From Pelomonas caseinilytica (GTDB lineage: Bacteria > Pseudomonadota > Gammaproteobacteria > Burkholderiales > Burkholderiaceae_C), in the NCBI RefSeq assembly GCF_021353235.1, contig NZ_JAJTWT010000003.1, forward strand, positions 434,001-498,000: a stretch of 64,000 bases of DNA, read 5' to 3'. Position 1 is the first letter of the stretch. Each line of letters opens with the position of its first letter. The notes below the pieces were generated by a model. The model ran no database searches. It saw only the letters and a program-made list of their open reading frames with translations, and had not been told where the DNA came from. Below, one piece after another: positions 1 to 64,000 of the stretch. The position numbers and the translations under genes were made by a program.

Positions 1-52
1 CCTTGAACGTTGGACTTGAAGCGGCCGCAGGCGATGGCTGCGGCACACCGAC

Positions 53-78
53 AAAAACGGGGCCGGAGAAGCCGGCCC
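53..78 (-). terminator. Terminator-like hairpin in leader downstream of CIRCE promoter
   Basis: Read on the minus strand, a 7-bp perfect GGGCCGG/CCGGCCC stem with a CTTCT loop is followed after two bases by five Ts. It lies about 8 bp downstream of the CIRCE element, inside what should be the leader of the gene off the left edge. It could be an attenuator, or the bidirectional end of an upstream plus-strand gene outside the window. A second hairpin (GCCGCAG/CTGCGGC, 24-44) follows it. Confidence 0.5.
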
Positions 79-85
79 GATTTCG

Positions 86-112
86 TTAGCACTCGGGTGT
101 GTCGAGTGCTAG
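86..112. promoter_or_regulatory. CIRCE element (HrcA operator)
   Basis: TTAGCACTC, nine bases, then GAGTGCTAG. This matches the CIRCE consensus inverted repeat at 17 of 18 arm positions. CIRCE binds the heat-shock repressor HrcA and typically controls groESL or hrcA-dnaK operons. It sits just downstream of a minus-strand promoter, so the controlled gene lies left of the window, most likely groES (inference). Confidence 0.9.
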
Positions 113-121
113 CAGTCCGGC

Positions 122-149
122 ATTATAGGGACGGACCGTGTCGATTCAA
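122..149 (-). promoter_or_regulatory. Sigma70-type promoter reading left, CIRCE-controlled
   Basis: On the minus strand a -35 TTGAAT (144-149) is separated by 16 bp from a perfect -10 TATAAT (122-127). The CIRCE operator begins about 9 bp after the -10, so it covers the expected start site. This is the usual layout of an HrcA-repressed housekeeping promoter. Confidence 0.85.
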
Positions 150-182
150 GCGCTCCAGCCAGGAGGAGGGCGGTGGCGCGCC

Positions 183-211
183 AAAAAAAACGACCGCCGG
201 GGCGGTCGTTC
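183..211 (-). terminator. Rho-independent terminator after the PEP-CTERM gene
   Basis: On the minus strand, ACGACCGCC and GGCGGTCGT form a 9-bp stem over a four-base loop and run into eight Ts. It lies about 20 bp after the stop codon at 233 and ends that monocistronic transcript. Confidence 0.9.
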
Positions 212-232
212 GGGAGAGGTGGCGGGGCCGGC

Positions 233-910
233 TCAGCGCGCGGCGCGGCGGCGCACCCAGCCCAGGGCGCCGAGGGCGCCGACGGCCAGGGCGATGCTGC
301 CCGGCTCGGGCAGATTGCCCGGAGCGGAGGCGGCCTGGACGAGGCGGATGTCGTCCAGCATCAGGGTCTCGTCATTGCCGGTCACGACCATGGAGCGGGC
401 GATGCCACCGAAGTCGAAGTTCAGCTGGTTCCAGACGCAGAAGCGCGCGCCGGGGATGGTGCAGTCCGCCGTCGGGAGGCCGCCGAGCGGAATGGAGCGG
501 CCCTTGCCGTCGACCTCGTCGTAGAGGGTGATGGAGACGTTGGAGCCCCCGAGCGCCGAGAAGAAGAAGGACGAGCCGGCGACGAAGCCGCTGGCGAAAT
601 TGAGGGTGAACGTCTTGCCTGCCTCGACGGTGTTGTCGCGCGGATCGCCGGCCAGCTGCAGGGCGGCGCAGCCATTGTCGTGGGGCACGAACCCCGACAG
701 GCCGTCGCAGCGCAGGGAGGTCACGCCCCAGGCGTCGCCCAGGAATTGCACGCCCAGGCCCTGGTAGCGGTCAAGCAGCTGCACCATGCCCGTGCCGTCG
801 GGGCTGACGTTGGCGTTGATGTCTTCGAAGTTCAGGGAGACCACGCCGGCCAGCGCCGGTTGCAGGGCCGCCGTCAAGGCAAGGGCCAGAAGTTTGCTCT
901 TCGCGCGCAT
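233..910 (-). CDS. PEP-CTERM sorting-domain exported protein
   Basis: The 225-residue protein has an N-terminal Sec signal peptide (basic MRAKSK, then an Ala/Leu-rich stretch ending near ALAG). Its C-terminus carries the tripartite PEP-CTERM signal: a PEP motif, a hydrophobic helix of about 16 residues, and WVRRRAAR. Such proteins are exported, and exosortase removes the tail; they are linked to exopolysaccharide and biofilm matrix. The body has no family I recognise, but is beta-rich with a concanavalin-like feel. No exosortase gene is in this window. It is transcribed alone, with its own terminator and an AGGACGGAG ribosome site before ATG. Confidence 0.85.
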   Translation of the reverse strand: MRAKSKLLALALTAALQPALAGVVSLNFEDINANVSPDGTGMVQLLDRYQGLGVQFLGDAWGVTSLRCDGLSGFVPHDNGCAALQLAGDPRDNTVEAGKTFTLNFASGFVAGSSFFFSALGGSNVSITLYDEVDGKGRSIPLGGLPTADCTIPGARFCVWNQLNFDFGGIARSMVVTGNDETLMLDDIRLVQAASAPGNLPEPGSIALAVGALGALGWVRRRAAR

Positions 911-1068
911 GGCGTTCTCCGTCCTGTGTGTTCGAGTTGGGGGTGCGCTTGGACTGTAAACAAGGCCCCTCGTTCTGGGCGGGCGAGCAGCCCCTTCAGT
1001 TGAGGGGGCCGGGCCGACGGCATGCCGCGCTTGAGGGGTGGGGCGGGCGCTTGGCTACACTGCCTTGG

Positions 1069-1986
1069 GTGGAAACCAAATGGCTTGAAGACTTCGTCAG
1101 CCTGGCCGAGACGCGCAGCTTCTCCCGCTCGGCCCAGCTCCGCCACGTGACCCAGCCGGCCTTCTCGCGCCGCATCCAGGCGCTGGAGGCCTGGGCCGGC
1201 GTCGACCTCGTGGACCGCTCGTCCTACCCGACCCGGCTGACCGCCGCCGGGGCGACGCTGCTGGCCCAGGCGGTGGAGTTGCTCGGCAACCTCCAAGCCA
1301 CGCGCAACATGCTGCGCAGCCACCAGGCGGCCGACCAGGACATGATCGAGTTCGCCGTCCCGCACTCGCTCGCCTTCTCCTTCTTCCCGCACTGGCTGAT
1401 GGGCCTGCGGCGCGGCTTCGGGGCCATCAAGTGCCGGCTCAATGCCGCCAACGTGCACGACGCCATGCTGCAGCTCAGCGAAGGCAATTGCGACCTGCTG
1501 CTGGTCTACCACCACGCCAGCCAGCCGCTGCAGCTCGACCCCGAGCGCTATCAGATGGTGTCGCTCGGCCATGAGACCCTCTCGCCCTACGCCAAGGCCG
1601 ATGCCCAGGGCGAGCCGCTGTTCCGGCTGCCCGGCCGACCGGGCCAGAAGATTCCCTTTCTCAGCTACGCCGCCGGCGCCTATCTCGGCCGGCTCGTCGA
1701 GCTGATCGTCAAGGAGGCCGACTGCGCCCTCAACCTCGACGCCATCTACGAGACCGACATGGCCGAGGGCCTGAAGGCGATGGCGCTGGAGGGCCATGGC
1801 CTGGCCTTCCTGCCCGCCAGCTCGGTGCAGAAGGAACTGGCCGGCGGCCGTCTCGTGCCGGCCGCCGCGCCCGGCACCTTCAGCCTCAGCATGGAGCTGC
1901 GCATCTATCGCGAGCGTCCCGAGATCGCCCGCCGCCAGAAGCCCGCGGCCCTGGCGCTGTGGGACTATCTTGCGTCGGCGGCATGA
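1069..1986 (+). CDS. LysR-family regulator, HypT-like, upstream of gltI
   Basis: A 305-residue LysR-type regulator starting at GTG. The N-terminal winged helix-turn-helix (residues 1-60, with RHVTQPAFSRRIQALE) is followed by a substrate-binding-like effector domain. The ETKWLEDF start and YPTRLT segment resemble the HypT/YjiE branch (hypochlorite-responsive in E. coli). This GTG gives the family-typical length; upstream in-frame starts would add about 47 residues. A TACACT -10-like hexamer (1056-1061) lies only about 7 bp before GTG, so the mRNA may be leaderless. Its position 110 bp before gltI in the same direction suggests it regulates the transporter (inference). Confidence 0.85.
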   Translation: METKWLEDFVSLAETRSFSRSAQLRHVTQPAFSRRIQALEAWAGVDLVDRSSYPTRLTAAGATLLAQAVELLGNLQATRNMLRSHQAADQDMIEFAVPHSLAFSFFPHWLMGLRRGFGAIKCRLNAANVHDAMLQLSEGNCDLLLVYHHASQPLQLDPERYQMVSLGHETLSPYAKADAQGEPLFRLPGRPGQKIPFLSYAAGAYLGRLVELIVKEADCALNLDAIYETDMAEGLKAMALEGHGLAFLPASSVQKELAGGRLVPAAAPGTFSLSMELRIYRERPEIARRQKPAALALWDYLASAA

Positions 1987-2095
1987 AGTCATCGCGCTTG
2001 CGCATGCCGCGTATAAACCCGTATTCGACCTGAAGGCGCGGCGTGGTCTGCTCACGCCTGTTATCGATACCTACTTCCCTGTTGCTGGAGTCTCC

Positions 2096-2983
2096 ATGAA
2101 GAAAATTCTGCTCGCCGTGGCCCTGGTGGCCGGCACGGCCGCCGTGCACGCCGAAGACACGCTGAAGAAGATCAAGGACAGCGGCGTCATCACCATGGGC
2201 GTGCGCGAGTCTTCGGGCCTGTCCTACACCATCGGTGACGGCAAGTACGTCGGCTACCACATCGACGTCTGCCATCGCGTCATCTCCGACCTGGAGAAGG
2301 TGGTGGGCCGCAAGCTCGAAACCAAGTACCAGCCCGTCACCTCGGCCAACCGCATCCCGCTGACGGTCAACGGCACCGTGGACCTGGAGTGCGGCTCCAC
2401 CACCAACAACGTCGCCCGCCAGAAGGACGTCGCCTTCGCCGTGACCACCTACGTCGAGGAAGTGCGCATCGCCGTCAAGGCCAACTCCGGCATCACCTCC
2501 ATCAACCAGCTCAACGGCAAGACCATCGCGACGACCACCGGCACGACCTCGGTGCAGACGCTGCGCAAGCACGAGCGCGCCACCGGCATCGACTTCAAGG
2601 AAGTCTTCGGCAAGGACCACGCCGACAGCTTCCTGCTGCTCGACTCCGGCCGTGCCGACGCCTTCGTGATGGACGGCTCCATCCTGGCCAAGAACATCGC
2701 CACCTCCAAGAACCCGGCCGACTTCAAGATCGTCGGCGAGGTGCTGAGCGTCGAGCCCATCGCCATCATGATGCGCAAGGACGACCCCGCCTTCAAGAAG
2801 GCCGTGGACGACAGCATCAAGGGCATGATGAAGTCGGGCGAACTGGCCAAGATCTACGACAAGTGGTTCCTGCAGCCCATCCCGCCGACCAACACCAAGA
2901 TCGGCCTGCCGCTGTCCGCCGCGACGAAGGACGCCTGGGCCAACCCCAACGACAAGCCGATGGAAGACTACGCGAAGAAGTGA
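2096..2983 (+). CDS. gltI: Glutamate/aspartate-binding periplasmic protein
   Basis: A 295-residue family 3 solute-binding protein, receptor of an acidic amino acid ABC importer. A Sec signal peptide ends at VHA after residue 19. The mature domain begins DTLKKIKDSGVITMGVRESS, the usual opening of GltI/AatJ proteins, and has two Cys (DVCHR and LECGS) that can form the conserved disulfide. It is first in gltIJKL and followed by a hairpin likely to reduce read-through, giving the usual excess of binding protein. A GGAG ribosome site precedes ATG. Confidence 0.93.
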   Translation: MKKILLAVALVAGTAAVHAEDTLKKIKDSGVITMGVRESSGLSYTIGDGKYVGYHIDVCHRVISDLEKVVGRKLETKYQPVTSANRIPLTVNGTVDLECGSTTNNVARQKDVAFAVTTYVEEVRIAVKANSGITSINQLNGKTIATTTGTTSVQTLRKHERATGIDFKEVFGKDHADSFLLLDSGRADAFVMDGSILAKNIATSKNPADFKIVGEVLSVEPIAIMMRKDDPAFKKAVDDSIKGMMKSGELAKIYDKWFLQPIPPTNTKIGLPLSAATKDAWANPNDKPMEDYAKK

Positions 2984-3008
2984 TTCGCGCGTCCATCTGA
3001 ACGACCGC

Positions 3009-3036
3009 AAAGCGGGTGCCTGGCACCCGCTTTGTT
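3009..3036 (+). terminator. Attenuating hairpin between gltI and gltJ
   Basis: AAAGCGGGTG and CACCCGCTTT form a perfect 10-bp stem around a five-base loop, followed by a short GTTCT tract. Its position between the binding-protein gene and the permease genes fits a partial terminator or mRNA stabiliser that sets the receptor-to-permease ratio. Confidence 0.75.
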
Positions 3037-3070
3037 CTAAGAGGCTCCCGCAAGGGCTCGAGGAGGAACG

Positions 3071-3814
3071 ATGAGTTGGGACTGGCAGTTCTACTGCAAT
3101 GACACCGCCACCGGGGAGGCCGTCGCCGGCTGCTTCGGTCCGGGCGGCAAGGAGCAGACCTATCTGCAATGGATGCTCAACGCCTGGGGCTGGACGCTGA
3201 GCGTCTCGCTGCTGGCCCTGGTGCTCGCCCTGGTGGTGGGCTCGCTGATCGGCATCGCGCGCACGACGCCGAACAAATGGCTGGCCCGCTTCGGCGAGGC
3301 CTGGACGGAGTTGTTCCGCAACATCCCGCTGCTGGTCCAGGTCTTCCTCTGGTACCACGTGCTGCCTGCACTGTTCCCGACCCTGCGCGAGGCGCTGCCG
3401 CCGTCGGTGCTCATCGTCTTCGCCCTCGGCTTCTTCACCAGCGCCCGCATCGGCGAACAGGTCAAGGCCGGCATCCTGACGCTGCCGCGCGGCCAGCGCT
3501 ACGCCGGCCAGGCCCTGGGCATGACGCTGCCGCAGACCTATCGCTTCGTGCTGCTGCCCATGGCCTTTCGCATCGTCATCCCGCCGCTGACGAGCGAGAG
3601 CATGAACATCGTCAAGAACTCGGCGGTGGCCTTCGCGGTCAGCATCCCCGAGCTGGCGCAGTTCGCGCAGCAGGCCTCGGAGGAGACCTCGCACTTCGAG
3701 GAGATCTTCATCCCCGTCACGGCCCTCTATTTCATCTCGGCCTTCGTGATCAACCGGCTCGCCAAGTTCATCGAGGCGCGCGTGCGCATCCCCGGCACGG
3801 TGGGAGGCAAGTGA
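3071..3814 (+). CDS. gltJ: Glutamate/aspartate ABC transporter permease GltJ
   Basis: A 247-residue inner-membrane permease of the HisM/GltJ family. The extended N-terminus has a loop with two Cys, and about five membrane helices follow. The cytoplasmic EAA-type loop (GQALGMTLPQTYRFVLLP) that contacts the ATPase is intact, and the ELFRNIPLL segment is typical. It pairs with GltK to form the channel. GAGGAGGAACG is a strong ribosome site before ATG. Its stop overlaps the gltK start by one base. Confidence 0.92.
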   Translation: MSWDWQFYCNDTATGEAVAGCFGPGGKEQTYLQWMLNAWGWTLSVSLLALVLALVVGSLIGIARTTPNKWLARFGEAWTELFRNIPLLVQVFLWYHVLPALFPTLREALPPSVLIVFALGFFTSARIGEQVKAGILTLPRGQRYAGQALGMTLPQTYRFVLLPMAFRIVIPPLTSESMNIVKNSAVAFAVSIPELAQFAQQASEETSHFEEIFIPVTALYFISAFVINRLAKFIEARVRIPGTVGGK

Positions 3815-4479
3815 TGCTCAACCTCGACTACTCCTTCCTGAACTGGGCGGTCGTCCAGAGCTTCGTCGCCAAGGGCTTCTGGTTCTCGATCCAGCTGACC
3901 TTGGTGGCCATGATCGGCGGCATCATCCTCGGCACGCTGCTGGCAATGATGCGGCTGTCCAGCCACCGCTGGCTGTCGGCGCCGGCGGCCTTCTACGTCG
4001 ACACCCTGCGCTCCATCCCGCTGGTGATGGTGATCCTGTGGTTCTTCCTGCTCATTCCCAAGCTGCTCGGGCCGCTGGGCGGACAGATGTCGGCCTTCAT
4101 CACCTTCACGCTGTTCGAGGCCACCTATTACTCCGAGATCATGCGGGCGGGCATCCAGTCGGTGTCCAGGGGCCAGGTCAACGCGGGCTACGCCCTCGGC
4201 ATGAGCTACGGCCAGACCATGAAGCTCGTGGTGCTGCCCCAGGCCTTCCGCAACATGCTGCCGGTGCTGCTGACCCAGACCATCATCCTGTTCCAGGACA
4301 CCTCTCTGGTCTACGCGGTCGGCGAATATGACCTGCTCAAGGGTTTCGAGGTCGCCGGCAAGAACTTCAACCGCCCGGTCGAGACCTACCTGGTCGCCGC
4401 CGTCGTCTATTTCGTCATCTGCTTCACGCTGTCGCACCTCGTGCGCAACCTGCAGAAGAAGATCGCCATCATTCGCTGA
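3814..4479 (+). CDS. gltK: Glutamate/aspartate ABC transporter permease GltK
   Basis: A 221-residue HisM-type permease, partner of GltJ. It has the TLRSIPLVMVILWFF signature and the EAA loop (GYALGMSYGQTMKLVVLPQA), with about five membrane helices. ATG at 3814 lies inside the gltJ stop (TGATG), so translation is probably coupled. A GTG three bases upstream is an alternative start. Confidence 0.92.
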   Translation: MLNLDYSFLNWAVVQSFVAKGFWFSIQLTLVAMIGGIILGTLLAMMRLSSHRWLSAPAAFYVDTLRSIPLVMVILWFFLLIPKLLGPLGGQMSAFITFTLFEATYYSEIMRAGIQSVSRGQVNAGYALGMSYGQTMKLVVLPQAFRNMLPVLLTQTIILFQDTSLVYAVGEYDLLKGFEVAGKNFNRPVETYLVAAVVYFVICFTLSHLVRNLQKKIAIIR

Positions 4480-4488
4480 GGTCCCGCT

Positions 4489-5223
4489 GTGATCGACATC
4501 AAGAACGTTTCCAAGTGGTACGGCGCCTTCCAGGTGCTGACCGATTGCACAACGTCCATCAAGAAGGGCGAGGTCGTCGTCGTCTGCGGGCCCTCGGGCT
4601 CGGGCAAGTCCACGCTGATCAAGACCGTCAACGCGCTGGAGCCCTTCCAGAAGGGCGACATCGTCGTCGACGGCATCTCCATCGCCGATCCCAAGACCAA
4701 CCTGCCCAAGCTGCGCTCGCGCGTCGGCATGGTCTTCCAGCACTTCGAGCTCTTCCCTCACCTGTCGGTGACCGAGAACCTGACCATCGCCCAGGTCAAG
4801 GTGCTGGGCCGCTCGACGGACGATGCCAAGGCCCGCGGCCTGAAGATGCTGGACCGCGTCGGCCTCTCGGCCCACAAGGACAAGTTCCCCGGCCAGCTCT
4901 CCGGCGGCCAGCAGCAGCGCGTGGCCATCGCGCGGGCCCTGTCCATGGACCCCATCGTCATGCTCTTCGACGAGCCCACCTCGGCCCTGGACCCCGAGAT
5001 GGTCGGCGAGGTGCTCGACGTGATGGTGAAGCTCGCCCAGGAAGGCATGACCATGATGTGCGTGACGCACGAGATGGGCTTCGCCAAGCGCGTCAGCAAC
5101 CGTGTCATCTTCATGGACGCCGGCAAGATCATCGAGGACTGCTCCAGCACCGACTTCTTCGGCAAGCCCGAGGAGCGCTCGGCGCGCGCCAAGGACTTCC
5201 TCGCGAAGATCCTGCAGCACTGA
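4489..5223 (+). CDS. gltL: Glutamate/aspartate ABC transporter ATPase
   Basis: A 244-residue ATP-binding subunit with Walker [11 protein letters not shown]-loop in [11 protein letters not shown], signature LSGGQQQR, Walker [16 protein letters not shown] and the switch His in CVTHEMGFA. These are the polar amino acid importer (PAAT) features. It starts with GTG nine bases after the gltK stop. It is last in the operon and followed by a terminator. Confidence 0.94.
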
Positions 5224-5246
5224 AGAAGCGCCCGGCGCTGCAACCT

Positions 5247-5273
5247 ACGGCGGCCCGCGAGGCCGCCGTTTTT
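5247..5273 (+). terminator. Rho-independent terminator of the glt operon
   Basis: ACGGCGGCC and GGCCGCCGT form a 9-bp stem with a five-base loop, followed by five Ts, 23 bp after the gltL stop. It also lies just beyond the stop of the convergent SDR gene. Confidence 0.9.
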
Positions 5274-5278
5274 CTTCG

Positions 5279-6037
5279 TCAGAGGAACATGCCGCCCGAC
5301 GCCTCGATGCGCTGACCGGTGATCCAGCCCGCGCCCGGCCGCATCAGCGCCGCCACGGCGCCGCCGATGTCCTCCGCCTGGCCCACCCGGCCCAGCGCCG
5401 TGACCGAGGTGACGAAGCGGTTCAGCTCCGCGTTGTCGCGCACCGCCCCGCCGCCGAAATCGGTGGCGATGGCACCGGGCGCCAGCGTATTGACGCGGAT
5501 GCCGCGGTTGCTGAGCTCCTTGGCCTGGTAGCGGCTCAGCACCTCCACCGCGCCCTTCATCGCCGCGTAGGCGCCGTAGCCCGGCACCGTGAAGCGGGCC
5601 AGGCCGCTGGAGATGTTGAGGATGCGGGCCCCGTCGGCCAGCAAGGGCAGCAGGGCCTGCGTGAGGAAGAAGGGCCCCTTCAGGTGGACGGCCAGCATGG
5701 CGTCGAACTGCGCCGGCGTCGTCTCCTCGAAGCTGGCGTGGGCGCCGGCGCCGGCGTTGTTGACGAGGCCATCGAGCCGGCTCGCGCCCCAGGCGGCGAG
5801 GCCGGCACGCAGCCGCTCGACGAAGGTCGGGAAGCTCGAGGCGTCGGCGATGTCCAGCGGCAGGGCGAGCGCACGCCGGCCCAGGGCCTGGACCTGCGCG
5901 ACCACGGCTTGCGCCGCTGGCGCGGCCTCCCGGTAGGTCAGCACGATGTCGTGGCCGTCCCGGGCCAAGGCCAGAGCCATCGCGGCGCCCAAGCCGCGGC
6001 TGCCGCCGGTGATCAGGGTGATGGGAGTGGAAGTCAT
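5279..6037 (-). CDS. SDR-family NAD(P)-dependent oxidoreductase
   Basis: A 252-residue classical short-chain dehydrogenase. Cofactor motif TGGSRGLG is at residues 10-17, NNAG in the middle, the catalytic Ser in ISSGLA and Tyr/Lys in YAAMK. The substrate is not evident. The start is ATG at 6037 with CTGGAG upstream; the frame stays open upstream but is unrelated there. It is divergent from a LysR gene, the common regulator-target layout, so it is probably that regulator's target. Confidence 0.88.
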   Translation of the reverse strand: MTSTPITLITGGSRGLGAAMALALARDGHDIVLTYREAAPAAQAVVAQVQALGRRALALPLDIADASSFPTFVERLRAGLAAWGASRLDGLVNNAGAGAHASFEETTPAQFDAMLAVHLKGPFFLTQALLPLLADGARILNISSGLARFTVPGYGAYAAMKGAVEVLSRYQAKELSNRGIRVNTLAPGAIATDFGGGAVRDNAELNRFVTSVTALGRVGQAEDIGGAVAALMRPGAGWITGQRIEASGGMFL

Positions 6038-6130
6038 TGCAGCTCCAGAGCGAAGTGAATCGATGGAAAGGAATTTATTGTTCGCCTTGCCGCGGATAAA
6101 GTCGTTCGCACTGAAATGACTGTGCTTGCA

Positions 6131-7051
6131 ATGTCGACCAATCTCGACCTGAGCGCCTTGCGTGTCTTCCTCCAGGTGGCGGAGCTGGCCCATTTCAGCC
6201 GCGCGGCCGACGAGCTCGGCCTGCCCAAGGGGCGTGTCAGCCAGGTGGTGCGCGAGCTGGAGGCCCGGCTGGGCACACGCCTGTTTCAGCGCACGACCCG
6301 GCGCGTCAGCCTCACGCCCGACGGCGAGCTGCTGGCCGAGCGCGCCCGCGGCCTGTTGGCCGATGCCGGCGAGATCGAAGCCTTGTTCCAGCAGGATCGC
6401 CAGCTCTCGGGCCGCCTGCGCGCCGACCTGCCGGTGCGCCTGGCCTTGGACGTGGTGCTGCCGGCTCTCCCTGGCTTTCTCGACGCCCATCCCGGCCTGC
6501 AGGTCGAGATCAGTTGCACGGACCGGCGTGTCGACCTCGTCGAGGAGGGCTTCGACTGCGTGCTGCGCGTCGGCGCCGTGCACGATGCCATGCTGGTCGC
6601 CCGGCCGCTGGGACAGCTGCGCATGATGAACGTCGCCAGCCCGGCCTACCTCGCGCACCACGGCACGCCGGCCACGCCCGCCGATCTGCTGGCCCAGGGC
6701 CACGAACTGGTGCACTACAGCCAGACCTGGGCCGACCGCCGTCCGCGCTTCGACTGGGTCGACGGCGATGGCCGGCCGCACAGCCTGCACCTGCCGGCCC
6801 GGGTGAGCGTCAACCACACCGATGCCTACGAGGTCGCCGCCCTGGGCGGCATGGGCATCGTGCAGGCGCCGTGCGTGGGCCTGCGGGCCGCGGTGGCGGA
6901 CGGGCGGCTCGTGCGCATCCTGCCCGGCTACGAGCCCGCGCCGCTGCCCGTCAACCTTGTCATGAGTCAGCGCCGCCACACCCCGCGGCGGGCCCGCGTC
7001 TTCATGGACTGGCTGGCAGCGCTGCTGGCCGGGCATCTGGACGACGCCTAA
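6131..7051 (+). CDS. LysR-family transcriptional regulator
   Basis: A 306-residue LysR regulator. The N-terminal HTH (LSALRVFLQVAELAHFSRAADEL) and following wing are intact, as is the effector domain. An in-frame ATG at 6116 would add five residues; 6131 gives the usual spacing before the DLSALRVF segment. The intergenic stretch 6038-6130 is AT-richer than its surroundings and should hold both divergent promoters and the operator. The CrgA-like branch of LysR proteins often controls a divergent dehydrogenase, which fits the neighbour. Confidence 0.87.
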   Translation: MSTNLDLSALRVFLQVAELAHFSRAADELGLPKGRVSQVVRELEARLGTRLFQRTTRRVSLTPDGELLAERARGLLADAGEIEALFQQDRQLSGRLRADLPVRLALDVVLPALPGFLDAHPGLQVEISCTDRRVDLVEEGFDCVLRVGAVHDAMLVARPLGQLRMMNVASPAYLAHHGTPATPADLLAQGHELVHYSQTWADRRPRFDWVDGDGRPHSLHLPARVSVNHTDAYEVAALGGMGIVQAPCVGLRAAVADGRLVRILPGYEPAPLPVNLVMSQRRHTPRRARVFMDWLAALLAGHLDDA

Positions 7052-7070
7052 GGCCGAGCGTCCTGCCGGG

Positions 7071-8267
7071 CTAGAGCTTCACCGGCCCGTCGATGCTCGT
7101 CGCCACCGCCGCCTTGGCCTGCTGCTGGCGCACCCGGTCGAGATAGCCCTCGGAGCGCTGCAACTGCTCCTGGATGAGCTTGTTGTTGGTGCCCATGGTC
7201 TCGATGGCCTTGCTGCGGAAGCTGTCCATCGCGTCCATGGCCTGGAAGGTCTGGTCGAACATGGACTGGATCTGCTGGATGCCCAGCATGGGGTTGGATG
7301 AGAACTCGGCCGTCGCGTCCACATGCTGGTTCAGGGCCGTGCCGGTCTGGTTGATGAGGTCGCCGATGGTCTTGTTGACGCCCTGCAGCATCTGCATGAC
7401 CTCGATCTGGTTGCCGGTGGCGCGGGCCACGGTCTGGGCCACGGCCAGGGCGCTCATGCCGGTGGTGGCGACGCGGTCGCAGCCGATCATCATTTCTCGG
7501 CCGGTCTTCTTCAGCACATCCAGCGCCAGATAGCCGTTCACGCAGACGGCCTGCTGGGTCTGGATGTCGGCCAGGTTCTGGCGGGCGTAGAACAGCACCT
7601 CCTGCTCCAGCGCCTTGGCCTTCATCGGGTCGGTGGCCTGCAGCTGCTGCACACGGCCGGCCAGGCGCTCGTCCAGCACGCGGGCGAAGCGCGCGGCGGC
7701 GGCGAGCTTCTGCATCGCGTCCCAGAGCTTGGCGCGCGTGGCCTCGATGTCGACGACGTCGCGCTGGATGTCGTCCTTGGCCGCATAGAGCTGGGTCATG
7801 GCCGTCTGCAGCTGCGAGCTGGCGGACTGGAAGCGGCGGAAGTAGGCCTCCAGCTTGTTGCCGAAGGGGATCAGCCCCAACAGCTTGCGCGGCTGCAGCA
7901 GGTCGCCGTCCTTTCCGGGGTTGAGTTCGTCGAGCTGGCCGCGAATGGCGGCGATGGCCTTGTAGGCCGGCGTGTCCGTGGCGCCGACGAAGTTGCGCTG
8001 CATCAGGCTGCCCTGCATCAGGCCGGCGGCCACGCCGATCTCCTGGCGGCCGAGCTGGAAGGCGCTGTCGAGCTTGGCCTTGAAGGGCTCGCTGTGCAGA
8101 TCCTCCTTCTCCAGCGCCTCGATGAAGCGTTGCACCTGCTCGTCCACCTTGTCGGCCACCTCCGCCTTGAGCGGCACCGCCTCGACGGCCTGGACCGGCT
8201 GCACCGGCGTGATGACCTCCGGCGGGGTCAGCGTGAACGTGGGGGCAGCGGTCGTCGTCGTGCTCAT
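7071..8267 (-). CDS. telA: TelA/KlaA-family toxic anion resistance protein
   Basis: A 398-residue TelA-family protein (tellurite/toxic anion resistance, Pfam TelA). After a Pro/Val-rich N-terminus it is almost wholly alpha-helical with long coiled segments, including FGNKLEAYFRRFQSASSQL and the conserved MIGCDRVATTGMSALAVAQTVA region. TelA proteins are cytosolic; their biochemical role is unknown, and they often accompany Ter or XpaC proteins. It is last in a four-gene operon and overlaps the preceding stop by four bases (ATGA). It converges on the LysR gene with no clear terminator between. Confidence 0.88.
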   Translation of the reverse strand: MSTTTTAAPTFTLTPPEVITPVQPVQAVEAVPLKAEVADKVDEQVQRFIEALEKEDLHSEPFKAKLDSAFQLGRQEIGVAAGLMQGSLMQRNFVGATDTPAYKAIAAIRGQLDELNPGKDGDLLQPRKLLGLIPFGNKLEAYFRRFQSASSQLQTAMTQLYAAKDDIQRDVVDIEATRAKLWDAMQKLAAAARFARVLDERLAGRVQQLQATDPMKAKALEQEVLFYARQNLADIQTQQAVCVNGYLALDVLKKTGREMMIGCDRVATTGMSALAVAQTVARATGNQIEVMQMLQGVNKTIGDLINQTGTALNQHVDATAEFSSNPMLGIQQIQSMFDQTFQAMDAMDSFRSKAIETMGTNNKLIQEQLQRSEGYLDRVRQQQAKAAVATSIDGPVKL

Positions 8268-8917
8268 GCGATGTCCTTGTTGCCGAACTTCTGGTTCAGG
8301 AATTCACTGTGGCGCAGGAAGGCTTGGGCGTCCTGCGAGGCGAGGTCGTCGCCGAGCTGTTCGACCTTGGTCTCCAGCTCGGCCAGCACGCCCTCGAAGG
8401 TGGTCTGGGCCGTCTTGCCATTGGCCAGCAGCTTGGTGGTGGCGAATTGCGGCGGGATGCTGAGATAGGTGTTCAGCGCCTGCGGCAGGTAGCTGATGGC
8501 GATGTGGCGGGCATGGAAGGTTTCCTGCAGGCTCAAGCTGCCCTTGCTGCGCTCCCACTGGTCGAGCAGGCCTTCCAGGCGCTTGCACAGATGCATGATG
8601 CGCTGGGCCAGCGGCGCGGGGATGCGTCCGCCGGGGTTGTGCTCGGTCAGTCCACGCACGCCGGCCAGGGCCCGGCCCATGGCCTCGCGGGCATCGCCAG
8701 CGTCATCGAACTGCAGAGCCTCCCAGGCGTCCTCCCGGGTGCTGGGCCAGCCCCACCACAGCGCGCCGCCGGCCAGGCCCGCCGCATAACCGAGCGCGGC
8801 GACACCCAGGCCCCAGCTGCCCAGGAAGCCCAAGCCCTTGAGCACCAGCACGCCGGTGGCCGCCAGCAGGCCGCACCAGTTGGCCGGTGCATTCAGCCAT
8901 CGCAGCAGACCACTCAT
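8264..8917 (-). CDS. XpaC-like membrane protein (TelA partner)
   Basis: A 217-residue protein. Two hydrophobic helices near the N-terminus (about residues 12-32 and 35-57) precede a helical cytoplasmic domain containing RIMHLCKRLEGLLDQWERS. This architecture and the position directly before telA match the XpaC family (5-bromo-4-chloroindolyl phosphate hydrolysis proteins), which precedes a TelA homologue in Bacillus. The assignment rests on context and topology rather than a catalytic motif. Both ends overlap neighbours by four bases, so expression is probably coupled. Confidence 0.6.
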   Translation of the reverse strand: MSGLLRWLNAPANWCGLLAATGVLVLKGLGFLGSWGLGVAALGYAAGLAGGALWWGWPSTREDAWEALQFDDAGDAREAMGRALAGVRGLTEHNPGGRIPAPLAQRIMHLCKRLEGLLDQWERSKGSLSLQETFHARHIAISYLPQALNTYLSIPPQFATTKLLANGKTAQTTFEGVLAELETKVEQLGDDLASQDAQAFLRHSEFLNQKFGNKDIA

Positions 8918-10575
8918 TGATAGGCCCGGATGTCCTTGAATACCGCGTACAGCGGCGTCTTGCGCGCGTCGAAGACCTTGCCGCCGGTGATCTCCACCAG
9001 GGCCTTCAGGTCGCCTGCGTCGGCCTCGCCGAACAGCACCATGAAGACGGGGATGCCGCGCACGTCCTCCGGCAACTGTTCGTAGGCGCGGCGGAAGTCC
9101 TCCAGGCGCCGGCCCGTATTGCTCTTGCCGTCGGTGAAGGCGACGACCGAGTACTGGTAGTCGGGGTTGCGCTTGCGCTCCTCCAGCATGTTCTGCAGGC
9201 CGGCCAGCACGGCATCGTAGAGGGCCGTGCCACCAGTCATCTGCAGCTCGTCGGCCGCGTCGCGCACCCGCTTGAGCTCGGCCAGCTTGGCGTCGGTGTC
9301 GGTCTGCGGTCGCACGCCCTTGGCCACCTTGCTGCCGGCCGGGATCTCGAAGGCGATGGGCTCGCGCACCCGGTCGCTGAAGGGCAGGAACCACAGGCGC
9401 TCGCGGCTGGTCAGCTTGGCGACGCGGCCGGTCAGCGAGGCGTCGGCGCCGGCCAGGTAGTGGATGGCTTCCACGAGCTGCTCTCGGCGCTTGCCCTGCA
9501 TGCTGCCGCTGGTGTCCAGCACGAAGGTGCTGGCGATGGGCTTGCGGAACTCGTTGAGGTAGGCGTCGATGAGGCCGTCGGCCAGCTGGCGGTCGGGCGA
9601 GAAGGGCAGCTCCACCTGGAAACCGCGGGCCGGCAGGATGTCGGCGACCTGCGCCGCCACCTCGGCGCGCATCGGGCGGCGCAGGGTCTGCCTGGCCAGC
9701 CACAGCTGGGCGGCATCGCCCTTGAGGTACTCGACCACTTTCAGGTAGTCGGCGCGGCGCGCGTCGTTCAGCAGCATGAAGGGGTAGTCGGCCGTCGTCA
9801 CACCCTCGAAGGGGTAGATCAGGTGCAGGGGCTCGCGCAGCTTGCCGCTGGCGTTGAGCGAGAGCAGCCAGCTCTCGTAATTGATGAAGGCATTGGCCCG
9901 CGTGCCCTGTTGCTTGATGAACTGCTCGGCGAGGTAGGTCGAGTTGTCGCCGACGATCTTGTAGCCCTTCAGGAAGTCGGCAATCGCGCCGCGGTCCACG
10001 TCGGCCGCGGAGAGTGCCTCGCCCTTGCCGCCGGCTGCGGCCACCACGCCCAGCAGCGCCATGAAGCCCTGGTTGCTGGTGGCCGGGTTGGACAGGGCGT
10101 ACTGCAGCTTGCCGGCCTTGGCGGCACGGGTGATGTCGGCCCAGGTCAGCTTGGCGTCGGGCTTGTCCCAGCCGTTCCTGGCGGCGTCGCTCTTGCTGAC
10201 GCCGACGGCCATGGGCGACAGCATGATCTTTTCCTGCAGCTTGACCTTGCCCTGTCCGGCCGCGTCGCTGAGCAGGTATTTCGCATTGGCGAACCAGGCC
10301 ACGTCGGGCCGGGGTTTGTCGCCGCTGTCCCCGCCGAGGACCTCCTGCGTGCTCTCCATCGTGCCGCCGAAGCGGAACTGCACGTCCACGCCGGTGGCCT
10401 GGCGGATCTGTGCGGCCAGGGGCTCGATGTCCTTGAGGTCGCTGGTGGCCAGCACACGCAGCGCGGGGCCGGCGCTTCGGGGCGCTTCGGGAGCGGGTTG
10501 AACGACAGGCTCGGGCTTCTTGCCGCAGGCGGCCAGCAGCGCAAAGCTCAACAGCAAAAGGGCGCGGCGCATCAC
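8914..10575 (-). CDS. Lipoprotein with substrate-binding and VWA domains
   Basis: 553 residues. A lipoprotein signal with lipobox LAAC places the protein in the envelope. Residues about 40-310 resemble an ABC-type extracellular binding protein (RVLATSDLKDI, RPDVAWFANAKYLL). Residues about 345-550 form a von Willebrand A domain with MIDAS motif DTSGS, the TGGT threonine and FTDGK. The fusion suggests a periplasmic ligand or metal sensor that docks to partners. It overlaps both neighbours by four bases. Families of this architecture are annotated only as substrate-binding and VWA domain-containing; no function is established. Confidence 0.82.
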   Translation of the reverse strand: MMRRALLLLSFALLAACGKKPEPVVQPAPEAPRSAGPALRVLATSDLKDIEPLAAQIRQATGVDVQFRFGGTMESTQEVLGGDSGDKPRPDVAWFANAKYLLSDAAGQGKVKLQEKIMLSPMAVGVSKSDAARNGWDKPDAKLTWADITRAAKAGKLQYALSNPATSNQGFMALLGVVAAAGGKGEALSAADVDRGAIADFLKGYKIVGDNSTYLAEQFIKQQGTRANAFINYESWLLSLNASGKLREPLHLIYPFEGVTTADYPFMLLNDARRADYLKVVEYLKGDAAQLWLARQTLRRPMRAEVAAQVADILPARGFQVELPFSPDRQLADGLIDAYLNEFRKPIASTFVLDTSGSMQGKRREQLVEAIHYLAGADASLTGRVAKLTSRERLWFLPFSDRVREPIAFEIPAGSKVAKGVRPQTDTDAKLAELKRVRDAADELQMTGGTALYDAVLAGLQNMLEERKRNPDYQYSVVAFTDGKSNTGRRLEDFRRAYEQLPEDVRGIPVFMVLFGEADAGDLKALVEITGGKVFDARKTPLYAVFKDIRAYQ

Positions 10576-11696
10576 TGGTTCATCTCCCGGCTGACGATGT
10601 CGATCATTTCAAACATCAGGTCGAAGCCCGGCGGGTCGATGACCTGGTTCAGCTTCACATCCACGGCCAGGCCCGCGGTCTTGGCGGCCTCGGCGAAGGC
10701 GGCGGTGTCGCCGGTGCGAAACCCCTGCTCGAGCGCGACGGCCTGCAGGGTCTTGTTCGTCGACAGCAGCTCGGCAAGCTGCCTGCCGCGCTCGTTCAGC
10801 GCCACCAGCACCCATTTGTTGACGATGGTGGGTTGGGGATACATCAGCACCATCTCGGGCCGAACGCCGCCCTTGAGCGCCTGGGCCACCATCTGGGCCT
10901 CGTAGATGAAGGTCAGCGGCGTCTTGCCCATGCCGATGGACAGGTAGTCGTCGAAGGCGCCGTTGACATAGTTCTCCTGGAAGCCCTGGCGCTTGAACAG
11001 CTCGGCGAGCTGGGTCGCGTACTTCTGGGCCGCCGTGCGGTCGGCCACGACGTCGCCGTTGAGCGCGGCCGAGGTGAGGGCCAGATACATGGCCGCGGAG
11101 TTGCTGCGGCGGATGTCGGTGGTGCTGACCAGCACGCTGCGCGACACCGCGTAGTCGCCGCTGGCCTTCAGGTCGCGCCAGCGCTGCTTGGCCAGCATGG
11201 CCTGGGTCAGCTTCTCCATGTCCAGGCTGTAGACCTTGGGCGCCTGGGCCTTGGCCATGCCGTTGGCGGCCAGGATCTTGGCGACAGGCTCCCAGGAGGC
11301 CACGACCAGCGGCGTGTGGAAGGGCGAGGTCTGGGTCGCGTTCCTGCCCGCCTTGCGGGCGGCGTCGGCAATCATGTTGGCGGCGACGACGCCGCTGGCG
11401 ATGAAGAAGTCGGGCTGGTCGGCCGTGCCGATCTTGGCGGCCATGTCGCGGCTGCCGACGCGGGCCACCTGCACGGGCAGCCTGGCGGCGCCCAGCACCT
11501 TGGCGACGCGATCGTCCTTGAAGAAGGCCTCCACGTCGACGGCGATCAGCCCCTTGAGCGGCTCGGCGCTCGCGATCGCGGCCTGTTCCTGCGCGATCTG
11601 CTTGTGCTCCTCGTTGCTGCGCAGCGCAAAGAAGAGGGCGCCGCCGAAGAGCGCCAACAGGACCAGGGTGCCGAGCAGGCGTTTCGCGTTGTTCAT
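10572..11696 (-). CDS. Membrane-anchored substrate-binding-like protein, first gene of TelA operon
   Basis: A 374-residue protein. An N-terminal hydrophobic segment (LLGTLVLLALFGGALFFAL) is followed by a periplasmic domain with the look of an extracellular solute-binding protein (DQPDFFIASG, LTFIYEAQMV, MYPQPTIVNKWVLVAL). There is no lipobox, so it is probably an uncleaved anchor. The downstream VWA lipoprotein has a related fold, so the operon encodes two binding-like proteins without permease or ATPase. It is divergent from pyrC with 83 bp between the starts. Confidence 0.7.
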   Translation of the reverse strand: MNNAKRLLGTLVLLALFGGALFFALRSNEEHKQIAQEQAAIASAEPLKGLIAVDVEAFFKDDRVAKVLGAARLPVQVARVGSRDMAAKIGTADQPDFFIASGVVAANMIADAARKAGRNATQTSPFHTPLVVASWEPVAKILAANGMAKAQAPKVYSLDMEKLTQAMLAKQRWRDLKASGDYAVSRSVLVSTTDIRRSNSAAMYLALTSAALNGDVVADRTAAQKYATQLAELFKRQGFQENYVNGAFDDYLSIGMGKTPLTFIYEAQMVAQALKGGVRPEMVLMYPQPTIVNKWVLVALNERGRQLAELLSTNKTLQAVALEQGFRTGDTAAFAEAAKTAGLAVDVKLNQVIDPPGFDLMFEMIDIVSREMNQ

Positions 11697-11779
11697 GATG
11701 GCGGGAAGCGGTCTCCTTTTCGATCAGGTGGGGAGTGTGACCGAAGCTGGACCGGGCGCGCAGACGACAATCCGGTTTT

Positions 11780-12832
11780 ATGACCCAAGCGCCCTTACAG
11801 CTCACTCTCACCCGGCCTGACGACTGGCACTTGCACCTGCGCGACGAGGCGGCGCTTGCCAGCGTCCTGCCCTACACCGCGCGCCAGTTCGCCCGCGCCA
11901 TCGTCATGCCCAACCTGCGCCCGCCGGTGACGACGGCCGCCCAGGCCCAGGCCTATCGCGAGCGCATCCTGGCGGCCCTGCCCGAAGAAGGCCCGGGCAG
12001 CGACTTCCAGCCCCTCATGACCCTCTATCTCACCGACAACACGCCGGTCGACGAGATCCGGCGGGCCAAGGAGGCCGGCGTCGTCGCCCTCAAGCTCTAC
12101 CCGGCCGGTGCCACCACCAACAGCGATGCCGGCGTCACCGACCTGCGCAAGACTTACGCCACGCTCGAAGCCATGCAGCGCGAAGGCCTGCTGCTGCTGG
12201 TGCACGGCGAGGTGACCGACGGCGACGTCGACGTCTTCGACCGCGAGGCCGTCTTCGTCGAGCGCGTCATGAAGCCGCTGCGCGCGGCCATGCCCGAGCT
12301 CAAGGTGGTCTTCGAGCACATCACGACCAAGGAGGCGGCGCAGTACGTGACCGACAGCGACCGCTTCACGGCCGCCACCATCACGCCCCAGCACCTGCTC
12401 TACAACCGCAACGCCATCTTCACCGGCGGCCTGCGCCCGCACTACTACTGCCTGCCCGTGCTCAAGCGGGAGGAGCACCGCCAGGCCCTGCTCAAGGCCG
12501 CCGGTTCGGGAAGCCCGAAGTTCTTCCTCGGCACGGACAGCGCCCCCCACGCCGCCCAGCTCAAGGAGAACTCGGTCTGCGGTGCCGGCTGCTTCACGGC
12601 CATCTCGGCGCTGGAGCTCTATGCCGAGGCCTTCGAGGCCATCGGCGCCCTGGACAAGCTCGACGCCTTCGCCGGCCACCACGGGCCGGCCTTCTACGGT
12701 CTGCCGCGCAACACCGGCACCGTCACCCTCAAGCGCGAACCCTGGACCCTGCCCAGCGCCGTTCCCTTCGGCGAGGCGCAGCTCAAGCCGCTGCGCGGCG
12801 GCGAGACCCTGAACTGGAAACTGCTCGCATGA
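11780..12832 (+). CDS. pyrC: Dihydroorotase
   Basis: A 350-residue class II dihydroorotase, the third step of pyrimidine synthesis (carbamoyl-aspartate to dihydroorotate) in the cytosol. Metal ligands are visible: HLH at residues 17-19, the carboxylated Lys in [13 protein letters not shown], His in LLVHGEV and VFEHITT, and Asp in LGTDSAPH. Length equals the E. coli type. It heads a run of five overlapping genes; its stop overlaps the next start by four bases. Confidence 0.96.
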
Positions 12833-13851
12833 CAACAAGCGCAAAAAAGGTCGCCTTCCTCGTCGACTTCGACAACGTCGCGACGGACGTCATCGAGCAG
12901 GCCCTGAACGCCGTGTTCAAGGACTACGGCGCCGCCCACATCCGCCGGGCCTACTGCAATGCGGAGCAGGCCCAGCACCAGCAGGCCTTCCTCAAGCGCC
13001 TGGGGCTGCGTGCCATCGTCAACCTCGCCATCGGCAAGAACTCCACCGACATCGCGCTGGCCGTCGACGCCATGGACCTGGCCATCACCGAGAGGCCCGA
13101 CGTCATCGTGCTGGTCTCGTCGGACAGCGATTTCGCGCCGCTGGTGCTGCGCCTGCGCGAGAAGGGCGCCTGGCTGCGCGGCTTCGGCCAGTACGGCAAG
13201 ACGGGCGAGGGCGTCATCCAGATCTACGACCAGTTCAACGAGCTCGCCCACGGCGTGGGCCGCGCGGCGCGCGACGCCGGCTCCGCCAGGCCGGCCGGGC
13301 GGGGCGGCCGGCGCGGCCAGGCGGGGCGCGCGGCGGCCGGCCGGCCCGAGCCTGCGCGCGCCGTGCCGGCGCCCGCTCCCGAGGCGGCCTTGCCCGCCGC
13401 GCCGGTGGCGCCACCGTCACCCGAAGTGGAGACCGCCGCGGCAGCCCTCCCGCCCGTCGTGCCTGCCGCGCCGCGTGAGCCCAGGGCGGCGCCACGCCGC
13501 GCTGCGGCCAAGTCGGCCGGCAAGTCCAACGTGAAAGCTGACGCCAAAGCCGACGCCAAAGCCGAGGTGAAGTCCGGTGCGAAGGCCGCCGCGCCGACGG
13601 CCAAGTCCAAGGCGGCGCCGGCCGAGGACAAGAACGTCGCGGCTGCGCGGGAGATCAACGCCATGCTCGCCGCCTGCCCCAAGCTGGCCGACGGCCAGTG
13701 GCACGACCTGGGCGCCGCCGCCAAGGTGCTGAAGGAGGCCGGGCTGCTGCCCAAGTCGGCACCCGCGGCCAAGCTCTTCCGCAAGCATCCGCACGCCTTC
13801 CAGCTGCAACCCGAGAAGCAGCCCAACCAGGTGCGCTTCGGCCACGGATGA
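12829..13851 (+). CDS. NYN-domain (PIN-like) RNase with C-terminal OST-HTH-like domain
   Basis: 340 residues. The N-terminal 150 form a LabA/DUF88 NYN domain with the acidic metal-binding positions ([36 protein letters not shown]). A low-complexity Ala/Pro linker with a Lys/Ala repeat follows (about 150-270). The last 70 residues ([20 protein letters not shown] onward) look like an OST-HTH/LOTUS RNA-binding domain. NYN proteins are predicted or proven metal-dependent ribonucleases. It overlaps pyrC and the DUF3025 gene by four bases each. The RNA target is unknown. Confidence 0.83.
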
Positions 13852-14549
13852 TCGCGCCGGACTGGGGCATGCCCTGGTTCGCGCCCTACCGCGACGTGGC
13901 CCAGCCGGTGCTGGCGCGGCTGGCGGCGGGGGCGCTGGTGCACGAGGCCCTCGGCCATGAGCGCTTCGAGCCGGCCGGCCCCTTGGCCACCGGCTACGAG
14001 CAGCACGTGGCCGCCACGGGCCGCGTGCCGACGCGCCACAACGCCCATGACCTGTTCAACGGCCTGGTCTGGCTGCGCAGCCCTGCCTTCAAGGTCGCGC
14101 TGAACCGTGCCCACGTCCAGGCGCCGCCCGCGCCACCCGGCCGGCGCGGGCCGCTGCGCGACGCACTGACCCTGCTGGACGAAAGCGGCCTGTTGCTCGC
14201 TGCTCCCAGGCTTTTGCGCGAGGCCCTTCTCGCGCAGGACTGGCCGGCCCTCTTCCTCGCCCACCGCGGCCTGTGGCGCGAGGCGCGGATGCGGGTCGTG
14301 GGCCACGCTCTGCTGGAGAAGCTGCTCGCACCGCGCAAGCCGCTGTGCGCCCGCGTGCTGTTCGTCGACGACGTCGAGGCGCCGCGCCTGCCGGAGGGCC
14401 TCACGCCGGCCGCGCTGCCGCCCCTGCCGGTGCTCGGCATCCCGGGCTGGTGGCCGGCGAATGCGTCACGCGAGTTCTACGCTGACGACCGGGTCTTTCG
14501 GCCAAAGCAGCTAGCATCGGCGCCCTCCACGGGAGGTGTGGTTTGTTGA
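13848..14549 (+). CDS. DUF3025 family protein
   Basis: A 233-residue protein of the DUF3025 family, common in Beta- and Gammaproteobacteria. Recognisable conserved stretches are RHNAHDLFNGLVWLRSP near residues 60-76, the LTLLDESG segment and a late GIPGWWPANAS. No function is established. No signal peptide or membrane segment. ATG at 13848 overlaps the previous stop as ATGA. Confidence 0.8.
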   Translation: MIAPDWGMPWFAPYRDVAQPVLARLAAGALVHEALGHERFEPAGPLATGYEQHVAATGRVPTRHNAHDLFNGLVWLRSPAFKVALNRAHVQAPPAPPGRRGPLRDALTLLDESGLLLAAPRLLREALLAQDWPALFLAHRGLWREARMRVVGHALLEKLLAPRKPLCARVLFVDDVEAPRLPEGLTPAALPPLPVLGIPGWWPANASREFYADDRVFRPKQLASAPSTGGVVC

Positions 14550-15922
14550 AATCCTGTCTGAAGAAGCTGTCGGCCTGGGCCCTTGCCGGCCTGGCCTGCG
14601 TGGCCGCCGCCCAGCCGGCGCCGCCCCCGCCCGCGTCGGCCGTGCCGCCGCAGGCCCATGTCCCGCAGCCGCCGCCCACCGTCTCGGCCAGCGCGCGGCG
14701 GCTCTACGAGCGCAGCAAGGGCCAGTTGCTGCAGATCCGCACCCTGCTCAAGACCCAGGACAGCCAGGCCTCGGTCGGCTCGGGTTTCCTCGTCAGCAAC
14801 GAGGGCCACATCCTCACCAACTACCACGTCGTCAGCCAGTTCGCGCTGGAGCCCGACAGCTACAGGCTGCGCTATGCCACCACCGATGGCCAGGGCGGGG
14901 CGCTGGAGCTGCTGGACTTCGATGCCCGCCGCGACCTCGCCCTGCTGCGCGCGGTTGACGACGGCAAGGGCGGCGGCCTGCGAGGCCGCGGCGCGCTCCA
15001 GTTCCGCCCGCAGAGTCAGCCCCTGGCCAAGGGCGAGCGCATCTACTCGATGGGCAACCCGCACGACGTCGCCTTCGCCGTCGTCGAGGGCAACTACAAC
15101 GGACTGGTCGAGCGCAGCTTCGACCCCCTCATCTACTACGCCGGCGGCATCAACCCCGGCATGAGCGGCGGCCCGGTGCTGGACGAGGACGGCCTGGTCG
15201 TGGGCGTCAACGTCTCGACGCTGCTGTTCGCCCAGCAGGTCAGCTTCCTGGTGCCGGGCGAGTTCGCGGAAAGCCTGGTCAAGCGCAGCATGGGGGCCAA
15301 GCCCATCCGCACGGCCGCCTGGGCGCGGCTGCGCGACCAGCTGACGGCCTATCAGGACGAACTCGTCACCCGCTTCGTCGCCCAGCCCTGGGAGAGCGCC
15401 AACAACAAGCGCTACCGGCTGCCGGTTCCCCGGCAGGAGTTCATGCGCTGCTGGGGCAACAGCACCTCGGCCGACACCAAGGGCCTGGACTTCGAGCGCT
15501 CGCAGTGCCGCATGGACCATGCCCTCTTCGTCAGCGGCAACCTGCAGACCGGCTGGCTGGACATGTCCCACGAGGCCTACGACGGCAGCAAGCTCGGCGC
15601 GCTGCGCTTTGCGCGGCAGTACTCGGGCAGCTTCCGCAACGAGCGCCTGGGCAACGCCGACAAGTCGCGCACCGCGCCCTACTGCAAGGAGCAGTTCGTC
15701 GACCGCGACGGCCTGCCCCTGCGCGCCGTCGTCTGCCTGCGGGCCTACCGCAAGCTCGAAGGCCTGCACGACCTCAGCGTCCTCGTGACGACGGTGGACG
15801 CGTCCACCCAGGGCGCCCTGGGCCGCTTCGACGCCCGCGGCGTCAGCTTCGACAACGCGCTCAAGCTCGCGGCGCACTACCTGGAGGGCTTCGCGTGGAC
15901 GAACAGCAAGGGCCAGAAATGA
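14543..15922 (+). CDS. HtrA-like trypsin-fold serine protease, exported
   Basis: 459 residues. A signal peptide (KKLSAWALAGLACVAAAQ) and Pro-rich linker precede a trypsin-like domain with His95 (ILTNYHVV), Asp131 (DARRDLALLR) and Ser208 in NPGMSGGP, so the triad is complete. There is no PDZ domain. About 230 further residues, with several Cys, form a C-terminal domain I do not recognise. The start is TTG, either 14543 or 14546, chosen from GGGAGG at 14531-14536; it overlaps the DUF3025 stop. It probably acts in the periplasm. The next gene overlaps by four bases and encodes an FHA membrane protein. Confidence 0.8.
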   Translation: MLKSCLKKLSAWALAGLACVAAAQPAPPPPASAVPPQAHVPQPPPTVSASARRLYERSKGQLLQIRTLLKTQDSQASVGSGFLVSNEGHILTNYHVVSQFALEPDSYRLRYATTDGQGGALELLDFDARRDLALLRAVDDGKGGGLRGRGALQFRPQSQPLAKGERIYSMGNPHDVAFAVVEGNYNGLVERSFDPLIYYAGGINPGMSGGPVLDEDGLVVGVNVSTLLFAQQVSFLVPGEFAESLVKRSMGAKPIRTAAWARLRDQLTAYQDELVTRFVAQPWESANNKRYRLPVPRQEFMRCWGNSTSADTKGLDFERSQCRMDHALFVSGNLQTGWLDMSHEAYDGSKLGALRFARQYSGSFRNERLGNADKSRTAPYCKEQFVDRDGLPLRAVVCLRAYRKLEGLHDLSVLVTTVDASTQGALGRFDARGVSFDNALKLAAHYLEGFAWTNSKGQK

Positions 15923-16953
15923 CGCCCGAGACGCCCTCGGCGCCGGCCTCTGTGCCGGCCGTCCCGCCCGCCGCCCCTCCCGCCGCCGTCGTCGAACTGC
16001 TGGGACGTGACGGCCGTGCCAGCCTGGTGCAGCGCGTGGCCGGCTGGCCCGTGCGCATCGGCCGCTCGCCGGCCTGCGACATCGTCCTCGACGACACCCA
16101 CCTCGCCGCCGAGCATGCCGAGCTCCAGCTCGCGCCCGGCGGCGGCGTGCGCCTGCGGCTGCTCGACAGCCGCAACGGCGGCGCCATCGCCGGCCGCCGG
16201 CTCGGCGCGGGCGACGAAGCCATGCTGCCCGAAGGCGGCCATTTCCAGCTCGCCGGCTGCTCGCTGCGCCTGCGCACGAGCCGCGACGTGCTGGCGCCGG
16301 AGCAGCTCCTCATCGTGCAGCCCACCCGCCACTGGGCGCTGCTGCCGGCGCTGCTGCTGGCCATGCTGTTCTTCCAGTGGGTGGACCGCTGGAGCGCCGT
16401 CGATCCCGACGCGCGCTGGGTCGACTACGCGGCGCCGCTGCTCGCGCCGCTGGCCTTCATGTTCGGCTGGGCGGGCCTGTGGTCGCTGGCCAGCCAGCTC
16501 TTCCAGCATCGCTTCCCGTTCACGGCCCACCTGCGCCGCGCCCTGGTCGTGGCCTGCGCCTACGACCTGCTGGACTGGCTGCTGCCGGGCATCGCCTACT
16601 CGCTGTCGTGGCCGCGGCTGCTGGCCTTGCAAAGCCTGATGCTGCCTCTGGGATTCGCCTTCCTCGTGGCCTGGCACGCCCGCCTGGTGTGGCCTGGCGC
16701 GCGCCGCACCGTCGGTGTCGGCATTGCGGCCCTGCTGCTGCTGGGGCTGGGGCTGCAGGTGGGTGGCCGGCAGGAGCAGCAATACGTCTTCGGCCCGCCC
16801 TACATGGCCAGCCTGCCGCCGCCGGCCTTGCGCCTCGCCTCGCCCAAGCCGCCCGAGGCGCTGATCGAGTCCCTCAAGCCGCTCAAGGCCGAACTGGCCC
16901 GGCAGGCGCGCAAGGACAACGAGGGCTTCGAGGCCGACGACGTCGGTGAATGA
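15919..16953 (+). CDS. FHA-domain integral membrane protein
   Basis: 344 residues. After a Pro/Ala-rich start, residues 24-120 form a forkhead-associated domain with GRS at 48-50, His66 and an NG at 86-87, the phosphothreonine-binding positions. About five or six hydrophobic helices follow (roughly 135-290), then a charged tail. FHA domains bind phospho-Thr peptides made by Ser/Thr kinases, but none is encoded nearby. Overlap with the protease gene suggests the two work together. It converges on cysK with a six-base gap. Confidence 0.78.
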   Translation: MTPETPSAPASVPAVPPAAPPAAVVELLGRDGRASLVQRVAGWPVRIGRSPACDIVLDDTHLAAEHAELQLAPGGGVRLRLLDSRNGGAIAGRRLGAGDEAMLPEGGHFQLAGCSLRLRTSRDVLAPEQLLIVQPTRHWALLPALLLAMLFFQWVDRWSAVDPDARWVDYAAPLLAPLAFMFGWAGLWSLASQLFQHRFPFTAHLRRALVVACAYDLLDWLLPGIAYSLSWPRLLALQSLMLPLGFAFLVAWHARLVWPGARRTVGVGIAALLLLGLGLQVGGRQEQQYVFGPPYMASLPPPALRLASPKPPEALIESLKPLKAELARQARKDNEGFEADDVGE

Positions 16954-16959
16954 GCGGCT

Positions 16960-17877
16960 TCAGGCCTGCGGCAGGAAGCCCTCGACCGACAGGTAGCGCT
17001 CGCCGGTGTCGTAGTTGAAGCCCAGCACCCGGCTGCCGGCCGGCAGCTCGGGCAGCTTCTGGGCGATGGCCGCCAGCGTCGCGCCGCTGGAGATGCCGAC
17101 GAGCAGGCCCTCCTCGCGGGCGCAGCGGCGCGCGTACTCGCGCGCGGCTTCGGCCTCGACCTGGATGACGCCGTCCAGCAGCGCCGTGTCCAGCACCGCC
17201 GGGATGAAGCCCGCGCCGATGCCCTGGATGGGGTGGGGGCTGGGCTGGCCGCCGCTGATGACGGGCGAGGCCGTCGGCTCCACGGCAAAGACCTTGAGTT
17301 GCGGCCAGGCCGCCTTGAGTACCTGGGCGCAGCCGGTGATGTGGCCGCCGGTGCCCACGCCGGTGATGAGGGCGTCCAGGCCTTCGGGGAAGTCGCGCAG
17401 GATCTCCTGCGCCGTCGTCTTCACGTGCACCGCGGGGTTGGCGGCGTTCTCGAACTGCTGCGGCATCCACGAGCCGGGGTGCTGCTCCAGCAGCTCCTTG
17501 GCCCGGGCGATGGCGCCCTTCATGCCCTTCTCGCGCGGCGTCAGGTCGAAGCTGGCGCCGTAGGCCAGCATCAGCCGGCGGCGCTCGATGCTCATGCTGT
17601 CGGGCATGACGAGGATGAGCTTGTAGCCCTTGACCGCGGCCACCATGGCCAGGCCCACGCCCGTGTTGCCCGAGGTGGGCTCGATGATGGTGCCGCCCGG
17701 CTTGAGCAGGCCGCGGGCCTCGGCATCCTCGACCATGGACAGCGCGATGCGGTCCTTGATCGAGCCTCCGGGGTTGCTGCGCTCGGACTTGACCCAGACC
17801 TCGGCCCCCGCGAAGAGGCGCTGCAGGCGGATGTGGGGCGTGTTGCCGATGGTGTCGAGGATGCTGGCGGCTTTCAT
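16960..17877 (-). CDS. cysK: Cysteine synthase (O-acetylserine sulfhydrylase)
   Basis: A 305-residue fold-type II PLP enzyme making cysteine from O-acetylserine and sulfide. The PLP Lys41 lies in [25 protein letters not shown] (substrate loop), [10 protein letters not shown] (phosphate cup) and GISSGAT are intact. Length and motifs fit CysK; CysM is a less likely label. The flavoprotein gene lies 52 bp upstream on the same strand and may be co-transcribed. Confidence 0.92.
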
Positions 17878-17929
17878 CGAGGCTCCCGAGGAGTGCAGTC
17901 GTGGTGACCAAGCAGTGTGCCAGCAGTGC

Positions 17930-19000
17930 TCATTTCGATCGAGGCCGGGGGAGGTTTTCATCGCCCGCGTGCATGCGGCCGGTGCGCATCTGCCCCACGC
18001 CGCGCGCCACCGCCCGCGCGGCGACCCGCACCTCCTCCTGCACGCAGGCGTCCGCGTCCAGGGCTTCGTGGCTGGTGGCGTAGGGCTCGTAATAGCCGAT
18101 GTAGCGCTCCAGCCGGGCGCCGAAGCCGGCATCGAGCAGGCCCATCCAGTCCAGCCAGTCCGACAGGGCGCGCCGGGTGCCGTCGACACCCGCCACGTCG
18201 CCGTGCACGACGACGCCGTAGACCCGGCCGGCCAGGTGCTTGGGATAGTCCCAGCCCTGCAGCTCGATCTCGCGGGCGAGTTCGGCTTTCTTGCCCTGGG
18301 TGCGGGTCGGGTCGGGGTTGCCGCCGTCGGCACAGACGAGGCGGTCCATCATCAGCTTGAGGGGGCTGCTCGCCTGGTACCAGTGCACCGGCGTCAGCAG
18401 CAGCACGCCGTGGGCGCGCACCCACTGCTCGTAGATCTCGGCCACCCAGTCGTTGGTCTGGCCCGCCGCATGGTTGGGGTAGCAGCTGCAGGGCCAGTGG
18501 CACAGCGGCATGGCGGTCGAGACGCAACCCTTGCAGGGATGGATGTGGCGGTCGTAGTCGGACGTCAGCCGGCTGAGGTCGAGCACGTCGACCGCCATGC
18601 CCTCGGCTTCGCAGGCGGAGCGGGCGATCTTCGTCAGCCGCCAGGTCTTGGACATCTCGCCGGGGCAGGAGCCGTCGTTGCGCGGCGAGGCGTTGACGAC
18701 GAGGACGCGCGAGGGCGTCGCCGCTTCGGCCCATTCGCGCTGGGCCGCCTGCAGGCGCAGCTGGGTGTCGCGCCACTCGCGCGACAGGTCGTAGCCCGGG
18801 TCGGCGAAACCGGGGCCGGCCTTGACGGTGACGGGCGCCTTGCGGCCCTCGTGGAAGGCCTGCCAGGCGATCTCCTCGAGCCGCGCGATGGCCTCGCGCT
18901 CGGCGTCGAAGGCCGGGTCGACGAAGCGCCGGCGAAAGCGCTCGCCGAACTGCTGGCGCGACATGGACTGCGCCTGGCCGGTCCGCACGGGTGTGGTCAT
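17930..19000 (-). CDS. Flavodoxin-fold NADPH-dependent FMN reductase-like protein with Cys cluster
   Basis: 356 residues. After a basic helical N-terminus of about 95 residues, a flavodoxin-like domain starts at [15 protein letters not shown] (FMN phosphate loop), with [20 protein letters not shown] as the second FMN-contacting region. Between them is a compact cysteine group at residues 156, 159, 167, 171 and 173 (CKGC...C...C.C), recalling the iron-sulfur cluster site of archaeal-type iron-sulfur flavoproteins. Start ATG has TGGAGGCC upstream. The physiological substrate is unknown. Confidence 0.78.
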
Positions 19001-19056
19001 GGGGCCTCCACGAAATGACCGCTCCCACCGGCAAGCCGCATTCCCGCCGCCCCGGC

Positions 19057-19062
19057 GATAAT
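19057..19062 (+). promoter_or_regulatory. -10 box of rnpB
   Basis: GATAAT lies eight bases before the first base of the RNase P RNA. The -35 region is not recognisable, which is common for strong stable-RNA promoters with extra upstream contacts. Confidence 0.6.
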
Positions 19063-19069
19063 GGCGGCC

Positions 19070-19515
19070 GTGAAGCAAGCCAGACCGCCGCTGGGGCGAT
19101 CTCGGAAACGAGGCCCTGGAGGAAGGTCCGGACTGCGCAGAGCAACGTAGCGGGTAACGCCCGTCCACCGCAAGGTGCGGATCAGAGCCACAGAGACGAG
19201 TTCTGTTGGGACACCCCGATGGGTGGTCTATGAGGCGCCGGCGCAAGCCGGCGTGGGGCGGAGCGAAAGCTCCGCACCGCAGGCGATAGCCTGAACCGAA
19301 TAGCACCTCTGTCGGGCTCTGCCCGACAGAGGTGAAACGCGGCAATCTCTACGTGCAGCAACACCAAGTAGGCCAGCGCCGATGCGGCTCGCAGAGCTGG
19401 CGGGTAGGTGGCACCGAGCCGGGCAGCGATGTCCGGCCCAGAGGAATGGCGGTCACATCGATCGACCCGTCAGGGGCGGTCGATGCACAGAATCCGGCCT
19501 ATCGGCTTGCTTCAC
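19070..19515 (+). ncRNA. rnpB: RNase P RNA, bacterial class A
   Basis: The ends pair as helix P1: GTGAAGCAAGCC (19070-19081) with GGCTTGCTTCAC (19504-19515). The universal core is present: GAGGAAGGTCCGGACT at 19119-19134 and ACAGAATCCGGCCTAT at 19487-19502, which form P4. The internal ATAGCCTGAACCG and GCAACACCAAGTAGG segments are typical class A. It is the catalytic RNA of tRNA 5' processing. A TTTT follows P1, so P1 may help terminate. Its promoter region abuts the divergent flavoprotein gene. Confidence 0.97.
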
Positions 19516-19603
19516 ACTTTTACCGCCGGGGTGCTTTGCCTGAGCTTTCGGCAGGGCGCCCGGTGCGTCGATAGACTCGGCGCTTTGCCTCGCACCTCCC
19601 CCG

Positions 19604-20818
19604 ATGAATCCTGACGCCAGCCGCCTGTGGCGAGCGCCTCGCTGGGCCCTGTCCGTGCTGCTGGCCTGCCTGGCCATGGTGGGGCCCTTCTCGATCGACA
19701 CCTACCTGCCGGCCTTCTCGGGAATCGCCGCGGCGCTGGACGCGACGCCCGTGCAGATGCAGCAGACCCTGTCGGCGTATCTGCTCGGCTTCGCCTTCAT
19801 GAACCTCTTCCACGGCGCGCTGTCCGACTGCTTCGGCCGGCGGCCCGTGGTGCTGGTGGGCCTGGCCATCTTCACGGCGGCCAGCGTGGGCTGCGCGCTG
19901 GCCGGCTCCATCGGCCAGTTGGTGTTCTGGCGCACCGTGCAGGGCATGTCGGCAGGGGCCGGCATCGTCGTGTCGCGGGCCATCATCCGCGACATGTTCC
20001 CGCCGGCCGATGCGCAGCGGGTGATGTCCCAGGTGACCCTCTTCTTCGGCGTGGCGCCGGCCATCGCGCCCATGGTGGGCGGCTTCCTCTTCGTGCACGC
20101 CGACTGGCACTCGATCTTCTGGTTCCTGACCTTCGTCGGCACGGCGCTGCTGGTGTCCAACTGGCGGCTGCTGCCCGAGACCCTGCATCCGACCCTGGTG
20201 CAGCCCTTCCACGTCCGCGCGCTGCTGCGCGAGTACTGGCGGCTGTGCAGCAGCCCGCGCTTCATGATGCTGGTGCTCGCCAGCGGCGTGCCCTTCAACG
20301 GCATGTTCCTCTACGTGCTGGCCACGCCCGTCTTCCTCGGCGAGCACCTGCACTTCGCGCCGACGCAGTTCTTCTGGTTCTTCCTGTGCACCATCGGCGG
20401 CATCATGGCCGGCGCGGCGGTCAGCGGGCGGCTGGCCGGCAGGATGTCGCCGCAGCGCCAGATCATGCGGGGCTTTCGCATCATGCTGGCGGTCTCCGTG
20501 GTCAACATCGCGCTGAACCTGCTGGCGCCGCTCAGCGCCTTCTGGGCCCTGCCGCTCATCGGCCTGTTTTCCTTCGGCTGGGCGCTGATGGTGCCGGTCG
20601 TGACCCTGCTGGTGCTGGACCAGGTGCCTGAGCGCCGCGGCATGGCCTCGTCGCTGCAGGCCTGCATCGGCTCGGCGGCCAACGGCCTGGTCGCGGGCCT
20701 GCTCGTGCCGCTGGTGATGCACTCCACCATCGCCCTGGCCGCCGCGTCGGCCGGGCTGATGCTGGTGGGCCTGGCCGCTTGGTACGGTGTGCGGCGCTCG
20801 GTCGTGGCTCAAGCCTGA
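19604..20818 (+). CDS. Bcr/CflA-family multidrug MFS exporter
   Basis: A 404-residue major facilitator of the Bcr/CflA drug exporter subfamily, with 12 hydrophobic helices. FSIDTYLPAFSGIAAALDAT in helix 1 is the subfamily's opening signature. Motif A-like DCFGRRPVVLVGL lies between helices 2 and 3. Substrate unknown (bicyclomycin or chloramphenicol in relatives). The carbonic anhydrase gene follows 24 bp later on the same strand. Confidence 0.87.
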   Translation: MNPDASRLWRAPRWALSVLLACLAMVGPFSIDTYLPAFSGIAAALDATPVQMQQTLSAYLLGFAFMNLFHGALSDCFGRRPVVLVGLAIFTAASVGCALAGSIGQLVFWRTVQGMSAGAGIVVSRAIIRDMFPPADAQRVMSQVTLFFGVAPAIAPMVGGFLFVHADWHSIFWFLTFVGTALLVSNWRLLPETLHPTLVQPFHVRALLREYWRLCSSPRFMMLVLASGVPFNGMFLYVLATPVFLGEHLHFAPTQFFWFFLCTIGGIMAGAAVSGRLAGRMSPQRQIMRGFRIMLAVSVVNIALNLLAPLSAFWALPLIGLFSFGWALMVPVVTLLVLDQVPERRGMASSLQACIGSAANGLVAGLLVPLVMHSTIALAAASAGLMLVGLAAWYGVRRSVVAQA

Positions 20819-20842
20819 GCCCGGGCGGCCGAAAATGACGGG

Positions 20843-21775
20843 ATGAACAAGCGCATCTGCGTCGCTGCCGCCTGCCTGCTCGCGCTCGCCGCCCATGCGC
20901 AGGACGCCAAGAACACCAAGTCCACCCCCAGCACCGCGGAGCCGGTCGAGGCGTTGCGCCAGCGCCTGGCCGAGCGCCTGGCCACACGGGAGGAGGCCGC
21001 CTCGGCGCCCCGCGCGCGGACGGCGCCCCGGCCTGCGCCCAAGCCGGCACCCAAGCCTGTCCGGCCCGAGCCGGTCCACCACGCGCACTGGGGTTATGCC
21101 GGCGACGTCGGCCCCGAGCACTGGGCCGAGCTGGCGCCGGAGAACAAGCTCTGCGCCGTGGGCACCCGCCAGAGCCCCATCGACATCCGCGAGGGCCTGG
21201 CCGTCGACCTCGAGCCCATCGCCTTCGACTACCACGCCAGCGCCTTCTCGGTGCTGGACAACGGCCACACCGTGCAGGTCAACGTCGAGCCGGGCAACGG
21301 GCTGACGGTGATGGGGCGGCGCTACGAGCTGGTGCAGTTCCACTTCCATCGGCCGAGCGAGGAGCGCGTCAACGGCCGCCAGTTCGACATGGTGGCCCAC
21401 CTCGTGCACAAGGATGCCGAGGGGCGGCTGGCCGTGCTGGCCGTGCTGCTGGAACGTGGCCGCGACGACCGGCCCCAGCCCGTGGTGCAGGCCGTCTGGG
21501 CCGCGCTGCCGCTCGAGAAGGGCGAGGCCCTGCCGGCCCAGTCGCGCATCGACCTGAGCCAGCTGCTGCCGGCCGATCGCGGCTACTACACCTACATGGG
21601 TTCGCTGACGACGCCGCCCTGCACCGAGGGCGTGCTGTGGATGGTGATGCGCCAGCCGGTGGCCCTGACGGCCCAGCAGCTCGACGTCTTCGCCCGGCTC
21701 TACCCCATGAATGCGCGGCCGCTGCAGGCCGGCTCCGGGCGCCTCATCAAGGAGTCGGCGGGCAGCCCGCCCTGA
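20843..21775 (+). CDS. Alpha-type carbonic anhydrase, periplasmic
   Basis: 310 residues. A Sec signal ends at AHAQ. A Lys/Pro/Ala-rich linker runs to residue 80, then the alpha-carbonic anhydrase domain HWGYAGDVGPEHWAEL. Zinc ligands His167 and His169 are in FHFHRPSE, and His186 is in MVAHLVH. Cys104 and the Cys of TTPPCTEG form the usual disulfide. It interconverts CO2 and bicarbonate in the periplasm. The roughly 60-residue linker before the domain is longer than usual. It converges on the hybrid kinase gene. Confidence 0.94.
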   Translation: MNKRICVAAACLLALAAHAQDAKNTKSTPSTAEPVEALRQRLAERLATREEAASAPRARTAPRPAPKPAPKPVRPEPVHHAHWGYAGDVGPEHWAELAPENKLCAVGTRQSPIDIREGLAVDLEPIAFDYHASAFSVLDNGHTVQVNVEPGNGLTVMGRRYELVQFHFHRPSEERVNGRQFDMVAHLVHKDAEGRLAVLAVLLERGRDDRPQPVVQAVWAALPLEKGEALPAQSRIDLSQLLPADRGYYTYMGSLTTPPCTEGVLWMVMRQPVALTAQQLDVFARLYPMNARPLQAGSGRLIKESAGSPP

Positions 21776-21788
21776 AAGCCGGCCCGGC

Positions 21789-24116
21789 TCAGGCGGCGGC
21801 GCCGCGGCCGGTCGTGCGCTCGCCTGACAGCCACTGGTGGAGCGTGGCGAACAATTGCTCGGCCACGACCGGCTTGGCGACGTGGTCGTCCATGCCGGCG
21901 TCCAGGCAGCGCTGGCGCTCCTCGTCGAAGGCGTTGGCCGTCATCGCGAGGATGGGCAGGGCGGCGCCTTGCGGCAGCCGGCGGATGGCGCGCGTCGCGT
22001 CCAGGCCGTCCATGACCGGCATCTGGACGTCCATCAGCACCAGGGCGTAGTCGTCGCCCTGGACCATGTCGACGGCCTGCTGGCCGTCGGCGGCCACGTC
22101 CACCTGCAGGCCGGCGCTGCCGATCAGCGCGACCGCCACCTCCTGGTTGACCGGGTTGTCCTCGGCCAGCAGGATCTTGCGCGGCTGCTGCTGGGCCAGC
22201 TCCGCCAGGCGCTCGCGGGCGGAGTGCGGGCGCGGCGAAGGCGCCTGGGCCGGCACGGGCGCGGTGGTGGCCTCCAGGGCGAGCGAGAACCAGAAGCAGC
22301 TGCCCTGGCCCAGGGTGCTGTCTACGCCCACCTGCCCGCCCATCAGCTCGGCCAGGCGCCTGCAGATGGCCAGGCCCAGGCCCGTGCCGCCGTAGCGGCG
22401 GGTGGTGGAGCTGTCGGCCTGCTCGAAGTCGCGGAACAGCCGCCCCTGCGCCTCGGCCGCGATGCCGATGCCGCTGTCGTGCACCTCGAAGCGCACGGGC
22501 AGGCGGTCCCCCGAGGCCGGCCCGTCCAGGCGCACGGCCAGGCGCACGAAGCCCTGCTCGGTGAACTTGACCGCGTTGCCGGCGAAGTTCAGCAGCAGCT
22601 CGGAGATGCGCTGGGGGTCGCCCACCAGATGCAGGCCGCGCAGGGCCGGCGCGATGTCGGTCTCGACGCGCAGCCGCTTGGCTGCGGCCGACTGGGCCGT
22701 CATGTTGGCGATGTTGTCGAGCACCTCCTCGACCGTGAAGGGGCGCCGCTCCAGGTGCACCTTGCCGGCCTCGATCTTGGAGAAGTCCAGCACGTTGTTG
22801 ATGACGCTGAGCAGGTGCTCCGCCGCGTTGGCCACCTTCTGCAGCCGCTGCTGCTGCTCGGGCTCGACGGTGTCGCTCTGGGCCAGGTAGGTCAGGCCGA
22901 TGATGGCGTTCATCGGCGTGCGGATCTCGTGGCTCATGTTGGCGAGGAAGGCGCTCTTGGCCAGGCTCGCGGCCTGGGCGGCCTGCGTGGCCTCGGCCAG
23001 CTCGGCGGTGCGCGCCTCCACCAGTTCCTCCAGGTGGTGGCGGTAGCGTTCCAGCTCCAGCGCGTCGCGGCGCTGGCGCGAGATGTCGGTCAGGAAGCCG
23101 TGCCACAGCACGCTGCCATCGGCCTCGCGCTGGGCGATGGCATTGCCGTAGATCCAGCGCTCGGCGCCGTCGGCCTTGAGCGTGCGGAACTCCTGCTGCC
23201 AGGGGCTGAGGTTGCGCGCCGAGGCGAGCAGGCTCTCGCGCACGTGGGCGCGGTCGTCGGCGTGGATGCGCTCGAACCAGGGGGCAGCGCTGCGGCCGAG
23301 CTCGGCGCTGCCGAGCAGGAAGAACTCCCGCACGGCCTCGCTGACGTAGGCGAAGCTGAATTCGCCATTGACTGCCAGCCGCAGCTGGAAGACGACGCCG
23401 GGCGCCGTCTCGGCCATGCCGCGCAGGCGCTCGATCAGCGCGCGCTGGGCGTCGAACTGCTGCTGCAGCGCGTCGCGCATGTGCTCCAGGTGGCCGCCGA
23501 GCAGGCCGATCTCGTCGTCGCGCCGGTGCTGCAGCTTGGCGTTGAAGCGGCCTTCGGCCAGGTCGTTGGCGAAGCCGCCGAGCTCGCGCAGCGGCCGGAA
23601 CAGCCGCGAATTCAGCAGCCACAGGACCAGCGCGAGGGAGACGAGGAGCTGGCCGCCGACGGTGGCGCCGTAGAGCCAGCGCTGGCGCAGCACGGCGGCG
23701 GTGCTGAGGTGGTCGTCGATCTCGATCTGGATGTGGCCGATGCGGGTGGCGCCACGCAGGATGTCGCGCTCGCCGGTCAGCGTGTGGCCCAGCCGCCGCT
23801 CCGGCAGGTGGCTCTCGATGAAGGGCAGGCCCTGGGACGCGTCGCTGACGCTGACGCGCACCACCTCGGGCGACTTGACGATGGCCGAGACCACTTCGCG
23901 CGCGGCGACGGCGTCCAGGTTCCACAACAGCTCGGGCAGGCTGCTGGCCAGCACGTCGAGCTTGGCGTCGAGGTCGCGCTGCAGGGCCTGCTCGGCCACC
24001 CGGGATTCGCGCAGGCCGATGAAGAGGCCGCCGACGATGAGGGCAGGCAGCAGCAGGCCGATGCTGGCGCCCAGGGCCAGGGCGGCGAAGAGCGACGACG
24101 AGGGCTTGCGGCTCAC
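21789..24116 (-). CDS. Hybrid sensor histidine kinase (HAMP-PAS-HK-REC)
   Basis: 775 residues from GTG (GAGGG upstream); an ATG 17 codons earlier is possible. Membrane helix about 14-34, a periplasmic domain of 110 residues, a second helix about 150-172, HAMP, PAS with PAC (about 230-350), coiled coil, then HisKA with His396 in [11 protein letters not shown]. The HATPase has DSGIGI and GGTGLGLA. The C-terminal receiver has Asp696 (LMDVQMP) and Lys in VAKP. The signal is unknown. Co-directional with, and downstream of, the chemoreceptor and CHI-like genes. Confidence 0.9.
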
Positions 24117-24210
24117 GATGCCCTCATGCTGCCATGGATGAAGTCCGCCGCGGGCGAACCGCACCACGCCACGGCGACGCCGCTGCGCGCTTCGTGGCCC
24201 ATGGCACGGG

Positions 24211-24798
24211 TCAGCCCTTGCCGAGGAGCTGCGGCTTGAGGGACGAGTCGACCGGCTTGTCGCCCAGCCAGATCTTGAGCACGGCGTTGTAGAAGCCCAC
24301 GTCCTTGAGCGGCTCGCCGATGGGCTTGCCGTTGAGGTGCATCACGGTGCCGGTGTCGGGGATCCAGTCGACCGTGATCATGTCGCCCTTCTTGGCCTGC
24401 GGGATGTTGACGAAGGCCTCGCCGAACTGGGCGAGCTGGTTGACGAAGCGCGAGCGCTCGGCCTTGTCGGTGTTGGCCGTGATGCCGGCCATGAAGGCCT
24501 GGCCCAGCTCGTCGCCCGTCACTTCGCGCAGCAGGCCGAGGGTGAAGCGGCGTGGGCCCGCGCTCTCGAGCACGCCGACGGTCGTGTCCTTCTTCTCGGG
24601 GAGGTAGAGGGCCAGGGCGTAGACCTTGATGACGATGCGGGTGCGGATGCCGGCGCCGTTGAGCTTGAGCTCCTTGCCGCCCACCTTGACGGTGTCGTCG
24701 AACTTGAGGCCGCCGACCTCGATGGCCATGGCCGCGCCGCTCAGACTGAGCGCCAGGGCCAGGCCGCTGATCCAACGGAGGGTAGTGGGGGTCTTCAT
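24211..24798 (-). CDS. Chalcone isomerase-like exported protein
   Basis: 195 residues. A Sec signal (ISGLALALSLSGAAMA) is followed by a chalcone-isomerase-like domain: IEVGGLKFDDTVKVGG, NGAGIRTRIVIKVYALALYLP and the late FYNAVLKIWLGDKPVDSSLK, all characteristic of the bacterial family. The fold is shared with plant enzymes, but bacterial members probably bind fatty acids rather than flavonoids. It lies 23 bp after the chemoreceptor stop on the same strand. Confidence 0.87.
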   Translation of the reverse strand: MKTPTTLRWISGLALALSLSGAAMAIEVGGLKFDDTVKVGGKELKLNGAGIRTRIVIKVYALALYLPEKKDTTVGVLESAGPRRFTLGLLREVTGDELGQAFMAGITANTDKAERSRFVNQLAQFGEAFVNIPQAKKGDMITVDWIPDTGTVMHLNGKPIGEPLKDVGFYNAVLKIWLGDKPVDSSLKPQLLGKG

Positions 24799-24821
24799 CG
24801 GGGGTCTCCTGCAGTGGTTTG

Positions 24822-26378
24822 TCAGTGCGCCGCTTCGAGCTTGAACAGGCTGACGACTTCTTCCAGGCCCTGGGCCTGGGCGCGCAGCGAGTCGGCAGCC
24901 GCCGCCGCCTGCTCCACCAGGGCGGCGTTCTGCTGCGTGCTCTTGTCCATGTCGTGGATGGTATGCGTGACGCGCTCGATGCCGGAGCTCTGCTCGACGC
25001 TGGCGTGGGTGATCTCGCCCATGATGTCCGTCATGCGCTGCACGCTGGCCACCACGCCCTGCATGGTGCTGCCCGCCTGGGCGACGAGCTGGCTGCCCTG
25101 GGCCACTTTCTCGACGGAGTCGCCGATGAGGCTCTTGATCTCCTTGGCGGCCTCGGCGCTGCGCTGGGCCAGCGAGCGCACTTCGCCGGCCACCACCGCG
25201 AAGCCGCGGCCCTGCTCGCCGGCGCGGGCCGCCTCGACGGCCGCGTTCAGGGCCAGGATGTTGGTCTGGAAGGCGATGCCGTCGATGACGCCGATGATGT
25301 CGACGATCTTCTTGGACGAGGCGTCGATGCTGCCCATGGTGCTGACCACGCGCTCGACCACCTCGCCGCCCTCGGCGGCCACCTGGGAGGCGGCCTGGGC
25401 CAGCTGGTTGGCCTGGCGCGCGTTCTGGGCGTTCTGTTGCACGGCGTCGGTCAGCGTCTTCATGGCCGACAGCGTCTGCTCCAGCGAGGCGGCCTGGGCC
25501 TCGGTGCGCACCGACAGGTCGAGGTTGCCGCTGGCGATCTCGCTGGAGGCCGAGGCAATGGACTCCGTGCCCTCGCGCACGCGGCCGACGATGCCCTTGA
25601 GGCTTTCGTTCATGTCCGACAGGGCCTGCAGCAACTGGCCGGTCTCGTCGCGGCTGCGCACCTCGATCTGGCTCGTCAGGTTGCCCGAGGCCACCTTGCG
25701 GGCCACGCCGACGGCGCCGCTCAAGGGCTTGACGATGCCGCGCGTGATCAGCACCCCGGTGAGCACGCTCGCGCCGATGGCGGCGGCGGCCAGCGCGAGC
25801 AGCAGCACGGCTGTCTTGCCGGCGACGCGGTTGGACTTCTGGCCGGCCTCCTCCATCGCGGCGTTGCGCGACTCGACCAGCTTGTCCAGCGCCGCCATGT
25901 ACTTGCCCTGGGCCGCGCGCACCGAGAACTGGAACTTGAGCGGCGCGCCTTCGGTGTCGCCCGAGGCCACCGTCTTCACGAAGGAGGCCTGGGCGGGCAT
26001 GAACTTGGCCTTGGCTTCCTTGACGGCTTTGAGCTCCTCGCGGCTGGCCTCGTCGGTCAGCAGCGGTTCCAGCTCCGCCATGGTCTTTTCATGGGCGGCC
26101 ATCAGGCTGGCGACGGTGTCCAGCTCCTTCTTGATCTGCTCGTCGCCCGTCATGATCAGCGTCGTCATCATGCTGCGCGAGGCATCGCCCAGCTCGGCCT
26201 TGGCCCGGTTGGCGAGGGCGACGGTCTTGTAGTCGGTGCCGATGAGCTGGCTGATTTCGCCGTTGAGCGTGTGGATGCCGAAATAGCCGAGGCCCGCCAT
26301 GGCCATCAGGCAGGCGGTCACGACCGCGAAACCGGCGGTGAGGCGTTGTCCGATGCGCATGCGGGACAGGAGATTCAT
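24822..26378 (-). CDS. Methyl-accepting chemotaxis protein
   Basis: 518 residues. Membrane helix 1 (about 13-34), a four-helix-bundle periplasmic sensor of about 150 residues rich in Ala/Lys/Glu, helix 2 (about 190-213), HAMP, then the signalling hairpin. The tip is the highly conserved IAFQTNILALNAAVEAARAG followed by GRGFAVVAGEVRSLAQRS. There is no C-terminal CheR/CheB pentapeptide (it ends FKLEAAH). Start ATG 26378 follows an AGGCCGCGCCC region; the open frame continues upstream but without similarity. Signals through CheA/CheW encoded elsewhere. Confidence 0.93.
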   Translation of the reverse strand: MNLLSRMRIGQRLTAGFAVVTACLMAMAGLGYFGIHTLNGEISQLIGTDYKTVALANRAKAELGDASRSMMTTLIMTGDEQIKKELDTVASLMAAHEKTMAELEPLLTDEASREELKAVKEAKAKFMPAQASFVKTVASGDTEGAPLKFQFSVRAAQGKYMAALDKLVESRNAAMEEAGQKSNRVAGKTAVLLLALAAAAIGASVLTGVLITRGIVKPLSGAVGVARKVASGNLTSQIEVRSRDETGQLLQALSDMNESLKGIVGRVREGTESIASASSEIASGNLDLSVRTEAQAASLEQTLSAMKTLTDAVQQNAQNARQANQLAQAASQVAAEGGEVVERVVSTMGSIDASSKKIVDIIGVIDGIAFQTNILALNAAVEAARAGEQGRGFAVVAGEVRSLAQRSAEAAKEIKSLIGDSVEKVAQGSQLVAQAGSTMQGVVASVQRMTDIMGEITHASVEQSSGIERVTHTIHDMDKSTQQNAALVEQAAAAADSLRAQAQGLEEVVSLFKLEAAH

Positions 26379-26588
26379 GGGCGCGGCCTGGCGGAGTGTT
26401 GAGGTGAAGGAAACCTCATGAAATTTCAGCAGAAATCGCCACCGCCCATGCGATCTGATCGCCCGTGAGAGGCCTGATGCCGTGATTTGTGCGGCAAAAG
26501 CCCCAATCCGGGGCGTCTCGGCCGAGTCCGCCCCGGCTGGATCGGCGAGGCGGCCATGGTCAAGAATGGCCGCCTTCGAGGAGACCGC

Positions 26589-29057
26589 ATGGAATTCAGC
26601 CCTGTCGGCCAGCCACCCGCCCCACGGCGCCCGGGCCGCCTGCTCCGCGGCCTGGCCGGCGCGGGTTTCGTGGCCTGCACCGCCTGGGCGGTGGCGGCCC
26701 CCGCGCTGCCTGGCGAGCAGGCCGTCGTGCCAGGCCTTGCCGCCCCGGCCGAGATCCTCGTCGACCGCTGGGGCGTGCCGCACATCTATGCGGCCAGCAC
26801 CGATGACCTGTTCTTCGCCCAGGGCTTCAACGCCGCGCGCGACCGCCTCTTCCAGATCGACCTGTGGCGCCGCCGGGGCCTGGGCCGCCTCGCGGCGGTG
26901 CTGGGGCCGCAGTTCGTCGAGCAGGACCGCGCCGCGCGGCTCTTCCTGTACCGCGGCGACATGGCGCGCGAGTGGCGCAGCTACGGGCCCGACGCCGAGC
27001 GCATCGCCACCCGCTTCGTCGCAGGCATCAATGCCTACATCGACCTCGTCGGCCGCGACCGCTCGCGCCTGCCCATGGAGTTCGCCCGGCTGAGCTACCT
27101 GCCCGAGAAGTGGCAGCCCGAGGACGTGGTGCGCATCCGCAGCCACGGCCTGGCGCGCAACCTCGTGTCCGAGGTGACGCGGGCCCTCGTGGCCTGCCGC
27201 AGCAGCCTCAAGGCCGACGAGGTGCGTCAGCGCCTCACGCCGCCGTGGGAGACGGTCCTGCCGGCGGGGCTGGATCCCTGCGTGCCGCCGCAGCTGCTGC
27301 GCGCCTACCTGCTGGGCACGCAGCCGGTGACGGTGGCCGCGCGCGGCGGCCTGGTCGGCGAGGCCGTGCCGTCGGCCACGGCGTTGGCCGCAGCGCCCGC
27401 CGGGCCGCCGTGGGAGGAGCCGCTGGAAGGCAGCAACGCCTGGGTCGTCGCCCCGGCCAGGTCGGCCACCGGCCGGCCCATCCTCGCGAGCGACCCGCAC
27501 CGCAGCCACGCGGTGCCGTCGTTGCGCTACATCGTCCACCTCCGCGCCCCGGGGCTGGACGTGATCGGCGGCGGCGAGCCCGCGCTGCCGGGCGTGTCCA
27601 TCGGACACAACGGCAGCGTCGCCTTCGGCCTGACCATCTTCAGCAGCGACCAGGAAGACCTCTACGTCTACGAACTCAACCCCGAGCGGCCCGACGAGGT
27701 GCGCCACGGCGGGCGCTGGGAGCGGCTGCGCACGGTCCGCGAGTCCATTCCGGTGCGGGGTGGGGCGGCGGAGGAGGCGGAGCTGCAGTTCACCCGCCAC
27801 GGGCCGGTGCTCCTCGTCGACCGCGCGCAGCGGCGCGTGTACGCCCTGAGGTCGGCCTGGTCGGAGCCCGGCACGGCGCCCTATTTCGGCAGCATCGGCT
27901 ACATGAAGGCGCGCAACTTCACGGAGTTCAAGCGCGCGATGGCGACCTGGGGGGCGCCGAGCGAGAACCAGCTCTATGCCGACGTGGCCGGCAACATCGG
28001 CTGGGTGGCCGGCGGCCGGATGCCGGTGAGGCGCAACTGGGACGGGCTGCTGCCCGTGCCGGGCGATGGCCGCTACGAGTGGGCCGGCTTCTGGACGGGC
28101 GAGCAACTGCCGTCGGCCCTCAACCCCGCGGCCGGCTGGATCGCCTCCGCCAACGAGATGAACCTGCCCGAGGGCTATCCGGCGCGCGAGCGCAAGCTCG
28201 GCTTCGAGTGGCCGCCGAAGGCGCGCTGGCAGCGCATCGCGGAGTCGCTGCAGGCCCTGCCCAAGGTCTCGCTGGAGGACTCGATGCGGCTGCAGAACGA
28301 CCTGCTCTCGGTCTCGGCGCGCCGCGTGCAGGCCGTGCTGCGCGGCACCACCTGGGCCGACCCGCGCGCGGCGTCGGCGGCCCGGCTGCTGCTGGGCTGG
28401 GATGCCGTCGAGCGCGGCGACTCGGCCGCTGCGGCGCTGTTCGAGCTGTGGTGGTCACGCCACCTCGGCCCGGCCGTGAAAGACGCCCTGGCTCCCCGCA
28501 ATGCCGCCGCGCTGATCCGCACGGCCGACGCCGGGCTGCTGCTGCAGACGCTGGAGCAGCCTGCCTCGGCCTTGGGCGTCGGCGCGACGGCACGCCGCGA
28601 CCGGCTGCTGGAGGCCAGCCTCGCGGCGGCCTGGGACGAACTCGGCCGCCTGGCCGGCCCCGACACCACCGCCTGGCGTTGGGACCGCCTGCACAGTGTG
28701 CAGTTCATGCACCCGCTGGCCAACGCCTTCGACGAGGCGACCCGGGCCCGGCTGAACGTGGGGCCCTTCCCCAAGCAGGGCGGCAGCGACACGGTCAACG
28801 TGTCGGCCTACGACCCCGCCACGCTGCGCGAGATCGGCGGGCCGTCCTTGCGCATCGTGCTGGACGTGGGGCAGTGGGACAACTCCCGCGCCGTCAACAC
28901 CCCCGGGCAGTCGGGCGACCCGGCCAGCCCCCACTACCGCGACCTGGCGCCGCTGTGGCTCAAGGGCGAGTACTTCCCGCTGCTGTACTCGCGGCCCAAG
29001 GTCGAGGCGGCCACGGAGCGGCGCATCGAGCTGCTGCCGCCCAAGCCCGCCCGCTGA
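26589..29057 (+). CDS. Penicillin acylase family (Ntn-hydrolase) protein
   Basis: 822 residues. An export signal region (RLLRGLAGAGFVACTAWAVAAPA) is followed by the alpha-chain domain with VDRWGVPHIYA and FAQGFNAARDRLFQIDLWRR. The autocatalytic cleavage site is LEGSNAWVV, giving Ser282 as the new N-terminal nucleophile of the beta chain. HNGSVAFGLT and the later NQLYADVAGNIGWVAGG are also family hallmarks. It cleaves an amide such as a beta-lactam side chain or acyl-homoserine lactone; the substrate cannot be told. GAGGAGA precedes ATG 26589. It is monocistronic and divergent from the chemoreceptor gene. Confidence 0.9.
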   Translation: MEFSPVGQPPAPRRPGRLLRGLAGAGFVACTAWAVAAPALPGEQAVVPGLAAPAEILVDRWGVPHIYAASTDDLFFAQGFNAARDRLFQIDLWRRRGLGRLAAVLGPQFVEQDRAARLFLYRGDMAREWRSYGPDAERIATRFVAGINAYIDLVGRDRSRLPMEFARLSYLPEKWQPEDVVRIRSHGLARNLVSEVTRALVACRSSLKADEVRQRLTPPWETVLPAGLDPCVPPQLLRAYLLGTQPVTVAARGGLVGEAVPSATALAAAPAGPPWEEPLEGSNAWVVAPARSATGRPILASDPHRSHAVPSLRYIVHLRAPGLDVIGGGEPALPGVSIGHNGSVAFGLTIFSSDQEDLYVYELNPERPDEVRHGGRWERLRTVRESIPVRGGAAEEAELQFTRHGPVLLVDRAQRRVYALRSAWSEPGTAPYFGSIGYMKARNFTEFKRAMATWGAPSENQLYADVAGNIGWVAGGRMPVRRNWDGLLPVPGDGRYEWAGFWTGEQLPSALNPAAGWIASANEMNLPEGYPARERKLGFEWPPKARWQRIAESLQALPKVSLEDSMRLQNDLLSVSARRVQAVLRGTTWADPRAASAARLLLGWDAVERGDSAAAALFELWWSRHLGPAVKDALAPRNAAALIRTADAGLLLQTLEQPASALGVGATARRDRLLEASLAAAWDELGRLAGPDTTAWRWDRLHSVQFMHPLANAFDEATRARLNVGPFPKQGGSDTVNVSAYDPATLREIGGPSLRIVLDVGQWDNSRAVNTPGQSGDPASPHYRDLAPLWLKGEYFPLLYSRPKVEAATERRIELLPPKPAR

Positions 29058-29067
29058 GCCGCCGGCC

Positions 29068-30816
29068 TCACACCGCCTGGGCCGCCGCGGGGCCGGCCGC
29101 CTTGTCGATGCGCATCTGCGGCACCTGGCGGTAGGTGAAGCCGCGCCACAGCCACTCCATCGGGCCGTAGTTGAAGCGCGCCAGCCACCAGTGGCTGAAG
29201 GCCACCTGCGCCGCGTAGACGACGGCGACGAACAGCACCTGCTGGCTGCGCGGCATGCCCCAGTGGCCGAGGCCGTAGCCGTAGAAGAAGAGGCTGCAGA
29301 TGAGCGACTGCATGAGGTAGTTGGTCAAGGCCATGCGGCCCAGCGGCGCCAGCACGCGGATGCGCGACAGGAAGCCCCGGCTGTGCAGCAGCGTCACGAC
29401 CAGGCCCACATAGCCGAGGCAGGCCGGCAGGTTGCCCAGCATCAGCAGGCCGTGGGCGATGTTCCAGCCGTCATGCCGGTCCCCCGGCGTGTGGGACACG
29501 GCGATGCAGGCCGCCACCAGGCCCATGCCGATGCCTGCCGGCAAGGCCACCCAGGCGAGCTTGCGGAAGAACGCCAGATGCTTTTCGGTGTCCTGCATGA
29601 CGCCAGACCGCACGAACCAGCTGCCCAGCAGGAACATGCCGACCAGCACGACCGCGAAGCCCGCGTCCCCGGCCGCCTTTTCCGGGAAGTGGCGGGCCCG
29701 CAGCTCGACGGCGTCGAGATAGGGGCCGCTGGAGAACGTCTTGACCTGCTCGGCCTTGTCCCGCTGGCGCTCCTCGTCGCGCTTCTTGCGGTCGGCGCGG
29801 ATCTCCTCGACGCGCTGCTGCGGCGTCTTCTTGGCCACCTGGGCGGACGATGCCGCCGCGGACGGTGCCACGGCCGGCGCCGACGCCGCCGGGGCGGCGG
29901 CCGCCGCGGCTTCGGCGACGGCCAGCGGGTCGGGCGTGAGGAACTGCAGCACGCCGCCCAACGTCATGCCCAGGCCGCCGAAGATGTAGATGGCCACGGC
30001 CATGCGCAGGCTGCGCAGCGACTCGGGCTGGTGGTACTTCCAGGACAGCCAGCCCACCACCAGCAGCAGCGGCCCGAAGACGCTCAGCGGTCCACGCGGC
30101 TCGGTCGGGCCGTCGGGCAGCAGCCACAGCACGGCGGCGGCGACCGACAGCGCCAGCCCCACGCCCATCACGATGACGCTGAACCAGGGCATGTCCAGGC
30201 CCTTCCAGCGCAGCAGGCCCTGGCCGCGCAGATACAGGCCCAACAGGCCCATGATGGCGAGGCCCGCGGCGACGCCGAAGAAGTCGGAGGCACCGGGGAT
30301 GAAGCCCAGGCCCACCAGGACCGCCACGCCCAGCAGGATCCATCGTGGCCGGCCCCACAGCACGATCAGCAGGCCCAGCGCGCCGACGGCATAACTGAAC
30401 AGGATGTCGCCGTCCCACAGGAAGATGAAATGCGCGGCGCCGAACACCGCCAGCGCCAGGATGCGGCGCAGGTAGACGCGCACGAAGGGCCGCCCCGCCT
30501 GCTCGGCACGCACCAGCATGACGGCGAAGCCCATGCCGAAGAGCAGCGAGAAGATCGTCCAGAACTTGCCCGCCACGAAGTAGGCGATGAACCAGCCCGC
30601 CAGCCAGTCCAGCCCCGTGGCATCGCGCGGCAGCCCCTCGCCCATGGTGGCGATGGGCCGGTTGAACCACTCGATGTTCATCAGGAAGATGCCCAGCAGC
30701 GCAAAGCCGCGGACGACGTCGAGCGCCACGATGCGCTGCCGGTCGGCGACAGGCGCGAAGGACGCGGGAGCGGGTGGCGCAGCAGGCCGATCCTCGGCCG
30801 CGGGATCTGCATTCAT
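29068..30816 (-). CDS. DUF418 family membrane protein with Ala-rich/charged insert
   Basis: 582 residues. DUF418 features are clear: RIVALDVVRGFALLGIFLMNI at the start, a set of about ten membrane helices, and the C-terminal MALTNYLMQSLICSLFFYGYGLG and FNYGPMEWLWRGFTY. Relatives are about 400 residues; here about 100 extra lie near residues 300-400: an Ala/Pro-rich stretch then a charged RVEEIRADRKKRDEERQRDK segment likely to be a cytoplasmic coiled coil. The function of DUF418 proteins is unknown. It converges on the acylase gene. Confidence 0.87.
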   Translation of the reverse strand: MNADPAAEDRPAAPPAPASFAPVADRQRIVALDVVRGFALLGIFLMNIEWFNRPIATMGEGLPRDATGLDWLAGWFIAYFVAGKFWTIFSLLFGMGFAVMLVRAEQAGRPFVRVYLRRILALAVFGAAHFIFLWDGDILFSYAVGALGLLIVLWGRPRWILLGVAVLVGLGFIPGASDFFGVAAGLAIMGLLGLYLRGQGLLRWKGLDMPWFSVIVMGVGLALSVAAAVLWLLPDGPTEPRGPLSVFGPLLLVVGWLSWKYHQPESLRSLRMAVAIYIFGGLGMTLGGVLQFLTPDPLAVAEAAAAAAPAASAPAVAPSAAASSAQVAKKTPQQRVEEIRADRKKRDEERQRDKAEQVKTFSSGPYLDAVELRARHFPEKAAGDAGFAVVLVGMFLLGSWFVRSGVMQDTEKHLAFFRKLAWVALPAGIGMGLVAACIAVSHTPGDRHDGWNIAHGLLMLGNLPACLGYVGLVVTLLHSRGFLSRIRVLAPLGRMALTNYLMQSLICSLFFYGYGLGHWGMPRSQQVLFVAVVYAAQVAFSHWWLARFNYGPMEWLWRGFTYRQVPQMRIDKAAGPAAAQAV

Positions 30817-31120
30817 GACGAAGCCTCCTGGGTGACGGGCCGCCGGCTCGCGACGGTGCGAGTGTGCACCGCCTGGCGGCCGGCGATCCGCGCATCCTCA
30901 GGCCTCGGACGGTGACGTAACAGTCCGGTGCGACGGAACGCGGGAAGCGGCGGCTGGGCGGCGCCCTCCACTGACCGGACGGGTCGGGGCCGCGCGGTTC
31001 ATCTTTCGCCGGCGTCCGCATCGATCCGGGGACTAATCCCGACTCCCGCCGGCCCATACTTCAACCGCCACTTCGCAAATACGAAGCAAGTCCTTATTCC
31101 TGAACGATATTTTCTGCGTG

Positions 31121-31140
31121 TACTGTGAATTTCAACAGTC
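31121..31140. promoter_or_regulatory. LexA-like (SOS) box upstream of mraZ
   Basis: TACTGT, eight AT-rich bases, then ACAGTC. The core CTGT-N8-ACAG matches the LexA consensus of Gamma- and Betaproteobacteria exactly, with the flanking TA and T also matching. It lies 101 bp before the mraZ start and 44 bp before the -35 box. TACTGT could also serve as a -10 hexamer. Function is not shown. Confidence 0.5.
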
Positions 31141-31183
31141 AGTGCTAAGTGCTTGATTTCATTGAAAAAACTTGTGCACGAAC

Positions 31184-31212
31184 TTGACCGGGGCGATGGC
31201 CGCGCTTAAAGT
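31184..31212 (+). promoter_or_regulatory. Sigma70 promoter of the mra/dcw operon
   Basis: TTGACC (31184-31189), a 17-bp spacer, and TAAAGT (31207-31212). The start site should fall near 31219, giving a leader of only about 20 bases. The first MraZ box begins within the -10 region, so repressor binding would block RNA polymerase. Confidence 0.75.
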
Positions 31213-31250
31213 GGGGAGAAGTGTCGTTTCGTGGTGAAAAGTGTCGGAAA
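31211..31250 (+). repeat. Four 10-bp MraZ-box-type direct repeats
   Basis: Four consecutive decamers: GTGGGGAGAA, GTGTCGTTTC, GTGGTGAAAA, GTGTCGGAAA. Each begins GTG, and the pattern alternates, so it is also a 20-bp direct repeat. MraZ autoregulates by binding short TGGG-type repeats at 10-bp spacing just downstream of the promoter. Here the GTG of the fourth repeat is itself the mraZ start codon. Confidence 0.8.
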
Positions 31251-31681
31251 TCGTCTTTCAAGGAGCCTCCAACTTGGCGCTGGACGCCAAGGGGCGCCTG
31301 AGCGTTCCCACGCGTCACCGTGAGGTGCTGCAACTGCTCTGCCAGGGGCGGCTGACGGTCACCAAGCATCCGGATGGGTGTCTGATGCTCTTCCCGCGGC
31401 CGACGTGGGAGGTGTTCCGCGACAAGGTCGCGGCGCTGCCGATGTCGGCGTCCGGCTGGAAGCGCGTCTTTCTCGGCAATGCGATGGACGTCGAGATCGA
31501 CTCGGCGTCGCGCGTGCTGATCTCGCCCGAGCTGCGCAGGAGCGCCGGGCTCAAGAACGACGTGATGCTGCTGGGCATGGGCAGCCACTTCGAGCTCTGG
31601 GACGCCGAAACCCATGCCGCCCACGAGGCCGAGGTGATGGCCGGCCCGCTGCCCGACGCGCTCAAGGACTTCAGTTTCTGA
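31241..31681 (+). CDS. mraZ: MraZ transcriptional regulator of the dcw operon
   Basis: 146 residues with two AbrB-like swapped-hairpin domains: [23 protein letters not shown] in the first and [21 protein letters not shown] in the second, each holding the DxxxR motif. It forms a ring-shaped oligomer and represses its own operon through the repeats at its start. GTG is the nearest start to the conserved FQGAS, and no better one exists. The ribosome site is weak (GGTGA three bases before). The stop overlaps rsmH by one base. Confidence 0.95.
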
Positions 31682-32643
31682 TGGGCGCCGGCATGAACGA
31701 GAGCGCCGAGTTCCGCCACACCACCGTGCTGCTGAACGAGGCGGTGGACGGCGTGCTTGCCCGCCCCGATGGCGTCTATGTGGACGGCACGTTCGGGCGG
31801 GGCGGCCATTCGCGGGCCCTGCTGGCCCGGCTGGCGCCGCAGGGGCGCCTCATCGGCATCGACCGCGATCCCGAGGCCGTCGCCGCGGCCATGGCCATCG
31901 CCGACCCGCGTTTCTCCATCGTCCACGCCGGCTTCGCCGAGATGGCCGAGCGGCTCGGCGCGCTGGGCGTGCACCAGGTGGACGGCGTGCTGCTGGACCT
32001 GGGCGTGTCCAGCCCCCAGATCGACAACCCGGAGCGCGGCTTCAGCTTCCGCTTCGACGGCCCGCTCGACATGCGCATGGACACCACGCGTGGCGAGAGC
32101 GCGGCGGACTTCCTCGCGCGCGCCGACGAGCGCGAGATCGCACAGGTGATTCGGGACTATGGCGAAGAACGGTTTGCTGGCCAGATTGCAAAGGCGCTTG
32201 TTGCTCGCCGGGAAGCCGGTGCGCCGCTCACGCGCACCGACGAGTTGCGCGAACTCGTGGCTCGCACGGTCAAGACCCGCGAACCCGGGCAAGACCCCGC
32301 CACGCGCACCTTTCAAGCCCTTCGGATTCATGTCAATCGAGAGCTTGAGCAACTCGAGCAGGGGCTGATCGCGGCCTTGCGGCTGCTCGCTCCCGGAGGC
32401 CGGCTCGCCGTCATCAGCTTCCATTCGCTGGAGGACCGCCGCGTCAAGCAGTTCATCGCCGCGCACAGCAAGGCCGAGGTCGACCGCCGGGCGCCCTTCG
32501 CGCCGCCGCCGGCCCTGGCCTTGAGGTCCCTGGGCCGCGTGATGCCCGGTGCCGCCGAGGTGGCCGCCAACCCCCGGGCGCGTTCGGCCGTGCTGCGCAT
32601 CGCCGAGCGCACCGACGCGCCGCTGCCGGCCTCGCTGAGCTGA
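31681..32643 (+). CDS. rsmH: 16S rRNA (cytosine1402-N4)-methyltransferase
   Basis: 320 residues. The SAM site is [15 protein letters not shown], with IGIDRDPEA after it. [24 protein letters not shown] and [14 protein letters not shown] are the RsmH signatures. It methylates C1402 of 16S rRNA in the decoding centre. A second ATG at 31693 (MNESAEF) would shorten it by four residues. Within the gene, bases 32140-32345 have markedly lower GC at third positions than the flanks. Confidence 0.95.
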
Positions 32644-32647
32644 CCGC

Positions 32648-32911
32648 ATGGCCAAGCTCAACCTCGTCCTCATCCTTGCCGTGCTGGCCAGCGGCGTCGT
32701 CCTCGTGCACAGCGCCTACGAGTCGCGCCGGCTCTTCGCCGAGCTGGACCGCGCCAAGGCCGACGGCCAGCGCCTGGCCGCCGACGCCGAGCGCCTGGCC
32801 GCCGAGCGCCATGCCCAGGCCACCAACCTGCGCGTCGAGCAGGTGGCGCGCGAGCGCCTGGGCATGCGCGTCATCACGCCGTCCGTCGTCGCCTCGGGGG
32901 TGAACCCGTGA
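32648..32911 (+). CDS. ftsL: Cell division protein FtsL
   Basis: 87 residues. A single membrane helix (LNLVLILAVLASGVVLVHSAY) is followed by a periplasmic leucine-zipper-like coiled coil (RRLFAELDRAKADGQRLAAD) and the conserved RVEQVARERLGMR end. It forms the FtsQLB complex that activates FtsWI. It starts four bases after the rsmH stop. Confidence 0.93.
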   Translation: MAKLNLVLILAVLASGVVLVHSAYESRRLFAELDRAKADGQRLAADAERLAAERHAQATNLRVEQVARERLGMRVITPSVVASGVNP

Positions 32912-32919
32912 GCGCAGCG

Positions 32920-32984
32920 CAGGGCCGCCCCAAGCAAGCTCGCTCCCGCTTGGCGGGACAGGCCGCAGGCCGAAGGGTGCACCC
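32920..32984. repeat. GC-rich extragenic spacer between ftsL and ftsI
   Basis: A 73-bp gap in an otherwise overlapping cluster. It contains an imperfect inverted repeat (CCGCCCCAAGC ... GCTTGGCGG, about 32925-32955) related in style to the CTTGGGGCGG words found between ftsI and murE. It is probably an extragenic repeat remnant. No gene is evident. Confidence 0.4.
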
Positions 32985-34772
32985 ATGAGCCGCCCGGCCA
33001 AGCCCGGCGCCCGCTCTCTTGGCTCGGGCCGTGGCGTCAGCTATTCCACGAGCCCGCTGCTCGCCTCCAAGACGCCGCCCTGGCGCTCGCGTTTCCTCGT
33101 CGCCCTGGTGGGCCTGGCCTTCCTCGGCCTGCTGGCGCGAGCGGTCTACGTGCAGGTGCTGGCCACTGACTTCTTCCAGAAGCAGGGCGAGGCCCGCTAC
33201 GCCCACACGCTGGAACTGCCGGCCAGCCGTGGCCGCATCAACGACCGCACCGGCCAGGTGCTGGCGGCCAGCGTGGCCGTGCCGTCGATCTGGGCCATTC
33301 CCAAGGAGGTCGACACCGACGCCGACAAGCGCCGCGAGCTGGCCAAGGCGCTGGGCATGGCGCCCAAGGAACTGGAGGCCAAGCTCAACCCCGAGACGCG
33401 CTTCGTCTGGCTCAAGCGCCTGGCCGACGACGAGACCGCCGCGCGCGTGAAGGCCATCGGGATCAAGGGCGTCTTCCAGGACCGCGAATACCGCCGCAAG
33501 TATCCCGAGGGCGAGGCGGCGGCACACGTGGTCGGCTTCACCAACGTCGAGGACAAGGGCCAGGAGGGCATCGAGCTGGCCTTCCAGAACGAGCTGCAGG
33601 GCCGCGACGGTTCGCGCTCCGTCGTGCGCGACCGCCTCGGCCGCGTCGTCGAGGACATCGGCGAACTGGTGCCGGCCGCCAACGGCCACGACGTCGACCT
33701 GTCCGTCGATTCCAAGGTGCAGTTCTTCGCCTACCAGCGCATCCGCGACGCGGTCGCCGAGAACAAGGCCAAGGCGGGTTCGGTGGTCGTCCTCGATGCC
33801 CTCAGCGGCGAGGTGCTGGCCCTGGCCAACTTCCCGAGCTACGACCCCGGCAACCGCCAGCACCTCTCCGGCGAGCAGCTGCGCAACCGCGCGCTCACCG
33901 ACGTCTTCGAGCCCGGCTCGACGATGAAGCCCTTCATCGCCGGCCTGGCGATGGAGACCGGCCGCGCCACGCCCGACACCCTGGTGGACACGGGCAACGG
34001 CAAATACGCCTTCCAGGGCGCCGTCATCAGCGACACCCACGCCCATGGCGTCATCCCGGTGCGCGACGTCATCAAGTTCTCCAGCAACATCGGCGCCACC
34101 AAGCTCGCCATGCAGATGCAGCCGCGCGAGATGCACGAGCTGTTCACCGCCATCGGCCTGGGCCAGCGCCCGCAGATCAGCTTCCCCGGCGCGGTCACCG
34201 GCAAGCTGCGGCCCTGGAAGACCTGGCGCCCCATCGAGCAGGCGACGATGAGTTATGGCTACGGCCTGTCGGCCTCGCTCTTCCAGCTGGCGCGCGCCTA
34301 CACGGTGTTCGCGCGGGATGGCGAGATCATCCCCGTGAGCATGCTGCGCCAGCCGCACGACCATCCGGTGGCGGGCATCCGCGTCTTCAGCCCCAAGGTC
34401 ACGCAGGACCTGCGCCTGATGCTGCAGGCCGCGGCCGGCCCCGGCGGCACGGCGCCCGAGGCCCAGGTGCCTGGCTACAGCGTCGGCGGCAAGAGCGGCA
34501 CGGCCTACAAGCAGGAGGGCCGCGGCTATGCCACCCACAAATACCGCTCGTGGTTCGTCGGCATCACGCCCATCAGCAAGCCGCGCATCGTCGTGGCCGT
34601 CATGGTCGACGAACCGAGCGCCGGGGCCCACTACGGCGGCCAGGTCGCCGGCCCGGTGTTCAGCCAGGTCGCCGCGCAGACGCTGCGGCTGCTGGGTGTG
34701 CAGCCCGACCTCGACGTGAAGAGCCAGATCTTCGCGAACAAGGGCGCCACGTCCACCGAAGAAAGCTTCTAG
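32985..34772 (+). CDS. ftsI: Division-specific transpeptidase FtsI (PBP3)
   Basis: 595 residues. Cytoplasmic tail, membrane helix (about 36-58), pedestal domain with LPASRGRINDRTGQVLA, then the transpeptidase with Ser312 in STMK, SSN at 366-368 and KSGTA at 503-507. It cross-links septal peptidoglycan together with FtsW. It starts with ATG at 32985. It is followed by a repeat region rather than overlapping the next gene. Confidence 0.96.
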   Translation: MSRPAKPGARSLGSGRGVSYSTSPLLASKTPPWRSRFLVALVGLAFLGLLARAVYVQVLATDFFQKQGEARYAHTLELPASRGRINDRTGQVLAASVAVPSIWAIPKEVDTDADKRRELAKALGMAPKELEAKLNPETRFVWLKRLADDETAARVKAIGIKGVFQDREYRRKYPEGEAAAHVVGFTNVEDKGQEGIELAFQNELQGRDGSRSVVRDRLGRVVEDIGELVPAANGHDVDLSVDSKVQFFAYQRIRDAVAENKAKAGSVVVLDALSGEVLALANFPSYDPGNRQHLSGEQLRNRALTDVFEPGSTMKPFIAGLAMETGRATPDTLVDTGNGKYAFQGAVISDTHAHGVIPVRDVIKFSSNIGATKLAMQMQPREMHELFTAIGLGQRPQISFPGAVTGKLRPWKTWRPIEQATMSYGYGLSASLFQLARAYTVFARDGEIIPVSMLRQPHDHPVAGIRVFSPKVTQDLRLMLQAAAGPGGTAPEAQVPGYSVGGKSGTAYKQEGRGYATHKYRSWFVGITPISKPRIVVAVMVDEPSAGAHYGGQVAGPVFSQVAAQTLRLLGVQPDLDVKSQIFANKGATSTEESF

Positions 34773-34775
34773 AAC

Positions 34776-34924
34776 ATGACGCCCCCACGTTCGCTTCGCT
34801 CACTGCCCCCCGAGGGGGCGTCATCGCCCTTGGGGCGGCCCGGCGCGTCAATGATGCCCCCACGTTCACTTCGCTCACTGCCCCCCGAGGGGGCGCTATC
34901 GCCCTTGGGGCGGCCCGGCGGTCG
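34776..34924 (+). repeat. 75-bp tandem duplication of an extragenic palindromic repeat
   Basis: Two head-to-tail copies, 34776-34850 and 34851-34924, nearly identical. Each has CCCCCACGTTC, TTCGCTCACTGCC, then CCCCCGAGGGGG (self-complementary) and CCCTTGGGGCGGCCCGGCG. The copies differ at a few positions, for example GCTTCG against ACTTCG. Words of this type are common between genes in Burkholderiales genomes (family knowledge). The unit is 25 codons, so an open frame runs through it, but coding is unlikely. Confidence 0.9.
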
Positions 34925-36390
<1,466 letters not shown>

Positions 36391-36394
<4 letters not shown>

Positions 36395-37782
36395 ACTTTC
36401 TCGATCTGGCGCAAGCCCAGGCCCTGCTGCCTGGTTCGACCCTGGTCGGTGACGGCGCCACGGCCTTCGCCCGCGTGCACAGCGACAGCCGCACGCTCAA
36501 GGCCGGCGATCTCTTCGTCGCCCTGCGCGGCGAGCGCTTCGACGCCAACGACTTCATCGCCCAGGCCAAGGCCTCGGGCGCCGTGGCGGCCCTGGCCGAA
36601 CGCGGCTTGGCGGAGGCCGGCCTGCCCGGGCTGCTGGTGCCGGACGCCAAGGCGGCGCTCGGCCAACTGGCCGCGGCCTGGCGGCGCCAGCAGCGCCTGC
36701 CCGTCATCGCCGTCACCGGCAGCAATGGCAAGACGACGACCACGCAGATGATCGCCGCCATCCTGCGCGCCTGGGTCGGCGACGACGCGCTGGCCACCGA
36801 AGGCAACTACAACAACGACATCGGCGTGCCGCTGACGCTGCTGCGCCTGCGCCATGACGACGAGCGCAGCCACCGCGCCGCCGTCGTCGAGCTGGGCATG
36901 AACCACCCCGGCGAGATCGCGCCCCTGGCCGCCATGGCCCAGCCGACCGTGGCCCTGGTCAACAACGCCCAGCGCGAGCACCAGGAGTTCATGGCGACGG
37001 TGGAGGCGGTCGCCCGCGAGAACGGCGCCGTCATCGAGGCCCTGGGGCCGAGCGGATGCGCCGTCTTCCCCGCCGAGGACGCCTGCGCGCCGATCTGGTT
37101 CGAGCTGGCCGGCAGCCGCCCGCACCTGACCTTCGCCCTGCGTGGCGAGGCCGATGTGACCGGCGCCGCGCAATGGCAGGGGACGCACTGGGCGCTGGAG
37201 CTGCACACCCCGGCGGGCAGCGCGCCCGTCGCACTGCGCGTGGCCGGCGAGCACAACGTCCGCAACGCCCTCGCCGCCGCCGCCTGCGCCCTCGCGGCCG
37301 GAGCGCCGCTGACCGCCATCGCCGATGGCCTGGAGGCCTTCCGCGCGGTCAAGGGCCGCTCCGAACTCAAGGCCGATGCCCGCGGCCGCGCCCTCATCGA
37401 CGACAGCTACAACGCCAACCCCGACAGCGTGCGCGCCGCCATCGACGTGCTGGCCGGCCTGCCGGGCGAGGGCTGGCTCATCCTCGGCGACATGGGCGAG
37501 GTGGGTGACCAGGGCCCGGCCTTCCACCGCGAGGTCGGGGCCTATGCCGCCGAGCGCGGCATCGCCCACTTCTGGACGGCCGGCCCGGCCGCCCGCGACG
37601 CCGCCGCGGCCTACGGCCCGCGCGCCCGCGCCTTCGACACGACGGCCGCGCTGATCGCGGCCCTGACGGAACAACCCAGCGCAGCCCAGGTCCTGGTCAA
37701 GGGCTCGCGCTTCATGAAGATGGAACAAGTGGTCGCCGCACTCCAAGAACAACCCCGAACCGGAGCGCCGCATGCTGCTTAG
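36391..37782 (+). CDS. murF: UDP-MurNAc-tripeptide D-Ala-D-Ala ligase
   Basis: 463 residues. The Mur ligase layout is [16 protein letters not shown] in the N-domain, ATP site [23 protein letters not shown] and [14 protein letters not shown]. It adds D-Ala-D-Ala to complete the UDP-MurNAc-pentapeptide. The GTG start overlaps murE by four bases, and its end overlaps mraY by 11 bases, so the three are translationally linked. Confidence 0.95.
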
Positions 37783-38950
37783 CCTGGCCCAGTGGCTGCA
37801 GGGCCTCTACCCCGACCTGGGCTTCCTGCGCATCTTCCAGTACATCACCTTCCGCGCCGTGATGGCGGCCATGACGGCGCTGCTCATCGGCCTGGCCTTC
37901 GGGCCCTGGGTGATCCGCCGCCTGACCGAGATGAAGATCGGCCAGCCCATCCGCGCTTATGGCGTGCAGCAGCACCTGGCCAAGAGCGGCACGCCGACGA
38001 TGGGCGGCGTGCTGGTGCTGATCGGCATCGGCGTCTCGACCCTGCTGTGGTTCGACTGGAGCAACCGCTTCGTCTGGGTGGTGATGCTGGTGACCATGGG
38101 CTTCGGCGCCATCGGCTGGGTGGACGACTGGCGCAAGGTCGTCGACAAGAACCCCGAGGGCATGGCCAGCCGCGAGAAGTTCCTGTGGCAGTCCCTCATC
38201 GGGCTGTTCGCCGCCATCTACCTGGCCTTCAGTGTGTCCGAGACCTCCTTCCTGGGCGTCGTGCAGCTCTTCATCCGCTGGGTGTCCAGCGGCTTCTCCA
38301 CCGAGCTGCCGCCCAAGGCCGACCTGCTCATCCCCTTCTTCAAGACCATCAGCATGCCGCTGGGGGTGTGGGGCTTCGTCGCGCTGAGCTATTTCGTCAT
38401 CGTCGGCACCAGCAACGCGGTGAACTTCACCGACGGCCTCGACGGCCTGGCCATCATGCCCGTCGTGATGGTGGGCTCGGCCCTGGGCCTGTTCGCCTAC
38501 CTGACCGGCTCGTCGGTGTTCTCCAAGTACCTGCTGCTGCCCTACATCCCGGGCGCCGGCGAGCTGCTCATCTTCTGTGCCGCCATGGCCGGGGCGGGCC
38601 TGGCCTTCCTGTGGTTCAACGCCCACCCGGCCCAGGTCTTCATGGGCGACGTCGGCGCGCTGGCCCTGGGCGGGGGCCTCGGCACGCTGGCCGTCATCAC
38701 GCGCCAGGAAATCGTGCTCGGCATCATGGGCGGCATCTTCGTGGCCGAGGTGCTGTCGGTGATGCTCCAGGTCAGCTGGTTCAAGTTCACGAAGAAGAAA
38801 TTCGGCGAGGGCCGGCGCATCTTCAAGATGGCGCCGCTGCACCACCATTTCGAGAAGAGCGGCTGGAACGAGACCCAGGTCGTCATCCGCTTCTGGATCA
38901 TCACCATGCTGCTGTGCCTCATCGGTCTGGCCAGCCTCAAGCTCCGGTGA
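37772..38950 (+). CDS. mraY: Phospho-MurNAc-pentapeptide transferase (lipid I synthase)
   Basis: 392 residues, ten membrane helices. Conserved cytoplasmic loops are [14 protein letters not shown], the metal-binding [38 protein letters not shown] and the final [11 protein letters not shown]. It joins phospho-MurNAc-pentapeptide to undecaprenyl phosphate. It starts inside the murF end. Confidence 0.97.
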
Positions 38951-38954
38951 AGCG

Positions 38955-40685
38955 ATGAAGCTCGACCTGCCGCACTTCCAAGGCCAGCGCGTGCTGGTGC
39001 TGGGCCTCGGGGACTCCGGTCTCGCGATGGCCCGCTGGTGCGCGCGCTTCGGGGCGCAGGTGACCGTGTGGGACTCGCGCGAGCAGCCGCCGCAGCGGGC
39101 GGCCCTGGGCGACACGGCGGCCTTCATCACCGGCGAGCTGGCCGCCGAGTCGGTGGCCGGCTTCAACGCCATCCTGAAGAGCCCGGGCCTGTCGCCGCTG
39201 GACGCGCGGCTGGCTGCCGTCTACGCCCATGGCGCCGCCGTGCGCGGCGAACTCGACCTCTTCGCCGATGCGCTCGCGGCACTGAAGGCCCAGCACGGCT
39301 ATGCGCCCGCCGTGCTCGCCATCACCGGTACCAACGGCAAGACGACGACCACCTGCATGACCGGCCTGCTGGCGGAACGCGCCGGCAGGCGCGTGGCCAT
39401 CGCCGGCAACATCGGCCCGACGCTGCTGGACACGCTGACCGAGGCGCTGGCGAAGGAACCCGACCCGGCGCCGGCCGAAGAGACGGCCGCCGAAGCCCTT
39501 GCGGACGCCATCGAAGACGCGCCGTCGGAGCCGCCCGCCGAAGAGTCTGCAAAAGAGGCTGCCGAACCCGCCGTCGACGGGGCTGCCGTGCTGCCGGACG
39601 AAGAGGCGCCCCTGCCCATAGCCCCGCCACCGCCGCGCGGCCCGGTCTTCGAGACCTTGCCCGAGGTCTGGGTGCTGGAGTTGTCCAGCTTCCAGCTCGA
39701 CGGCGTCGCCGCCTTCGAGCCCACGGCCGGCGCCGTGCTCAACCTGACGCAGGACCACCTCGACTGGCATGGCGACATGGCCGCCTACGGCCGCGCCAAG
39801 ACGCGCATCTTCGGCCCGAGTTCAACCAGCCAGGCCGTCATCGTCGTCAACCGCGACGACCCGGCGGTCGAGGCCCTGGTGCCCGCTCCCGTCTTCGTCA
39901 AGGGCAGCCGCGGCAAGCCCGGCCGCACGGTGTCGCGCCGCGTGGTGCGCTTCGGCCTGAACCCGCCGACCGCGCCGGGCGACTTCGGCCTGGTGGAAGA
40001 GGGCGGCCTGGCCTGGCTGGTGCGCGCCCGCGAGCTGGACCCGACGATCAAGAAGCGCAAGGGCAACGAAGACGAACCGCTCGTCGTGCAGCGCCTCATG
40101 CCCGCCGACGCGCTGCGCGTGCGCGGCCGGCATAACGCCGCCAATGCACTGGCCGCGCTGGCCCTGGCCACGGCGGCCGGCTGCGAGCTGGCGCCCATGC
40201 TGCACGGCCTGCGCGAGTACCGCGGCGAGCCGCACCGCGTCGAGCCCGTCGGCAGCATCGACGGCGTCGAGTTCTACGACGACTCCAAGGGCACCAACGT
40301 CGGCGCCACCGTCGCCGCCATCTCGGGCCTGGGCGCCGACCGTGCCCCGGCCCGGCTCGTGCTCATCCTCGGCGGCGACGGCAAGGGCCAGGACTTCTCG
40401 CCCCTGGCCGAGGGCGTGGCCCGCCATGCCCGCGCCGTCGCGCTGATCGGCCGCGACGGGCCGCAGATCGAGGCGGCGCTCGCCGCCACCGGCGTGCCCA
40501 TGCAGCGCCACGCGACGCTGGAGGCCGCCACGGCCTGGTGCCTGCAGCAGGCGCAAGCCGGCGACAGCGTGCTGCTGTCCCCGGCCTGCGCGAGTCTCGA
40601 CATGTTCCGCAACTACGCCCACCGCGCCGAGGTCTTCGTCGCCACGGTGCAGCGGCTGGCGGACGAGCGGGGGGTGGCGTTGTGA
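38955..40685 (+). CDS. murD: UDP-MurNAc-L-Ala:D-Glu ligase with acidic insert
   Basis: 576 residues against about 440-500 in most families. The Rossmann N-domain ([16 protein letters not shown]), ATP site [13 protein letters not shown] and C-domain ([35 protein letters not shown]) are complete. Between residues about 165 and 235 lies an insert rich in Ala, Glu, Asp and Pro, inside the central domain just before [12 protein letters not shown] smaller insert occurs near residues 340-380. The insert is in frame, with codon use like the rest. The stop overlaps ftsW by four bases. Confidence 0.94.
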
Positions 40686-41926
40686 GCTTCGCGGCCACGC
40701 TCCGGCAGCGCTTCTTCGGGAAGGGCGACGGCGAGGACGCCAGCGTGCCCGTGCGCGACTGGGTCTCGACCTCCGCCGGCCGGCCGACGCAGCTGCAGGG
40801 CTTCGACATCACCCTGGTCTGGGTCGTGCTCGCGCTGATGGCCTTCGGGCTGCTGATGGTCTATTCGGCCTCCATCGCCCTGCCGGACAACCCGCGCTTC
40901 GCCAAATACCTGCCGACCCACTTCCTGACGCGACACATGGTGGCCATCGGCTTCGGGCTGATCGCCGGCCTAATCACCGTGCAGATCCCCGTGTCGGTGT
41001 GGGAGCGCTGGGCACCCTGGGTCTTCGTCGCGGCCCTGGTGCTGCTGGTGGCGGTGCTCATTCCCGGCATCGGCAAGGTGGTCTATGGCGCGCGGCGCTG
41101 GATCCCGCTGGGCGTCATGAACTTCCAGCCCTCGGAGCTGGCCAAGTTCGGCATCGCCCTCTACGCGGCCAACTACATGATGCGCAAGATGGACGCCCGG
41201 GAGAACTTCTTCCAGGCCGTCACGCCCATGGCCATCTCGCTGGCCTTCGTGGGCCTGCTGCTGCTGGCCGAGCCCGACATGGGCGCCTTCATGGTGATCG
41301 CGGCCATCGCCATGGGCATCCTTTTCCTCGGCGGCGTCAACGGCAGGATGTTCTTCCTGATCGTCGCCGTGCTGATGGGCGCCTTCGTGCTCATGATCAC
41401 GCTCAGCGACTTCCGCCGCGAGCGCATCTTCGCCTACCTCAACCCCTGGGACGAGAAGTACGCCCAGGGCAAGGCCTACCAGCTCACGCACAGCCTCATC
41501 GCCTTCGGCCGCGGCGAGTGGTTCGGCCAGGGCCTGGGCGGCAGCGTCGAGAAGCTGCACTACCTGCCCGAGGCCCACACCGACTTCCTGCTGGCCGTCA
41601 TCGGCGAGGAGCTGGGCTTCGCCGGCGTGGCCGTCGTGATCCTCGCCTTCTTCTGGCTGACGCGCCGCTGCTTCCTGATCGGCCGCCAGGCCATCGCCCT
41701 GGACCGCGTGTTCGCCGGCCTCTATGCCCAGGGCATGGGCATCTGGATGGGCGGCCAGGCCTTCATCAACATGGGCGTCAACCTCGGGGCCCTGCCCACC
41801 AAGGGCCTGACGCTGCCGCTGATGAGCTTCGGCGGCTCGGCCATCCTGATGAACTGCGTTGCTTTGGCAGTGGTGTTGCGGATCGACCTTGAGAACCGGC
41901 AAATGATGAGAGGAGGGCGCTCGTGA
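40682..41926 (+). CDS. ftsW: Septal peptidoglycan glycosyltransferase FtsW
   Basis: 414 residues, ten membrane helices of the SEDS family. Characteristic segments are [33 protein letters not shown], the large loop [20 protein letters not shown] (with the catalytic-region Glu/Asp) and the ending [17 protein letters not shown]. It polymerises lipid II with FtsI. The GTG start overlaps the murD stop. Confidence 0.96.
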
Positions 41927-41938
41927 CGCCCAATTTCA

Positions 41939-42018
41939 AACACAGCCACAGAGGCACAGAGACACAGAGAGCGCGTCATCCCGCTTCCTCTGTGCCTCTG
42001 TGCCTCTGTGGCTGTGTT
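41939..42018. repeat. Palindromic MITE-like element A, between ftsW and murG
   Basis: Arms of 31 bp (41939-41969 and 41988-42018) are complementary with one mismatch around an 18-bp loop. Each arm is itself built of a CACAGAGG-type word repeated in tandem (GGCACAGAG). The loop has an asymmetric GTCATCCCGCTTC core, so the element has an orientation. Transcribed, it would form a very long hairpin inside the operon. No T-tract follows, so it is not a normal terminator. Confidence 0.92.
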
Positions 42019-42038
42019 CTTGATGGAAGGTGCAAGCC

Positions 42039-43121
42039 ATGACTCGCCACCTCGTCGTCATGGCGGCCGGCACCGGCGGCCACGTCATTCCCGGCCTGGC
42101 GGTTGCCGAGGAGATGCAGCGCCGCGGCTGGACGGTGTCGTGGATCGGCACCCCGCAGGGCATGGAAAACCGGCTGGTGCCGGCGCGAGGCATCGAGATC
42201 GATGCGCTGCCTTTCGCCGGCCTGCGCGGCAAGGGCCTGGGTCATGCGCTGCGAGGCATCGTCGGCTTCTTCAAGTCGCTGGGCGCCGCCCGCCGCGTCT
42301 ACGAGCGGCGGCAGGCGACGGCGGTCCTCGGCATGGGCGGTTATGTCTGCGTGCCGGCAGGCCTGTCGGCGGCGCTATCCGGCCGGCCGCTGATGCTGGT
42401 GAATGCCGACGCTGCCATGCTCAAGAGCAACGCGGCGCTCAAGCCCTTCGCCCGGCGCATCGCCTTCGGCTTCGACGGTGCGGCGGCGGCCTCCACGCGC
42501 GGCGCCGTCGTCAGCGGCAACCCGGTGCGCGCCGAGATCGAGGCGCTGCCGGCGCCGGCCGAGCGCATGGCCGACCCCGCCCGTGCCCAGGGTCCCCTGC
42601 GCCTGCTGGTGCTGGGGGGCTCGCTCGGTGCGCGCGCGCTCAACACCGTGCTGCCCCAGGCCCTGGCCCTGTGGCCGCAGGAGCAGCGGCCCCAGGTGCT
42701 GCACCAGTCGGGGCAGGACCATCTCGGCGCCGTCTGGCAGGCCTACACGGACGCCGGCCTGAACGCCGAGGTGCGGCCCTTCATCGACGACATGGCCGCC
42801 GCCCTGGCCTGGGCCGACGTCGTCGTCTGCCGGGCGGGTGCCATCACGGTCAGCGAACTGTGTGCGGCGGGCTGCGCGGCGGTGTTGGTGCCGCTGGTGG
42901 TGAGCACCACCTCGCACCAGCGCGACAACGCCGTCTTCATGGCCCAGCACGGCGCGGCCATCCACCTGCCGCAGGCGGAGCTGACGGCGCAGAAGCTGCA
43001 CGAGGTGCTCGGCGGACTGGACCGCGCCGCCCTGCTCGCCATGGCCGAAAAGGCCCGCTCTCTGGCTCGCCCCCGCGCCGCCGCACGCGTGGCCGACGAG
43101 ATCGAAGGAATGTTGAAGTGA
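42039..43121 (+). CDS. murG: Lipid II synthase MurG
   Basis: 360 residues of the GT-B fold. The lipid-binding Gly loop [17 protein letters not shown], the second loop [14 protein letters not shown], and the nucleotide site [14 protein letters not shown] with HQSGQDH are all present. It transfers GlcNAc from UDP-GlcNAc to lipid I at the inner membrane face. ATG 42039 is preferred, with GGAAGG eight bases upstream; GTG 42030 is less likely. The gene is flanked by two inverted copies of a palindromic element. Confidence 0.96.
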
Positions 43122-43127
43122 AAACCA

Positions 43128-43207
43128 AACAAAGCCACGGAGGCACAGAGGCACAGAGGCAGCGGGATGACGGTCTCTCTGTGTCTCCGTGCCTCTGTGG
43201 CTGTGTT
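43128..43207. repeat. Palindromic MITE-like element B, between murG and murC
   Basis: Same build as element A: 31-bp arms (43128-43158 and 43177-43207) and an 18-bp loop. The arms have diverged more (CGGAGG and GTGTCTCCGTG variants). The loop AGCGGGATGACG is the reverse complement of the loop core in element A, so B lies inverted relative to A. It begins six bases after the murG stop. Confidence 0.92.
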
Positions 43208-43274
43208 CCATTGCAGCAAGTCGCATGGCGTTTCACGCGTAACAGGCGCTGCGAGCGCGGGATGGGGAACTGAC

Positions 43275-44662
<1,388 letters not shown>

Positions 44663-44666
<4 letters not shown>

Positions 44667-45640
44667 CCACGACGACGCCGATCGATCTGGACATCGACGC
44701 CCGCGCGCTGGGCAAGGTGGCCGTGCTGTTCGGAGGGCACAGCGCCGAGCGGCCGGTCTCGCTGATGAGCGGCGCCGGTGTGCTCGAGGCGCTGCGCGCC
44801 TTCGGCGTCGATGCCCATGGCTTCGACCCCGCGGAGCGCCCGCTGCAGGCGCTCAAGGACGAGGGCTTCGACCGCGCCTTCATCGCCCTGCACGGCCGCG
44901 GCGGCGAAGACGGCACGCTGCAAGGTGCGCTCGAATGGCTGGGCATTCCCTACACCGGTTCGGGCGTGACGGCCTCGGGCGTGGCCATGGACAAGACCAT
45001 GACCAAACGGGTCTGGGCCGCCGAGGGCCTGCCGACGCCGGCCTACCGTGCGCTGTCCCGCGCGGAGCTGACGCGTGAGCGCATTCGCGCCATCCCCGAC
45101 GAGCTGGGCCTGCCCGTCGTCGTCAAGCCGCCGCACGAGGGCAGCAGCATCGGCATCACCAAGGCGATGGGCTATTCGGACATGCAGGGCGCGGTGGAGC
45201 TGGCCCTGGGGTTCGACGACGAGCTGCTGTTCGAGCAATGCATCGAGGGGCCCGAACTCACCTGCGCCGTGCTGGGCGAAGGCGAGGCCGCCGTCGCGCT
45301 GCCGGTGGTGGAGATCCGCGCCGAGGCGGGCAACTACGACTTCGAGAACAAGTACCACACCGACACCACGCAATACCTGTTCGGCACGTTGCCCGCGGCG
45401 CTGGAGGCCGAGGTCCGGCAACTGGTGCTGCGCGCCTACCACCTGCTCGGCTGCCGCGGCTGGGGTCGCGCCGACCTGATGCTGCGCAAGGCCGACATGA
45501 AGCCCTTCCTGCTGGAGATGAACACCAGCCCGGGCATGACCTCGCACTCCCTGGTGCCCAAGGCCGCGCAGGCCGTAGGCATCGACTACCCGCACCTGTG
45601 CCTGTGGCTGCTGGCCCAGGCCCGGCTGGATCGCCGCTGA
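44663..45640 (+). CDS. ddl: D-alanine:D-alanine ligase
   Basis: 325 residues, ATP-grasp. The catalytic Glu29 in GGHSAER is retained, although the usual REVSL is RPVSL here. [28 protein letters not shown] (ATP Lys), and [17 protein letters not shown] (metal Glu and Asn) are intact. It makes the D-Ala-D-Ala used by MurF. It has a strong AGGAGG ribosome site and an ATGA overlap with murC. Confidence 0.95.
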
Positions 45641-45650
45641 CCGACGAGTG

Positions 45651-46469
45651 ATGAATCCAAGCGCCGCGCTGCCCCCCGACGTCCGCCTGATGAATGCGGT
45701 GTCGGCGCTGCTCGTGACCGCGCTGCTGGCGACGGCGGCGTGGGCCGCGCTGCGCTGGGCGGTGAGGCTGCCGGTGTTCAACTTCCGCGCCATCCAGGTG
45801 GAAGGCGACGTCAGCCGCAACAGCGTCGCCTCGCTGCGCGCCAATGCCCTGCCGCGGCTGCACGGCTCCTTCCTGAGCATGAACCTGCGGGACGGCCGCG
45901 CCGCCTTCGAGGCCGTGCCCTGGGTGAGGCATGCCCAGCTGCAGCGCGTCTGGCCCATGAAACTGCGGGTCAACCTCGAGGAGCACCAGGCGGCGGCCTA
46001 CTGGGAGGCGCGGGTCGACGGCGCCGACGCGGCCACCGAGGCCAGCGCCGAGCGGGCCCTGGTGAACAGCTTCGGCGAAGTCTTCCAGGCCAACCTCGGC
46101 GACGTCGAGGACGAGGACCTGCCGGTGCTGGCCGGGCCGGCCAACGCCGCCGCGCCCATGCTGCAGATGTGGCGGGCGCTGTCGCCGGCTGCCGAGAAGC
46201 TGGGCGAAAGCATCGAGCGGCTGGACCTCTCCGGCCGCGGCTCCTGGCGCGCCACCTTCGGCAGCGGCGCCGTCGTCGAACTGGGCCGCGGCACCCAGGG
46301 CGAGGTCGTCGAGCGTTTCATCCAGTTCACCCGCTCCATCACCCAGGTGACGTCGCAATACCACAGCCCGCTGCTCACGGCCGACCTGCGCCATGTCGAT
46401 GGCTATGCCGTCAAGCTGCGCGGCGTGACGACGCAAACTCCGGGTAAACCCGCAAATAGAAAACGTTGA
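45651..46469 (+). CDS. ftsQ: Cell division protein FtsQ
   Basis: 272 residues. A short cytoplasmic tail, one membrane helix (about 14-35), then a POTRA domain (VFNFRAIQVEGDVSRNS ... LNLRDGRAAFEAVPWVRHAQLQRVWPMKLRVNLEEHQ) and the beta domain ending in DLRHVDGYAVKLRG, as in FtsQ. It recruits FtsL/FtsB. GTG at 45648 directly before ATG 45651 is an alternative start. Confidence 0.94.
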   Translation: MNPSAALPPDVRLMNAVSALLVTALLATAAWAALRWAVRLPVFNFRAIQVEGDVSRNSVASLRANALPRLHGSFLSMNLRDGRAAFEAVPWVRHAQLQRVWPMKLRVNLEEHQAAAYWEARVDGADAATEASAERALVNSFGEVFQANLGDVEDEDLPVLAGPANAAAPMLQMWRALSPAAEKLGESIERLDLSGRGSWRATFGSGAVVELGRGTQGEVVERFIQFTRSITQVTSQYHSPLLTADLRHVDGYAVKLRGVTTQTPGKPANRKR

Positions 46470-46477
46470 GGACGGAC

Positions 46478-47707
46478 ATGGCCAAGGAATACAAGGATCT
46501 GGTCGTCGGCTTGGATATCGGAACTGCCAAGATCATGGCCGTCGTGGCGGAGGTTTTGGCGGGGGGGGAATTGCGCATCGCCGGCCTCGGTGTGGCGCCG
46601 TCGCACGGTCTCAAGCGCGGGGTGGTGGTCAATATCGACGCCACGGTGCAGTCCATCCAGCAGGCCCTTAAGGAGGCCGAAATGATGGCCGACTGCAAGA
46701 TTTCCCGGGTTTATACGGGGATCACCGGCAGCCATATCCGCGGCCAGAACTCCACGGGCATGGTCATCGTGCGCGACAAGGAGGTCACGCCGGTCGACGT
46801 GACCCGTGTCGTCGAAACTGCCAAGGCCATCAATATCCCCAACGACCAGCGCCTGCTGCTGGTCGAGCCGCAGGAATTCGTCATCGACGGCCATGAGGTC
46901 AAGGAGCCCATCGGCATGAGCGGCGGCCGGCTGGAGGTCAAGGTCCATATCGTGACCGGCGCGCAAAGTGCCGCTGAAAACATCGTCAAATGCGTGCGCC
47001 GCTGCGGCCTGGAGGTCGACCAGCTGGTTTTGAACCCGAGCGCCTCCAGCCATGCCGCCCTCACCGCCGACGAGCGCGACCTGGGGGTTGCCCTCGTGGA
47101 TATCGGCGCGGGGACGACCGACGTGGCGATATTCACCGGCGGGTCCATCCGGCATACCGCCGTGATTCCCATCGCCGGCGACCTGATCACCAGCGACATC
47201 GCCATGGCGCTGCGCACGCCGACCAAGGACGCCGAGGAAATCAAGGTCGAGCACGGCGTGGCCAAGCAACTGCTGGCCGACCCGTCCGACCAGGTGGAGG
47301 TGCCCGGGCTGGGCGACCGCAGTCCCCGCATGCTGTCCAAGCAGGCGCTGGCCGGCGTCATCGAGCCGCGGGTCGAGGAAATCTTTTCCCTGGTGCACCA
47401 GGTCATCCGCGAAAGCGGATATGAGGAATTGCTGTCGTCAGGCATCGTCCTGACCGGCGGTTCGGCGGTCATGCCAGGGATGGTGGAACTGGCCGAGGAT
47501 ATTTTCCTGAAACCGGTCCGCCGCGGCCTGCCGACCTATTCCGGCGCCCTTTACGACATGGTCGCCAACCCGCGGTCCGCCACCGTCATGGGCCTGCTGG
47601 AGGAGGCCCGGCTGTCGCGCACCCGGGGTTTCAAGGCGGCGCAGCAGGCCGGCTCGGTGCAAACCCTCGTCGGGCGGGTCAAGGATTGGTTCATGGGGAA
47701 TTTCTGA
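46478..47707 (+). CDS. ftsA: Cell division ATPase FtsA
   Basis: 409 residues, actin fold. LVVGLDIGTAKIMAVVAEV is phosphate loop 1, VDIGAGTTDVAIFTGG phosphate loop 2, and VLTGGSAVMPGM the adenosine motif. The C-terminal amphipathic helix (VGRVKDWFMGNF) anchors FtsZ to the membrane. Codon choice differs from all neighbours: many GGG, GAA, GAT, TAT, ATT and even ATA codons. A run of eight Gs at 46561-46568 (codons 28-30) keeps the frame. GAGGAC lies before ATG. Confidence 0.96.
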   Translation: MAKEYKDLVVGLDIGTAKIMAVVAEVLAGGELRIAGLGVAPSHGLKRGVVVNIDATVQSIQQALKEAEMMADCKISRVYTGITGSHIRGQNSTGMVIVRDKEVTPVDVTRVVETAKAINIPNDQRLLLVEPQEFVIDGHEVKEPIGMSGGRLEVKVHIVTGAQSAAENIVKCVRRCGLEVDQLVLNPSASSHAALTADERDLGVALVDIGAGTTDVAIFTGGSIRHTAVIPIAGDLITSDIAMALRTPTKDAEEIKVEHGVAKQLLADPSDQVEVPGLGDRSPRMLSKQALAGVIEPRVEEIFSLVHQVIRESGYEELLSSGIVLTGGSAVMPGMVELAEDIFLKPVRRGLPTYSGALYDMVANPRSATVMGLLEEARLSRTRGFKAAQQAGSVQTLVGRVKDWFMGNF

Positions 47708-47751
47708 CCCCTAAAAAATTCAGGAAAAAGTGTTTCAGCAACTAGTCAATC

Positions 47752-47772
47752 ATTGTGTGCCCGAGGCACAAT
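47752..47772. promoter_or_regulatory. Inverted repeat between ftsA and ftsZ
   Basis: ATTGTG, nine bases, CACAAT, within an 83-bp gap that is AT-rich for this genome (47705-47760). It ends 18 bases before the ftsZ start and eight bases before its AGGAGG. It could be an operator or an mRNA hairpin controlling ftsZ level. No protein can be assigned. Confidence 0.45.
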
Positions 47773-47790
47773 TGCAGTAGGAGGTTTGAT

Positions 47791-49029
47791 ATGCCCATCG
47801 AGATGATCGAAGAGTTTGACCAAGGCACCCAAATCAAGGTGATCGGGGTCGGTGGTGGCGGCGGCAACGCCGTTGACCACATGATCGCCCAGGGCGTTCA
47901 AGGCGTTGAATTCATCTGCGCGAATACCGACGCGCAGGCGCTGAACCGCTCCAAGGCCGACCAATTGCTGCAACTCGGCTCCACGGGTCTCGGCGCCGGT
48001 GCCAAACCCGAAATGGGCCGCGCCGCCGCCGAGGAAGCCGAATCCCGCATCCGCGAATCCATCGCCGGCGCCAATATGCTGTTCATCACCGCCGGCATGG
48101 GCGGTGGCACCGGCACGGGTGCGGCGCCGGTGATCGCGCGCGTCGCCAAGGACATGGGCATCCTCACGGTCGGCGTCGTCACCAAGCCCTTCGAGTTCGA
48201 AGGCGGCCGGCGCGCCAAGGCGGCCGATGCCGGCCTGGCCGAACTCGAGGCCAATGTCGACTCCCTCATCGTCGTGCTGAACGACAAGCTGCTCGACGTG
48301 CTGGGCGACGACGTCACGCAGGATCAGGCCTTCGCGCATGCCAATGACGTGCTGAAGAACGCCGTTGGCGGCATTTCCGACATCATCCACATCCCCGGCC
48401 TCGTCAACGTCGACTTCGAGGACGTGAAGACCGTGATGAGCGAGCCGGGCAAGGCCATGATGGGCACGGCCCAGGCCACCGGTCCTGACCGCGCCACCAA
48501 GGCCGCCGAGGCGGCGGTCGCCTGCCCGCTGCTGGAGGGCATCGACCTCTCCGGCGCCCGCGGCGTGCTGGTGCTGATCGCCGCGAGCCGCGCCAACTTC
48601 AAGCTCAGCGAGTCGCGCAACGCGATGAACGCCATCAAGCGCTATGCCTCCGAAGATGCCCACATCATCTACGGCACGGCCTACGACGAAAGCCTGGGCG
48701 ACGCCCTGCGTGTGACCGTCATCGCCACGGGCCTGACTGCCGGCCGCGCCCGCCAGCAGGCACCGCTGCAGGTGGTGCAGACCCAGCAGGTGGTGCGCAA
48801 CGGCACCGACGGCATGCCCGTGCTGACCCAGGCGGTGGCCATGGCCGCCCCGGCCGCCGCGCCGCAAGCCAACGTCGGCCTCGGCCTGGGCGACTTCGCC
48901 AACGCCAACGTGCCCAGTGTCTGGCGCCATGGCCGCTCGGGCAGCGCCGCCGCCAAGGTGGAGGCGCTGTCTTCCAACGGCATGGATGAGATCGAGATCC
49001 CGGCCTTCCTGCGCAAGCAGGCCGACTGA
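47791..49029 (+). CDS. ftsZ: Tubulin-like division GTPase FtsZ
   Basis: 412 residues. IKVIGVGGGGGNAVDHMI, the tubulin signature GGGTGTGAAP, and the T7 loop NVDFEDVKTVM are intact. A variable linker of about 70 residues leads to the conserved C-terminal peptide DEIEIPAFLRKQ that binds FtsA. ATG 47791 has an ideal AGGAGG seven bases upstream. An internal promoter in the gap before it is plausible but not identified. Confidence 0.98.
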   Translation: MPIEMIEEFDQGTQIKVIGVGGGGGNAVDHMIAQGVQGVEFICANTDAQALNRSKADQLLQLGSTGLGAGAKPEMGRAAAEEAESRIRESIAGANMLFITAGMGGGTGTGAAPVIARVAKDMGILTVGVVTKPFEFEGGRRAKAADAGLAELEANVDSLIVVLNDKLLDVLGDDVTQDQAFAHANDVLKNAVGGISDIIHIPGLVNVDFEDVKTVMSEPGKAMMGTAQATGPDRATKAAEAAVACPLLEGIDLSGARGVLVLIAASRANFKLSESRNAMNAIKRYASEDAHIIYGTAYDESLGDALRVTVIATGLTAGRARQQAPLQVVQTQQVVRNGTDGMPVLTQAVAMAAPAAAPQANVGLGLGDFANANVPSVWRHGRSGSAAAKVEALSSNGMDEIEIPAFLRKQAD

Positions 49030-49050
49030 ACGTCGCCGGCTGACAAGACA

Positions 49051-49077
49051 AAGGGCGAGCCTCGGGCTCGCCCTTTT
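49051..49077 (+). terminator. Rho-independent terminator of the dcw cluster
   Basis: AAGGGCGAGC and GCTCGCCCTT form a 10-bp stem over CTCGG, followed by further Ts, 21 bp after the ftsZ stop. It ends the cluster here, before lpxC. The stem also lies past the stop of the convergent exporter gene. Confidence 0.92.
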
Positions 49078-49095
49078 GCTTTCGAGGCCCGGGTT

Positions 49096-50280
49096 TCAGG
49101 CCGAGTGCGCACGACGCGCCGACACGGGCGGCGGCGCGGCCACCCAGGCCAGCAGGCCGCCGCCGGCCAGCACCAGCGCCAGCGCGGCCATGCGCTCGGT
49201 GGGCAGCGTGGCAGCCACCGTCGTCATCGCCGCGGCAGCGGCCATCTGCAGGAAACCCAGCAGGGCGGAAGCCTGGCCGGCCTGGGCCGCGAACGGCGTC
49301 AGCGCCAGGGCTGCGCCCGTGGGCGACACCAGGCCCATGCCGAACAGGAAGACGCAGGCCGCGGCGATGAAGCCATAGAGCCCGGCGGCGTTGCCCGTCA
49401 GCATCGCCACGCCGCCGGCCAGGGCCAGGGCCGCACCGGCCCGCAGCACGGCGGGGCCGCCCCAGCGCGCCGAGGCGCGCGGCGCGGCATGGCCGGCGGC
49501 GAAGACGACGAAGACCGAGGTGGCGAAGAACAGCCCGACCTGCAGCGCGGAGAAGCCGAAGCCTCGCGTCAGCACGAGAGGCGCCGTGCCGAAGAAGGCG
49601 AACAAGGCGCCCAGGATGGCCGCCGTCGCCAGCGCGGGCCGCAGGAAGCGCGCGTCCGCCAGCAGGCGGCCATAGCCCAGGGCGAGGTCGCGCGGCGGCT
49701 GATGGCGCCGGCGCTCGGCGGGCAGCGTCTCGCCGACGATGCCCGCATAGGCCGCGGCCACCGCCAGCCCGGAGAGCACCAGCACGGCGAACAGGGCGCG
49801 CCAGCCCCAGGCCGCCTGCACGAGGCCGCCAAGCAGCGGCGAAAGGCCGGGCGCCGCAGCCATGACCACCATGATGCGGCCGAGCAGGGCGGCAAGCGGT
49901 GCGCCTTCGAAGCGGTCGCGCGCCGCAGCACGCGCCAGCACGGAGGCAGCGGCGACGCCGGCCGCCTGCAGCCCGCGTCCGGCCAGCAGCAGCCGCAGGT
50001 CGCCGGCGACGGCGCAGACCAGGCTGCCCGCGATGAACACCAGCAGGCCGCCGAGCACCACGGGCCGGCGCCCCAGGCGGTCCGACAGCGGCCCGACGAC
50101 GAGCTGCGCCAACGCGAACACCGCCAGGAAGAGGCTGAGCACGGCTGTCATGGCGGTTTCGGTCGCGCCCATGGCGCGTGCCATGGCCGGCAGGGCGGGC
50201 AGCAGGATGTTGGTGGACAGCGTGGCCAGGGCGGACAGGGCCGCCAGCGTCAGCAGCCAGGGCCGCGGCGGGGCGCTCAC
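49096..50280 (-). CDS. Bcr/CflA-type MFS drug exporter
   Basis: 394 residues, 12 membrane helices, with STNILLPALPAMARAMGAT in helix 1 and motif A GPLSDRLGRRPVVLGGLLVF between helices 2 and 3. Substrate unknown. Its start overlaps the hydrolase stop by four bases, so the two genes are co-translated. The pair is divergent from a TetR gene, the standard layout for repressor-controlled efflux. Confidence 0.87.
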   Translation of the reverse strand: MSAPPRPWLLTLAALSALATLSTNILLPALPAMARAMGATETAMTAVLSLFLAVFALAQLVVGPLSDRLGRRPVVLGGLLVFIAGSLVCAVAGDLRLLLAGRGLQAAGVAAASVLARAAARDRFEGAPLAALLGRIMVVMAAAPGLSPLLGGLVQAAWGWRALFAVLVLSGLAVAAAYAGIVGETLPAERRRHQPPRDLALGYGRLLADARFLRPALATAAILGALFAFFGTAPLVLTRGFGFSALQVGLFFATSVFVVFAAGHAAPRASARWGGPAVLRAGAALALAGGVAMLTGNAAGLYGFIAAACVFLFGMGLVSPTGAALALTPFAAQAGQASALLGFLQMAAAAAMTTVAATLPTERMAALALVLAGGGLLAWVAAPPPVSARRAHSA

Positions 50281-51086
50281 GGCGCGTCGCTCTCGGTGAT
50301 GAAGGCGACGCTGCGCGCGATGACGCCGGCATCGCTCAGCACGCGGCGATGGCCGAGGCCGCTGACGCGTTCGAGGCGGGAGCCGGGCCAGGCCGCGTGC
50401 AGAGCCTCCGAGGCGGCGAAGGGAACGGTGCGGTCCTCGGCGTCATGCACGATGAGGCCCGCATGGCGCAGGCCGTGCTGCAGCCGGTCCAGATCGACGT
50501 GGGCGATGCGCGTGCCGATGAAGCCCTCGACCCAGCCCGCGAAGGCGGCGGCGTCCGCCGGGCCGAGCCCGTGGGCGGCAGCCAGGCCCTTGACCATGGG
50601 CGTCAGCGACGACGGTCCGGCCAGGTGCACGCTGCGCCGCACCTGCAGCCCGTGGGCGAAGGCCAGCAGCGCCGCCGCCGAGCCCATGGAGTGGCCGATG
50701 ACGGCATGCACCGGGCCGGCCGCGGCCATCACCGCACGCAGCGCCCGGCCGGCGTGGACGACGCTGGCCGCGTGTCCGCTGGAGTCGCCATGGCCCGGCA
50801 GGTCGAACAGCGTCACCGAGAAGCCGGCCTCCACCAGCGGGCTGGCGAAACCCAGCAGATGGGCGCCGCGGCTGTTCCAGCCGTGCACGAGGACGACGCG
50901 CGGCCCCTGGCCCAGCGTCCAGCGGGCGAGCTTGAGGCCCTCGTGGCGCAGCGGCGGCTCGGCCGCATCGGCCAGCAGCGCCTTCTCCTGCGGGCTCAGC
51001 GGCACGCGCTCGGGGGTCGCGAAGGCGTGGCGGGCGGCGGCCAGGTGGCCATCGGCGAGGGCGGGCAGGGTGGCGGCGTCGGTCAT
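50277..51086 (-). CDS. Alpha/beta hydrolase
   Basis: 269 residues, alpha/beta-hydrolase fold. The oxyanion region is VVLVHGWNSRGAH, the nucleophile Ser lies in the elbow GHSMGSA, Asp in VHDAEDRTVP, and His in GLGHRRVL. Substrate unknown. Start ATG 51086 has GAGGAGATC upstream. First gene of a two-gene operon with the exporter and probably repressed by the divergent TetR protein (inference). Confidence 0.85.
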   Translation of the reverse strand: MTDAATLPALADGHLAAARHAFATPERVPLSPQEKALLADAAEPPLRHEGLKLARWTLGQGPRVVLVHGWNSRGAHLLGFASPLVEAGFSVTLFDLPGHGDSSGHAASVVHAGRALRAVMAAAGPVHAVIGHSMGSAAALLAFAHGLQVRRSVHLAGPSSLTPMVKGLAAAHGLGPADAAAFAGWVEGFIGTRIAHVDLDRLQHGLRHAGLIVHDAEDRTVPFAASEALHAAWPGSRLERVSGLGHRRVLSDAGVIARSVAFITESDAP

Positions 51087-51153
51087 GGCGATCTCCTCGT
51101 GGGGGCGAAAACGACGGTGTTCTGGAGCTTCATGACCGTCCTTCACTCGACTT

Positions 51154-51177
51154 ATTCATGTCGTTTGACATGAATAG
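51154..51177. promoter_or_regulatory. Perfect palindrome, probable TetR operator
   Basis: TATTCATGTC, four bases (GTTT), GACATGAATA: ten-bp perfect arms. It lies in the 175-bp region between the divergent hydrolase and TetR starts, where GC drops. Its size and symmetry fit a TetR-family dimer site. A weaker ATGT/ACAT repeat follows at 51184-51197. Confidence 0.8.
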
Positions 51178-51261
51178 CTTAAATGTCGGCCAACATATAA
51201 GATCCGTCAAGCCCCGGGTCGATGCCGACGCAGGGCCTTCCCATCCCTGAAGGAGACCGCC

Positions 51262-51822
51262 GTGAAGGTGAGCCGTGCCCAAGCCGAAGCCAATCGCGAG
51301 CGCATCCTCGACAGCGCCGCCCAGCTGTTCCGGGAGCGGGGCTTCGACGGCATCGGCCTGAACGAACTCATGCAGGCCGCCGGCCTGACGCGCGGCGGCT
51401 TCTACGGGCATTTCGAATCCAAGGACGACCTGGCCGCCCAGGCCTGCCGGCGGGCGATGCGGGACGGCCGTGAGCAGTGGAAGCGGCAGCCCGACCGCAG
51501 CCTCGCCGCCTGGGTCAAGGCCTATCTGTCCGAGACGCACCGTGACCGGCCGGGCGCTGGCTGCGGGCTGGCGGCGCTGGCCGGCGACGCCGCGCGCGGC
51601 GGGCCTGCGCTGCGCGAGGTTTTCGGCGAGGGCGTGGGCAACCTCGTCGCGGTGCTGCAGGAACAGATGCCCGCGGCCACGCCGCCCGAGCGCCGCGAGC
51701 AGGCGCTGGCCATGCTGTCGACCATGGTGGGCGCCTTGGTGCTGGCCCGCGCGGTGGGCGATGGGGGGCTGTCGCGCGAACTGCTGGACGCCGCCCGCAA
51801 GAACCTGCCCGCTGGCGGCTGA
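51262..51822 (+). CDS. TetR-family transcriptional regulator
   Basis: 186 residues. The N-terminal HTH runs from RERILDSAAQLFRERGFDGIGLNELMQAAGLTRGGFYGHFESKDDL, matching the TetR pattern closely. The C-terminal ligand domain (GCGLAALAGDAARGG) is of the subgroup seen near oxidoreductases and hydrolases. GTG start with AGGAGA upstream. It probably binds the palindrome at 51154-51177 and controls itself and the divergent operon. Confidence 0.9.
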   Translation: MKVSRAQAEANRERILDSAAQLFRERGFDGIGLNELMQAAGLTRGGFYGHFESKDDLAAQACRRAMRDGREQWKRQPDRSLAAWVKAYLSETHRDRPGAGCGLAALAGDAARGGPALREVFGEGVGNLVAVLQEQMPAATPPERREQALAMLSTMVGALVLARAVGDGGLSRELLDAARKNLPAGG

Positions 51823-51908
51823 GCGATCCTCGGCCCGGCAGCATGGGCCGGCGCCAACCCCTGTGGCATGCTCGCGCCCCATGTCGACACCTAGAAAGAA
51901 TCATAGGG

Positions 51909-53870
51909 ATGCTTGAGTTAGGCCCCAGGCTGCGTGGCTGGCTGCTGCTGCTGTGGATCGCGGCGGCGCTGCCCGCGTTCGCGCAACGGCTGCCGCAGCC
52001 GAGCACGCGCGCGCCTGGCGATGACTCCGCCCGTGTCGACCTCGCCGTCAGCGCCTGGTCGCGGGCCGACCTGGAATCCTGGTGGGCGGCACTGCGCCAG
52101 CACGGCATCACCGGCGGCGACCACCTGCCGCTGCCGCCCGGGCTGGTGCCACCCGAGGACGCCACCGCATGGCGGCCCGTCGCCATGCCGGACGTGCGGG
52201 CCCGTCCCGGCGCCGCCATGGTCACCGACACGCGCGGCTACGAGATGCGCTGGTACCGCGTCTACGTGCCGCCCGGCAGCGACGAACCCCAGGCCCTCTA
52301 CCTGCCGCGTCTGGTGACCCTGTCTGCCGCCGTGCTCGTGCGCACCGAGCAGGGCTGGCAGGTGCTGCTGGACAACCAGAACGCCGAGCGCGAGCAATGG
52401 GTGCAGCCCCTGTGGCTGCCACTGCCGGGCAATGCCACGGGGCTGGAACTCGTCGTCGCCCTGCCGGTGCCGGCGGGCAGCTACCACGCCGTCTCGCGCA
52501 TCTGGGTCGGCCCGCGCGACTCGCTGGAAAAGCGCTGGCTGTGGCGGGTGCGGGCGCAGACCGGGCTGCCGCAGGCCGTCAGCCTCACCCTCGTGGTGCT
52601 GGGCGTCTTCGCGGTGATGCTGTGGGTGCGCCGGCCCGACGAGGCCATCTACGGCCTCTTCGCCCTCGGCGCCGCGGCCTGGCTGGTGCGCAACCTGCAC
52701 TATTACGTCAGCCTGCCAGCCTCGCAGGCCGGGCAGGACTGGTTCTGGTGGGCCACCCACGCCTCCATGGGCTGGGTCATGCTGACGGCGCTGCTCTTCG
52801 TGCTGCGCTTTACCGAAAAGCGCGTGGTGTGGCTGGAGCGCTCGCTCATCGGCAGCGTGCTGCTGGTCAGCGTGGTCAGCATGCCGATGTGGCTTCGGCA
52901 GCTCGACATGGTCGTCCTGCAGTACGGCGTGACGGCGGCCATCGCCGGCCTGGGCACCGCGTGGGTCGGCTGGCTGGCCTGGAAAAGCCGCTGCACCGAG
53001 ATGCGCATCATGGCGCTGGCCCTGGCGATCGGGGTGGTCCTGGGCGCCCACGACCTGGCGGTGCTGGCCGGCTGGGCCTGGCCCGAGCATTTCTTCCTGA
53101 TGCCCGTCGCGACGCTGGTCGTCATGCTGAGCTTCCTGCATGCCATACAGCGCCGTTATGTCGGGACGGTCGAGCAGGTGCAGGCCCAGAACAGCCAGCT
53201 CCAGGAGGACCTGGACGAACAGATCTCCGTGCTGCAGGTGCAGAACGCGCAGCTGCGCGAGGCCGAGCGCCAGCAGGCCCTGCTGCTGGAGCGCCAGCGC
53301 ATCATGGCCGACATGCACGACGGCCTGGGCTCCTCGCTGCTGTCGGCCCTGGTGGCCGTGGAGCAGGGCAACATGTCCCACGAGAAGGTCGTCGAGGTGC
53401 TGCGCGAGTGCGTGGACGACCTGCGCCTGGTCATCGACTCGCTCGAGCCCGTCGGGCACGACCTCGTCTCGCTGCTGGCGACCATGCGCTACCGCCTGGG
53501 CAAGCGGCTGCAGACCGGCGGCCTCAAGCTCGAATGGGACGTGCAGGACCTGCCGCCCCTGGCGTGGCTGGAGCCGCCCGACGCCCTGCACGTGCTGCGG
53601 CTGATGCAGGAGGCGCTGAACAACGTGCTCAAGCATGCCGGCGCCAGCCGCGTGCGCCTGGTCACGCGCCACCATGGCAGCTACGTCGAGATCCGCGTCG
53701 AGGACGATGGCGCCGGCTTTGACCTGCAGACCATCCAGCACGGCCGCGGCTTGAAGAGCCAGATCAAGCGCGCCCAGCGCCTGGGCGGCAAGCTGCGCAT
53801 CGATTCCTCCCCGGGCATGGGCACGCGGCTGTCGCTGCGCTTGCCCGTGGAGAGGCGCGGCCAGGCCTGA
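51909..53870 (+). CDS. Orphan NarL-type sensor histidine kinase with seven membrane helices
   Basis: 653 residues. Signal sequence (WLLLLWIAAALPAFA), a periplasmic beta-rich domain to about residue 210, seven hydrophobic helices (about 230-420) in a 7TMR-DISM-like arrangement, a coiled coil (about 425-475), then HisKA_3 with RQRIMADMHDGLGSSLLSAL (phospho-His) and a HATPase with EALNNVLKHAGAS and EDDGAGFD. No response regulator gene is adjacent, which is unusual for this class. The AGGG ribosome site is only two bases before ATG. It sits between ftsZ and lpxC. Confidence 0.85.
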   Translation: MLELGPRLRGWLLLLWIAAALPAFAQRLPQPSTRAPGDDSARVDLAVSAWSRADLESWWAALRQHGITGGDHLPLPPGLVPPEDATAWRPVAMPDVRARPGAAMVTDTRGYEMRWYRVYVPPGSDEPQALYLPRLVTLSAAVLVRTEQGWQVLLDNQNAEREQWVQPLWLPLPGNATGLELVVALPVPAGSYHAVSRIWVGPRDSLEKRWLWRVRAQTGLPQAVSLTLVVLGVFAVMLWVRRPDEAIYGLFALGAAAWLVRNLHYYVSLPASQAGQDWFWWATHASMGWVMLTALLFVLRFTEKRVVWLERSLIGSVLLVSVVSMPMWLRQLDMVVLQYGVTAAIAGLGTAWVGWLAWKSRCTEMRIMALALAIGVVLGAHDLAVLAGWAWPEHFFLMPVATLVVMLSFLHAIQRRYVGTVEQVQAQNSQLQEDLDEQISVLQVQNAQLREAERQQALLLERQRIMADMHDGLGSSLLSALVAVEQGNMSHEKVVEVLRECVDDLRLVIDSLEPVGHDLVSLLATMRYRLGKRLQTGGLKLEWDVQDLPPLAWLEPPDALHVLRLMQEALNNVLKHAGASRVRLVTRHHGSYVEIRVEDDGAGFDLQTIQHGRGLKSQIKRAQRLGGKLRIDSSPGMGTRLSLRLPVERRGQA

Positions 53871-53888
53871 TCCGGGACAATCCCGGCC

Positions 53889-54824
53889 ATGGTCAAGCAA
53901 CGCACCCTGAAGTCGATCACGCGCGCCGTCGGCGTGGGCATCCACAGCGGCCAGAAGGTCGAGATGACGCTACGGCCCGCGCCGCCCGACACCGGCATCG
54001 TCTTCCGCCGCGTCGACCTCTGTCCGCCGGTGGACATTCCGGTCGGGGTCACCTCGGTCAGCGACACCCGCATGGCCACCACCATCAGCCCCGGTGGCGA
54101 CCCCGGCGCCCCGCGCGTGCAGACCATCGAGCACCTGCTGTCCGCCTGCGCGGGCCTCGGCCTGGACAACCTCGTCGTGGACATCAACGCCGACGAAGTG
54201 CCCGTGCTCGACGGCTCGGCCGCGAGCTTCGTCTTCCTGCTGCAGTCGGCCGGCATCGCCCTGCAGGACGCGCCCAAGCGCTTCCTGAAGGTGAACAAGC
54301 CCGTCGAGGTGAGGCAGGGCGAGGGCAAGAAGCTCATGTGGGCGCGGCTGGAGCCCCACCACGGCTACACGCTCAGCTTCGAGATCGAGTTCGACAACCC
54401 CGCCGTGGCGGCCACCGGCAGCCGCTTCGTCTTCGACATGGGTTCGGGCAAGTACAAGAAGGAGATCGCCCGCGCCCGCACCTTCGGCATGACGTCGGAC
54501 ATCGACCTGATGCGCTCGCGCGGGCTCACCCTGGGCGGCTCCATGGATAACGCCATCGTCGTGGACGACTACAAGGTGCTCAATGCCGAGGGGCTGCGCT
54601 ACGACGACGAGTTCGTCAAGCACAAGATCCTCGACGCCATCGGCGACATGCAGGTCGCCGGCATGCCGCTGCTGGCCGCCTACACGTCCTTCAAGGGCGG
54701 CCACGCGCTCAACAACAAGCTGCTGCGCGCCCTGCTGGCCGACCCCGAGGCCTACGAGGTCGTCACCTTCGGCGACGAGCGCGAGGCGCCCAAGGGCCTC
54801 GCCGAACTTGCGCCGGCCTGGTGA
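53889..54824 (+). CDS. lpxC: UDP-3-O-acyl-GlcNAc deacetylase (lipid A)
   Basis: 311 residues, the committed step of lipid A synthesis. Zinc ligands His82 in QTIEHLLSA, and His and Asp in [10 protein letters not shown]. The catalytic His is in GGHALNN and the general base Glu in TIEH. Length is standard. It often follows ftsZ directly; here 4.9 kb of other genes lie between. A promoter is presumably in the short gap after the kinase gene, but I cannot identify it. Confidence 0.97.
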
Positions 54825-54830
54825 GGCGCG

Positions 54831-55541
54831 ATGGCCTGGAGTGCCAGCCAGATCGATCGGCTCGGCGACCGGCTTCGCAACGCCGTCACCGAGGCTGACC
54901 TCCTCCTGCTGGATGACTACCGGAATTCATTCGCCGAGGCGAGTTCCCACGTCCTGACGGTACTGCGCAGGGACTTCCAACTGGAGCCGACGGCGCGGCC
55001 GGCCAAGTCCACGCGCGCCATCCTCGCCAAACTGGATCGCGAGGGAACGCGGCTGTCGACCATGCAGGACGTGGCCGGATGCCGTGTCGTCGTGCAAGAC
55101 CGCCGGCTTCAATGGGCGCATGCCCGGGCCTTGATGGACTGCTTCCCGGAGCATCGGCTGATCGATCGGCTGGCAAGGCCAAGCCACGGCTACCGGGCTC
55201 TTCATCTGGTCGTGAAACTGGATGGGCGCTGGGTGGAGATTCAGCTTCGCACCGAACTGCAGCACCTGTGGGCGCAGCTGTGCGAACAGATGGCGGATCG
55301 ACTGGGTGCTGACATCAAGTACGGCGGCGGCAGCCCGAAGCTGCGGCAGTTGCTCGACGGGCTCTCCGGTGCGGTCGACGTCATCGAGCGGCGAGAAGAG
55401 GATCCAAGCGCCATCGACGCGCAAAATACATCCCTCGCGCCGCAGCTATCCTCGTCGTTGATCGCGTTGAATCGACAGGGCCTGCGATCGCTTCTCGAAT
55501 CCCTCGGGCCATCCATCGACCTCGTCTTGAAGAACGAATGA
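54831..55541 (+). CDS. Small RelA/SpoT-domain protein (alarmone synthetase-like)
   Basis: 236 residues, with only a RelA/SpoT nucleotidyltransferase domain. Visible motifs are RPAKSTRAILAKL (substrate-binding basic segment), MQDVAGCRVVV (metal Asp), HGYRALHLVV (the G-loop Tyr and His) and EIQLRTELQHLWAQ (catalytic-region Glu and Gln). There is no hydrolase, TGS or ACT domain, so it resembles short synthetases including toxSAS toxins. Codon use is less GC-biased than its neighbours. It starts six bases after lpxC and overlaps the next gene by four bases. Confidence 0.8.
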   Translation: MAWSASQIDRLGDRLRNAVTEADLLLLDDYRNSFAEASSHVLTVLRRDFQLEPTARPAKSTRAILAKLDREGTRLSTMQDVAGCRVVVQDRRLQWAHARALMDCFPEHRLIDRLARPSHGYRALHLVVKLDGRWVEIQLRTELQHLWAQLCEQMADRLGADIKYGGGSPKLRQLLDGLSGAVDVIERREEDPSAIDAQNTSLAPQLSSSLIALNRQGLRSLLESLGPSIDLVLKNE

Positions 55542-55780
55542 TTTACCTGATCGATTACGACTGGAGAGCCGAGCGCCTGGTCAGCATGCAGGCCTTCGAT
55601 GACGGGTTGCGGACGCAAGCCGAAGCGGCGCGCCGGGCCCTCGAGGTCCGCCTGCTCAAGGAAAGCCGGGATCGGGAAGTCGTGCTGCTTGAGGCGCTGG
55701 ACGAGGCGGGCCTTCGCCGGACGCATGGCCGGTACTTCAAGTCGCTCGAAGAGTTGCTGGCCCAGGCGACCCACGGCTGA
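55538..55780 (+). CDS. Unknown 80-residue protein paired with the RelA/SpoT gene
   Basis: I do not recognise the family. It starts MIYLIDYDWRAERLV, has a helical, charged centre (EAARRALEVRLLKESRDREVV) and ends KSLEELLAQATHG. It has no membrane segment or signal. Overlap with the RelA/SpoT gene (ATGA) implies coupled synthesis. It could be an antitoxin, an allosteric partner or simply co-inherited cargo. Codon use resembles its partner rather than lpxC. Confidence 0.72.
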   Translation: MIYLIDYDWRAERLVSMQAFDDGLRTQAEAARRALEVRLLKESRDREVVLLEALDEAGLRRTHGRYFKSLEELLAQATHG

Positions 55781-55965
55781 TGCTCATCGCCCGCCTCCTC
55801 ATCGGCCTGCTGCTCTTTGCGGCCGTCGTCTGCTTCGCCTTCTCCATCGCCACCGGCCAGAAGCGCTGGCGGCGCATGGGCCTCATCATCATGAAGTGGA
55901 CGCTGCTCGCCGGCCTGGCCTTCTTCGCGGTGCTCATCCTGGAAAGGTTGGCGCTGCTGCTGTGA
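55780..55965 (+). CDS. Small two-helix membrane protein
   Basis: 61 residues. Two hydrophobic helices (IARLLIGLLLFAAVVCFAFSI and WTLLAGLAFFAVLILERL) are joined by a basic loop GQKRWRRMG. Start ATG overlaps the previous stop by one base. Similar small proteins occur near lpxC in related Burkholderiales (from memory, not checked), so it may have been lpxC-linked before the RelA/SpoT pair arrived. Function unknown. Confidence 0.65.
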   Translation: MLIARLLIGLLLFAAVVCFAFSIATGQKRWRRMGLIIMKWTLLAGLAFFAVLILERLALLL

Positions 55966-56160
55966 CGCCGTTCACGCCGCGCCGCCCCGCCCCCTCGGCT
56001 TGCGGGGATGGCAGGGCCGGGCGCGGCGCCCAGAATCTCCTCACGGTCGCCGATCCGAGTTGAGGCGGCCGAGCCCGAGAACACCAAGAGCCGGGCACCA
56101 CGCGCGGAGATGGCCGGGGGGCCGGGGAAGCGCCGTGGGTTGGATCGAGAATCCTTGGAC

Positions 56161-56196
56161 AAGGGCCGCTTCCGCGAGGACGCGGCCCTTTTTTTG
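56161..56196 (+). terminator. Rho-independent terminator
   Basis: AAGGGCCGC and GCGGCCCTT form a 9-bp stem with a 12-base loop, followed by seven Ts. It faces plus-strand transcripts but lies about 195 bp beyond the last plus-strand gene. The stretch 55966-56160 is GC-rich without a credible gene, so the transcript has either a long tail or a separate small RNA. Confidence 0.85.
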
Positions 56197-56231
56197 GCTG
56201 GGCCAGCCTGTCGGCAAGCTGTCGGCGCCGC

Positions 56232-57722
56232 TCAGGTGCCGAGGTAGCGCCGACGCAGGTGGGCCTCGAAGTGCGCCGGGTTCAGCGCCTCGCCGCTGGC
56301 GCGTTGCACCAGCTCCGGCGTCTCGTAGCGGCTGGCGGCCTGCCAGATGCGGCTGCGCAGCCAGTCGAAGACGCCGCCCAGCTCGCCGCGGGCGATCTGC
56401 TCGTCGAGCTGCGGCTGCGCCGCGCGCATCGCGGCGAACCATTGGGCCGCGTACATGGCACCGAGGGTGTAGCAGGGGAAGTAGCCGAACAGGCCCGCTG
56501 GCCAGTGCACGTCCTGCATCGGCCCGTCCTTGAAGTTGCCACGGGTGTCCAGCCCGAGCAGCTCGGCCATCCTGGCGTCCCACAGCGCCGGGATGTCGTC
56601 GACCTCGGCCTCGCCTTCGATGAGGGCGCGCTCGATGTCGAAGCGCAGCAGGATGTGGGCGGGGTAGGTGACCTCGTCGGCATCGACGCGGATGAGGCCG
56701 GGCTGCACCCGCGTCAGCAGCTTGTTCAGGTTGCCCGGCTCGAAGGCCGGCTGCGGGCCGAAGTGCCTGGCCAGCAGCGGCGCGAGCAGGCCGGCGAAGG
56801 CGGGGTGGCTGCCGAGCTGCATCTCGAAGGACAGGCTCTGGCTTTCGTGGATGCCCATGGAGCGGGCGCGGGCGATGGGCTGGCCGAGCAGCTCGCGCGG
56901 CAGGTTCTGCTCGTAGCGGCCGTGGCCGGTCTCGTGGATGACGCCCATCAGCGCCGGCAGGAAGTCGTCCTCGCGGTAGCGCGTCGTCATGCGCACGTCC
57001 TCGGGCACGCCGCCGCAGAAGGGGTGAGTGCTCTCGTCCAGCCGGCCGGCGGCGAAGTCGAAGCCCACCAGCTTCATCGCGTCCAGGCCGAGGGCCTTCT
57101 GGGCGGCGGCGGGGAAGGGGCCGACAGGCGCGATGACGGTCTCCGTGGCCTGGCGCGCGATGACGTCGCGGATGAGGCCCGGCAGCCACTGCCGCAGCGG
57201 CGCGAAGGCGCGGTCGACTTCGGCGCTGCGCATGCCCGGCTCGTACTGGTCGAGCAGGGCGTCGTACTTCGACAGGCCGGTGCTTTGCGACAGGCACTCC
57301 GCCTCCTGGCGGGCGATGGCCAGCACCTCACGCAGGTTGGGAACGAAGCCGGTCCAGTCGTTGGCGGGGCGCTGGCTGCGCCAGGCGTGCTCGCAGCGGT
57401 TGTTGGCCAGGCTCTTGGCCTCGACGAGGGCCTGGGGCAGGGCGTTGGCGGCCCGCCAGACGCGGCGGATCTCGCGCAGGTTGGCGCGCCGGGTGTCGTC
57501 CAGCGGCTCGGCCGCCGCGGCGTCCAGCAGGCCGGGCAGGGCGGGGTCGGTGGCGAGCTGGTGCAGCAGGCCGTCCATCTCGGCCAGGGCCAGGCTGCGG
57601 GCCTCGTTGCCGCCGGCAGGCATGTTGGCCGCCTGGTCCCACTGGGCGATGGCTTGCAGGTGGCCGAGCCGGTGCAGGCGCAGCTGGCGGGCGGTGAGGT
57701 CCGTGTAGGCGGGTGTGTTCAT
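56232..57722 (-). CDS. M32-family metallocarboxypeptidase
   Basis: 496 residues, the size of Taq-type carboxypeptidase. The zinc motif is HETGH in MGVIHETGHGRYEQN, with downstream SMGIHESQSLSFEMQLG supplying the third ligand Glu. HPFCGGVPEDVRMTTRY is also family-typical. It removes C-terminal residues in the cytosol. Start ATG 57722 overlaps the YqaA stop by four bases. Confidence 0.94.
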   Translation of the reverse strand: MNTPAYTDLTARQLRLHRLGHLQAIAQWDQAANMPAGGNEARSLALAEMDGLLHQLATDPALPGLLDAAAAEPLDDTRRANLREIRRVWRAANALPQALVEAKSLANNRCEHAWRSQRPANDWTGFVPNLREVLAIARQEAECLSQSTGLSKYDALLDQYEPGMRSAEVDRAFAPLRQWLPGLIRDVIARQATETVIAPVGPFPAAAQKALGLDAMKLVGFDFAAGRLDESTHPFCGGVPEDVRMTTRYREDDFLPALMGVIHETGHGRYEQNLPRELLGQPIARARSMGIHESQSLSFEMQLGSHPAFAGLLAPLLARHFGPQPAFEPGNLNKLLTRVQPGLIRVDADEVTYPAHILLRFDIERALIEGEAEVDDIPALWDARMAELLGLDTRGNFKDGPMQDVHWPAGLFGYFPCYTLGAMYAAQWFAAMRAAQPQLDEQIARGELGGVFDWLRSRIWQAASRYETPELVQRASGEALNPAHFEAHLRRRYLGT

Positions 57723-58216
57723 GACAGCCAAGTATCCGGAATGAGCCACAACAACGCGGCGGTGTAGAAGATGAAGCGCAGGAACTTGCCCAGGGCCATC
57801 CAGCCCACGCAGGGCCAAAAGGGCAGCCTGAGCCAGCCGGCCACGGCGCACAGCGGGTCGCCGACGACCGGCAGCCAGCTCAGCAGGCAGGCCTTGGGGC
57901 CGAAGCGCTGCAGCCAGCGCATCGCCCGCGAGTGCGAGGGCTCGTGGTGCTGGACGGCCTCCACGGCCTTCTCGGCACCATAGCCCACCCACCAGCTCGT
58001 CATGCCGCCCAGCGTGTTGCCCACGGTGGCGACCAGGACGACGGGCCAGAACATGCCCGGGTCCGCCTTGACGACGAGGTAGACGGCCGGCTCCGATCCC
58101 AGCGGCAGCAGCGTGGCCGAGATGAAGGCGATGACGAAGACCGCCACCAGGCCGACCTGGGGCAGCGCCAGCGCGGCGAGCAGGTCGTGGACGATTTGGC
58201 CGAGCCAGGCTTCCAT
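57719..58216 (-). CDS. YqaA-type DedA/SNARE-associated membrane protein
   Basis: 165 residues, about four membrane helices. The opening FVIAFISATLLPLGSEPAVY and VATVGNTLGGMTSWWVGYG are hallmarks of the YqaA branch of the DedA superfamily, and LSWLPVVGDPLCAVAGWLRL is the conserved second half. DedA proteins are linked to undecaprenyl phosphate and lipid flipping; YqaA itself is uncharacterised. It overlaps the carboxypeptidase gene and is divergent from dusB. Confidence 0.87.
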   Translation of the reverse strand: MEAWLGQIVHDLLAALALPQVGLVAVFVIAFISATLLPLGSEPAVYLVVKADPGMFWPVVLVATVGNTLGGMTSWWVGYGAEKAVEAVQHHEPSHSRAMRWLQRFGPKACLLSWLPVVGDPLCAVAGWLRLPFWPCVGWMALGKFLRFIFYTAALLWLIPDTWLS

Positions 58217-58252
58217 GCCGGCATTGTGGGGGGAGCCGGTGTGCGCGCTGGC

Positions 58253-58258
58253 TACAAT
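58253..58258 (+). promoter_or_regulatory. -10 box upstream of dusB
   Basis: TACAAT in the context GGCTACAATCTCG, 26 bases before the dusB start. No -35 of quality is visible. This promoter would drive dusB-fis, normally growth-phase regulated. Confidence 0.5.
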
Positions 58259-58284
58259 CTCGCCTCATTTTTGAGCAGAACCTC

Positions 58285-59337
58285 GTGCACATCGGTCCCT
58301 ACACCTTGCCCAACGCCCTCTTCGTGGCGCCGATGGCGGGGGTGACGGACCGGCCCTTCCGCCAGCTGTGCCGGCGCCTGGGGGCGGGCTATGCGGTCAG
58401 CGAAATGGTGACCTCGCGCCGCGAGCTGTGGACGAGCCTCAAGACCTCGCGCCGCGCCGACCACGCCGGCGAGCCAGGCCCCATCGCCGTGCAGATCGCC
58501 GGGACCGACGCCGCCATGATGGCCGAGGCCGCCGCCTACAACATCGACCGGGGCGCCCAGATCATCGACATCAACATGGGCTGCCCGGCCAAGAAGGTGT
58601 GCAACAAGTGGGCCGGCTCGGCGCTGATGCGCAACGAGGCGCTGGCGTTGGAGATCGTCCAGGCCGTGGTGGCCGTGTGTGCTCCGCGCGGCGTGCCGGT
58701 CACGTTGAAGATGCGCACCGGCTGGAGTGCCGACGAGCGCAACGCGCTGCGGCTGGCCCGCCTCTTCGAGGCCGCCGGCATCGCCATGCTGACCATCCAT
58801 GGCCGCACGCGGGAGCAGGGCTACAAGGGCCTGGCCGAGTACGACACCATCGCCGCGGTAAAGGCGGCGGTGGGCGTCCCCGTCGTCGCCAACGGCGACG
58901 TCGACTCGCCCGAGAAGGCCCGCGACGTGCTCGCCCACACCGGCGCCGACGCCCTGATGATCGGCCGCGCCGCCCAGGGACGGCCCTGGATCTTCCGCGA
59001 GGTGGCCCATTTTCTGGCGACGGGCGAACACCTGCCTGCCCCGACGGTGGCCGAAGCGCGTGACCTGCTGACCGCCCACCTGCACGACCACTACGGCCTG
59101 TACGGCGAACTCAGCGGCGTGCGCAGCGCGCGCAAGCACATCGGCTGGGCCGTGCGCGGCCTGCCCGGCGGCGAAGCCTTCCGCCAGCACATGAACACCC
59201 TGGAGCATTGCGATCAGCAGTTGCAGGCTCTGCGCGACTGGTTCGACGAACTCGGCCAGACCCACGACCGGCTGCCACCCACCGTGGCCGCCAACGACGA
59301 AGTAGACGCCCCGGCCGACGAGGCCTGCGCGGCCTGA
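58285..59337 (+). CDS. dusB: tRNA-dihydrouridine synthase B
   Basis: 350 residues, an FMN TIM barrel plus helical domain. [21 protein letters not shown] opens the barrel. The catalytic Cys lies in [13 protein letters not shown], and [17 protein letters not shown] and ANGDVDS complete the FMN and tRNA site. It reduces U17-type positions in tRNA. The start is GTG. It is the upstream partner of fis, as in E. coli. Confidence 0.95.
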
Positions 59338-59349
59338 CGCATCCCTGCC

Positions 59350-59604
59350 ATGAGTGCCCAGAAGAACACCAACCCGCCCAACCCCATCGACGCCTGCGTG
59401 CGCGACAACCTCGAAGCCTTCTTCCGCGACCTCGACGGGCAGGAACCGCACTCCATGCACGAGATGCTGATCAAGCTCGTGGAGAAGCCGCTGTTCGAGA
59501 TCGTCATGCGCGAGGCCGGCGGCAACCAGAGCAAGGCTGCGCAGTGGCTGGGCATCAACCGCAACACGCTGCGCCGCAAACTCAACGATCACAACTTGGG
59601 CTGA
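59350..59604 (+). CDS. fis: Fis-family DNA-binding protein
   Basis: 84 residues. The C-terminal HTH ([28 protein letters not shown]) is almost the E. coli Fis/NtrC-type sequence. The N-terminal part is shorter than E. coli Fis (98 residues), as in other Betaproteobacteria. It is a nucleoid protein and regulator. It starts 12 bases after the dusB stop, and purH follows five bases after it. Confidence 0.94.
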
Positions 59605-59609
59605 CCCAC

Positions 59610-61187
59610 ATGGCACTCACCGCACTTCTCTCGGTCTCGGACAAGACCGGCATCCTCGAATTCGCCCAGGCGCTGCACGGCCTCGGCGCCAAGCTGCTGT
59701 CCACCGGCGGCACCGCCAAGCTGCTGGCCGACAACGGCCTGCCCGTCACCGAAGTGGCCGAGCACACCGGCTTCCCGGAGATGATGGACGGCCGCGTCAA
59801 GACCCTGCACCCCAAGATCCACGGCGGCCTGCTGGCGCGCAGCGACCTGCCCGAGCACGTGGCCGCGATGCAGCAGCACGGCATCACCCGCATCGACATC
59901 CTGGCCGTCAACCTCTACCCCTTCGAAGCCACGGTGGCCAAGGAAGGCTGCACGCTGGAAGACGCCATCGAGAACATCGACATCGGCGGCCCGGCCATGG
60001 TGCGCAGCGCGGCCAAGAACTGGAAGGACGTGACGGTGCTGACCGACGCCGCCCAGTACGCCACGGTGCTGGAGGAACTGAAGTCCAACGGCCGGACCAG
60101 CGACAAGACCCGCTTCGCCTGCAGCGTGGCCGCCTTCAACCGCATCGCCCAGTACGACGCGGCCATCAGCAACTACCTCTCCGCGCTGCAGGAAGACGGC
60201 TCCAAGGCCGAGTACCCCGCGCAGATGAACGCCACCTTCGTCAAGGTGCAGGACCTGCGCTACGGCGAGAACTCCCACCAGACTGCGGCCCTGTACCGCG
60301 ACCTCTACCCGGCCCCGGGCTCGCTCGTGACGGGCAAGCAGCTGCAGGGCAAGGAGCTGAGCTACAACAACATCGCCGATGCGGATGCGGCCTGGGAGTG
60401 CGTGAAGAGCTTCGAGGTGCCGGCCTGCGTCATCGTCAAGCACGCCAACCCCTGCGGCGTGGCCGTGGCCGCGAACGCCGCCGAGGCCTACGCCAAGGCC
60501 TTCAAGACCGACCCGACCAGCGCCTTCGGCGGCATCATCGCCTTCAACCGCGAGGTGGACGGCGCCGCCGCGCAGTTGGTGTCCAAGCAGTTCGTCGAGG
60601 TGCTGATGGCGCCCTCGTTCAGCGCCGAGGCGCTGGAGATCTTCAAGGGCAAGGTCAACGTGCGGCTGCTGCAGATCGCCCTTCCGCCCGGCGGCCCGCG
60701 GCCGTGGGACCAGGGTCGCAACGCCGGCGACAGCAAGCGCGTCGGCTCGGGCCTGCTGCTGCAGAGCGCCGACAACCACTTCCTCAAGCGCGAGGACCTC
60801 AAGGTCGTCACGACGCTGCAGCCCAGCGCCCAGCAGCTCGACGACCTGATGTTCGCCTGGACCGTGGCCCAGTACGTCAAGAGCAATGCCATCGTCTTCT
60901 GCGGCGGCGGCATGACCCTGGGCGTGGGCGCCGGCCAGATGAGCCGGCTGGACTCGGCCCGCATCGCCTCGATCAAGGCCCAGCATGCCGGCCTCACGTT
61001 GCAAGGCTCCGCGGTGGCGAGCGACGCCTTCTTCCCCTTCCGCGATGGCCTGGATGTGCTGGCCGATGCCGGCGCGACCTGCGTCATCCAGCCGGGCGGC
61101 TCGGTGCGCGACGACGAAGTCATCGCCGCGGCCAACGAGCGTGGCATCGCCATGGTCCTCACGGGCGTGCGGCATTTCCGGCACTAG
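59610..61187 (+). CDS. purH: Bifunctional AICAR transformylase/IMP cyclohydrolase
   Basis: 525 residues, the last two steps of purine synthesis. The N-terminal MGS-like cyclohydrolase domain ([46 protein letters not shown]) ends near residue 190. The transformylase follows with [14 protein letters not shown] and the catalytic Lys and His in [11 protein letters not shown], and ends [15 protein letters not shown]. The spacing suggests co-transcription with dusB-fis. Confidence 0.96.
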
Positions 61188-61251
61188 ACGTGCCCCTCGC
61201 CGGGGCGGCTGCCGCTGAACGTGGGGCCGCCCCGCCGGTCTTGCAGACCGC

Positions 61252-61370
61252 GCTGCGGCTAATGCCGCAGCCCTTCGGCAGGCACGGCAAGTCCACTGGA
61301 CTTGCCGTGTCCCGCCTCAGCCCCCGAGGGGACGGCGATGCTTGCGGCATCGAGCCGCAAGCACATCGCC
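61252..61370. other. Three strong hairpins in the purH-aldehyde dehydrogenase gap
   Basis: Inside the 487-bp gene-free stretch 61188-61674, three inverted repeats stand in series: GCTGCGGC/GCCGCAGC (61252-61271); CACGGCAAGTCCA with a single-base loop to TGGACTTGCCGTG (61283-61309); and GCTTGCGGC/GCCGCAAGC (61340-61362), extended by GGCGAT/ATCGCC. None has a T-tract. They may be extragenic palindromes or a structured RNA. A CCCCCGAGGGG word recalls the ftsI-murE repeat. Confidence 0.75.
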
Positions 61371-61406
61371 ATGGCGGGCCGGCTTGGGAGCGGCCCGGCG
61401 CTCGGC

Positions 61407-61558
61407 CCGAACAGCCGAACAGCCGAACAGCCGAGCAGCCGAGCAGCCGAGCAGCCGAGCAGCCGAGCAGCCGAGCAGCCGAGCAGCCGAGCAGCCGAGC
61501 AGCCGAGCAGCCGAGCAGCCGAGCAGCCGAGCAGCCGAGCAGCCGAGCAGCCGAACAG
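61407..61558. repeat. Octanucleotide tandem array, 19 copies
   Basis: A perfect 8-bp array. Units 1-3 are CCGAACAG, units 4-18 are CCGAGCAG, and unit 19 is CCGAACAG again. It is non-coding and begins about 220 bp after purH and ends about 117 bp before the aldehyde dehydrogenase start. Such arrays change copy number by slippage. Confidence 0.97.
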
Positions 61559-61674
61559 TGTGGGTGTCGCTGGCGCGACTAGGTGCAGCCCTCTAGTCCA
61601 GGGCCGGCCCCGATGGTGAGGGGGCGGCTTGCGGTTAGCCTCGGTGGATTCGAGCAAGAACCGGAGACGAGCCC

Positions 61675-63084
61675 ATGGACACCGCGCTGCAGGAACGGCT
61701 GCACCTGGCATTGACCGCCCAGCGCCGCGCCTTCGAGGCCGAGCGCATGCCGTCCTACGAGGTGAGGCGCGACCGCCTCGAGCGCGTGCTGCGCATGACG
61801 CGCGAGCACGGCGAGGCCCTCGCCGTCGCCATGGCCCAGGACTTCGGCCACCGCGCCCGCCAGGAGTCGCTGCTGGCCGACATCTTCACCGTCGAGGCCG
61901 GCGCCCGCCATGCCCTCAAGCGCCTGCGCCGCTGGATGAAGCCGCGCCGCGTCGAGACGCCGCTGCACTTCCTGCCCGGCCGCAACGTGCTGATGCGCCA
62001 GCCCCTGGGCGTCGTCGGCATCGTCTCGCCCTGGAACTACCCCTATTACCTGGCCATGGAGCCGGCCGTCGCGGCGCTGGCGGCCGGCAACCGCGTGCTC
62101 ATCAAGCCCTCCGAGCTGACGCCCGCCACCTCCGAACTGATGGCGCGCCTCGTCGCCGAGCACTTCAAGCCCGAGGAGATGCAGGTCATCACCGGCGACG
62201 CCGAGGTCGGCAAGGCCTTCACCGAGCTGCCGCTGGACCACCTCTTCTTCACCGGCTCCACCGCCATCGGCCGCCATGTGGCCCAGGCGGCGGCCCGCAA
62301 CCTCACGCCCGTGACGCTGGAACTGGGCGGCAAGTCGCCCGCCATCGTCGACCGCAGCTGCGACCTGGGCCTGACCGCCTCCCGCCTGGCCTTCGGCAAG
62401 CTCTTCAACGCCGGCCAGACCTGCGTCGCGCCCGACTACCTGCTGGTGCCGCGCGAGATGGTCGAGCCCCTGAGCCAGGCCATCCTCGGCGAGATGCGCC
62501 GCATGTACCCGCGCATCGCCGGCAATGCCGACTACACCAGCATCGCCACGCCCCGCCACCTCGCGCGGTTGCAAGGCCTGATCGCCGACGCCGCCGCGCG
62601 CGGCGCCCGCGTGCTGCGCAGCCACGACGAACAACCCGACGACCGCCGCCTCGTACCGACCCTGCTGCTGGACGTGACGGCGCAGATGAGCGTCATGCAG
62701 GAAGAGATCTTCGGCCCGCTGCTGCCCGTCGTCGGCTACGACCGCCTCGACGACGCCCTGGCCCACGTCAACGCCGGCGACCGGCCGCTGGCCCTGTACT
62801 GGTTTGGCAGCGACACCGCCGCGCGCGACCGCGTCATGCGCGAGACCCTGGCCGGCGGCGTCACCGTCAACGACTGCCTCTGGCACCTGGGCCAGGAGGA
62901 GCAGCCCTTCGGCGGCGTGGGCGCCAGCGGCATGGGGGCCTATCACGGCGAATGGGGCTTCCGCACCTTCAGCAAGGAAAAGCCCCTGTTCATCCAGTCG
63001 CGCTTCGCCGGCACCAAGCTCTTCCAGCCGCCCTACGGCGCCACATTCGAGCGCCTGCTCGGCCTGCTGAAGAAGGTGGTGTGA
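61675..63084 (+). CDS. Coniferyl-aldehyde-type dehydrogenase
   Basis: 469 residues, aldehyde dehydrogenase superfamily. The class fits the CalB/coniferyl aldehyde branch (short N-terminus, RQPLGVVGIVSPWNYPYYLAMEP). The catalytic Cys is in FNAGQTCVAPDY, the general base Glu in TLELGGKSPAIV, and FFTGSTAIGR binds NAD. It oxidises an aldehyde to an acid. It overlaps the next gene by one base and may handle the aldehyde made by the GMC enzyme downstream. Confidence 0.88.
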   Translation: MDTALQERLHLALTAQRRAFEAERMPSYEVRRDRLERVLRMTREHGEALAVAMAQDFGHRARQESLLADIFTVEAGARHALKRLRRWMKPRRVETPLHFLPGRNVLMRQPLGVVGIVSPWNYPYYLAMEPAVAALAAGNRVLIKPSELTPATSELMARLVAEHFKPEEMQVITGDAEVGKAFTELPLDHLFFTGSTAIGRHVAQAAARNLTPVTLELGGKSPAIVDRSCDLGLTASRLAFGKLFNAGQTCVAPDYLLVPREMVEPLSQAILGEMRRMYPRIAGNADYTSIATPRHLARLQGLIADAAARGARVLRSHDEQPDDRRLVPTLLLDVTAQMSVMQEEIFGPLLPVVGYDRLDDALAHVNAGDRPLALYWFGSDTAARDRVMRETLAGGVTVNDCLWHLGQEEQPFGGVGASGMGAYHGEWGFRTFSKEKPLFIQSRFAGTKLFQPPYGATFERLLGLLKKVV

Positions 63085-63587
63085 TGCAGCGCCGCCGACT
63101 GTTGAAGCTGGGCCTCGGGGCCGCCGTCGTCATCGGCGTGGCCGGGGCCGGCATCGCGCTGATCAAGCCGGGCCTGGTCGACGGCAAGCTCAGCCCCGGC
63201 TCGCGCGAGCTGATGCGCGCCGTCGCCGTGGCCGTGCTCGGCGACCTGCTGCCCGCGGGCGCGGCCCGCGAATCGGCGCTGGACGCCCAGCTCGCGCGGC
63301 TCGACCAGGCCGTCGCCTCCCTGCCGGCGGCCACGCGCAAGGAGCTGTCCGACGCCCTCGGCCTGCTCGCCACGGCCGCGGGGCGCTATACCCTCGTGGG
63401 CCTGTCCCGGCCCTGGGGCGAAGCCGGCCCCGCCGACATCCGCCAGGCCCTCGACGCCATGCGACTGTCGAGCTCCAACACCCGCCAGCAGATCTACCAC
63501 GCACTGCGCGACCTCAACGCCATCGCCTTCTTCACCGAGCCGGTGAACTGGCAGGCCGCCGGCTACCCCGGCCCGAGAGACATCTGA
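63084..63587 (+). CDS. Tat-signal small subunit, gluconate dehydrogenase subunit 3-like
   Basis: 167 residues. MQRRRLLKLGLGAAVVIGVAGAG looks like a twin-arginine signal. The rest is helical, with DLLPAG and DLNAIAFFTEPVNWQAAGYPGP, which resembles the conserved end of gluconate 2-dehydrogenase subunit 3 proteins. Those accompany GMC oxidoreductases, and a GMC gene follows with a one-base overlap. It probably assists export or assembly of that enzyme. Confidence 0.7.
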   Translation: MQRRRLLKLGLGAAVVIGVAGAGIALIKPGLVDGKLSPGSRELMRAVAVAVLGDLLPAGAARESALDAQLARLDQAVASLPAATRKELSDALGLLATAAGRYTLVGLSRPWGEAGPADIRQALDAMRLSSSNTRQQIYHALRDLNAIAFFTEPVNWQAAGYPGPRDI

Positions 63588-64000
63588 TGAGTTCCTTGCC
63601 CGACCCCATCGTCGACGGCCTGCAGCGGGGCTGGAAGGTCCACGGCGGCCCCCATGCGGCCCTGCCCGCGGCCCTGGACTGCGACGTCGCCATCATCGGC
63701 AGCGGCGCCGGCGCCGGCATCACGGCTGAGATGCTGGCCCGCGCCGGCTTGAAGATCGTCATCGTCGAGGAGGGCCCGCTGCGCTCCAGCAGCCAGTTCC
63801 GCCAGCGCGAGGCCGACGCCTACCCCCAGCTCTACCAGGAAGCCGCCGGCCGCAAGACGGCCGACCAGGCCATGAACATCCTGCAGGGCCGCTGCGTCGG
63901 CGGGTCGACGACGGTCAACTGGACCGGCAGCTTCCGCACGCCGCCCGACGCGCTGGCCTATTGGGGCGAGAAGTTCGGCCTGACGGACTTCAACGAGGCC
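63587..64000 (+). CDS. GMC-family oxidoreductase, N-terminal part (cut by window end)
   Basis: The first 138 residues are present and the frame is open to the last base. The FAD Rossmann motif is IIGSGAGAGITAEML (about residues 39-53), with IVEEGP after it. NILQGRCVGGSTTVNWTGSFRTP is the GMC signature 1 region. It oxidises an alcohol using FAD; the substrate is unknown. It forms a module with the preceding two genes. Confidence 0.88.
   Translation, partial: MSSLPDPIVDGLQRGWKVHGGPHAALPAALDCDVAIIGSGAGAGITAEMLARAGLKIVIVEEGPLRSSSQFRQREADAYPQLYQEAAGRKTADQAMNILQGRCVGGSTTVNWTGSFRTPPDALAYWGEKFGLTDFNEA

Follow-up and report, generated by a model that had tools for sequence, protein, structure and literature searches.

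Here, we report a four-gene unit, hereafter A to D, whose members are inherited together more than expected by chance and which, in a reading that we hold with middling confidence, would encode one envelope assembly, where solute-binding-protein (SBP) domains would serve as receptors rather than as transporter parts, along with an XpaC–TelA protection pair. The unit lies on the minus strand at 7071..11696 of the window (the whole 64,000-nucleotide stretch that was analyzed), in a genome of 5.98 Mb, and its four open reading frames, of 374 (A), 552 (B), 217 (C), and 398 (D) amino acids, were all verified at their coordinates.

Organization of the Operon

Read on the minus strand, A (10572..11696), B (8914..10572), C (8264..8917), and D (7071..8267) follow one another through overlapping starts and stops. 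The first-pass annotation had described all three junctions as four-base ATGA overlaps, which is correct for B/C (8914..8917) and C/D (8264..8267) but not for A/B (10572..10575), where the sequence CAG-TGA-TG allows B to start either at a GTG at 10575, yielding 553 residues and a four-base overlap (GTGA), or at the next ATG, yielding 552 residues and a one-base overlap (TGATG). Since a TGA stop alone often yields such an overlap, we examined the same-strand junctions of relatives, which offer an overlapping start of four or one bases at A/B in 29 of 33 cases, at C/D in 14 of 21, and at B/C in 13 of 31. Start/stop overlap is common at the former two junctions; it is not the rule at B/C, so that the overlaps do not establish the fixed product ratio that had been read into them.

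Upstream of A, 83 bases (11697..11779) carrying an AAGGAG before its start and a CACACT separate it from a divergent gene, read from its sequence as pyrC, and form a candidate promoter region for the minus strand. The CACACT recurs at a similar place in 12 of the 23 relatives examined, and a consensus scan of 6900–12000 returned no sigma-70-type site. Downstream of D lies a convergent gene of LysR type (sequence reading), beyond which gene starts delineate an ABC set that includes a binding protein of its own (2096–5223). This set is separate from the operon, which itself encodes neither permease nor ATPase, in keeping with the earlier remark that none accompanies the binding domains.

Co-inheritance of the Four Genes

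A search with B identified 35 named loci, the closest ones in Pelomonas/Roseateles, with up to 92% identity in B (the window's own record perhaps being excluded), and 33 of them yielded A by tblastn, 34 yielded C, and 27 yielded D. The two loci missing A (L027 and L035) lie on contigs that start inside B, and the contig of the locus missing C (L014) ends 373 bases past B. Among the 27 loci with D, this gene comes after C on the same strand in 21 and is encoded on the opposite strand in the other 6. L014 and L035 excluded, six genomes show no D in the flank, four of which carry it elsewhere; in one of these, L025, D shares a contig with C at a distance of about 9 kb, and two Rhizobacter genomes (L019 and L021) yielded no D.

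To put these counts in proportion, 150 genomes sampled evenly across the family, that of the window among them, show that the module is rare (15/150) and that its members travel together: A and B share one set of 15 genomes, C is found in all of these and, weakly matched, in G367, and D is found in 14 of them (the exception being G346) as well as in G367. B and D lie on one contig, a few kilobases apart, in 14/14 genomes with both, and their association gives a Fisher p of 1.2e-17 over the 150 genomes, a figure that ignores relatedness. Among these 14 genomes, the gene order is A-B-C-D in eight (one with A on another contig) and A-D-B-C in four, with D on the opposite strand in two, so that the relatives display two gene orders, along with differing flanks around the module. 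The first-pass annotation had held that a rare co-occurrence of the four genes elsewhere would count against the unit; on the above counts, the genes do co-occur.

At broader scales, the Pfam TelA model exceeds its cut-off in 23 of 229 genomes of the class, where the B profile retrieves the host genome and one other, in which the match is limited to the VWA part, and the profile of C retrieves the host genome and G136 only (in a PspC fusion). Among 299 genomes of the phylum, B is matched at 1e-12 or better in six, and the one full-length B beyond the window comes from the same family, in the order A-D-B-C (L171). A search of plasmid records with B returned eight records. Profile matches, whose E-values across phyla refer to a small set of reading frames, recover the order A-D-B-C from an 11.85-Mb record of Nonomuraea gerenzanensis (Actinomycetota), from plasmid 2 of Variovorax sp. 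SRS16, and from Sphaerotilus sulfidivorans; a plasmid of Deinococcus taeanensis carries A-B-C, with no match to D in its record, and two further Variovorax plasmids share the B match. The set thus persists when its gene order changes, and it is shared by diderms and a monoderm; its presence in the monoderm Nonomuraea implies that it should not need an outer membrane. As for the Mantel correlations among A–D (0.91–0.98; n = 31, three likely duplicate rows left out), they mostly reflect shared descent and are thus not used as proof of interaction.

D Is a TelA Protein and the Loosest Member of the Set

The identification of D as TelA by the first-pass annotation stands, with a Pfam match to PF05816 of 192.7 bits covering profile positions 4–332 of 332 (curated cut-off: 30 bits). 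D is the sole TelA match of the host genome at an E-value of 0.001, and a hydropathy scan detected no hydrophobic segment in it. It is also the loosest member of the set: beyond its strand changes, it is present without A-B in G367 and G136, and in seven loci a YiaA/B-type gene follows D instead (Pfam-checked in two). In L125 and L126, both of the A-D-B-C order, identity to the window's proteins is 62% for D, against about 40% for A and B, which suggests that D may have been exchanged between module types.

A and B: Two Binding Domains and a Metal-Site VWA

The first two products had been described as a periplasmic anchor protein and a lipoprotein fusing a binding domain to a MIDAS-containing VWA domain, and the predictions agree with both descriptions. 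A has a hydrophobic N-terminal segment (residues 4–28) and is predicted to be a membrane-anchored protein with a class II SBP fold at about residues 44–374, its structural model displaying the two-lobed binding-protein fold over the mature protein; Pfam gave no family over cut-off for A, and NCBIfam and PADLOC gave no identity either. B carries a LAAC lipobox (Cys16, by lipobox pattern), an SBP domain at residues 39–290 (SBP_bac_11, 58.7 bits, for a Pfam cut-off of 25 bits), and a VWA domain at residues 350–536 (Pfam, 36.6 bits). The MIDAS metal site of VWA domains is characterized by the motif DxSxS...T...D, and the corresponding residues of B (D353, S355, S357, T449, and D481) are invariant across 28 aligned B proteins and, in a wider set of 49, conserved in at least 93% of the rows without a gap. 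On this basis, B is a predicted lipoprotein combining an SBP domain with a VWA domain whose MIDAS is conserved.

In profile–profile comparison, A is moreover a distant paralogue of B's binding domain, with a probability of 6.3 from a narrow A alignment and of 96.5 from a broadened one only, the broad alignments containing sequences picked by profile hits and hence being subject to a mild selection. Searches of PDB sequences with the alignments of A–D returned no credible match (best E-value of about 0.1).

C Is Distantly Related to XpaC

C comprises two N-terminal helices (residues 11–28 and 35–54) followed by a helical domain. Its model has a pLDDT of 73.2 overall and of only 51–64 in the part that holds these two helices, and a hydropathy scan delimits a single segment (14–33); the helices probably form a transmembrane hairpin. 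Pfam assigned no family over cut-off to C, NCBIfam and PADLOC gave no identity either, and Foldseek returned 0 matches for its model at an E-value of 0.001. The database rows related to C are, where named, mostly "hypothetical protein," and an XpaC-type UniRef name is borne by 3 of 120 such rows among the matches listed.

The first-pass annotation had called this protein XpaC-like and had made its reading depend on that relation. The Pfam model PF10112 (XpaC/Halogen_Hydrol; cut-off 29.8 bits) matches none of 22 C proteins and none of 9 more distant C-like proteins, for 123.5 bits in the control L145, but profile–profile alignment with hhalign against 17 XpaC proteins gives a collinear match over 185 columns, with a probability of 90.2 and a score of 53.1, when reversed, shuffled, and unrelated-family controls score 10.9–21.2. 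A profile built from Burkholderiales C proteins only scores lower (35.5, probability 39, 78 columns), the mild selection noted above for the broad alignments applying here as well. C thus appears to be a distant relative of XpaC, a relation seen only by profile–profile comparison and not by Pfam.

Among 27 genomes chosen for carrying TelA or the module, 16 contain PF10112, with 17 matches in total, all 17 just upstream of a TelA gene on the same strand, with 88–387 bases between the profile hits, and C for its part adjoins TelA in 21 of the 27 named loci with D: here, C holds PF10112's partner place beside TelA. In the class sample, 8 of 25 TelA places over the cut-off are without PF10112; however, in a control panel of 14 genomes this model matched in one, Lactococcus lactis, and not in B. 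subtilis, so that PF10112 misses weigh little.

Links to Envelope Stress

The XpaC–TelA pair is where published data connect with our operon. In what follows, we take the B. subtilis gene yceH to encode a TelA paralogue. The core sigma-W regulon of B. subtilis, as given in PMC3498285, includes xpaC-yaaN, with yceH in the secondary one. In the transcriptome table of a study of CesSR, the envelope-stress pair of L. lactis, the XpaC-like gene has a ratio of 10.3 and telA1 of 3.44 (PMC3139573). In Listeria, garvicin KS is reported to raise operons including lmo1966-1967 (log2 of 0.61 for lmo1967), and the susceptibility of an lmo1967 (TelA) mutant is described as raised 4-fold for nisin and 2-fold for tellurite (PMC12791056, citing Collins 2010).

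A second line of evidence comes from C itself. G136 encodes a fusion of a PspC domain with two C-like domains, in a gene that overlaps an MscS-type gene as called and is convergent with a D-type TelA gene. In G263, a second C directly precedes a set encoding a flotillin-like protein together with a membrane protein of the 207-aa type and a DUF3686 ATPase, and in the Ramlibacter locus L025 the same flotillin-like/DUF3686 set is preceded by A-B-C. The flotillin-like protein of L025 is below the Pfam cut-off (18.6 vs. 27 bits), and the neighbor on a Variovorax plasmid is a clear flotillin. This adjacency is rare, being found in two lineages, and C and the flotillin-like protein lie apart in the three other sampled genomes with both (G243, G246, and G369). 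The window's genome has no match to the flotillin-like protein at 1e-30, and no PspA, PspC, or SPFH gene was recognized in reading the operon's neighbors, of which a part was scanned. With regard to these links, recruitment of PspA in B. subtilis is reported to require the SPFH protein YdjI (PMC8581546). By association, the PspC fusion of C-like domains and the flotillin-like neighbors of C point the same way, toward envelope stress.

A Putative Ligand-Gated Assembly and Its Alternatives

Building on the folds, the homologies, the metal site, and the co-inheritance, we infer a topology, a complex, a direction of signal, and a function that could be as follows. A and B would bind a small ligand or a damage-related molecule outside the cytoplasm, and the metal-dependent VWA face of B may grip A or another partner. 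C would then carry the signal to the cytoplasmic side, where D, together with C, may protect or remodel the membrane under envelope stress, as the Firmicutes xpaC–telA pair is thought to do. The envelope-spanning sensor or stress complex that the first-pass annotation had envisaged is partly supported, by the co-inheritance and the relation of C to XpaC, and its putative tie to envelope stress is an indirect one, through the published stress responses of xpaC–telA and the PspC fusion.

The nature of the ligand is where two of the alternatives come in. In the first, which we deem unlikely, the operon would serve the scavenging of, or resistance to, an oxyanion (tellurite, selenite, or a molybdate-like one), A and B binding the toxic compound outside the cell and C and D acting in tolerance. 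TelA is indeed named for tellurite resistance, B's domain is an SBP_bac_11, and the best Foldseek matches of the A model include molybdate- and sulfate-binding proteins; but in VIA, iron-, thiamin-, and sugar-binding proteins rank as high as sulfate-binding ones for the same model, the Listeria mutant described above is more affected toward nisin than toward tellurite, and no reductase or methyltransferase was noticed beside the module among those flanking genes that were annotated. The second, which strikes us as quite improbable, would have A and B bind a metal or a chelate, with the VWA and TelA parts regulating or buffering its entry, when VIA gives similar Z values to sugar- and sulfonate-binding proteins and no recurring metal transporter was noticed in gene maps read from gene starts.

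A third alternative concerns transport. Proteins with a class II binding fold usually work for ABC importers, and ABC-type genes lie, by gene-start reading, about 2 kb beyond D in the window and, in L125 and L128, directly after C, so that A and B might serve a permease and ATPase encoded elsewhere, C and D being co-transcribed passengers. However, the ABC sets of the window and of L128 have their own binding protein, that of the window recurs only in close relatives (clusters c5 and c9), the ABC-type pair of L125 seems to be of a different type, a VWA domain is part of B, and C and D stay with A and B when the gene order changes and in other phyla; this transporter reading of A and B is unlikely, and we accord little credence to an importer of this kind. 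Finally, a defense or mobile-element cargo module would agree with the plasmid copies of Variovorax (close to Wadjet-annotated genes), of Sphaerotilus, and of Deinococcus (close to transposases), but is hardly credible given that PADLOC yields no convincing family (the lowest E-value, 0.0097, being that of D), that a search of 50,697 phage records with B, the one protein searched, came back empty, and that the window's copy is a chromosome-type unit common to relatives.

Coming back to the envelope assembly, a broader claim can be put forward more tentatively, as one we would rather doubt than endorse: the operon may represent a previously undescribed class of ligand-gated envelope-stress receptors common to monoderms and diderms. 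Such a class would bring together two diverged transporter-type binding proteins no longer in transport, the fusion of one of them to a MIDAS VWA clasp, a control of the XpaC–TelA membrane-protection pair that spans the inner membrane, and connections to PspC, mechanosensitive channels, and flotillin.

Comparison with Known Systems

TelA, XpaC–TelA pairs, and SBP–VWA proteins are already known as families or annotations. The nearest relatives are the Firmicutes xpaC-yaaN/xpaC-telA operons (sigma-W, CesSR, and Listeria lmo1966-1967), which, as here, place a TelA gene beside a small XpaC-type gene. Unlike our operon, they come without binding protein or VWA, as named in PMC12791056, PMC3139573, and PMC3498285. 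Relative to them, C here is unmatched by the Pfam XpaC model and D forms a divergent TelA branch (in a tree where row T_L052, probably in a wrong frame, was left out of account). The architecture of B is that of proteins annotated "substrate-binding and VWA domain-containing protein," a name borne by the Variovorax copies and by a Streptomyces plasmid protein that is 24% identical to the Nonomuraea B, with no TelA listed in the incomplete gene table of the surrounding 13.4 kb. In plasmid RK2, TelA (KlaB) presumably belongs to a small operon, KlaABC/TelAB, tied to tellurite tolerance, and the work of Anantharaman et al. in 2012 on Ter-dependent stress systems may mention TelA–VWA neighborhoods. 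The phage shock and flotillin systems are linked to the module through the G136 fusion and the flotillin-like neighbors of C in two lineages, a link that is one of association, the window's operon having no recognized PspA, PspC, or SPFH neighbor.

In the open-access literature, to which our search was directed, the four-gene set was not found described in titles or the starts of abstracts among the matches listed, and neither were A's homology to the binding domain of B and the relation of C to XpaC. To our knowledge, TelA and XpaC, although tied to envelope stress, are still without a known mechanism. In this regard, a recurring unit in which they are joined by two binding proteins and a MIDAS domain suggests what TelA and XpaC may respond to and, if our reading were true, would be a case of solute-binding proteins acting as receptors without a transporter.

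Genomic Context of C-like and TelA Genes

In seven of the compared loci (L029, L033, L127, L131, L132, L173, and L174), TelA does not lie behind the XpaC-related gene C on the same strand and is followed by a YiaA/B-type gene, with a small C-like reading frame found near this pair in five of the seven and a DUF2145-type gene also accompanying it in L029 and L131. In locus L081 of genome G136 (region 8442–13141), PspC and two C-like domains are joined in a single protein of 378 amino acids. In the gene calls, the gene for this fusion shares an overlap with one of MscS type, and a D-type TelA gene faces the fusion gene in convergent orientation; a profile search of the G136 genome for B, the binding-domain/VWA lipoprotein, returned no match.

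An orphan C, 46% identical to that of the window, directly precedes genes for a membrane protein, a flotillin-like protein, and a DUF3686 ATPase in L176 of genome G263 (8253–13909), and the same set stands behind A–B–C in the Ramlibacter locus L025. On plasmid 2 of Variovorax sp. SRS16, A–D–B–C is flanked by a flotillin/YqiJ pair on one side and Wadjet-annotated genes on the other. On a Deinococcus taeanensis plasmid, A–B–C lies near transposases, and TelA is absent from that plasmid.

ABC-type transporter genes are found near the module in the window (2096–5223), L125 (11908–13631), and L128 (11955–16415), and are of differing types, as judged from the gene starts that were read.

Module Components

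In the structural model of the solute-binding-fold protein A, residues 185–192 and 238–248 form low-confidence loops that strongly conserved stretches contain or adjoin, and these loops may contact a ligand or partner. As for TelA, the D proteins of L125 and L126 (genomes G263 and G236) are 62% identical to that of the window, whereas their A and B proteins are only about 40% identical to its A and B, a disparity in sequence identity which suggests that the TelA gene may have been swapped between module types.
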